35,762 nucleotides of DNA from Akkermansia muciniphila (GTDB lineage Bacteria; Verrucomicrobiota; Verrucomicrobiia; Verrucomicrobiales; Akkermansiaceae), in contig CAMAQB010000031.1 of the NCBI GenBank assembly GCA_945860285.1, positions 1-35,762 of the forward strand, written 5' to 3'. The translations under genes were made by a program, and so were the position numbers. The notes beneath the pieces are model-generated. The model searched no databases, was not told where the DNA came from, and worked only from the letters and a program-made list of their open reading frames with translations. Below, piece by piece: positions 1-35,762 of this stretch (positions within the stretch are counted from its first letter, which is position 1; every line of letters starts with the position of its first letter).

Positions 1-1
1 C

Positions 2-217
2 GTCAAAACGCTGCGAGCGCACGAGGACTTGCTGTTAAACTATTTTCGAGCCAAAAAACAATACCACTCAGGGATGGTAGAAGGGTTCAATTTGAAAGTA
101 GGCAACGCGATGAGAAGAGCCTTTGGATATAGGAACTTCGAGCATTTGACCATTGCCCTTTACCATCAACCGGGCGACCTCCCCGAGCCGCAAGCCACCC
201 ACAGATTCTGCGGATGA
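2..217 (+). CDS. ISL3-family transposase, C-terminal fragment (cut by window edge)
   Basis: The reading frame is already open at base 2 and runs to a TGA at 215-217, giving about 71 residues. The segment reads LLNYFRAKKQYHSGMVEG, then FNLKVGNAMRRAFGYRNF, then ALYHQPGDLPEPQATHRFC. This matches the C-terminal end of ISL3-type DDE transposases (VEGLN.K...RRA.GYR.F, then GDLPEP..THRF). The catalytic core and start lie outside the window, so it cannot be judged whether the element is intact. I see no clear terminal inverted repeat in the 88 bp before the next gene. It would catalyse cut-and-paste transposition of its own element. It marks this end of the window as accessory DNA. Confidence 0.8.
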   Translation, partial: VKTLRAHEDLLLNYFRAKKQYHSGMVEGFNLKVGNAMRRAFGYRNFEHLTIALYHQPGDLPEPQATHRFCG

Positions 218-305
218 GCCTAAATTTGATTTGTGAGGGATGCGGATGTGCGCGAGTTACAAAGTGATGAGAATTGAATGAGCGGTCGCACCCTGTTTCG
301 CTCGC

Positions 306-1607
306 TCACTCGTTCAAGGTGACCTTGAGGCGGGCGCAGCGATGGGTGGTGTCGTTTGTGGTCAGGGTATCGATCACCTTCACCCGTTCCCATCGCGGGT
401 TGATCGTGGTGACCGACGTGGTCCCGGCGGTCGACCAGGCATTCAAGTCGGAGGAAAACTCGGGCGTATAAGTAAGTCCGGAACCGCTGGCAGAGCTGCG
501 ACGCACGAATTCGATCGTGAGTTTGTCCTCGCCGGAAATGTTTTCCCGTCGCACGACCGGCAGCCCGCGGATTCCCGTGGCGGGTGTCATCGTCACCTGT
601 TCGCGGAAAGTGGGATCGAGATTGAGCGCGAACTCTAACAAATTTTCAATTCGGTCCTGGTCGGAATCGCCCGCGGCATTGCTGGTCGCCGTGGCGGCGA
701 TTTCGGTCGGAGTGAAATACAGCCGTTGCCAGGCGCTGAAACTTTCCATGGCCAGTGTGTTGGACCCGGGGGCTTTGTCCATGATCCAGCTCAGCGATGG
801 GGAAATTCGCGAACAGTAAAAGCTCGAGGGAATGTCGTTTTCGGTGTCGTTCACGTTGTTGAATACATTGACGGGCCCCTCGATCTGCAGTCCGCCGATG
901 TCAAACAGCGTGGCAAAGTACGGCGGGTTGTCCATGGCGTTCATTCGAAAGCGACCGTCCACACCCAGGTTGATCCCCGCCAGTCTCCACAGGCCGGCCT
1001 CCAGAACGTACATGCTGCCGCCGGAATCGAATTCCGATAGATGGCATTCATTGGGAATCCCCGGTTTGTCAAAATCACAATAAAGCAGTTTTCCGTAGAA
1101 GGCATCATCGAGTTCGTCGACAACAACATTCCTGCCCCAGCGCTGGACGTTGTCCGCGACACCCCATTTCCATCCCTTGCTCTGTCCGCTGACGATCATT
1201 TCATCGCCGCGCTGCCGGCCGCGACCGATGATGGTGGCTGTCGCACCAATGTCCGCGATCCCGCTCGACAGGGGCGCGTAAGTTGGAAAGGGCTTGTCCA
1301 CCTTCCAGATGCGCAGGTCGGTCGTGGGGCTGTCGTACACGGCGACCGTCGTATAGGGATCATTGTGAAAATAAAAAATCCCGCCGATGCTGCCGCCGAA
1401 GTGTTTTGCGGTGATGAAATACAGCGGGGCGATCGGCACGCCCTGGAAGCCGTAGAACGCGCCTTGGTAATGCCAGCCCGAATTGTCGCCGGGCGTGCTG
1501 GCATTGTAGGCGGGATCGCCCGTGTGCCAGAAAATCACCGCACGCGCCGTCGGACCGCTTGCTAGCAAAAGCGCGGCCGCCCATGTTGTAGACAGGTTTT
1601 TGACCAT
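306..1607 (-). CDS. Secreted trypsin-like (S1-fold) serine protease with C-terminal Ca-binding-like linker and beta domain
   Basis: The protein has about 433 residues. The N-terminus (MVKNLSTTWAAALLLASG..ARA) is a clear signal peptide. Counting from an upstream in-frame ATG at 1616, the trypsin triad appears in order: ITAKHFGG (His72), TDLRIW (Asp100) and EFDSGGSM (Ser198, the GDSGG box). The serine box is followed by LWRLAGINLGV, like the strand after the active serine in chymotrypsin folds. A DSDQDRIENLLEFALNLDP segment at about 317-335 resembles the thrombospondin-3/dockerin-like linkers common in Verrucomicrobia exoproteins, and a short beta-rich tail follows. I place the start at 1607 because the ATG at 1616 overlaps a TATATG -10 box. 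An exported protease is likely; its substrate is unknown. No sorting signal is obvious. The transposase fragment beside it suggests an accessory gene. Confidence 0.72.
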   Translation of the reverse strand: MVKNLSTTWAAALLLASGPTARAVIFWHTGDPAYNASTPGDNSGWHYQGAFYGFQGVPIAPLYFITAKHFGGSIGGIFYFHNDPYTTVAVYDSPTTDLRIWKVDKPFPTYAPLSSGIADIGATATIIGRGRQRGDEMIVSGQSKGWKWGVADNVQRWGRNVVVDELDDAFYGKLLYCDFDKPGIPNECHLSEFDSGGSMYVLEAGLWRLAGINLGVDGRFRMNAMDNPPYFATLFDIGGLQIEGPVNVFNNVNDTENDIPSSFYCSRISPSLSWIMDKAPGSNTLAMESFSAWQRLYFTPTEIAATATSNAAGDSDQDRIENLLEFALNLDPTFREQVTMTPATGIRGLPVVRRENISGEDKLTIEFVRRSSASGSGLTYTPEFSSDLNAWSTAGTTSVTTINPRWERVKVIDTLTTNDTTHRCARLKVTLNE

Positions 1608-1613
1608 AGAATA

Positions 1614-1642
1614 CATATAAGCCTTTTTGTGCCGGCTGGCAA
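1614..1642 (-). promoter_or_regulatory. Promoter of the S1-like protease gene (leaderless type)
   Basis: On the minus strand TTGCCA (1637-1642), a 17-nt spacer and TATATG (1614-1619) stand exactly 6 nt before the ATG at 1607. Transcription would start at or next to the start codon. The upstream ATG at 1616 lies inside the -10 box. Confidence 0.5.
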
Positions 1643-2247
1643 ATCAGCAGTCGTATTTGCACAGAAAAAAAGTGCGAGCATCTTTGGGGTCTTCTCTGGG
1701 GTCATCTTTAGGGGTCAGTAGTATCAGAGTGAATCAAGAATTATTTTCAACTTTTTTCACAGTCGTCCCATAGCATGGAATAAAAATGGGCTGGTGTTGA
1801 GTTGAAATCCCTGCCACACGGTAGGGGTAATGAATAACAAAACACCAACCCGCGCCAATGTAATTGTCCTCAAACAAATACTCAACACCATTCCTCGCGG
1901 AATCTCTGGGGTCATCTCTGGGGTCAGTCCGCGCATGGTAACATTTTCTCCATTTCCTTGCATTGCTTTTGCGTTGTTTCATGTGTTTTCCCTTGTCTGA
2001 TTAAGGCGTTTCTATGGGGTCTCAAATATCAAACATTGGGCAGTTGTCTTGGTGTGAAAAACGGGCGGCGGGCTGGACGATTGGGCGCATTATGTGGAGG
2101 ACGTTGGTGGGGATGTGGTATTTGATGCCATGAGAGGGTGGAGAGAAGAAGTTAGAAGTTATTTGTTAAGAGTTATTGGGAAGAGGGGGAGGAATTCCGA
2201 TTGAGGATTGTTGATTTTGGATTTTTGATTGGAAGAGGAATAAGCGC
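1643..2247. other. Non-coding stretch with short repeats, no convincing gene
   Basis: About 600 bp lie between the protease promoter and the small protein at 2248. I see no credible gene: the short frames around 1734-1982 are built from repeated motifs. It contains several copies of a TCTCTGGGGTCAT / GGGGTCAG motif near 1691-1715 and 1902-1925. It also has an inverted pair GGTGTTGAGT (1793-1802) / ACTCAACACC (1880-1889), and purine-rich low-complexity DNA at about 2130-2230. It looks like decayed mobile or REP-like DNA. Confidence 0.5.
1902..1948. repeat. REP-like repeat motif, copy 1
   Basis: Two tandem TCTGGGGTCA units lead into GGGGTCAGTCCGCGCATGG followed by TAACATTTT. A diverged copy (GGAGTCGGTCCTCGCACGG followed by TAACATGTT) lies at about 2570-2598. 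The pairing suggests a dispersed short repeat family, of the sort often mobilised by REP-associated tyrosine transposases. No such transposase is in the window. Confidence 0.45.
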
Positions 2248-2448
2248 TCATTTTACTTCGGCTTTCGCGGCTTTGCGACGTGCGGGTTTGGCGGGAGTTG
2301 CGGGCTGGGTAGGCAAAGGGTGCTTGGCCTTGCGTTCGGCGGCGGTGTGGGCTTTGGCCCAGGCGAAGAATTTGCCGAGGTCGCAGTCGAAATCGGCGGC
2401 GACGGACGCTCTCGCGTCACGGACTTCCTGAACGATGGTGTCTTTCAT
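2248..2448 (-). CDS. Small conserved hypothetical protein (MKDxIVxEVRxAR family)
   Basis: The protein has 66 residues and begins MKDTIVQEVRDARASVAADF, continuing CDLGKFFAWAKAH. The start resembles a widespread small family reading roughly M+DPIV.EVR..R...A..F.YDL..I, known mainly from cyanobacteria, Verrucomicrobia and Planctomycetes and often near toxin-antitoxin loci. The remainder is a K/P/A-rich basic tail (PTQPATPAKPARRKAAKAEVK in outline). A longer in-frame start at 2613 exists, but those extra residues translate the repeat motif at 2570-2598, so I use the ATG at 2448. No partner toxin gene is visible beside it. Function is unknown; an antitoxin-like role is only a guess from the family's usual surroundings. 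Confidence 0.5.
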   Translation of the reverse strand: MKDTIVQEVRDARASVAADFDCDLGKFFAWAKAHTAAERKAKHPLPTQPATPAKPARRKAAKAEVK

Positions 2449-2569
2449 AGCTGAGGTTTGGTGAGAAGTTCGGGAGTAGTGATAACAGGCATGTGGAGGT
2501 GATGGTAGGAGCAATATTAGAAAAGTGTTTTTTGAAGGGTGGCGTTCGCGAGGTGGGTGCAGTTCCCCG

Positions 2570-2598
2570 GAGTCGGTCCTCGCACGGTAACATGTTAG
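2570..2598. repeat. REP-like repeat motif, copy 2
   Basis: A diverged copy of the motif at 1902-1948, in the same orientation: GGAGTCGGTCCTCGCACGG followed by TAACATGTT. It sits in a 280-bp gap between the small protein and uvrC where I see no other feature. Confidence 0.4.
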
Positions 2599-2728
2599 AT
2601 TTTTGTTAGACACTATTCATCGCGTTTTTCCATATCAGACTGACCGCTTACGTTTGTTGTAAAACCAGCCAACCGAATCCCCGCCTCTGCCTGACTAACT
2701 TTTATTCGCCTTCAACCTCAAACCGCCC

Positions 2729-4285
2729 CTAGCGCTGCAACCAGTTGTGGAGTGTTTGGGCAAATGGTTTGTTGATGCCGTAGCATTGCTCGATTTCGGC
2801 GCAGGTGGCCCGGCGCAGTTCGGCGAGGGAACCGAAGTGTTTCATGAGTGCGTTTTTTCTGATTCTGGTGATGCCCGGGCAGTCGTCGAGCAGGCTTTCC
2901 TTCATGCGACGCCGCATCAGCAGCGAATTGTAGGCATTGGCAAATCGATGCGCCTCATCGCGGATGCGCTGCAGCAATTTCAAGGCGCCGCGGTCGTGGG
3001 GAATCGCCAGCGGCTCGCTTTCGCCGGGTCGATAGACCTCCTCGCGCTGCTTGGCGAGGCCGATGACCGGCAGTTCGTGAAGCTGCAGTTTGCGCAATTC
3101 CGCGACCGCCATGCCGAGCTGGCCTTTGCCGCCATCGACGATCACCAGGTCGGGCAACAGCACCCGGGCTTTCCCCTCTTTGGCGAGCCGGCGCTGGATG
3201 TCAATGACGCCCTCCTGGCTCTCGGCGGCGATTTCCGGATTCGCCGCCGCATTTTCCAACAGAATGCGCGAATAGCGGCGTCGCACCACTTCGGCCATGC
3301 TGGCGAAGTCGTCCTGACCGCTGACGGTCTTGATGCGATAGCGACGGTAGGCCTGGTTGTCGGGCACGCCATCCACGAAACGAACCATCGAGGCGACGAT
3401 GTGATTGGAGGACACGTTGGAGATGTCGAAACACTCCATCACCTTCGGCGGGCCGGGGAGTCCGAGAATTTCTCCCAGCTCGACAATGTCCTCGAGCGGT
3501 TTGATCGCGCCGGGGAGTCCGCGGCCGCGGGTAAACTGGCGCGTGGGATTCAAGGTCAGCTCCAGGTTTTGAATCATGTCGCGCAGCAGTGCGGCCTTCT
3601 CAAAATCCATGACCCCGGCTGCCCGCTCCATCTCCTCGCGCAATTCGTCGAACACCTCCCGCCGGCCTTTTCCCTCGAGCAAGCGGCACACCTCTTCGAC
3701 CCGTGCATGGTATTCGTCGCGCGTGATCCGGGCGATGCAGGGTGCGGCGCAATTGCGGATGACGTCGGCATTGCAGTGTTTGTACTCCTTTTCGCCGGGT
3801 TCGTGGGCGCGGCACACCCGCAGTCCGAATTTCCGGTTCAACCATTCGACCGATGCCCGAAGCGCGCTGGAATGGGCGAAGGGCCCGAAGTAGCGCGCGT
3901 GGTCGTCTTTTTTCAATCGCGTCATCACCAGCCGCGGCCAGGGGTCGTGCGGATTGATCTTCACCAGATAAAAGCGCTTGTCGTCGCGAAAGCTGACATT
4001 GTAGCGGGGACGGTAGTCCTTGATGAGTTTGCCCTCCAACAACAGGGACTCCTGCTCGTTGCGGACGACATGAAACTCAAAGTCCCAGATGGCATCGATC
4101 AACGCGCGGGTTTTGATATCGGCACGAATTTTTCTCGATGGCATGAAATACCCGGACATTCGTTTGCGCAAATCTTTCGCCTTTCCGACATAGATGATCG
4201 ATCCGATGCGGTCCTTCATCAGATAGACCCCGGGCTGATGGGGCACCTCACGCAATTTTACTCTGAAATCCGCCTTCTCCATCAC
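2729..4285 (-). CDS. uvrC: Excinuclease ABC subunit C (UvrC)
   Basis: UvrC makes the two incisions flanking a lesion in nucleotide excision repair, working with UvrA and UvrB. In order I see a GIY-YIG nuclease (PGVYLMKD at 18-25, IIYVGKAKDLRKR at 30-42, NEQESLLLE at 77-85), and four cysteines C158, C171, C179, C183 with the spacing of the UvrC Fe-S cluster. A UVR motif follows (about 209-243), then the RNase H-like nuclease with FDIS (Asp287), VIVDGGKGQL (Asp384) and DEAHRFA (His446). A C-terminal helix-hairpin-helix is at about 468-518. At 518 residues it is shorter than the usual ~600 but all domains are present, so it is compact rather than truncated. The first codon is GTG at 4285, with an ATG right after at 4282. 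It is divergent from the exbB operon. uvrB is 7 kb away on the same strand. Confidence 0.96.
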   Translation of the reverse strand: MMEKADFRVKLREVPHQPGVYLMKDRIGSIIYVGKAKDLRKRMSGYFMPSRKIRADIKTRALIDAIWDFEFHVVRNEQESLLLEGKLIKDYRPRYNVSFRDDKRFYLVKINPHDPWPRLVMTRLKKDDHARYFGPFAHSSALRASVEWLNRKFGLRVCRAHEPGEKEYKHCNADVIRNCAAPCIARITRDEYHARVEEVCRLLEGKGRREVFDELREEMERAAGVMDFEKAALLRDMIQNLELTLNPTRQFTRGRGLPGAIKPLEDIVELGEILGLPGPPKVMECFDISNVSSNHIVASMVRFVDGVPDNQAYRRYRIKTVSGQDDFASMAEVVRRRYSRILLENAAANPEIAAESQEGVIDIQRRLAKEGKARVLLPDLVIVDGGKGQLGMAVAELRKLQLHELPVIGLAKQREEVYRPGESEPLAIPHDRGALKLLQRIRDEAHRFANAYNSLLMRRRMKESLLDDCPGITRIRKNALMKHFGSLAELRRATCAEIEQCYGINKPFAQTLHNWLQR

Positions 4286-4388
4286 CGTTCTTCAAGCATC
4301 GTAGCCGTTCTCCCGGCGGAGCTTACCGCAAACCTTGAAAATCACAAACTGATTCCCGCCCGGGAACCCGGGGATGCAAGATCGGGCA

Positions 4389-4416
4389 TTGCCCTTGCAC
4401 AAATCCGTGATACAAT
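4389..4416 (+). promoter_or_regulatory. Promoter of the exbB-exbD-TPR operon
   Basis: TTGCCC (4389-4394), a 16-nt spacer and TACAAT (4411-4416, 5 of 6 to consensus) lie 11 nt before the ATG at 4428. This predicts a leader of only a few nucleotides. No Shine-Dalgarno sequence is present. Confidence 0.45.
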
Positions 4417-4427
4417 CCTCAGCGACG

Positions 4428-5201
4428 ATGAACAGCCGCTATTTTTTCATTCCCCTCATTCCTCTGGCAATGATCAGCACGGCTCAGGCCGCCGAGCCGA
4501 TCAACAAGCTGAAGGAATTGAATGTTTTCGAGCTGTTTCATGCGGGAGGCTGGGTAATGTATCCACTGATCGCACTGTCGGTTGTAGCCGCCAGCCTTTG
4601 CATTCTGTATGTTTTCACCATTCGCCAGAACGCGGTGGTCTCCGACCGCTTCATGGACCGGGCCGAATCGATGATCCGCGCGCGCGACTTGCAGGGTTTG
4701 ACATCATATTGCAGACGGGAGTCGGAATGCATGGCGCGCATCACCCAGCGAGTTCTCGATTTCATCATCGCCAATCCCAGTGTGACCCTGGCCGAGGTGC
4801 GCGAAATCACAGAGTCCGAGGGCTCGCGCCAGGCGGGCATCATGACGACCCGGGTGAGTTATCTTTCGGACATCGGCAACATCGCGCCGATGCTCGGCTT
4901 GCTGGCCACGGTGCTCGGGATGATCGAAGCATTTTTCAATCTTTCGCAGGGCGGCGAGGGCGTCAAACAAATGGCGCTGTCGTCGGGCATCTACGTCGCG
5001 CTGATCGGCACCGCCAGCGGTCTGATCGTGGCAATCCCCTCTCTCGTCGCGTATTCGTTTTTCCGCACCCGCGCCCAACGATACATCGGCGAAATGGAGG
5101 CGGCGTCCAGCCACCTGGTGGCCCTGCTGCAAACACTGACCGTGAGAGCCCCTGTGCCGCAGGCGCACCGCTCGAACGACAACAATCCGCAAATGGGCTG
5201 A
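4428..5201 (+). CDS. exbB: MotA/TolQ/ExbB-type proton channel protein
   Basis: ExbB/TolQ proteins form a pentameric inner-membrane channel that converts proton-motive force into work on the outer membrane. The 257-residue protein has a signal-like N-terminus (MNSRYFFIPLIPLAMISTAQA), TM1 at about 44-65, a cytoplasmic loop, TM2 at about 152-172 (IAPMLGLLATVLGMIEAFF) and TM3 at about 186-210 (ALIGTASGLIVAIP, the family signature). An in-frame ATG at 4374 would add residues that do not look like family sequence and lie upstream of the promoter, so I chose 4428. exbD follows after 25 bp and a long TPR protein after that. ExbB and TolQ cannot be separated by eye, and no TonB or TolA lies in the window. 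Confidence 0.9.
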   Translation: MNSRYFFIPLIPLAMISTAQAAEPINKLKELNVFELFHAGGWVMYPLIALSVVAASLCILYVFTIRQNAVVSDRFMDRAESMIRARDLQGLTSYCRRESECMARITQRVLDFIIANPSVTLAEVREITESEGSRQAGIMTTRVSYLSDIGNIAPMLGLLATVLGMIEAFFNLSQGGEGVKQMALSSGIYVALIGTASGLIVAIPSLVAYSFFRTRAQRYIGEMEAASSHLVALLQTLTVRAPVPQAHRSNDNNPQMG

Positions 5202-5226
5202 TACAAACGCAACAACCGGGGAAAAG

Positions 5227-5652
5227 ATGAAATTTTTAAAAACAGAAATGGAGCCGGCCCGATTCCAAATGGCGCCGATGATCGACATCATGTTCCTGAT
5301 GCTGACGTTTTTCATCGTGACCGGGACATGGTCGCGCAATGAAATGGAACTTGATGTTTCCGTTCCCACCACGGCGGAAGGGGCGGAGCCAACGCGCGTG
5401 CAGGGTGAGAAAATCATCAACATTCTCGCCGACGGATCGGTGATTATCGACAAAGCCCCGCTCGATCAGGAGCAGTTGTATGCGATCATGAAAAATCTTG
5501 CCGAGTTGTATAAAAACCAGCCGATCCGGCTTCGCGCGGATGCCAAAACCGAATATCAGCATGTGATCGATGTCATCTCCACCTGCACCAAGGCGGGGAT
5601 TTGGAATATCTCCTTTGCCACCCAGAGACCGAAAGACTCCTCCGAAAAGTAA
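5227..5652 (+). CDS. exbD: ExbD/TolR biopolymer transport protein
   Basis: ExbD/TolR is the small single-span partner inside the ExbB/TolQ pore; its transmembrane aspartate carries protons. The 141-residue protein has a short cytoplasmic N-terminus and TM at about 16-34 beginning MAPMIDIMFLMLTFFI, with Asp20 as the conserved proton carrier. The periplasmic domain contains INILADGSVIIDKAPL and the typical IRLRADAKTEYQHVIDVIST stretch. A strong ribosome site (GGGGAAAAG) sits directly before the ATG, in contrast to the SD-less first gene of the operon. It lies 25 bp after exbB and 32 bp before the TPR gene, so the three are almost certainly one transcript. Confidence 0.93.
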   Translation: MKFLKTEMEPARFQMAPMIDIMFLMLTFFIVTGTWSRNEMELDVSVPTTAEGAEPTRVQGEKIINILADGSVIIDKAPLDQEQLYAIMKNLAELYKNQPIRLRADAKTEYQHVIDVISTCTKAGIWNISFATQRPKDSSEK

Positions 5653-5684
5653 AACACCATCGCAGAACTCAAGGCAATCCATTC

Positions 5685-8072
5685 ATGCCAGCCAATCCTA
5701 TCAAACACCTGATCCTGTCCCTCTGCATCATCGCGGCAGGACTCTGCTCCGCCCAGCAAGAGGCACCTGAAGCCGCACAGGCGGATCTGGCCGATGGTCT
5801 GTACAATCGGGCCAAGAACCTCTACACCGCTGGCAACAGCAGCACCAACCTCGACCAGCGCGTGGCGTATTTCACCAAGGCCAGCGAGGTCTTCAAGGAT
5901 TTTCTCGACAAACACCCGCGCGATGCCAACGCCAAGGCTGCGGAATATTACTACGCCCTTTGCTTCTACAACACAGGCAACATCGAAAATGCGAAACGCA
6001 TTTTCTCGACGATCATCAACAACCAGCGCAACGGGCCGTACGTCGCCGCCGCCTGTTCGGTCATGGCCAGCGATGCCTTTGAAAAAAAGGACTACGCCAC
6101 CGCAGCGGTGCTGTACAGCAGGATGTCGGCCAACGCACAGCGCGGCACCGACCGCATGCGTGGATATTACTTCGAAGCCCTGTCCCAACATTACCGGGGC
6201 AAGGAGAAGGAGGCGTTGGCCGGATATCTCAAGGTCATTTCCGACCCCGAGGCGGCCACCAGTCCGCACCTGCATCTGTGTCGCAACGCCGCCGGAGCCC
6301 TGCTGCTGAAAATGGGCCAGCCCCGGGAGGCCCTGCCGTATTTTGAGGACGTGATCAAGACCCCCTCACCCGAGAACGCCAAGGCGGAAGCCACTTTATA
6401 CGCCGGCATCACCAGCCTGCAGTTGGAAGACGAAGCGGCTGCGGAAAAAAATTTCCAGTCGATCCTCAGCAATCGCAGCGATGAGTGGCGGACCTATCAT
6501 GCCGACGCGCTGACCTCAATCATGCAGATTCGTTTCAACAAGAAACAATACGCAGAGGTGGTCCAGATCTACGCCTCCAACCCCCTCAACTCGGGCGACG
6601 AACGCCAGGCGAAAAGAGCCAACGTCGCGGCGCGCTCCCACATGTTGCTGGGCCAGTACCTCGAAGCAATCCCGCTCTTTCTGGAGGTGCAGAAAACCGC
6701 TCCGGATTCCGACATCGCCTTCGATGCCTCCTACAACCGCCTGTTGTGCTTTTACAAGATCGACGGCAGACACATTGTCGAACAAGTGGACGCGTTCATT
6801 GAAATTTATGGCAAGTCGCAGAAAAACCATCCCCGCATCCATGCGGCGCGGATGATGAAGGCCGGGGCGCTGCAAAACGAAGGCAAGATCAAAGAGGCGG
6901 CGGAAACGTACAATCTCATCGACAGCACTCTCATCGCAGAAAGCAACCGCGCCAATCTCCTCTACCAGCGCGGCTGGTGCCTTGCCAACGCCGATGACCA
7001 CCAAGGGGCGATCCGATCTTTTACAAAATTCGTGGAGGAATACCCTGCGGACAAACGCACGGCCGAAGCGATCGCACTGCGCGGCGAATCGTATTTGGAA
7101 ACATCGGACCGTGATGCCGCACTCAAGGACTTCAACACGCTCATCGGACTCAATCCCGGCCCGAAACTCGCTGCCTTCGCCTGGCAGAAGTCCGCGGTGG
7201 TGAAGAAACTGGGCAACGACCTGCCGGGCATGATTGATTGCTACAGCAAACTACTGGAAAAATTCAAGGATCTGCCCACTGAAACGGTGGCGAACGCGGA
7301 ATTCTACATCGGCTACGGACTCAACAAGCAAAACAACAACAAAGAGGCCATTGCCCATCTGGAAAAAGCCCGCGAACTCGACAGCAAGACCTACGGGAAA
7401 CGCGCCGGACTCCTATTGATCAGTTGCTATTTCCAACTTGAGCAAATCGACCTGTTGTGCAAAGAGATCGACGGTGCCATCGACTCGGGCTATTCCGACA
7501 AGATCTCCCCTGCCCTGGTTTCCTGGGCTGGCGTTCAGTCACTGGGCATGAAAAAAGCCGAACAGGCGGCGCGATTTTTCCTGCTGATCGCCAATCCCGA
7601 GGAGCCTCGCGGCACACCGCGGGATGTCTGGCGCCACCTCGGCAAAGCATTGATCCTCTGCAAGGATTACAAACGCGCGCTGCCGGCCATCGAAAACGTT
7701 CTCGCCGTGGAGGACAACCCACTTGCCAAGGCCGATGCCCTGCTCGACCAGGGTCGCTGCCATCTGGCTCTCAAGGACCTGCCCAAGGCCCGCAAGTCCA
7801 TCGAGGAGTGTTTCGCGCTGAAACCCCAGGGTGCTTTGGAAGCCGAGGCCAGCATTCTCTTCGGCGACCTTTGCATGGCCGAAGGCAGCCCCGCGAAGGC
7901 CAAGGAAAAATACGCCGGTGTTGCGGTATTGATCGAAGATGCCCGCCTCAAACCACTCGCGATCTCGCGCTTGATTGTGGCGCTGGAAACATTGAAAGAC
8001 GAGACTACTGCGGCCAAATACCGCAAGGAACTCGCTGAAAAATTCCCCAACTGGCATGATGACAGCCTCTGA
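5685..8072 (+). CDS. Periplasmic tetratricopeptide-repeat protein of the exbBD operon
   Basis: The protein has about 795 residues. The N-terminus MPANPIKHLILSLCIIAAGL followed by CSAQQ is a signal peptide; the LCSA end is not a clean lipobox. The rest is helical repeats of TPR type, for example RVAYFTKASEVFKDFLDKHP, EAIPLFLEVQKTAP, GAIRSFTKFVEEYPADKRT and EAIAHLEKARELD, covering nearly the whole length. Such TPR proteins often accompany ExbB/ExbD or Tol genes (YbgF/CpoB-like position) and probably scaffold envelope complexes. The frame is open from 5601, but that start overlaps exbD by 50 bp. The ATG at 5685 has AAGG 10 nt upstream and gives the signal peptide. The exact partner is unknown. 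Confidence 0.85.
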   Translation: MPANPIKHLILSLCIIAAGLCSAQQEAPEAAQADLADGLYNRAKNLYTAGNSSTNLDQRVAYFTKASEVFKDFLDKHPRDANAKAAEYYYALCFYNTGNIENAKRIFSTIINNQRNGPYVAAACSVMASDAFEKKDYATAAVLYSRMSANAQRGTDRMRGYYFEALSQHYRGKEKEALAGYLKVISDPEAATSPHLHLCRNAAGALLLKMGQPREALPYFEDVIKTPSPENAKAEATLYAGITSLQLEDEAAAEKNFQSILSNRSDEWRTYHADALTSIMQIRFNKKQYAEVVQIYASNPLNSGDERQAKRANVAARSHMLLGQYLEAIPLFLEVQKTAPDSDIAFDASYNRLLCFYKIDGRHIVEQVDAFIEIYGKSQKNHPRIHAARMMKAGALQNEGKIKEAAETYNLIDSTLIAESNRANLLYQRGWCLANADDHQGAIRSFTKFVEEYPADKRTAEAIALRGESYLETSDRDAALKDFNTLIGLNPGPKLAAFAWQKSAVVKKLGNDLPGMIDCYSKLLEKFKDLPTETVANAEFYIGYGLNKQNNNKEAIAHLEKARELDSKTYGKRAGLLLISCYFQLEQIDLLCKEIDGAIDSGYSDKISPALVSWAGVQSLGMKKAEQAARFFLLIANPEEPRGTPRDVWRHLGKALILCKDYKRALPAIENVLAVEDNPLAKADALLDQGRCHLALKDLPKARKSIEECFALKPQGALEAEASILFGDLCMAEGSPAKAKEKYAGVAVLIEDARLKPLAISRLIVALETLKDETTAAKYRKELAEKFPNWHDDSL

Positions 8073-8162
8073 GTACGGAAAATTTATTCCGCTTTGTTTA
8101 TCTTGTTCTTGTCGAATTTGAATTTTTTTTTAATTGTCGCGGCAGTTCTTAAGCAGAACAGG

Positions 8163-8639
8163 ATGGCGACCATTGATCCAGTTGAGAGACAAACGACCCG
8201 CACGCGTTCGATGCCCTATCGAGGCACGTTTTACGTTGCCACGATTTGGACTCTCGCCCACCTCTTCAGCATTGGCCTCACCGCGATCGCGTTGTTCCTG
8301 TTTTTACGTCATCACAAAGAGCCGCGATCCGTTTTCTACCTGTACAGCGTCATTGCGGGAGTCCTATTGGTGGCCATCACCATGCTGATTTCCTATTTCA
8401 CACGCCGCGATGCCCGCTGCCCGCTCTGCCGCGGCACACCGCTGAAAAACTCCGGCGCACTCGCTCACAAGAACTCCTTTTGCCTGAGACCGTTCAACCA
8501 CGGCTACTCCGCAGTGTTCAGCATTCTATTCACCCAGAAGCTCACTTGCATGTATTGCGGAACCAAATACGACCTGCTGAAGGAGCCGGGCAGACGGAGC
8601 CGCAAAGACAGCCAACGAAGCGACAGGCCTCCGCAATGA
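8163..8639 (+). CDS. Small two-helix membrane protein with CxxC pairs
   Basis: The protein has about 158 residues with two hydrophobic helices (about 22-47 and 57-78). A cytoplasmic tail follows, containing CPLC (Cys86, Cys89), Cys107 and CMYC (Cys129, Cys132), a spacing that could bind one zinc ion. The C-terminus is basic (GRRSRKDSQRSDRPP). I do not recognise a named family; it resembles lineage-specific verrucomicrobial membrane proteins. The start is uncertain: a TTG at 8094 and an ATG at 8211 are in frame. I chose the ATG at 8163, which keeps both helices. It follows the TPR gene by 90 bp without an obvious terminator, so it may be read through from the exbB operon. Confidence 0.55.
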   Translation: MATIDPVERQTTRTRSMPYRGTFYVATIWTLAHLFSIGLTAIALFLFLRHHKEPRSVFYLYSVIAGVLLVAITMLISYFTRRDARCPLCRGTPLKNSGALAHKNSFCLRPFNHGYSAVFSILFTQKLTCMYCGTKYDLLKEPGRRSRKDSQRSDRPPQ

Positions 8640-8815
8640 CTTCTGGAAACCGTGTCGGATGCCGCAGGCTTTCCCCAGTTGCCGACAGGAACTGCAGCAC
8701 CCGCGCGCCCGAAGCCGCTGTTTCGCCGCATCGCCATGCTAACGAAAAATAAAAATGCGCCTTTTGTGCAGCTAACATCTTTACGAAGCATGAAAACTGC
8801 GTTATTGATTTCCCC
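8640..8815 (+). other. Intergenic region before the Minf_1886-type gene
   Basis: 176 bp with no gene. A weak promoter-like pair TTTACG-17 nt-TATTGA ends 7 nt before the ATG at 8816. It resembles the leaderless promoters seen elsewhere in the window but matches consensus poorly. Confidence 0.3.
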
Positions 8816-9226
8816 ATGCAAGCACTGCCCTACGAGCATGCCATCGAATCGATCGTGAAACGCGACCCGCGCTTCAATCCTGGCGCCTACATTTTCCTGA
8901 AGGAGGCGCTTGATTTCACTTTGCAACAGGTCAATGATGCCAACCAAACCAAGCCGCGCCACGTTAGCGGTGCAGAACTGCTGTTTGGTTTCCGCGATCT
9001 CGCATTGCAGCAGTTTGGTCCGATGGCCATCACCCTGCTGAGTGAATGGGGCATTCAGAGCACGGCGGATGTCGGTGACATGGTGTTCCTGTTGATCGAG
9101 GAACAGGTCTTCGGCAAACAAGAGTCGGACAGCAAGGAGGATTTTGCCGATGTGTTCACGTTTCAGCAGGCCTTTGCGGATCCATTTCTGCCAAGTGCCA
9201 CCAACACCTTGTCCCACAAGGCTTGA
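8816..9226 (+). CDS. Minf_1886 family protein (conserved, unknown function)
   Basis: The protein has 136 residues. It matches the family as I remember it: an N-terminal IVKRDPRFNPGAYIFLKEAL segment, then HVSGAELLFGFRDLALQQFG and MAITLLSEWGI, then DVGDMVFLLIEEQVFGKQES. The family is named after a Methylacidiphilum infernorum gene and is found across Verrucomicrobia and Planctomycetes; its function is not known. The start agrees with the family's short N-terminus. It ends 6 bp before holB, so the two are cotranscribed, which suggests but does not prove a role near replication. There are no membrane segments and no signal peptide, so it is cytoplasmic. Confidence 0.8.
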   Translation: MQALPYEHAIESIVKRDPRFNPGAYIFLKEALDFTLQQVNDANQTKPRHVSGAELLFGFRDLALQQFGPMAITLLSEWGIQSTADVGDMVFLLIEEQVFGKQESDSKEDFADVFTFQQAFADPFLPSATNTLSHKA

Positions 9227-9232
9227 GCAGCG

Positions 9233-10240
9233 ATGGCCTATTCCGCAGAGCGCGCTTATGAACACATCGCCACGGCACACCGGCACGGTCGGCTTGCGCA
9301 CGCGCTGTTGATCTCCGGATCGGACGGAGCGGGAAAATCAAACCTGGCGGCTAAAATTTCCTGGCTGCTGCAAGGCAAGGCCACCCAGGGAATGGATCTC
9401 CTCGGCGAGTCGATCAGCCAAGAAGCTCCGCCCCTCGAGGAACAGGAATGCGATGCTGTGCAGGTCGTTCGACCCGAAAAACTCTCGCGGATCGTCAACG
9501 TCGACCGCATCCGCGAGGTGGAGGATCGCCTGCACAAAGCATCGGGAAAAAACGTCTGGAAAATCGTCGTAATTGTCCATGCCGATCGCACGAATCCCCA
9601 GGCCCAGAATGCCTTTCTCAAAACGCTGGAAGAACCACCGAACAACACGATCCTAATGTTGCTCACATCCCAGCCGCAATCCCTGCTGCCGACAATCCTA
9701 TCGCGCTGTTTGCAACTGCCGCTGATGGGCAAAACCGACTACCGCGCGCATGGCGGACAAGAATTGATCCAGACACTCAACCGGGTGGCGTCGGCAAGTT
9801 TCGGCACGCCATGGGGCGCATTGACGATCAAGAACGCCTTCACACAGGTGATCGAGCGCCGAAAAGCGGAACTGGAAACCCACGAGGATCAACTCTACGC
9901 CGCGGAAAAAAAACACTACGCGCAAAGCACGGATGGCCGCTGGTTGAAGGATCGCGAGGACTTTCACAAAGCCGCCTCGCGCTCCGCTTATCTCGCGGAA
10001 CGATCGCGGTTTTTCGACATCCTCATGGCATGGATGGCCGATGCCCTTCGTTATCAAAGCGGCGCCCCATGTGAGGACTTTCCCGAGGTGGCACACCTGA
10101 TCGAGAAAATTTCCCTAACGGAAAACATCAGTACGATGCTGTCGCGCGTCGAGGCGCTGGAGGATCTTCGCGCCACTCTGGAAACAAACGCCCAGGAACA
10201 AATGGCTGTCGAATCAGCCTTTCTCAAGGCGTTTGGTTAG
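9233..10240 (+). CDS. holB: DNA polymerase III delta' subunit (clamp-loader ATPase homologue)
   Basis: Delta' is part of the clamp loader that places the beta clamp on primed DNA. The 335-residue protein has a P-loop GSDGAGKS (29-36), RIREVEDRL, the hallmark AQNAFLKTLEEPPNNTILML segment and an SRC sensor motif within LLPTILSRCLQLPL. The P-loop is intact, as in the gamma/tau subunit, whereas Proteobacterial delta' has lost it. The usual zinc module (CxxC...HPD) of the family is missing here: only QECDAVQVVRPEK is present in its place. The gene follows the Minf_1886-type gene by 6 bp. Its TAG stop overlaps the TAA stop of the convergent oxidoreductase gene within TTAG. Confidence 0.85.
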   Translation: MAYSAERAYEHIATAHRHGRLAHALLISGSDGAGKSNLAAKISWLLQGKATQGMDLLGESISQEAPPLEEQECDAVQVVRPEKLSRIVNVDRIREVEDRLHKASGKNVWKIVVIVHADRTNPQAQNAFLKTLEEPPNNTILMLLTSQPQSLLPTILSRCLQLPLMGKTDYRAHGGQELIQTLNRVASASFGTPWGALTIKNAFTQVIERRKAELETHEDQLYAAEKKHYAQSTDGRWLKDREDFHKAASRSAYLAERSRFFDILMAWMADALRYQSGAPCEDFPEVAHLIEKISLTENISTMLSRVEALEDLRATLETNAQEQMAVESAFLKAFG

Positions 10241-11166
10241 ACCGACTCCATGCCCAGTCGCGCCAGCTCGGTGACCTTGAGCGCCAGTTCCAGTGCGGCC
10301 ATACCCTGTTGACCCGTCACTGTCGGTGTCTCACCCCGGGAGACGGCATCGACAAAGGATCGCAACTCCATCATCAGCGGCTCGCCCTTGTCGATCTCCA
10401 CATCGAATTTCACAATGCCGGAGGAGTCCTTCCCATACATCTGGCCTTCCTGGGCCTGGTAATCCAGCGACAAATAACAGTCCTCCTGGAACACCCGGAT
10501 TTTCCTCATTCTTTCAGGACTGATGCGGCTGGCGGTGACGTTGGCCACGCAGCCGTTTTCAAACCGCAGCCGCGCGTTGGCGATGTCTTCAGTGGCGGTC
10601 AGGACCGAAACCCCGACGGCATCGATTCCCACCACCGGACTTTTGACCAGATGTAGGATGACTTCCAAATCGTGGATCATCAAATCAAGGATCACGCCGA
10701 TGTCCATGCTGCGGTTGGGAAATGGCGAGAGCCGGTGTGCTTCGATGAAGCGCGGTCGGGTCAACTTCGACTCCAACTGGCTGAGCACCGGGTTGAAGCG
10801 CTCGACATGGCCGACGGCAAGAAGTTTTTCACAGCGCCGGGCCGTGTCCACCAGCGCGCGCGCGTCGGCGACATGGGCTGCAATCGGTTTTTCCATCAGC
10901 ACATGTACGCCGTGATCGAGCAGAAAACAACCGACTTCGCAATGTGCGACGGTCGGCACCGCCACGCTGGCAAGGTCCACCAGCGAAGCCAGTTCTTCGA
11001 GCGACGCCACCGCTCTGCCACCAAACTCAGCAGCAACCGCTTGCGCTCGGGAAAAATCAGCATCGTGAATGGCGACCAGTTCCACTCCCGTCAGCAGGGA
11101 GTAAATGCGCGCATGATTTCTTCCCATCGATCCAGCCCCCGCCACTCCCGCTTTGATGATTGCCAT
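10237..11166 (-). CDS. Gfo/Idh/MocA family NAD(P)-dependent oxidoreductase
   Basis: Members oxidise or reduce sugar or inositol carbons using a nicotinamide cofactor. The 309-residue protein begins with a Rossmann motif (GVAGAGSMGRNHARI, 7-21), has the EKP motif at 92-94 (LMEKPIAAH) with the catalytic-region lysine, GHVERFNP at about 119-126, and MIHDLEVIL with His165-Asp166. GHxERFNP is typical of the UDP-sugar 3-dehydrogenase-like members, so a nucleotide-sugar substrate for envelope polysaccharide is plausible, but no lpx or glycan gene is adjacent to support it. It is cytoplasmic, with no signal peptide. The gene is monocistronic as far as visible, with its own leaderless-type promoter. 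Confidence 0.85.
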   Translation of the reverse strand: MAIIKAGVAGAGSMGRNHARIYSLLTGVELVAIHDADFSRAQAVAAEFGGRAVASLEELASLVDLASVAVPTVAHCEVGCFLLDHGVHVLMEKPIAAHVADARALVDTARRCEKLLAVGHVERFNPVLSQLESKLTRPRFIEAHRLSPFPNRSMDIGVILDLMIHDLEVILHLVKSPVVGIDAVGVSVLTATEDIANARLRFENGCVANVTASRISPERMRKIRVFQEDCYLSLDYQAQEGQMYGKDSSGIVKFDVEIDKGEPLMMELRSFVDAVSRGETPTVTGQQGMAALELALKVTELARLGMESV

Positions 11167-11172
11167 GCCGCA

Positions 11173-11201
11173 TCGTTACTCCGCAGGCGAAATGATGGCA
11201 A
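11173..11201 (-). promoter_or_regulatory. Promoter of the Gfo/Idh/MocA gene (leaderless type)
   Basis: On the minus strand TTGCCA (11196-11201), a 17-nt spacer and TAACGA (11173-11178) lie exactly 6 nt before the ATG at 11166. Confidence 0.45.
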
Positions 11202-11223
11202 GCATTGCTTGCCACGGCGTCAG

Positions 11224-13368
<2,145 letters not shown>

Positions 13369-13379
13369 TTTGTTCCGCA

Positions 13380-13407
13380 ACTATGCCTGCTTTTCGAAGT
13401 GCCGCAA
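13380..13407 (-). promoter_or_regulatory. Promoter of uvrB
   Basis: On the minus strand TTGCGG (13402-13407), a 16-nt spacer and CATAGT (13380-13385) lie 11 nt before the ATG at 13368. This predicts a leader of only about four nucleotides. The -10 box is weak (4 of 6). I see no LexA-type box. Confidence 0.35.
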
Positions 13408-13451
13408 TGGAAATTTACCCGCAGCGGGTTCACCGCCGTCATCTTTTCGCT

Positions 13452-13479
13452 TTGCTTGGCCTGGATATTCCGCTACCTT
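13452..13479 (+). promoter_or_regulatory. Promoter of the amidase-ykgJ pair (leaderless type)
   Basis: TTGCTT (13452-13457), a 16-nt spacer and TACCTT (13474-13479) lie exactly 6 nt before the GTG at 13486. This supports the GTG as the true start although no Shine-Dalgarno sequence precedes it. Confidence 0.42.
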
Positions 13480-13485
13480 TCTTTC

Positions 13486-14223
13486 GTGAGAAAAATCATT
13501 CTTTCCACACCTTTGCTGGTGACAGGCATTGCCATTCTGAGCGTCTGCTGTTCACCGGTGGCACCGATTCGCGGAGGCAACGACCGCGCCATCGAGTGGG
13601 CCAATCGCAACGGCGGGGCTTCTTCATCCGGGTCGGGCGGTGCGTCCATGGGTACGCTGGTGCGACAAATCAACCTCAAACAGGACATGGTTCGTGCGGG
13701 CACCTGCGGTCGCCGGGTGGTGCGGCGGATGAATCCCCGCTATATCACGATTCACAGCACCCAGAACTACAGTGCCGATGCGTGGAAACATTCGCTGGCG
13801 CTGAAACGTGGCGCGCTGCGCGCGCCGAAACGACCCGGCGGCAACCGCATCGGTTATCTGATCTGGCATTTCACCGTGGACGACAAGGTCGCCTTGCAAC
13901 ACATGCCCACCAACGAACAGGGCGAGCACGCCGACTTCAACGGCCCGGGCAATAATTACAGCATCGGCATTGAGATGTGCGAGCACCGCGGCAGCAACCT
14001 TAGCGCAACGATGGACCGCACCGCCAAGCTCGCCGCCTATCTGATGGTCAAGAACGGCATCCCGCTGCGCAATGTCGTTCCGCACTACCACTGGCCCCGC
14101 CGCGGCGCTCATCCACCTAACAAAAACTGCCCGCATTTTCTCATGGACAACGGCAGACCGGGACGCAAGTGGAATGCGTTCCTCGGCAAGATCAACTACT
14201 ATTACGCTCGGATGCGTGGCTGA
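13486..14223 (+). CDS. N-acetylmuramoyl-L-alanine amidase (Amidase_2 fold), exported
   Basis: Amidase_2 enzymes are zinc hydrolases that cut the bond between MurNAc and the L-alanine of the peptide stem. The 245-residue protein starts (GTG) with MRKIILSTPLLVTGIAIL then SVCCSPVAP, an export signal; the cysteine pair could be lipidated but the box is not canonical. Zinc ligands are seen as ITIHST (His90), VVPHYHW (His200) and NKNCPHFL (Cys215), with a catalytic-type glutamate in SIGIEMCE (Glu163). The frame is open much further upstream, but that part is antisense to uvrB. Its TGA overlaps the next ATG by one base, so the cysteine-cluster gene is translationally coupled to it. It probably acts in cell-wall turnover. 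Confidence 0.88.
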   Translation: MRKIILSTPLLVTGIAILSVCCSPVAPIRGGNDRAIEWANRNGGASSSGSGGASMGTLVRQINLKQDMVRAGTCGRRVVRRMNPRYITIHSTQNYSADAWKHSLALKRGALRAPKRPGGNRIGYLIWHFTVDDKVALQHMPTNEQGEHADFNGPGNNYSIGIEMCEHRGSNLSATMDRTAKLAAYLMVKNGIPLRNVVPHYHWPRRGAHPPNKNCPHFLMDNGRPGRKWNAFLGKINYYYARMRG

Positions 14224-14624
14224 TGAAAGCTCCCCCCTCCCACGGCAGCCCCGGCAACCGCAACGTGGATCTCGATCCCGATCGTTTTTATGTCTGCCAG
14301 CGCTGCACCGCCTGCTGCAAGTGGCCCGGCGATGTCAGAATCGAGGAAGACGAAATCGCACGCATCGCCGGCTTCCTGAACCTAACAGAAGTTGCTTTTA
14401 TGGAGCGCTACACCCGGCTGCGCGGCAACCGCCAGGGCTTGTCATTGATCGAAAAAGCCAATCACGAGTGCATCATGCTTGAAGGAAATTCCTGCCTCAT
14501 TCACCCGGTGAAGCCGGAGCAATGCCGGGGTTTTCCCAACAAATGGAACTTCCCGGGCTGGCGGCAGGTTTGCGAGGCCGTGCCGATTCCCATGGCCGAG
14601 GCAACTGACCGGGGACTAGTCTGA
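14223..14624 (+). CDS. YkgJ-family cysteine-cluster protein
   Basis: The protein has 133 residues and eight cysteines: YVCQRCTACCKWPGD (Cys25, 28, 31, 32), Cys83, NSCLIHPVKPEQCRGFP (Cys91, Cys101) and Cys117. This is the pattern of the YkgJ / Fe-S oxidoreductase-like family (CxxCxxCC...C.IY..RP..CR.FP), thought to bind zinc or an iron-sulfur cluster. Its biochemical role is not established. The ATG overlaps the amidase stop as TGATG, so it is translated with the amidase. An alternative ATG at 14169 lies inside the amidase and is unlikely. It has no signal peptide, so it should stay in the cytoplasm. Confidence 0.85.
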   Translation: MKAPPSHGSPGNRNVDLDPDRFYVCQRCTACCKWPGDVRIEEDEIARIAGFLNLTEVAFMERYTRLRGNRQGLSLIEKANHECIMLEGNSCLIHPVKPEQCRGFPNKWNFPGWRQVCEAVPIPMAEATDRGLV

Positions 14625-14635
14625 CAACCCGACGA

Positions 14636-14929
14636 CTACTTCTTCCTGTTGATCTGTTTCAGGAACAACGGCACCAGATTCACCTCCATCCAGGCGAAGG
14701 CGGCGGCGAGTCCTTCTTCTTCAAAAATGCGGCCGATTCCGGCTTCGACGCTGGTCGGGTTGCCCAGGGCGCTGAGAAACCCATTGGAGGTCAGGTGGGT
14801 GAACCAGACGGCATCCATGCATCCGCGCTGCTCGAGCACAAACCTCCGCGCAAACAACGCCAGCACCGCATCGCCGACCCACGCTCTTTCCCGCTCATGG
14901 CGGATTTGTTCCTGTTTGCTTTGATTCAT
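14636..14929 (-). CDS. Stand-alone RNase III-like domain protein
   Basis: The protein has 97 residues. HERERAWVGDAVLALFARRF resembles the RNase III signature (E...LGDAVL), with Asp20 at the metal-binding position. SVEAGIGRIFEEEGLAAAF resembles the second catalytic motif (EA.IGA.....G), with Glu62. The double-stranded RNA-binding domain is absent, as in Mini-III (MrnC). The sequence is also shorter than Mini-III, so some helices may be missing and activity is unproven. It lies 44 bp downstream of the lipoprotein gene on the same strand with a GAGGG ribosome site, so the two are probably one operon. An rRNA- or RNA-processing role is inference from the fold only. Confidence 0.6.
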   Translation of the reverse strand: MNQSKQEQIRHERERAWVGDAVLALFARRFVLEQRGCMDAVWFTHLTSNGFLSALGNPTSVEAGIGRIFEEEGLAAAFAWMEVNLVPLFLKQINRKK

Positions 14930-14973
14930 GGAATAATGCCCTCACGGGCATGGGAGTTCGACGCGGAAAGGAC

Positions 14974-15555
14974 TTAATCCAGACCAGGCATGATTTTTTT
15001 CATCTTTTCCATCTCCATGCGCTCGCGGAGTTTCTGCTCTGCCTCGGCATCCCAGTATCCCGGTTGCAGTTCGATGAACACACTGCTGTAAGGCAGAGCC
15101 GATGTCGTGCGGATGATCAACACGTCGAAACTGCGGTTGGCATCGGCCAGCAAGGTCATCAATGATTCCTGTTCGAGACTGGTGGTCTCCATGTCATGCA
15201 GCGATTCCTTCAGCTTCTCCCGGAACTCATCGATCCCCGGCGCGGAGTCATTGCTCATCGAACGCAACTCGCGGGTTAGATAAATGTTGGGTTTGACGTG
15301 CTGGGTTTGATCGATTGCCTGCAGCACGTAATCCAGAGCAACGGGAATTTCCACATTGGCCGGCACCTGGCGGACTCCGGTGCGTGCGAATGCCGGGAAC
15401 GATGCCTCCGCGACAACAATCCAATTGCGATAGCCGAGTTGGCCGGTTTGCCGGTTCACGGCACTTTTCCAAGGCGAATCGTCGCTCGAAACCATGGCGC
15501 AGCCCAGCATAAAGAGAGCGCAAAGGTAAAAGTTCAACATCCGCAAATGTCGCAT
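14974..15555 (-). CDS. RbsD/FucU-like lipoprotein
   Basis: The protein has about 193 residues. MRHLRMLNFYLCALFMLGC is a lipoprotein signal peptide with lipobox MLGC (Cys19). The mature part contains LGYRNWIVVAEASFPAFART followed by GVRQVPANVEIPVALDYVL, then KPNIYLTRELRSM. This resembles the RbsD/FucU sugar-mutarotase fold (GH.D.IVIADA.FP..). The catalytic histidine position of RbsD (GHGD) reads GYRN here, so classical mutarotase activity is doubtful. The C-terminus is a charged helix. A further ATG at 15567 has an AGGTGG 10 nt upstream and could be used, but it lies inside a TATATG -10 box; I prefer 15555. It leads an operon with the RNase III-like gene. Confidence 0.55.
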   Translation of the reverse strand: MRHLRMLNFYLCALFMLGCAMVSSDDSPWKSAVNRQTGQLGYRNWIVVAEASFPAFARTGVRQVPANVEIPVALDYVLQAIDQTQHVKPNIYLTRELRSMSNDSAPGIDEFREKLKESLHDMETTSLEQESLMTLLADANRSFDVLIIRTTSALPYSSVFIELQPGYWDAEAEQKLRERMEMEKMKKIMPGLD

Positions 15556-15564
15556 CGGGCGAAA

Positions 15565-15593
15565 CATATATCCACAACCACCTTTCTTGTCAA
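15565..15593 (-). promoter_or_regulatory. Promoter of the lipoprotein-RNase III-like operon
   Basis: On the minus strand a perfect TTGACA (15588-15593), a 17-nt spacer and TATATG (15565-15570) lie 9 nt before the ATG at 15555. The same bases can be read as an AGGTGG ribosome site for the ATG at 15567, so promoter and start are in conflict. Confidence 0.5.
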
Positions 15594-15898
15594 ACGAGTT
15601 TCAGAAAGCGGGAACGATATCCGTCACGGCAAGCCCCATGGCCTCGTGCGACTGAGCTCGTATGCTCTTCCTGGAAGTCATTTGACCTCAAAAGGTAACC
15701 CAAGCCTTGAAATCCGCTGCAAGACGACTTGCCAACACAATCCATGGCAAAATGACGCGGAAAGCCATTCTTGCACGGAAAGAATTCTCGGCGGATTGTT
15801 TTCAAAAATCCAACTGCCCCATTTTTGCCCGCGCTCCGCCAAGGCACCCCTTCTTTTATAGTCCCTCGCTTAATGCGCAAAGTCGTCACAGACAATCG
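15594..15898. other. Intergenic stretch, nothing recognisable
   Basis: About 300 bp between the lipoprotein promoter and the palindrome before the FAD oxidoreductase. Short frames on both strands lack any family resemblance. I see no RNA gene or strong hairpin. Confidence 0.4.
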
Positions 15899-15952
15899 CC
15901 GATCAATGGCCATCGATCGGATGAAAACAAATCCTTCAACACCACGTAACAA
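15899..15952 (+). promoter_or_regulatory. 22-bp palindrome and -10 box upstream of the FAD oxidoreductase
   Basis: Bases 15899-15920 form a 22-bp dyad centred on GGCC (half-site CCGATCRATGG) with one mismatched pair. A TAACAA box (15947-15952) lies exactly 6 nt before the ATG at 15959, but no TTG-type -35 is seen at the right distance. The palindrome centre is about 37 bp upstream of the -10. This would suit an activator site, or an operator of a HTH regulator not encoded nearby. Confidence 0.4.
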
Positions 15953-15958
15953 ATTGAC

Positions 15959-17908
15959 ATGATCCCGAAGCAGCTTTCCGCATTCTTCATGCGTTGCGGT
16001 TTTCGCCTCTTCGGGTTGATGCTTTTGATACCGGCCGCCACCGCAGAGCAGGTGCTGGTGGAAGCGGAGCAGTTCAACGACACGGGCGGTTGGGATGTGG
16101 ACCAGCAGTTCATCGATCAAATGGGCTCGTCCTATCTGCTCGCCCACGGACTTGGCGTGCCGGTGAAGGATGCCGTGACCAAGGTGAAATTCACGCAGCA
16201 GGGTAAACACTGGGTCTGGGTGAGAACCCGTGACTGGGTCGCTCCCTGGAAAGCGCCTGGCGCTCCTGGGAAATTCCAGTTGCTCGTCAATGGCACGCCA
16301 CTCGCCGAGACGTTTGGCACCAAGGGCGGAGAATGGCATTGGCAGGATGGAGGTCTCATCGATGTCACGGCTGAAACAACACTGGCGCTGCATGATCTAA
16401 CAGGATTCGAGGGGCGCTGCGATGCGGTGCTTTTCAGCAACGATTTGTCATTTGTCCCTCCGAACTCGCTTGAGGAGTTGTCGAAATTACGGGCCAAACT
16501 CCTGGGCTTGCCCGCTCAGCCCGATGAGGGAGGCACCTTTGACCTCGTCGTGGTGGGCGGTGGTGTGGCTGGAATTTCTGCAGCGGTATCCGCCGCCCGC
16601 AACAGTCTGAAGGTCGCCCTTGTTCAAGACCGACCGGTGCTCGGCGGCAACTCGAGTTCGGAAGTGCGCGTCTGGCCGGAAGGGCACACATGCCAGAAAC
16701 CATTTACCCACATCGGCGAAATCGTGGAGGAAATCTGCCCGCACAAAACCAAGGAATCCCGCAACGCCGCCGCACGTCCGGTTTTCGATGACGAACGCAA
16801 GCTGCGCGTGGTCCGCGACGAAAAAAACATCACCCTGCTGCTCGAACACCGAGTGAACGCCGTTGAACAGATCAACAAAAAAATCGTCTCCGTCACCGCC
16901 GTCAACATCCGCAGTGCCCGCGCCGTGAAACTATCGGGAAAATTCTTTGTGGACTGCACCGGGGATGGAACTGTCGGTTTCCTCGCCGGAGCGGATTACA
17001 TGGTTTCCCATGAAGGCAACATGGGGTCCAGCAACCTCTGGAATGTGCTCGATGTGGCCGACCAGAGCCAGGTGCTCAAGTGCGAGTGCAAAGACAAGGA
17101 CGCGCTCTCGATGTCGGCAGACGCAGGTCAGGTCGCGGCACCTTTTCCCCGTGTGCCCTGGGCCCTGGACCTCTCCGACAAACCGTTTCCCGGTCGCAAC
17201 AACTACAATCCCTACGGAAGCAAGAAACTGCTGGACAATCTCGGCGGGTGGTTCTGGGAAAGTGGATTTGACAAAGATCCGATCAACGACATCGAACGCA
17301 TCCGCGACCTCAACATGCGGGCGATGTACGGTGCCTGGGACGCGTTGAAAAACGTCGACGGTCTCTATCCGAACCACCGCATCGGCTGGTCGGCATTCAT
17401 CGCGGGCAAGCGTGAATCCCGCCGGCTCACGGGCGATGTGGTTCTCAGCGGCGACGACTTTCACAAAGCGACGGTTTTCCCCGATGCCGCCTATCCCTGC
17501 ACCTGGCATATCGATGTGCACTCACCGGATCCGACGTTTGACAAGGAGTTGAAGGGTGAGGAATTCATCTCCACCTTCACCCGTGGCGAAGAATACAGTT
17601 ATGCGGGGCCGTATTGGGCACCCTACCGGACGCTTTACAGCCGCAACATCGGCAATCTTTTCATGGCGGGTCGCGATATCAGCGTGACCCGCGAAGCGCT
17701 CGGAGCCGTGCGCGTGATGCGCACCACCGGCATGATGGGCGAGATCGTCGGCAAAGCCGCATGGATCTGCGTTCGCCATGAGACCACACCCCGCGGCGTC
17801 TATGAACAGCATCTGCCGTTGCTCGTGGAATTGATGGCAAAGCCCGGTGCCGCACGCCGCGAAACAATCGCGGGCAGTCTTACCCTGCCCACAACATCTG
17901 ACAAATAA
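15959..17908 (+). CDS. Secreted FAD-dependent oxidoreductase with N-terminal beta-sandwich domain
   Basis: The protein has 649 residues. A signal peptide ends near ATAEQ (about residue 30). Residues 31-165 form a carbohydrate-binding-like beta domain (VLVEAEQFNDTGGWDVDQQF, then HWVWVRTRDWVAPW). A Rossmann FAD domain follows (DLVVVGGGVAGISAA, with GGGVAG at 200-205), then LGGNSSSEVRVW, FVDCTGDG and a C-terminal NLFMAGRDISVTREALG segment closing the FAD site. This is the FAD_oxidored (PF12831-like) architecture frequent in Verrucomicrobia and Planctomycetes polysaccharide loci. The substrate is unknown; a sugar or glycan alcohol is a guess from the fused domain. It is a single gene, divergent from the lipoprotein operon and convergent with the M14 gene. 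Confidence 0.85.
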   Translation: MIPKQLSAFFMRCGFRLFGLMLLIPAATAEQVLVEAEQFNDTGGWDVDQQFIDQMGSSYLLAHGLGVPVKDAVTKVKFTQQGKHWVWVRTRDWVAPWKAPGAPGKFQLLVNGTPLAETFGTKGGEWHWQDGGLIDVTAETTLALHDLTGFEGRCDAVLFSNDLSFVPPNSLEELSKLRAKLLGLPAQPDEGGTFDLVVVGGGVAGISAAVSAARNSLKVALVQDRPVLGGNSSSEVRVWPEGHTCQKPFTHIGEIVEEICPHKTKESRNAAARPVFDDERKLRVVRDEKNITLLLEHRVNAVEQINKKIVSVTAVNIRSARAVKLSGKFFVDCTGDGTVGFLAGADYMVSHEGNMGSSNLWNVLDVADQSQVLKCECKDKDALSMSADAGQVAAPFPRVPWALDLSDKPFPGRNNYNPYGSKKLLDNLGGWFWESGFDKDPINDIERIRDLNMRAMYGAWDALKNVDGLYPNHRIGWSAFIAGKRESRRLTGDVVLSGDDFHKATVFPDAAYPCTWHIDVHSPDPTFDKELKGEEFISTFTRGEEYSYAGPYWAPYRTLYSRNIGNLFMAGRDISVTREALGAVRVMRTTGMMGEIVGKAAWICVRHETTPRGVYEQHLPLLVELMAKPGAARRETIAGSLTLPTTSDK

Positions 17909-18056
17909 CGTCAGCGACGGAGGAACTTCCCGCGTATCGGCATTAACTGCGCAAGTCGGTCAGTCGAACGAGTGGCTACTAGCTCCGATGATCACTCTTG
18001 TCAGGTGATTCCACATAAATCAATTGAGGACCCGGAAATGCAGAGTCCCGGCGTTC

Positions 18057-18833
18057 CTACTTGCCGCTTCCTGCGTCACCCGCTTCAAGAGAACCCAGTG
18101 CCGCGTCAATGGCGGCGAGGTGGGCGTCGATCCTTTGTTGCAGCGGGGCGGCGCAGCTTGGCGTTTCAAAGGTGAAGGACAGGGGGCAACCGATCTGCGC
18201 CATGAAGATGGCCTCGGGCCAGGATTCCGGGAAGTCGGAGCGGGCCTCGTGATGAATCCAGCCGGGCTCGCGGACATCGTGACCGTCGATCGACGGATTC
18301 GGGTCGATCACCATCCGATGTGAGACCGCCTCAAGCAACATCCGCGCCCTCTTTGGTTCGGCGGCACTCAGGCTGATTTCGTAAAAATAAAAGCCCTCCG
18401 CCTCCCAATCCTCGTGCAGGCTGAGAAACAAATCCGGTCGCGTGTTCTTTTCAATCCATCCGGCGTGACACGACACTTCGGGAGTGACCCGCTGCAGGTA
18501 GTCGCGATTCAAATCCAGGCCTTCGGCATTTACCCGACTGCCGGCGGCGAGACCGGTCGGATTGAGCACAGGGCAAACCAGCCAGTTCACATCGGCCAGT
18601 TGCGCGCGACCGAACAAAGCCGCTATCGCCAGCGGTCCGGCCGGTTCGTCGCCATGAATGCCCGATGACAAATAGACGGTGGGTGAAGAAGCCGAAACAA
18701 ATCGCGACCACGCATCGATCGGCCCCGCGTCGGTGCGATAGATCGTTTCCTTCACAAACGAATGCCGGGCGAACAGGGAGTCCAATTCCCGATAGAGTTC
18801 CGGCAGATCCAATGTTTCACGACAGCTGCTCAT
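18057..18833 (-). CDS. M14-family zinc carboxypeptidase / aspartoacylase-like protein
   Basis: The protein has 258 residues from the ATG at 18833. Metal and substrate residues of the M14 fold are visible in order: SSGIHGDEPAG (His60, Glu63), LNPTGLAAGSR (Arg100), GLDLNRDY (Asn109-Arg110), LSLHEDWE (third zinc ligand His140) and FTFETPS (catalytic Glu223). It resembles the succinylglutamate desuccinylase / MpaA group, so it may trim murein peptides or deacylate amino acids. It has no signal peptide, so it is cytoplasmic. An in-frame ATG at 18881 exists, but 18833 overlaps the upstream stop as TGATG, showing translational coupling with the glutaminyl cyclase gene. It is the last gene of the parB operon. 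Confidence 0.8.
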   Translation of the reverse strand: MSSCRETLDLPELYRELDSLFARHSFVKETIYRTDAGPIDAWSRFVSASSPTVYLSSGIHGDEPAGPLAIAALFGRAQLADVNWLVCPVLNPTGLAAGSRVNAEGLDLNRDYLQRVTPEVSCHAGWIEKNTRPDLFLSLHEDWEAEGFYFYEISLSAAEPKRARMLLEAVSHRMVIDPNPSIDGHDVREPGWIHHEARSDFPESWPEAIFMAQIGCPLSFTFETPSCAAPLQQRIDAHLAAIDAALGSLEAGDAGSGK

Positions 18834-19684
18834 CAATGTTTCGCGGCAACAAGGCGGATTTGATAGATTTTCGGCCAGCATTTTCCGGTGACGAAAATGT
18901 TGCGGGTCACGGGGTCGTAGGCGATGCCGTTAAGCACATTGTCTTCCTCCAGCCGTTTCTCCTTCTTGTCGATCCCCGCCAGGTCGATCATACCGATTAC
19001 CCTGCCATTCGCGGGATCAATGCGGGCGATTTGCTCCTTGAACCAGATGTTGGCGAAAATCTCGCCCTCGATGAACTCCAGCTCGTTGAGCTTGTCGAGC
19101 GGCTGGCCGTTCCATTCGACCTTCAGGAGTTTGCCCGGTTTGAAAGTCACGGGATCGATGAACTGCAGAATGTTGCTGCCATTGCTCATGATCAGAGAAG
19201 TGCCGTCGTTGGTGAGCCCCCAACCCTCGCCGGTGTAGGAAAAATTCTTCTGCCACTGGAAACTTGCGGCGTCATAGACAAAACCCTCCTGGTTTTTCCA
19301 GCTGAGTTGATAGATTTTCCCGCCCAACACCGTGCAGCCCTCGCCGAAGAAATTGGCGACGAGATTTTTTTTCAACACTACGGCACCTGTCGCTGGGTCA
19401 ACCCTGCGCAGTGTGGTTTGGCCGTTTTTCCCGGTGCTTTCAATCCAGTGCCCGTCATGAAGCACCAGTCCCTGGGTATAGGCCTCGGCATCGTGAGGCA
19501 ACTCCGCGACAACTTCATAAGTCAGGTCGGTCGCGGCCTGCCATTCCGGCGGCGGTCGATTGCCGTTCCCGACCGGTGGTTGTGCGGCAGCCGGTTTCTG
19601 TCCGTCGCAGGAAACCGAAACTAGAATCATCGTCAGAACGATAAGACGCAGTGAAAATTTCATTCCGTCACTTCGATTCATCAT
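18833..19684 (-). CDS. Glutaminyl-peptide cyclotransferase (bacterial/plant type), lipoprotein
   Basis: This enzyme cyclises N-terminal glutamine to pyroglutamate. The 283-residue beta-propeller protein shows the family landmarks EAYTQGLVLHDGHWIESTG, FGEGCTVLGGKIYQLSWKNQ, GEGWGLTNDGTSLIMSNGS, LNELEFIEGEIFANIW and VLNGIAYD..NIFVTGK.WP. The N-terminus (MKFSLRLIVLTMILVSVSC from residue 8) is a lipoprotein-type signal with Cys at the end, so it should sit in the periplasm on a membrane. The first ATG (19684) overlaps the parB stop as ATGA and a second start lies at 19663; either is possible. Its place directly after parB is unusual for a periplasmic enzyme. Confidence 0.88.
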   Translation of the reverse strand: MMNRSDGMKFSLRLIVLTMILVSVSCDGQKPAAAQPPVGNGNRPPPEWQAATDLTYEVVAELPHDAEAYTQGLVLHDGHWIESTGKNGQTTLRRVDPATGAVVLKKNLVANFFGEGCTVLGGKIYQLSWKNQEGFVYDAASFQWQKNFSYTGEGWGLTNDGTSLIMSNGSNILQFIDPVTFKPGKLLKVEWNGQPLDKLNELEFIEGEIFANIWFKEQIARIDPANGRVIGMIDLAGIDKKEKRLEEDNVLNGIAYDPVTRNIFVTGKCWPKIYQIRLVAAKH

Positions 19685-20580
19685 TCATCCACTCCCAGCA
19701 ACTCGAGGATGCGCTGCAGATCGTCGTTGCCGTAGTATTCGATCTCGATGCGGCCTTTTTTCGGCGCATGGGAGATGCTGACCTGGGTGGCGAAAAGCCC
19801 GCGCAGACGGTTTTCCAAATCCTGGATGTGGGTTTGCACATCTCTCGTGGCGGATGTGCCGGATTTTTTGCCCGTTTCGGCGGGTGGATTGAGGATGCCC
19901 TGCACCAGTTTTTCGGTGGCTCTCACCGTGAGTGATTTGCGCAATACCTGATCGGACGCCAGCAATTGCGTCGGCAGGTCCTTGATGGCCAGCAAGGCCT
20001 TGGCGTGCCCCACACTGACCCGTCCCTGGGCGACCTGCAGTTGCACATCGGCGTGCAAGTCCAGCAGTCGCATCGCATTGGCGACACTGGCGCGGGATTT
20101 GCCGACGCGCGAGGCGATTTCCTCCTGCTTCAACGCGTATTCACGGGCAAGCCGGACATAACCAGCGGCTTCATCCATCGGATTCAAATCCTGACGCTGC
20201 AGGTTTTCGATCAGCGCCATTTCCAAAACATCGCGATCCGATGCCTCGCGTTCGATCACCGGCACGGTATCGAGCCCGAGTTTTTGCGAGGCGCGCCAGC
20301 GGCGTTCGCCAGCGATGAGTTCCAATTTGTCGCCGACGCGGCGCACGATCAGCGGCTGGATGATGCCGTGTTGACGGATCGACTCCATCAGCTCCTCGAG
20401 CGGTGCTTCGAAAAAATGCTTGCGCGGCTGCAGCGGGCTGGGAATGACAGATGCAATCGGTGCATCGCGCACCAGCTTTCTCTCATCAGGGGAAATCGTA
20501 GCCTCCAGAATGGAATGAGCGCCCTGCTGTTTTTTGATCAGTGCTCCGAGTCCTTTGCCTAATGCAGGTTTATTCGCCAT
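19681..20580 (-). CDS. parB: ParB/RepB/Spo0J chromosome-partitioning protein
   Basis: ParB binds parS sites, loads as a CTP-dependent clamp and directs segregation with ParA. The 299-residue protein has the N-terminal ParA-contact motif LGKGLGALI (7-15), the CTP-binding box IAGERRWRA (89-97), ENLQRQDLNPMDEA (about 125-138) and a helix-turn-helix at about 151-175 (KQEEIASRVGKSRASVANAM). A C-terminal dimerisation tail follows. Length and motifs are those of a chromosomal ParB. No parA is in the window, and I saw no parS-like TGTTTCACGTGAAACA sequence. The gene heads an operon with the glutaminyl cyclase and M14 genes, joined by ATGA and TGATG overlaps. Confidence 0.95.
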   Translation of the reverse strand: MANKPALGKGLGALIKKQQGAHSILEATISPDERKLVRDAPIASVIPSPLQPRKHFFEAPLEELMESIRQHGIIQPLIVRRVGDKLELIAGERRWRASQKLGLDTVPVIEREASDRDVLEMALIENLQRQDLNPMDEAAGYVRLAREYALKQEEIASRVGKSRASVANAMRLLDLHADVQLQVAQGRVSVGHAKALLAIKDLPTQLLASDQVLRKSLTVRATEKLVQGILNPPAETGKKSGTSATRDVQTHIQDLENRLRGLFATQVSISHAPKKGRIEIEYYGNDDLQRILELLGVDE

Positions 20581-20589
20581 GGGGGGTCA

Positions 20590-20618
20590 TGTATAGGGAA
20601 TCGCTGATGAAAAATCAA
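20590..20618 (-). promoter_or_regulatory. Promoter of the parB operon (near-leaderless)
   Basis: On the minus strand TTGATT (20613-20618), a 17-nt spacer and TATACA (20590-20595) lie 9 nt before the ATG at 20580. The bases just before the ATG are CCCCCC, so no ribosome site exists. Confidence 0.45.
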
Positions 20619-20711
20619 AGGAGAATTCCACTGCAACAAGCGTTTCACCTGCAAGCCCTTGATTTTGCTTGGAAATTGGCTGAAAAAAAAGTTTATCGCG
20701 GCTGCGTGATG

Positions 20712-21821
20712 TCAGGGTCGCGCGAACAGCAGACAGGTCGGCGCGGGAACCGCGAGTTTCTGTTCGGTCGCTGTCAACGCGCCCGATTGCGGGTCGATGG
20801 CAAGAACCTGCAGGTTGTCGGAATCCTGCCCGGCGACGATCAAAAACGTACCGCCGGGAGTGATCGCGAAATGCCGCGGTGTTTTGATTTCCGCGGTCGT
20901 CTGGCCGATTTCCGTTAGAGCGCCGGTTTCCTGGTTGATGCGGAAAGCGGCGATCGAGTTATGTCCGCGATTCGAGGCGTAGAGAAATTTTCCGTTAGCA
21001 TGCACTTCGATTTCCGCCGTGGTGCTCGGTTGATTGTATCCCGCAGGAAGAGTTGTTAGGGAAGCGTGCGCTGTCAGGGTGTTTTTTTCCCGGGAGAAAT
21101 GGGTGACGGTATTGGCGAGTTCGTTGACCACATAAACCCATGGTTTGACCGGGTGGAAAGCCAGATGGCGCGGGCCGTCGCCGGGAGTCGATTTCGTGAA
21201 CGCGGGTTCGGCGGCTTTGAACTGCGCCGTGGCGGCATCGAAGGTATATGCCAGGGTTTGATCGAGGCCGAGATCGGGAACGAAAAGAAGGTCGCCGGAA
21301 AAATAAACTCCGTGCGCGTGCGGCGCCGTCTGACGCTGCGGGTGGATGCTTTTCCCCTCGTTTTTGACCACACAAGCGGCCTCGCCCGGGATGCCTTTGG
21401 GGTCGAGCGAAAACGAAACAATGCTGCCGTCGCTGTAATTCGCCACGGCGATCATCCGCTGCGAGGGGTCGACGGCGAGATGGCAGGGACTGGTGCCGCG
21501 GCAGGGAACATCGGCTAGGAAAGTGAGCGATTGATTTTCACCGATGCCGAAGGCGGCCAGCGACTCCGTTCCGTCGGCCCGCGAGCCGACCGCGTAAAGG
21601 ATTTTTTTTGCAGGATGCAGGCAAAGGAATCCGGGATTGCGATACTCGGCGGCGACGCGCAGATTGCTCAGGGACCCGCTGCGGTCATCGAAGTCCGCCA
21701 CATAAATCCCCTTGCTGCCCCGGTCTGATCGGGTGCCAATAAAGAAGGAGTGCACGGCGGCACCGGCGCATTGGGCCGAAATCAGGATGAGTGCGATGGT
21801 TTTCATGATGGGTGAGGCCAT
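20712..21821 (-). CDS. YbhE-type beta-propeller lactonase (6-phosphogluconolactonase-like), exported
   Basis: The protein has about 369 residues. MASPIMKTIALILISAQCAG then AAVHSFF is a signal peptide. The rest is a seven-bladed propeller of the lactonase family: FFIGTRSDRGSKGIYVADFD, PGFLCLHPAKKILYAVG, SPCHLAVDPSQRMIAVANYS, QTAPHAHGVYFSGDLLFVPD, DGPRHLAFHPVKPWVYVVNE, FLYASNRGHNSIAAFRIN and TPRHFAITPGGTFLIVAGQD. The family hydrolyses 6-phosphogluconolactone in the cytoplasm, but exported members exist in Verrucomicrobia and their substrates are unknown. The frame extends to 23156 only as antisense of homoserine dehydrogenase. I chose 21821 over 21806 because a promoter ends 5 nt before it. Confidence 0.85.
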   Translation of the reverse strand: MASPIMKTIALILISAQCAGAAVHSFFIGTRSDRGSKGIYVADFDDRSGSLSNLRVAAEYRNPGFLCLHPAKKILYAVGSRADGTESLAAFGIGENQSLTFLADVPCRGTSPCHLAVDPSQRMIAVANYSDGSIVSFSLDPKGIPGEAACVVKNEGKSIHPQRQTAPHAHGVYFSGDLLFVPDLGLDQTLAYTFDAATAQFKAAEPAFTKSTPGDGPRHLAFHPVKPWVYVVNELANTVTHFSREKNTLTAHASLTTLPAGYNQPSTTAEIEVHANGKFLYASNRGHNSIAAFRINQETGALTEIGQTTAEIKTPRHFAITPGGTFLIVAGQDSDNLQVLAIDPQSGALTATEQKLAVPAPTCLLFARP

Positions 21822-21826
21822 TTCAA

Positions 21827-21854
21827 ACGTTAAGCCGACCCCGGTCCAGCGCAA
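21827..21854 (-). promoter_or_regulatory. Promoter of the lactonase gene (leaderless type)
   Basis: On the minus strand TTGCGC (21849-21854), a 16-nt spacer and TAACGT (21827-21832) lie 5 nt before the ATG at 21821. Confidence 0.42.
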
Positions 21855-21882
21855 ACATTTGCCAATCCTCGATTTCTCTTGC

Positions 21883-21911
21883 TTGCCCTGCGGAGATGCG
21901 CCGAATAGACT
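21883..21911 (+). promoter_or_regulatory. Promoter of homoserine dehydrogenase (leaderless type)
   Basis: TTGCCC (21883-21888), a 17-nt spacer and TAGACT (21906-21911) lie exactly 6 nt before the ATG at 21918. It is back-to-back with the lactonase promoter. Confidence 0.45.
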
Positions 21912-21917
21912 CGCGGC

Positions 21918-23231
21918 ATGACTTCCTCTGTTTTTGGCATCGGGCTCGCAGGCTGCGGCACAGTGGGCACGGGTGTAATCCGCGCGCTCAAGCGCAATGG
22001 CGAACTGATCCGCGAACGAACAGGCGGCACGATGACACTGGAGGTGATGCGCGTGCTGGTGCGCGATTCGCAAAAAACCCGCGACGATATGGTGGACATT
22101 GGACTGCTCACCACCGACTGGCAATCGCTGGTCGATGATTCCGCGGTGAAGATCGTCATCGAACTCATCGGCGGCACCGATCTGGCATTCGACATTGTCG
22201 CGCGCTCCCTGACACTGGGCAAGCCGGTGATCACAGGCAACAAAGCGCTGCTCGCCGAGCGCGGGCCCGAGCTTTTCGCGCTGTCGAAACTTCACAACAC
22301 CCCTATCCATTTCGAAGCGGCGGTGGCGGGCGGAATTCCCATCATCAAAACCGTGCAGGAGGCCTTCGTCGGCAATCGCATGCTCGCGCTGTGCGGCATC
22401 ATCAACGGCACCAGCAATTACATTCTGCAACGGATGTCGGAGGCCGGCTTGGAATTCAGCACGGCCCTCGCCGAGGCCCAGGCGCTCGGTTATGCCGAGG
22501 CCGACCCCAGCCTCGATGTGAACGGCTGGGATGCCGCCCACAAGGCGATCCTGCTTGCCACCCTGGCCTATGGATTTCCGATCTCCCCGTCGCAGATGAA
22601 CGTGGTCGGCATCGAACAGGTCAAACCACTCGACATCGATTTCGCCAAACAACTGGGTTATGTGGTCAAACTTCTCGCCGTGATCCGCGAGCACGACAAC
22701 GGCGCGATCGAACTGCGGCTTCAACCATCTTTCGTTAGCAAAAGCCACATCCTGGCATCGGTCAACGGCGTCTTCAATGCGGTCGCAGTTCATGGCGACG
22801 GCGTCGGCGAAGCGCTGTTCTATGGTCGCGGCGCCGGACAGGACCCCACGGCCTCCGCGGTGATCGCGGACCTGGTCGAAGCGGCACGTACACTCGCCAA
22901 AGGACAGACCCACCGCGGCTTTCTTCCATGGAGGGAAAACGGCAGGATCATGCCGATCGAGGAAACCAGCACGGCCTACTATGTGCGCTTCGATGTCACC
23001 GACCGCCCCGGCGTGATCGCCGAAATCGCACGTGTGCTGGCCGAACACCGCATCGGCATTTCCGGAACACATTCGCCGGTCAATCCGGAGAACCCCGATG
23101 CCGCATTTGTGGACATGGTCTTCCTGCTGCACAGTTGTCCCTATGGCCTGCTGCAAAAAGCGCTCAAGGAAATCGCGGCGCTCGCCTGCGTGAACTCCTA
23201 TCCCGTGGTCTTCCGCATCGAGCAGTTGTGA
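21918..23231 (+). CDS. hom: Homoserine dehydrogenase with ACT domain
   Basis: The enzyme reduces aspartate semialdehyde to homoserine on the way to threonine and methionine. The 437-residue protein has the NAD(P) motif GLAGCGTVGTGV (9-20), VITGNKALLAERG, the signature region HFEAAVAGGIPIIKTVQEAF and GIINGTSNYILQRM (NGTSNYI at 163-169). It also has ALGYAEADPSLDVNGWDAAHK with the catalytic Asp/Lys. The C-terminal ACT domain (about 354-437, YVRFDVTDRPGVIAEIARVL) is the usual threonine-sensing regulatory module. Length is normal. No thrB, thrC or lysC lies beside it. It is convergent with pdxJ, with 108 bp between them and no clear terminator. Confidence 0.95.
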   Translation: MTSSVFGIGLAGCGTVGTGVIRALKRNGELIRERTGGTMTLEVMRVLVRDSQKTRDDMVDIGLLTTDWQSLVDDSAVKIVIELIGGTDLAFDIVARSLTLGKPVITGNKALLAERGPELFALSKLHNTPIHFEAAVAGGIPIIKTVQEAFVGNRMLALCGIINGTSNYILQRMSEAGLEFSTALAEAQALGYAEADPSLDVNGWDAAHKAILLATLAYGFPISPSQMNVVGIEQVKPLDIDFAKQLGYVVKLLAVIREHDNGAIELRLQPSFVSKSHILASVNGVFNAVAVHGDGVGEALFYGRGAGQDPTASAVIADLVEAARTLAKGQTHRGFLPWRENGRIMPIEETSTAYYVRFDVTDRPGVIAEIARVLAEHRIGISGTHSPVNPENPDAAFVDMVFLLHSCPYGLLQKALKEIAALACVNSYPVVFRIEQL

Positions 23232-23339
23232 CTTTGTCTCCCGACTTCAGAGCTTCGTTGACTTGTTGTGCATTGATGAGATTTTGCATTCGGTCCGTTG
23301 ATTCCAAAAACTGTTTCCGCAACAACAACCTGACAGAGG

Positions 23340-24092
23340 TCATTGTGTCGAAGAATACGAGGACATCAATAGCTTCATTTCTCGCACCGCCTGCTCCATG
23401 CCGACCCGCATGGCGCGCGCGACGATGCTGTGGCCGATGTTGTATTCGCAGAGGAATGGCACCTTTTCTAAAAGGCGGACGTTTTGATAATTGATGCCGT
23501 GACCGGCATTGACCTGCAATCCCGCTTCATGGCCGACGCGGGCGGCCGCACAAAGCCGGTCGATCTCCCGTTCCACGTCCTGCGGCCCGGCATTGCCAAA
23601 GCAGCCGGTGTGCAACTCCACCATCTCGGCTCCCAGCTCCGCCGCCGCAAGCACCTGGGCGGGATCGGGGTCGATGAACAAACTCACCTTGATTGCGGAT
23701 TTTTGCATTGTGCGTATGCAATCGCCGATCTCGCGGCGGCCCGCAACGACATCGAGTCCACCCTCGGTTGTGACTTCCTCGCGTTTTTCGGGAACCAGGC
23801 AGACAAAGGCCGGTTGCAGACGCAGGGCGATGGCGATCATTTCAGCGGTCACACCCATTTCAAAATTCAAGGGCACGCAAATCGACTCCTTGATCAAAAA
23901 CGCATCGGACTCCTGCATGTGCCGTCGGTCGCCGCGCACATGAATGGTGATGGAATCCGCCCCGCCGGCAATCGCATCCCGGCAAGCCAGAAGCGGGCTT
24001 GGCTCGGCATTCGGCGAATCGGGCAACAAGGCATAACGCGCCTGCCGCAGCGTAGCCACGTGATCAACATTCATTCCCAACAATAATGACAC
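23340..24092 (-). CDS. pdxJ: Pyridoxine 5'-phosphate synthase (PdxJ)
   Basis: PdxJ condenses 1-deoxyxylulose-5-phosphate with 3-amino-1-hydroxyacetone phosphate, the ring-closing step of DXP-dependent vitamin B6 synthesis. The 250-residue protein starts (GTG at 24092) MSLLLGMNVDHVATLRQAR, matching the family's LLLGVNIDH.ATLR start. The ATG at 24074 would delete the conserved LLLG strand. Further landmarks are GADSITIHVRGDRRHM, PLNFEMGVT, CLVPEKREEVTTEGGLDV, VSLFIDPDP, ELHTGCFGNA, VNAGHGINYQNV and EYNIGHSIVARAM. It is a TIM barrel of normal length and a single gene. A longer open frame to 24596 is antisense to rseP. Confidence 0.95.
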   Translation of the reverse strand: MSLLLGMNVDHVATLRQARYALLPDSPNAEPSPLLACRDAIAGGADSITIHVRGDRRHMQESDAFLIKESICVPLNFEMGVTAEMIAIALRLQPAFVCLVPEKREEVTTEGGLDVVAGRREIGDCIRTMQKSAIKVSLFIDPDPAQVLAAAELGAEMVELHTGCFGNAGPQDVEREIDRLCAAARVGHEAGLQVNAGHGINYQNVRLLEKVPFLCEYNIGHSIVARAMRVGMEQAVREMKLLMSSYSSTQ

Positions 24093-24098
24093 GCCCGA

Positions 24099-24126
24099 CC
24101 CATAACCCCGCCACGGGATTCTGCAA
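24099..24126 (-). promoter_or_regulatory. Promoter of pdxJ (leaderless type)
   Basis: On the minus strand TTGCAG (24121-24126), a 16-nt spacer and TATGGG (24099-24104, weak) lie exactly 6 nt before the GTG at 24092. This supports the GTG start. Confidence 0.35.
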
Positions 24127-24192
24127 ACATTTTTTGCCCGATGTTCCGCCTTGCGCAATCGTTGATACCCGGTATCTTTTCTCCGTAGCAGC

Positions 24193-25590
24193 ATGGAAAC
24201 CGCCACCAACATCCTCCTGATCATCGCCGTCATTATCAGCTTCAACGTGATGATCTTCGTGCACGAACTCGGCCACTTTATCGCCGCACGCTGGCGTGGA
24301 TTGAAAATCGACAAATTCCAGGTGTGGTTTGGCAAACCGATCTGGTCGAAAACGATCAATGGCGTGCAATACGGCCTCGGCTGGATTCCCGCAGGCGGCT
24401 TCGTCGCCCTGCCGCAGCTCGCGCCGATGGATGCAATCGAAGGGGAAAGCAGTTCCACTGAGCCATTGCCGCCGATCTCGCCAATTGACAAAATCATCGT
24501 CGCGATCGCCGGCCCGATTTTTTCCCTGCTGCTGGCGCTGACGATCGGTCTCGTCGTCTGGAATGTAGGCAAACCCCAGGACACCATCCACGCCACCCAG
24601 ATCGGTTACATCAAGAAAGACAGCCCGGCGGAAAAAGCCGGCCTGCAACTTGGCGATACGGTCCTCGCGATCAACGGCAAAGCCGTTCGCGGCTTCGTTG
24701 GCGGTCTCGACTGCATCACTGAAAACATCGTTCTGAGCGAGGGTCAGGAGATTCTCTTCACCGTGCAGCGTCCGGGTGAAAGTCAAACGCGCACGATTGT
24801 GTCCAGCTTCGAAACGATGCCCACCGCGTGGTATCAACGACGCGCGCTTCGCCAGGTGGGCATCTCCTATACCAATCCTGCCACGGTCGATGCCATGCTC
24901 CCCCACAGCCCGGCGGAGAAAGCAGGATTGAAAAAAAGCGACCAGATCGTCGCGGTGGACGGCACGCAAATCTGGAGCACACCACAATTTTCCCAGTTGA
25001 TAGAAGCCGGAAACTACAAGGAAATCACCGCGAGTGTGAAACGAGGTGAAGAAACGCTCGAAATCAAAATCACTCCCGCCAAACCACTGACCCCGGCCGC
25101 TGCGAAGCCGATGCTTGGCATCGCCTGGAATACCGATGGCATTGTTGATTCGCATCTCGTCTATCCGAATCCGATCCGTCAATGCAAGGACAGTGTGAAA
25201 ATGATGGTCGCAACCTTGAGCGCGCTTATTTCACCCAACTCCGGCATCGGCGTGGACCAACTGAGCAGCCCGATCGGCATCGCCAAGGCGAAATTCGACA
25301 TCCTGAAAACGGAAAACGGCTGGCGGCGCTTGCTGGCATTTTTGGTGATTATCAACGTCAACCTCGGCATCTTCAACATGCTGCCGTTTCCCGTGCTCGA
25401 TGGCGGCCACACGATGCTGGCGGTGATGGAAATGGTCGCCCGCAAACCGGTCAAGGCGCGCATTCTGGAATATGTGCAGTCCGCCTGCGCCCTTGTTCTG
25501 ATCAGCCTGTTCCTCTACATTAGTTCCAAGGACATCGGAGGATTTTTCGGGCCTAATGAAAAAGAAGAGAAAACCACTTTCGCACCCTGA
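24193..25590 (+). CDS. rseP: RIP zinc metalloprotease RseP (site-2 protease)
   Basis: RseP cuts transmembrane segments inside the membrane, typically of anti-sigma factors and remnant signal peptides. The 465-residue protein has VHELGHF in TM1 (His24, Glu25, His28), IPAGGFVALPQ, and two PDZ domains (about 135-215 and 225-300, each entered by SPAEKAGL). NMLPFPVLDGGH at 395-406 supplies the third zinc ligand. The C-terminal TM ends near 455. Here it is followed by the broken C39-like gene, with 35 bp overlap if that gene uses its first ATG. A weak promoter TTGCGC-16 nt-TATCTT ends 14 nt before the ATG. No sigma or anti-sigma gene is nearby. Confidence 0.95.
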   Translation: METATNILLIIAVIISFNVMIFVHELGHFIAARWRGLKIDKFQVWFGKPIWSKTINGVQYGLGWIPAGGFVALPQLAPMDAIEGESSSTEPLPPISPIDKIIVAIAGPIFSLLLALTIGLVVWNVGKPQDTIHATQIGYIKKDSPAEKAGLQLGDTVLAINGKAVRGFVGGLDCITENIVLSEGQEILFTVQRPGESQTRTIVSSFETMPTAWYQRRALRQVGISYTNPATVDAMLPHSPAEKAGLKKSDQIVAVDGTQIWSTPQFSQLIEAGNYKEITASVKRGEETLEIKITPAKPLTPAAAKPMLGIAWNTDGIVDSHLVYPNPIRQCKDSVKMMVATLSALISPNSGIGVDQLSSPIGIAKAKFDILKTENGWRRLLAFLVIINVNLGIFNMLPFPVLDGGHTMLAVMEMVARKPVKARILEYVQSACALVLISLFLYISSKDIGGFFGPNEKEEKTTFAP

Positions 25591-26392
25591 GCGCGATGCC
25601 GTGCTTTGCCTGGATCGCGGCCTGACCTTCTCGAATGCTGTCAAACGTCGGCTGCGGAGTTTTGCGATGCTGACGGCTGGCGTTTTTTTGCTGGCCCATT
25701 GCACATCCCCGACCGGTCCGGCGGCAGCGCCCCATCTCGATGCCCACGCGGCGAATCAACTGGTCATCGCCGGCAATGCCTGCGGTCCCACGGCCTTGCT
25801 GAATTCATTCCGCTTCGGTTCGCCGGCCTGCCAGCAGGTCGCAGACGCGATTCCCGGCGAAACCGATCGCGCGAAACTGCGCCATGTCATCATCGACAAC
25901 GGTGGCTCCTGGTCGCGCCACATCCCTCAACGACATCGATGGTCCCGCCGCGGCATCAACGCCGCGGATCTGACCGACATCGCCAACGAACTCGGTGCCG
26001 CAAAATCCCTGCCGCAGGTCCGCTTGTTCATTCCACAAAATTCCTCGCGCCCGCAATCGCTGCTTCGCGCGACCTACAACCAGTTGGCAGGCTCGCTGCG
26101 ACAGGGATTTCCGCCTGTCGCGGGCTTGCGACGCTACGACGGCACCTAACTTGTCAATTCGCACTTCGTGACCATCCTGCAGGTGCCTGATGCCTTGGAC
26201 AAACACGCGCAGGAATTCGGTTTGCTCTACATCGACCCCGTGGGCGGGAAAAAATCGCACGGAATCATCCGCTTGACGCCAATCCAGCAAAAACTTCTTC
26301 TCGTTGCCGATCTTCCCGATAGCCCACTGGGCAAAAACCGCGCGGGCACAAGTTCCTATGTCATAATGGATTCGTTGATTGCACTGCCTTGA
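25556..26392 (+). pseudogene. C39-like cysteine protease lipoprotein, interrupted by one in-frame stop
   Basis: The frame runs 197 codons from the ATG at 25556 to a TAA at 26147-26149 and then continues in the same frame, without a shift, to a stop at 26390-26392. The first part has a hydrophobic segment with LLAHC (possible lipobox, Cys49) and NACGPTALLNSFRFG (Cys76, typical of C39-like peptidases). The part after the stop carries VNSHFVTILQV (His203) and LLYIDPVGG (Asp227), the other two members of the papain-like triad. The stop therefore cuts the catalytic centre in two. It could be a pseudogene, a sequencing error or read-through. GTG at 26168 could restart translation but would miss the histidine. 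A lipoprotein start at 25667 is an alternative. Confidence 0.65.
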
Positions 26393-26422
26393 AGTCTCTA
26401 TCGAAGTGCGCGATCACGGCCC

Positions 26423-27784
26423 TTACAATTCGTAATCCTGCCCGGGCTGCGGCACGATGGTTTTCATGCCAGGCATTTTTTCGCGCAGTTGTTCGGCAAA
26501 CCAGGCGACTGCGTTGTCGTCTCCATGGACCAGAAACGTGGTTTTCGGCTTCACCTGCATGATGTAGTCCAACAACTCTTCACGCGTGGCGTGACCCGAG
26601 AAGTCAAACTCATCCTTGTCGCAGAGCAGCGGTACCGCGGGAAGCCGGTCATCCAGCTTCACCATATCCCCTTTGACCGCCGCCTTGATCCGGGCTCCCG
26701 GCGTGGCGGAGTCGGTGTAACCAACAAAATAAATCGCGTTTTTCCGATTCTCCATGAAACCCTGTGCGGCGAACTGGTTGGAGACCGTGTTTTCCGACAT
26801 CATTCCGCTGGAGAGCGCGTAGATGCAACCGGGATGGAGGGGAATCGGGCCTTTGCGTTTTCGCGATCCCGCCTGCAACTCCATGTCCTGGAGGATTTCA
26901 AAATCGGGAAAATTCCGGCGCGATCCCTTGAGGTGACGGTCGTAGATCATCGTCATCTTGGTGCTGAGCCCGCCGATGTAGATCGGTGTCTTGCGCGGGA
27001 TGAGCTTCTTTTTCTTGAACTGGTCAAGCATGGTCAACAGCTCCTGGGTTTTGCCGATGGCGAAAACGGGAATCAACACCGAACCGCGGCGGTCAAGCAC
27101 GTCGCGGATCTGCTGCGCGAGCCGCATTTCCTCGGACTCCCGGGTGTAATCCGCCCGCCGCTGTTGCGCGCCACGGGTGGTTTCGATGATCAGCACATCG
27201 ACGGGCTCCTTGGGCATCAACGCCCCCTTGAGCAGGGTGTGGCCGCCGAAATTCAAATCGCCGGTGTAGAGGATTTTCTTTCCCTGCGTCTCCAGAGTGA
27301 CCGCCACCGAACCGAGAATGTGTCCGGCATCATGAAAGGTGGCGCGCACCGTCCCCTGTGGATCGAGGTCGAAAGGCCGCTCATAGGCCCGGTGCTCGAA
27401 GCGCGATTCCAGTTCCTCGAGTTCCTCATGGGTGAAAAAAGGATACTCCGCAATGCCCAGTTCGATGCGCTTGCTGCTCATCACGTTGACCGAATTGTGC
27501 AGCATCGCCATGCCGAGATCGGCAGTGGCGGGAGTCATGAAAATCGACGCCGCCGGATGACGGCGCATCAACATCGGCACCGTGCCGGTGTGATCCAAGT
27601 GGGCGTGCGTGAGCACCGCAGCATCCATTGTTCCCTCCTCGACAAACTCAAAATGCGGAGTCGCCTCCTCCGCTTCATGTTTCGGGTGCATCCCCGAGTC
27701 CAGCACGATCCTCGCCTTGCCGGTATCAATCAAATACGAATTGGCACCAATTCCGGCGTGCCTGCACAAACTTCTAAAAATCAT
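26423..27784 (-). CDS. Metallo-beta-lactamase / beta-CASP RNase-like protein
   Basis: The protein has 453 residues. The MBL zinc motifs are LTHAHLDHTG (His60, His62, Asp64, His65), HDAGHILGS (His155), LYTGDLNF (Asp176), and FSGHATREELL (His397). The beta-CASP part includes SVLIPVFAIGKTQELLTML and the final VHGDDNAV (His419). This is the architecture of the archaeal/bacterial CPSF-like RNA nucleases (YSH1/RNase J relatives), which act as endo- or 5'-exoribonucleases. No KH domain is present. It is cytoplasmic, so a role in RNA turnover is likely. On the minus strand a TTGACA is seen about 55 nt upstream, but a -10 is unclear. Confidence 0.85.
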   Translation of the reverse strand: MIFRSLCRHAGIGANSYLIDTGKARIVLDSGMHPKHEAEEATPHFEFVEEGTMDAAVLTHAHLDHTGTVPMLMRRHPAASIFMTPATADLGMAMLHNSVNVMSSKRIELGIAEYPFFTHEELEELESRFEHRAYERPFDLDPQGTVRATFHDAGHILGSVAVTLETQGKKILYTGDLNFGGHTLLKGALMPKEPVDVLIIETTRGAQQRRADYTRESEEMRLAQQIRDVLDRRGSVLIPVFAIGKTQELLTMLDQFKKKKLIPRKTPIYIGGLSTKMTMIYDRHLKGSRRNFPDFEILQDMELQAGSRKRKGPIPLHPGCIYALSSGMMSENTVSNQFAAQGFMENRKNAIYFVGYTDSATPGARIKAAVKGDMVKLDDRLPAVPLLCDKDEFDFSGHATREELLDYIMQVKPKTTFLVHGDDNAVAWFAEQLREKMPGMKTIVPQPGQDYEL

Positions 27785-27903
27785 TCTTTAATTCCACTCT
27801 CTGCGACAAACTGGCTGATGGCACACCACTTGTCAACCCTAGAAAAGTCACCCTGGAAAAGTTGCATGTTGCCGGCGGTTCAAAACCGGACCGATGATAA
27901 CGA

Positions 27904-27924
27904 CCGCCGGCCCGGGACCGGCGG
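27904..27924. repeat. GC-rich perfect hairpin
   Basis: CCGCCGG (27904-27910), a 7-nt loop and CCGGCGG (27918-27924). A short T-run (ATCTGTTTTCG) follows on the plus strand only, but no plus-strand gene ends here, so a terminator role is doubtful. Confidence 0.4.
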
Positions 27925-28174
27925 ATCTGTTTTCGTTGGTGAATGATCAATGATCCAATGCTGCCTCCCTGGGTGTCACCGCGCGGCAATCACCACGTCA
28001 TGACACCCTTGAGCACTTCGAGCCATCGATTCCGGCTCATGTGTTTTTCATTTTCCTTCGACGTTTTCGTGTGTTCGTTTGATCCAAACGCAAGTCTCTA
28101 ACAACGCACTCATCGCGCCCCCTGTGACCTGATTTCACGACCTCATCGTTTCATCCCGTCCTGCTTTTTCAACC

Positions 28175-28231
28175 AACTTCGCGGTTAAGGGCGGAATCAC
28201 GAAAATTCCACCGTTTTCCGCCCGCGAAGTT
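28175..28231. repeat. Long bulged inverted repeat downstream of the PVC cytochrome gene
   Basis: AACTTCGC (28175-28182) pairs with GCGAAGTT (28224-28231). After a 6-nt bulge, GGGCGGAA (28189-28196) pairs with TTCCGCCC (28216-28223). That is 16 perfect base pairs in a 57-bp unit, starting 27 bp after the stop of the minus-strand gene. It may protect or end its mRNA, though there is no U-run. Confidence 0.5.
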
Positions 28232-28257
28232 CACCTGCAGCGCAGCGCTGGAAGGCA

Positions 28258-31200
28258 CTACTTGAGCAAATCGGAAACCTGATAGAAACTCGGTTGGTCT
28301 TTGGTGGCCGCGCGGATTTTCTGCACCGCTTGTGGCGTGACAGGATCGGCCTTGTTGCCGAATGCATTGCGCGTGAAGGTGAGGACATCGGCCAACTCCT
28401 CATCGCTGAGAAACTTGAACGGCGTCATCGGCACAGCCCCGGTGTATTTCACACCCTTGACCTCGATCGGACCGACAAGTCCATGCAGGGCAATGCGGAT
28501 CAAGCGGGTTTCGTCGCCCTGTATCCACTCACTTCCGGCCAAAGGCGGGAACTGCGCTTCGGGCAGTCCGTTGCCGTCCTTCTGATGGCAGGTTCCGCAA
28601 TGACCGTCGCGCAGATACACCTGCGAACCGCGGAGGAATTGCTCTTTTGCCGCACCGGTCAAATGCGTTTCAAACACCGGCGGCGGCTCGGCCTTGATCT
28701 GCTGGCCGTTGAGGAAATCGTTCGCGGTTTTGTAAACCGGCGAGATCCATTTGTCCATTGGGTCGCCATTGCTTCCCTTGTATGCCGCGGCGGCTTCCAA
28801 CACACTGCGCCCGGCGGCATTTTCCAGCCACGAGGCGGCGACGATGGCTTCCAGCCTCACCCGACCATTTTCATCGGCAGCGGCGGTTTTCAGCAGTTCG
28901 GTTTGATTGGCGATCAAATGGCCGTTGTAACGCAGGGCTCTAACAGCTGCGGCGCGGGCATGAGGGTCTTTAGCCTGGAGCAGAGTGCGCACCAGCGGCT
29001 CGCTCAGTTGATTGTTTCCCCACAGAACCCACAGGGCTTCGACCAAGTTATGCTCGTAGTTCACGGCGGATTTGTCCATTCCCTGGACCCACTTTTTCAC
29101 GCCGGCCACAACTTCGGCATCGTTTCTGCCACGCAGTTCACGGCGGGTGCGATAGCGGGTGCGATACTCGGGGAGTTCCAGATTTTTGCACAACTCGTCA
29201 ATGGAGGCACCGGCGACCCTGGCAGGTTTGACCAGCGGACGGGACGGATAGGTGATGCGGAAAACGCGACCGTGGGTGTGATCGCGGTTCGGATCGCGGG
29301 CGCTGTGCTGCATGTGGCCGATCAGGGCATTGTGCCAATCCACGAGATACAGCGAACCATCGGGCGCGAATTCCATGTCGACAGGTCGGAAATGCGGATC
29401 GGAGCCCTTCACCAAATCCTGACGAAAGGTGCTGACGTAACCGGTGCCGTCATCCTTCATCGTATGTTGCTTGGTTCCTTGAAAACCGATGGTGTTGTTG
29501 ATCAACAGATCGCCCTGCACTTCATCCGGGAAATGACGGCTGGAGATGAATTCCAGACCCGCCGTGGGACGCACTTGCACCGACAACAGATTCGGTGGCG
29601 TTGGATTGAAGCTGCCCAGTGGCACCTGCACCGACCCCTGAAGCATCCATCGTACGGGTGGATCCGAGGTGTCCGAAAAGAAATCCTGACCCCAGTGATC
29701 GAAGGCGATGCCCCAGGGATTGGGAATGGAAAGTCGCACGGTCCTCTCCAGGTGACGACGTTCCGGATTGTATCGAAAGAAACCTCCGTTGGAACTGCGG
29801 ACCGGGCCATAGGCGGTCTCCACGTGACTGCGCAAAAACGTGCCCTCGCCCATCAAGATTGCCCCGGAAGGATCGGCACAGAATGCAGAGATCGCATGAT
29901 GGGTGTCATGGTCGTCAAAACCACTCATCACGATGTCGCGCGCATCCGCTTTGTCGTCACCATTGGTATCCTGCAAAAAGATCAAAGAGGTCCCCTGCGC
30001 CACATAGACGCCGTCGTGCGAAAACTCGAAGCCCATCGGCAGGTGCAACTTGTCTGCAAAGATGGTTTGCTTGTCCGCGCGACCGTCATTATTGGTGTCT
30101 TCCAAAATGAGCAGCTTGTCGTTCGGCATCGGGTCACCGGGCCGGTAATGCGGATAGACCGGCATCGTCGCCACCCACAACCGGCCTTTGTTGTCGAACG
30201 ACAACTGCACGGGATTCGCGAGATCGGGGAACTTGCTCTCGTCGGCAAACACTTCGATTTTATACCCTTCGGGCACTGCCAGGGTTTTCAACGACTCTTC
30301 GCTGGAAAGGTACTTGATGTTCTTGTTCGCTTCGCCGATGGACGGCAGTGCCTCCGTCTTGGCATCGGCGGCCGCGACATCGAACCTCCCGCCTGCCGCA
30401 ATCGCCCAGATCGCCTGCTCGCGGTTGTTCACCATCTGCTCGAGCTTGCGTAACTCCGCTGGGTAGTTTTGCGAACCGAACGGATCGCGCCGCCGACCAT
30501 AAACGTGCACGCCATTGGGAATTTTGTAATAACTCACCCACATCCACGCGAAGTCATCGACCGCCTTTTTGAGGTCGGCCTCGCTCGCCTTCGACACGGG
30601 CTTGCGTTTGCCGAAAAGTTGATCAATCAGCACCGGTGCCAGCTTCGCATAACCTTCGTCGGTCAACAATGCACCGTCGCGGGTCAGCGGTTTGCTGCCC
30701 TTGGCGAACCAGGCACTGGTGGGCGCGAAAAGGTTCACGAAAGTCAACTGGTGCGCAGCGGCCACATCTTCGATCGCCTTCGAATACAAAGCCAGATTCG
30801 CATTCTGCGTGTAGCCGTTGGGAGTGCCGTAGAGCGCCGACACATCCTGAAACGCAGTGGGCGATACCAGCGCCAGCTTGGGAGCACTCTTGTCATTGTA
30901 TTTCTGATTCAACGTGTGCGCGATGAATGCCTCAAGTTCTGCTTTGAAGTTGGGCAATCCGAGCGGGCCTTCGAACGATTCATTGAATCCGAAAAAAGCG
31001 ACAATGATGTCCGGCTTTATTTGTTTCAACCAGGCATCGGGCTCGGGGTAGCTGCCGTCGCCGGAGTTGCCGCCCCAATTGTCATTGGCCTCCACCAAGG
31101 TGCGGAATTTTTCCCCACCGGGAAAGGCCCACGGGTTCTTGCGTCCGGCGTTGGGGCGAAAGGCGGGGGTGTCGCCTTCATCACACAGGTTGCGAATCAC

Positions 31201-31410
31201 CAGATGATGCCCGGGATAGCGACGGTGCATCTCGGTCTCGAAATGCCCGAAGCGCAGCATGCGCGATCCCAGCCCGTTGCCCAACAGCACGACGCGGGCG
31301 TCCTTTTGCAATTCCAGTTCCGCCGAATGCGCCATCGGCAGCAGCAGTGGGATCACAGCCATCAGCAGCGAGACACCTCGCGCTCTCGTTTTTATCGACT
31401 TCGGATTCAT
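28258..31410 (-). CDS. Secreted PVC-type heme-binding protein: SGNH-like + beta-propeller dehydrogenase-like + HEAT-like + cytochrome c
   Basis: The protein has 1050 residues. A signal peptide is at about 1-29 (VIPLLLPMAHSAE). An SGNH/GDSL-like domain (about 35-280) has VVLLGNGLGSRM and FFGFNESFEG, but the GDS serine box reads GNGLGS and the usual D..H near LLTDEGYAKL lacks the histidine, so hydrolase activity is doubtful. Next is a propeller of the 'membrane-bound dehydrogenase' type (about 390-760: VPEGYKIEVFAD, NDGRADKQTIFADKL, DTNGDDKADARD, GSLYLVDWHNALIGH). HEAT-like helices (about 790-890) follow, then a c-type cytochrome with CGTCH (938-942) and a possible axial Met in GAVPMTPF. Such fusions are characteristic of Planctomycetes and Verrucomicrobia; electron donor and substrate are unknown. 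Upstream starts to 31581 lack a signal peptide. Confidence 0.88.
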   Translation of the reverse strand: MNPKSIKTRARGVSLLMAVIPLLLPMAHSAELELQKDARVVLLGNGLGSRMLRFGHFETEMHRRYPGHHLVIRNLCDEGDTPAFRPNAGRKNPWAFPGGEKFRTLVEANDNWGGNSGDGSYPEPDAWLKQIKPDIIVAFFGFNESFEGPLGLPNFKAELEAFIAHTLNQKYNDKSAPKLALVSPTAFQDVSALYGTPNGYTQNANLALYSKAIEDVAAAHQLTFVNLFAPTSAWFAKGSKPLTRDGALLTDEGYAKLAPVLIDQLFGKRKPVSKASEADLKKAVDDFAWMWVSYYKIPNGVHVYGRRRDPFGSQNYPAELRKLEQMVNNREQAIWAIAAGGRFDVAAADAKTEALPSIGEANKNIKYLSSEESLKTLAVPEGYKIEVFADESKFPDLANPVQLSFDNKGRLWVATMPVYPHYRPGDPMPNDKLLILEDTNNDGRADKQTIFADKLHLPMGFEFSHDGVYVAQGTSLIFLQDTNGDDKADARDIVMSGFDDHDTHHAISAFCADPSGAILMGEGTFLRSHVETAYGPVRSSNGGFFRYNPERRHLERTVRLSIPNPWGIAFDHWGQDFFSDTSDPPVRWMLQGSVQVPLGSFNPTPPNLLSVQVRPTAGLEFISSRHFPDEVQGDLLINNTIGFQGTKQHTMKDDGTGYVSTFRQDLVKGSDPHFRPVDMEFAPDGSLYLVDWHNALIGHMQHSARDPNRDHTHGRVFRITYPSRPLVKPARVAGASIDELCKNLELPEYRTRYRTRRELRGRNDAEVVAGVKKWVQGMDKSAVNYEHNLVEALWVLWGNNQLSEPLVRTLLQAKDPHARAAAVRALRYNGHLIANQTELLKTAAADENGRVRLEAIVAASWLENAAGRSVLEAAAAYKGSNGDPMDKWISPVYKTANDFLNGQQIKAEPPPVFETHLTGAAKEQFLRGSQVYLRDGHCGTCHQKDGNGLPEAQFPPLAGSEWIQGDETRLIRIALHGLVGPIEVKGVKYTGAVPMTPFKFLSDEELADVLTFTRNAFGNKADPVTPQAVQKIRAATKDQPSFYQVSDLLK

Positions 31411-31846
31411 TTGATTTTGAGAATTTCTTTCCATTTCATGCAACAGCAACATCCCCTCACAAGAACGCGCCCGCCATTCGCGAATGATTACCGCGCACGG
31501 AACCGAATTCTTGCGGGTTTTGCGCATGCGGTCAACAACCGTGTCGCGCCATTCCATGCGGATTTTCCCGCACCTGAGCAACGGCTGAATCGGGAAAACT
31601 ACGCAAACCTTTTTAAAACAGAGGATTCAGACAATCGTGCGGGATGCAGGGGTCGACCCGTAGCAGTCAGACGAACAGGCGGCATCATTGCTAAGGACGT
31701 TCTCGACGGGCAGTCTCATAACTCCCAAAAGTACAGCACACATCCCTCGGCAAGTTTTGGTCACTTTGTCGGGCGATTTTTCGTGTCTAGCTTACAGACG
31801 AAGCTACGTCTCGCCCTCAAACGTTTTCATCCATGTCTTCAGTTCG
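31411..31846. other. Intergenic region containing a degenerate tRNA 3'-end copy
   Basis: 436 bp between two minus-strand genes. The recognisable item is the 23-bp tRNA-Val-like segment at 31637-31659. I see no clear promoter for the cytochrome gene and no other gene. Confidence 0.4.
31637..31659 (-). repeat. Degenerate copy of the tRNA-Val 3' end (possible attachment site remnant)
   Basis: Aligned with 33170-33192 (T-arm, acceptor strand and first bases of ACCA of the tRNA), 20 of 23 positions are identical, in the same orientation. The copy lies 1.5 kb beyond the 3' end of the intact tRNA, the position expected of a distal att site after integration into a tRNA gene. Confidence 0.4.
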
Positions 31847-32977
31847 TCAGATGCGATCACCCTTGGCCCCATTGCACCGGCGACAAAGGAGTTGAATGTT
31901 GTTTATCGTATTTGATCCTCCCTTCGCCACTGGGATTATATGATCGAACTCAATATAGTCACCGCTTCCGCACTCTACGCACTGTCCGCCATCCCGAATC
32001 CATACGGCGTTCCTTGTCTCCTTACTGACAAGGCGACGATCCTGCCGGGTGTCGCCATCCATAGTGATGTTTGCCGTTCTATTTCCCGCCCGCATCAAGC
32101 AGAGAATTAACTCTGCACAGACGCCGGGTTCTGAGATGCAGAAAACCCGGATGCCTCTCTTTGAGGATGTGAGATTCAAAAATGCCCCGCGATGGTTTGC
32201 CATACGGATGCTTTTCATAGGGAGGGAAACAGATGCTTTAGGCGCTACAAATTCTACTCTGGTGGATGTTACCCACAGATCACCTGATGAAACAATTTTC
32301 GAATCCTTGATGAAATCTGCCTGAGATCGCAAATAGACAGCTTCTCCGCTGACTAGCCATGCGGGAGCTAGTTGGAGGGATTTGGGAAGAATGTTCGCTC
32401 TTAGCGCGGAAATTTTTCTAACTCTTTGAATGACAGAATCCACTTCCTGTAACATTTCCTGTAGCCCAAAAAGCTGAATATGATAATGGATTTGGGTTTC
32501 TTCTTGTGCGGTCAACTCTGAATCGGAGATCGCATCCGCAAGAAGGTGGCGTATGAACTTCGTTGCGATTGGCTGACACTCGGAAACTACGTTTTGCCAT
32601 TTCTCTCCGGCCTCCTCCACCATCTGTCGCAAGACCTGTAGTTCGGAGTCATTCAATTCTCCATCCTCCAGCATAGCAGCGAGGGTAGTTGAAAATCGGC
32701 TTTTCAGTGTTGCCTTCTTATAGCTCGTTGCGGCGAATCCAGCGAGACCAGCACCAGCCTTTGCCAGCATTCCAGCAGTCTTTCCAGCCAACTCTCTTAC
32801 TTTTGCCGCTCCGTGCAGCGGCGATAATAAGTCACTGACTGTAACCCACTTTGGCAATCCCTCATGCCATGCGTGCCAATCCAAGGAAACAGTTCCCGCC
32901 TTTACTGCGGCAGATATCTCATCAAGGGATTCAGCGCTAAAGCGGAGTCCTGTGGGGGATTGAATGCTGTATTCCAT
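31847..32977 (-). CDS. HNH endonuclease-domain protein with GYF2-like, TerB-like and PH-like regions
   Basis: The protein has 376 residues. Residues 1-52 (MEYSIQSPTGLRFSAESLDE, then HEGLPKWVTVSDLL) resemble a GYF_2 domain. A Gly/Ala-rich, possibly membrane-touching segment is at 62-86. Residues 95-185 have two acidic helical units (AMLEDGELNDSELQVLRQMV and DAISDSELTAQEETQI) like TerB. Residues 205-260 (WLVSGEAVYLRSQADFI, DLWVTSTRVEFVAP) look like a bacterial PH/GRAM-type domain. The end is an HNH nuclease: CVECGSGD (Cys333, Cys336), FDHIIPVAKGG (Asp345, His346), then NNIQLLCRRCNGAKGDR. GC content is visibly lower than in neighbours (about 45 versus 57 percent in sampled lines), suggesting transfer. 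It may be a defence or island nuclease; the role is not known. Confidence 0.75.
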   Translation of the reverse strand: MEYSIQSPTGLRFSAESLDEISAAVKAGTVSLDWHAWHEGLPKWVTVSDLLSPLHGAAKVRELAGKTAGMLAKAGAGLAGFAATSYKKATLKSRFSTTLAAMLEDGELNDSELQVLRQMVEEAGEKWQNVVSECQPIATKFIRHLLADAISDSELTAQEETQIHYHIQLFGLQEMLQEVDSVIQRVRKISALRANILPKSLQLAPAWLVSGEAVYLRSQADFIKDSKIVSSGDLWVTSTRVEFVAPKASVSLPMKSIRMANHRGAFLNLTSSKRGIRVFCISEPGVCAELILCLMRAGNRTANITMDGDTRQDRRLVSKETRNAVWIRDGGQCVECGSGDYIEFDHIIPVAKGGSNTINNIQLLCRRCNGAKGDRI

Positions 32978-33167
32978 AACTAACTACTAGGAATTTGCTT
33001 TTGCATTATTGCGGGTGAACTAGTGGCAGTATCGCGGAAAGTGTTCCCCGGCATCGGCAGAACGCTGAAAAGAGGATTTTTTAGTAATGCAGACTTTATT
33101 GCACAGTTGCACTTTTGAAATGTCATGTAAAACCGTGAAACTCTTATGGAATAAAGGATTCCGGCGA

Positions 33168-33242
33168 TGGTGCGCGATGCAGGGTTCGAACCTGCGACCC
33201 CATCCGTGTGAAGGATGTGCTCTACCACTGAGCTAATCGCGC
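33168..33242 (-). tRNA. tRNA-Val (anticodon CAC), CCA encoded
   Basis: On the minus strand the acceptor GCGCGAT pairs perfectly with ATCGCGC. The D arm is GCTC..GAGC, the anticodon stem CATCC/GGATG encloses loop TTCACAC, the variable region is GGGTC, and the T arm GCAGG-TTCGAAC-CCTGC is perfect. With U33 followed by CAC, it reads GTG valine codons. Discriminator A and CCA are encoded. It reads toward the HNH gene. Confidence 0.95.
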
Positions 33243-33316
33243 TTTCCTCGCGGGCGGGGAGTTAAACAAATCGCCCGGCCGATTGACAAGCAAAACCTTG
33301 CCGGGGCGCAAAATAA

Positions 33317-34111
33317 TCAGACCCGTCGCGGCCGGTTGGCCATGATCAAGCGAATCAATGCCAGCGGAACGAGCGATATGCCCGCCGCTACCAAGGCGAC
33401 TTTCAAGCCAGGAAAGATGCGTGCACGGTCCAGATCCATGGCGCGGATCGACTCGGCGACACATTGTTCCTTGGGGATGCAAAACCACTCGCGCACGCCC
33501 TTGATTTGCTCGCCCTCGGTGCGCGCCGCTGCTTTGCCAAAGCCGGTGTGCACCGGTCCGGGGCAAACGGAAAGCACGGCAATATTCTGCTCGCGAAGTT
33601 CGATGCGCAGGGCCTCGGAGAAACTGGAAACGTAGGCCTTGGTAGCTGCATAAATCGCCAGGTCGGGCATCGGCACGAGGCTGGCGATAGAACTGACATT
33701 CACAACGACACCGCTCGATCGTTCGATCATTTTCGGCAGGAACAGATGAATCAAATGGGTGAGCCCTTCCATGTTCAACCGCAACATGTTTTCCACCCGC
33801 GTCCATTCGGCATCGGCAAAGGTACCGTAGTCCCCCACCCCGGCGTTGTTGATCAGGCAATCGGGCACCAGTGATTTTTCCTCCAGTGCCGCAGCGAGTT
33901 GCAGGCGTTGCCCGACATCGGCGAGGTCCGCTTGAAAGCAATGAACCTCAATGCCGTTTCGACGGATCAATTCAGCAGCAAGCACCGACAGCAGATCGCC
34001 GCGCCGCGCCACGAGAACCATCGTCCGACAACGGTGCGCCAGTTGACGGGCAAACTCCTCGCCCAACCCGGATGAGGCTCCGGTGACCAGCAGGCAATCA
34101 AATTTTTTCAC
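33317..34111 (-). CDS. Short-chain dehydrogenase/reductase (SDR)
   Basis: The protein has 264 residues of classical SDR type. The cofactor motif is TGASSGLG (10-17), NNAG is at 88-91, and the catalytic Ser (VNVSS, about 140) is followed by YAATK (Tyr154, Lys158). After the active site comes CPGPVHTGF. VARR after the second strand suggests NADPH preference. The C-terminus has a hydrophobic stretch (VALVAAGISLVPLALIRLIM) that may anchor it to the membrane, as in DltE/YqjQ-like members. The start codon is GTG at 34111. It lies 54 bp after the DUF6941-like gene on the same strand, so the two may be cotranscribed. The substrate cannot be deduced. Confidence 0.9.
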   Translation of the reverse strand: MKKFDCLLVTGASSGLGEEFARQLAHRCRTMVLVARRGDLLSVLAAELIRRNGIEVHCFQADLADVGQRLQLAAALEEKSLVPDCLINNAGVGDYGTFADAEWTRVENMLRLNMEGLTHLIHLFLPKMIERSSGVVVNVSSIASLVPMPDLAIYAATKAYVSSFSEALRIELREQNIAVLSVCPGPVHTGFGKAAARTEGEQIKGVREWFCIPKEQCVAESIRAMDLDRARIFPGLKVALVAAGISLVPLALIRLIMANRPRRV

Positions 34112-34165
34112 AGCGTGGAAGGATGGCGCGTTGGAAAACAGCCTGCCGCACAGGCAGTGGCCCGA

Positions 34166-34585
34166 TCAAATCGGTTGACCTTCGGCATTGACCTGCAGAA
34201 TGCGCAACGGGATGCGCTGCATGACTTCGCCGTCGCAACCGATGTCCACCGAATAGATGCCGGCGTGCTGGAATCGCAGGCCTTGCAGGTTGAGAATCAG
34301 GTTGCGGGTCAAAAAGGGCACGTTCGCCGGCAGAGCGACATCGAATTCAGGCTCGATCGGCATGTTGCTGGGGTCGAGCGGGTTGCCATCCTCGTCGATG
34401 ATGTTGATGGAAAGTTTGTGACGTCCGCTGTCATCGGGGGTGAAGCAGAAGCGCAGGGCGAGGGCGCAATGTGGATGAACGACCGGCAGGGCACGAGCGG
34501 CAAGCGTATCGAAAACTCCGGTGACCACGAGTTTGCCCTGGTAGTCGGCTGCGAAATCACAGAGTGAAGCAATTTGTATGTCCAT
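34166..34585 (-). CDS. Conserved hypothetical protein (DUF6941-like)
   Basis: The protein has 139 residues: MDIQIASLCDFAADYQGKLV, then VTGVFDTLAARALPVVHPHC. These are followed by beta strands (ALRFCFTPDDSGRHKLSINI, then LTRNLILNLQGLRFQHAGIY, ending with SVDIGCDGEVMQRIPLRIL). The layout matches, as far as I recall, the family now called DUF6941, an all-beta protein beginning with IASLCD.A.D..GKL.I.G.FD. Function is unknown. There is no signal peptide or membrane segment. It lies between the SDR gene and another hypothetical gene, all on the minus strand. Confidence 0.65.
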   Translation of the reverse strand: MDIQIASLCDFAADYQGKLVVTGVFDTLAARALPVVHPHCALALRFCFTPDDSGRHKLSINIIDEDGNPLDPSNMPIEPEFDVALPANVPFLTRNLILNLQGLRFQHAGIYSVDIGCDGEVMQRIPLRILQVNAEGQPI

Positions 34586-34735
34586 ATAATAGTGTGAGCT
34601 AGGTTTCGAGCACGCCTGAATCCAGCATGCGGCACGCCGTTTTAGCCCATTTCGTCGGAGCGTCCAGCACGGAATGAGAAATTTTTACGCGAAGGGAGAT
34701 CGTGCGCTTGCAGATGAAGAAACGCCAACGCTTGT

Positions 34736-35326
34736 TCACTGCTCCGGCTGTTTGTCCTGCGCGACAACCTCTTCCGCAACAATGTTGTCAACGGGATCAT
34801 CCGCGCTTGGCGACGCTGCCGAATTTTCCAACAAATCAATCACCTCCTGCTGCATCGCCTCCACCTGATCGAGCGAGACATTGGGGTCGCGGATCAAAAA
34901 AACGTCGCCGTCCTTGCGGTGCTCATACACGCGGAGGATACCCGAGGGCATGTGCTGGGCATCGGTTTCCACCAAGACTTTCTGGCGTTCGAGCATCACC
35001 GCGAGGATGAACCGTACTTTTTCCATGTGTTCCTGATCCTCTTCGACCAGACGACGCAACAGGTCGATCGGACTCTCCTTGCTGACCTGCGCTTTTTCGT
35101 GCTGCACCGGCGCTTTGTAGATCGTTTTCCAGTGCGAAAAAACACCGGCCTCAGCTAGATCAACTTGCGCCCAGCCACCCGTGGAATAATCCCGACGCAG
35201 CCAGCCCGAGCTTTCGGGATCGGGAAAAAGTGCGGCGATGATTGTCTCGCCGTCAACAAACGCATCGCCGGTGACAATGCAATGATTGGTGCGCGATTTG
35301 ATATGCCATGATTCGCCGAAAGCCAT
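34736..35326 (-). CDS. Conserved hypothetical protein, 196 aa
   Basis: The N-terminus reads TNHCIVTGDAFVDGETIIAA, then GWLRRDYSTGGW. The pattern CxxTG...GE....L......RRDY...W is one I recall from small uncharacterised proteins of Verrucomicrobia and Planctomycetes, but I cannot name the family. Residues 82-170 are charged helices (SPIDLLRRLVEEDQEHMEKV, then SLDQVEAMQQEVIDLLE) that could form a coiled coil, ending in an acidic tail. There is no signal peptide. It has its own leaderless-type promoter and lies 150 bp upstream of the DUF6941-like gene on the same strand. Confidence 0.6.
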   Translation of the reverse strand: MAFGESWHIKSRTNHCIVTGDAFVDGETIIAALFPDPESSGWLRRDYSTGGWAQVDLAEAGVFSHWKTIYKAPVQHEKAQVSKESPIDLLRRLVEEDQEHMEKVRFILAVMLERQKVLVETDAQHMPSGILRVYEHRKDGDVFLIRDPNVSLDQVEAMQQEVIDLLENSAASPSADDPVDNIVAEEVVAQDKQPEQ

Positions 35327-35332
35327 GCGCTT

Positions 35333-35360
35333 TTCTTATCCGCATTCGGCAGGCAGGCAA
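35333..35360 (-). promoter_or_regulatory. Promoter of the 196-aa hypothetical gene (leaderless type)
   Basis: On the minus strand TTGCCT (35355-35360), a 16-nt spacer and TAAGAA (35333-35338) lie exactly 6 nt before the ATG at 35326. Confidence 0.4.
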
Positions 35361-35579
35361 GGCATTTCTCTTACGGTTCGTCCCAAGGCGGTCAAGTTCG
35401 GGCGATTAGCAATGGAGGGGGGTGCTGTCCCTGGCGATCCTGCGGGGGCGGGATGCTTTAGCCCCGATGATTCTTCATGGATTACCGGCTTTATTTGCGA
35501 ACGGGAGCGCGGGATGAAGGATGATTGCGTCAGGGTGATAAGAGGCCGCCCTCCACCGGAACGCTCGGAGATCATTCCC

Positions 35580-35609
35580 TGCCTTTTGAATGCCTGCCTT
35601 TTGAATGCC
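35580..35609 (+). repeat. Tandem duplication of a 15-bp unit
   Basis: TGCCTTTTGAATGCC occurs twice back to back (35580-35594, 35595-35609) without a mismatch. It is followed by TTTCAGGCAG, which can pair with CTGCC. Confidence 0.7.
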
Positions 35610-35701
35610 TTTCAGGCAGTAACTGTATTCCAAAAGCAACGGATTTTTTCGTTTTTTTGCGGTGTCTCTTTTGCTCGAGTCGGTGGCTTTGCCTGGCTTC
35701 C

Positions 35702-35719
35702 TTGGGGGCTAGCCCCCAA
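35702..35719. repeat. Perfect 18-bp palindrome
   Basis: TTGGGGGCTAGCCCCCAA is a perfect dyad, followed by ACCCCCAGG and then T-runs (GATTTTTCGCTTTTTT). It could form a strong hairpin of the terminator or insertion-element-end type. Its partner gene would lie beyond the window. Confidence 0.5.
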
Positions 35720-35762
35720 ACCCCCAGGATTTTTCGCTTTTTTACAGCAACGGCGGCATGGT

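What the first reader, a model, noticed from the sequence alone, without database searches (positions are those of the whole stretch)
31637..33242. Small putative island between tRNA-Val(CAC) and a degenerate copy of its 3' end
The intact tRNA-Val ends at 33168 on the minus strand. 1.5 kb further in its reading direction a 23-bp segment matches its T-arm/acceptor end at 20 of 23 positions in the same orientation. That is the geometry left by integration into a tRNA 3' end. The enclosed block holds one low-GC gene, the HNH protein, and no integrase. This suggests a decayed or minimal integrated element.
Basis: partly seen in the sequence, partly recalled or inferred. Interest (0 to 1): 0.68.

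Follow-up and report, generated by a model that had tools for sequence, protein, structure and literature searches.

The report
One-gene remnant island beside tRNA-Val
A foreign-looking gene for a multi-domain DNA-cutting protein sits between a valine tRNA gene and a worn duplicate of that tRNA's end; most likely it is the last cargo gene of an old mobile island that has lost its integration machinery, an ordinary kind of genome scar with an unusual cargo protein.

Summary
The 23-bp match is part of a 55-bp direct repeat, 41/55 identical, running from the T-arm of tRNA-Val(CAC) to 30 bp past its 3' end (31605-31659 and 33138-33192). Its 34/43 core is the best among 10^8 same-strand pairs in the window. 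The enclosed 1.5 kb has the lowest GC and most deviant tetranucleotides here and holds one intact gene and no integrase. The full-length gene is in 1 of 10 genomes of its genus, 6 of 73 of a sister genus and no other genome sampled. A congener, G006, has a 7.9-kb satellite-like element at the same tRNA, flanked by exact 30-bp copies. Two of five other independent loci of the gene lie within 350 bp downstream of other tRNAs, same strand. The protein reads as GYF_2-like, TerB-like, PH-like, HNH. I favour an old, integrase-less island remnant (CIME-like) keeping one conflict-type nuclease gene. Not shown: an empty site (synteny in the genus is too low), excision, or any function. Elsewhere the same gene lacks tRNA-end copies, so the repeat is no fixed part of a mobile unit.

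The parts
33168..33242 (-). tRNA-Val(CAC), intact, encoded CCA; presumed integration target
   Evidence: ARAGORN, Rfam RF00005
33138..33192 (-). tRNA-side copy of the 55-bp direct repeat (25 nt of tRNA 3' end + 30 nt of 3' flank)
   Evidence: the repeat finder D1; 34/43 core
31605..31659 (-). Distal, degenerate copy of the repeat; putative far att site
31847..32977 (-). Intact 376-aa gene: GYF_2-like, TerB-like, PH-like, HNH nuclease; cargo
   Evidence: PF01844 1.5e-14; PH fold Z 12.8; homologues
32831..32929 (-). GYF_2-like segment (aa 17-49)
   Evidence: PF14237 18.4 bits, below its 25.8 cut-off; 23.9 bits in homologue L110, also below
32372..32725 (-). TerB-like helical segment (about aa 85-202)
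   Evidence: PADLOC PDC-S48 model 3.7e-6 over aa 85-202; TerB PF05099 is sub-threshold in homologues, 1.4e-4 in the Deinococcus one
32084..32380 (-). PH-like domain (aa 200-298)
   Evidence: AlphaFold2 model from 8 sequences, local pLDDT about 77-94; VIA-align Z 12.8, rmsd 2.5, 96 aligned to 5yqr
31853..31981 (-). HNH nuclease domain (aa 333-375), Cys pairs and DH...N motif conserved
   Evidence: PF01844 54.3 bits; invariant columns in 8-sequence alignment
33317..34111 (-). Short-chain dehydrogenase; conserved neighbour on the 5' side of tRNA-Val, the stable flank
   Evidence: Next to tRNA-Val in G001, G003, G004, G006, G008, G009

Best explanation
An old integrated element used the 3' end of tRNA-Val(CAC) as its attachment site and duplicated the tRNA end. 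It has since lost its integrase and all other genes except one cargo gene, leaving tRNA, cargo and a worn att copy: a CIME-like remnant. The cargo protein probably senses or docks through its GYF-, TerB- and PH-like parts and cuts DNA with its HNH domain, plausibly as a defence or stress nuclease. Shown: repeat, composition, intact gene, patchy distribution, an independent island at the same tRNA in a congener. Inferred: integrase-mediated origin, loss of the rest, nuclease role.
For: 55-bp repeat in the right orientation, starting inside the T-arm. Lowest GC and most deviant tetranucleotides of the window between the copies. The same tRNA carries a satellite-like element in G006 with exact 30-bp copies, a tyrosine integrase, and primase-like, AAA and terminase-small-like genes. 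The full-length gene is in 1/10 congeners, 6/73 of a sister genus, and none of the other genomes sampled in order and class. Homologues start 333 bp after tRNA-Ala (L107) and 258 bp after tRNA-Thr (L109), same strand; 190 bp here. Two of five independent other loci by chance: about 2e-4 to 1e-3, assuming tRNA-downstream zones fill 0.4-1% of a genome. HNH motifs are intact. Absence of an integrase fits decay: no relative of the G006 integrase is in the window's genome at E<=1e-10.
Against: No empty site could be shown. The repeat runs 30 bp past the tRNA, and the tRNA-side flank, not the far one, is closer to the flank beyond the G006 element (12/18 against 9/18); simple insertion predicts the far flank is the host's. 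Copies differ at 25%, so the event is old or they never were identical. In L107 the 205 bp downstream of the tRNA is shared with two genomes whose matching stretch lacks the gene (G316, G265), so there the gene seems to have entered past the tRNA, not at it. L093, L108, L110 and L111 have no tRNA beside the gene.
Confidence: 0.55

Rival explanations
1. The repeat is a relic of an earlier, unrelated element or of repeated turnover at this tRNA, and the HNH gene entered the gap later as a single gene by another route.
For: Homologues sit at unrelated sites with only the gene conserved: similarity stops at the gene ends against L093, and at the stop codon between L110 and L111. In L107 the gene lies past 205 bp of shared flank. 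The far flank of tRNA-Val differs among congeners.
Against: Composition shifts between the repeat copies as one block, and no better second boundary repeat was found.
Confidence: 0.27
2. Local duplication: a segment with the tRNA 3' end plus flank was copied 1.5 kb away by slippage, gene conversion or another non-integrase event, and no island is involved.
For: The duplicated segment includes 30 bp of non-tRNA flank, more than the tRNA end that G006's element duplicates.
Against: The repeat starts inside the T-arm and bounds a block of foreign composition with a patchily distributed gene.
Confidence: 0.15
3. The HNH protein itself directs insertion near tRNA genes, as a free-standing homing-type nuclease.
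For: Three independent loci lie 190-333 bp downstream of three different tRNAs, same strand.
Against: Four other genomes have the gene with no tRNA nearby; no shared target sequence was found at the boundaries; the multi-domain make-up is unlike minimal homing nucleases (own knowledge).
Confidence: 0.03

Closest known systems
CIME (cis-mobilizable element: decayed ICE/IME keeping attL and attR, as defined in PMC5704250)
   Same: Flanked by a duplicated target end, no integrase or transfer genes, one cargo gene
   Different: No related functional element or accretion seen here; repeat copies differ at 25%; mobilisation untested
Satellite-like element at the same tRNA in G006 (L078 6535-14531)
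   Same: Same tRNA-Val(CAC) target and geometry
   Different: 7.9 kb, own tyrosine integrase and replication genes, exact 30-bp copies, no HNH gene of this family
TerD-TerB-HNH protein of Deinococcus radiodurans (WP_162177623.1)
   Same: TerB-like to HNH part aligns over aa 95-376 at 28%
   Different: N-terminal TerD in place of the GYF_2-like part; no tRNA noted nearby (that gene table lists no RNA genes)
PADLOC candidate PDC-S48
   Same: Weak match over the TerB-like part
   Different: The HNH part is not covered; a candidate family only

Membership tests
CIME / decayed tRNA island | Flanking attL/attR-like direct repeats, one completing the tRNA 3' end | tested here: met
   55-bp repeat, 41/55, same orientation; degenerate on the far side
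CIME / decayed tRNA island | No integrase and no transfer genes inside | tested here: met
   Only the HNH gene is recognisable
CIME / decayed tRNA island | Presence/absence boundary coincides with the repeats (empty site) | tested here: inconclusive
   No congener keeps both flanks together
CIME / decayed tRNA island | Mobilised by an integrase in trans or by accretion | not testable with these tools
   Needs an excision assay; no G006-type integrase in the genome at E<=1e-10
Functional tRNA-integrating element (ICE, IME, prophage, satellite) | Encodes an integrase | tested here: not met
   None recognised between the repeats
HNH endonuclease superfamily | HNH domain with zinc Cys pairs and DH...N motif | tested here: met
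   PF01844 54.3 bits, above cut-off 21.4; residues invariant
TerB family (PF05099) | Match above the curated cut-off | tested here: inconclusive
   No listed match in the window protein; sub-threshold in homologues
GYF_2 (PF14237) | Match above the curated cut-off | tested here: not met
   18.4 bits against 25.8
Anti-phage defence system | Protection against phage | not testable with these tools
   Only weak matches to candidate models

The most novel reading that the evidence does not exclude
A one-gene mobile unit, a GYF/TerB/PH/HNH-type nuclease gene, is repeatedly delivered to the downstream side of different tRNA genes without its own integrase, either riding on satellite integrases or by cutting near tRNA genes itself.
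Probability: 0.08. Interest if true: 0.65.

Novelty: new member of a known kind. Interest (0 to 1): 0.34.

Why it matters
It shows how far a tRNA-borne island can shrink while keeping a working-looking cargo gene, and it points to a little-described family of TerB/PH/HNH proteins in Akkermansiaceae-type genomes and viral contigs. It also shows tRNA-Val(CAC) to be an integration site with an intact satellite-like element in a congener. As a mechanism it is ordinary.

Tried and rejected
Empty-site search in the genus: all ten genomes have the SDR gene, seven (window included) show it beside tRNA-Val, but the other side differs, so nothing could be concluded. Chance origin of the repeat: rejected. 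Copy from another tRNA: the other valine tRNA fits less well; Ala and Thr loci give only background scores. tRNA 3'-end copies beside the gene in L107 and L109: none. Shared integrase arm site: 'CCTAAAGTGTGACCTA' after tRNA-Ala in L107 resembles 'CACCTAAAGTGTCACCTA' in the G006 element, but G265 and G316 share the L107 flank without the gene and no integrase was noticed in 11.5 kb beyond it in G265; left as a lead. A 15-bp match to a stretch downstream of the gene in L093: treated as chance. First AlphaFold model from 3 sequences was poor (pLDDT 51); the 8-sequence model was used (pLDDT 74). Structure searches hit mainly the PH-like part; lack of hits for other parts says nothing. No full-length homologue in phage or plasmid records; five IMG/VR loci carry the TerB/PH/HNH part at about 30%. 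Literature on this architecture and on PDC-S48: nothing useful found.

Full report
What was checked. tRNA-Val(CAC) lies at 33168-33242 on the minus strand. The segment at 31637-31659 matches its 3' end at 20/23, and nothing else in the window comes close. Repeat finding extends this to a 55-bp direct repeat, 31605-31659 and 33138-33192, 75% identical and 1533 bp apart. It begins at the GG of the T-arm and runs 30 bp past the tRNA end. A scan of 10^8 same-strand pairs of 43-mers in the window puts this pair alone at 34/43. Chance is excluded.

The enclosed block. GC is 0.486 against 0.568 outside, the lowest of the 1.5-kb windows sampled, and its tetranucleotide usage is the most deviant. It holds one recognisable gene, 31847-32977 (-), 376 aa, ending in an HNH domain (PF01844, 54 bits). 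A PH-like fold is predicted for aa 200-298 (Z 12.8, rmsd 2.5, 96 residues). The part before it matches a defence-candidate model weakly (PDC-S48), and TerB itself matches weakly in homologues. The N-terminus resembles GYF_2 below the cut-off. Zinc and catalytic residues are invariant over eight sequences, so the gene looks intact and under selection (inference).

Relatives of the gene. Of 57 genomes searched first, only the window's own has the full protein; the rest match little more than the HNH domain. Wider searches found it in six of 73 genomes of a sister genus and, apart from HNH-domain matches, in no other genome of 387 sampled from the order and 384 from the class. L093 (Akkermansiaceae bin-0034, 75% identical) is very probably the G397:C137 locus, judged by contig number and position. 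More distant relatives lack the GYF-like part: Lentisphaerae L094, Deinococcus proteins fused to TerD, and five viral contigs.

Where relatives of the gene sit. In L107 it starts 333 bp after tRNA-Ala(GGC), in L109 258 bp after tRNA-Thr(TGT), here 190 bp after tRNA-Val, all on the tRNA's strand. L108, L110/L111 and L093 have no tRNA. Counting L110 and L111 as one event, two of five other loci are tRNA-proximal; with 0.4-1% of a genome lying in such zones (an assumption, tRNA numbers were not measured) chance is 2e-4 to 1e-3. Neither L107 nor L109 has a tRNA-end copy beyond the gene. In L107, 205 bp after the tRNA is shared with G316 and G265, whose matching stretches lack the gene, so the gene seems to have entered downstream of the tRNA; a dispersed sequence bounds its other side at 9111, leaving about 1.4 kb unique. 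In L109 a transposase-like repeat ends about 23 bp past the gene.

The tRNA-Val site in congeners. The SDR gene on the 5' side is beside the tRNA in six other genomes; the 3' side differs. In G006 an exact 30-bp copy of the tRNA end lies 7.9 kb away and the interval holds a tyrosine integrase, a primase-like protein, an AAA ATPase and a terminase-small-like protein: an intact satellite-like element (inference from gene content). So the tRNA is used as an integration site in this genus. The window's genome has no relative of that integrase at E<=1e-10.

Weighing. Repeat geometry, composition and site usage favour an old island remnant. Against a simple insertion: both copies carry similar flank, the tRNA-side flank is the one closer to G006's far flank (12/18 against 9/18), and the copies differ by a quarter. 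An att core longer than the tRNA end would reconcile this, but was not tested. The gene's habit of sitting elsewhere without tRNA copies means that the gene and the repeat may have separate histories; this is the main rival.

Verdict. Observation confirmed and extended. Interpretation partly supported: most likely a CIME-like remnant (definition from PMC5704250). The family of the cargo gene is the more interesting part.

Noticed in passing
L078 (G006:C6) 6535-14531: A 7.9-kb satellite-like element between exact 30-bp tRNA-Val copies: tyrosine integrase, primase-like protein with Toprim, AAA_25 ATPase, terminase-small-like protein.
   Followed up: partly
window 20450-20474 (+): A 19/25 match to the tRNA-Val 3' end in the opposite orientation, inside an ORF; includes a run of exact bases at its end, probably chance.
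   Followed up: no
L080 (G004:C7), downstream of tRNA-Val: ORFs that look like HsdR and HsdS suggest type I restriction genes beside tRNA-Val in another congener; judged by eye from translations.
   Followed up: no
window 28258-31410 (-): GDSL lipase, DUF7133, HEAT and cytochrome c fusion; orthologues at 77-79% DNA identity lie in other neighbourhoods in three congeners.
   Followed up: partly
L107 7543-7558, L124, L119, L078 near 14390: A motif like CCTAAAGTGTGACCTA recurs 40-80 bp after tRNA-Ala or tRNA-Val ends; possible integrase arm sites.
   Followed up: partly
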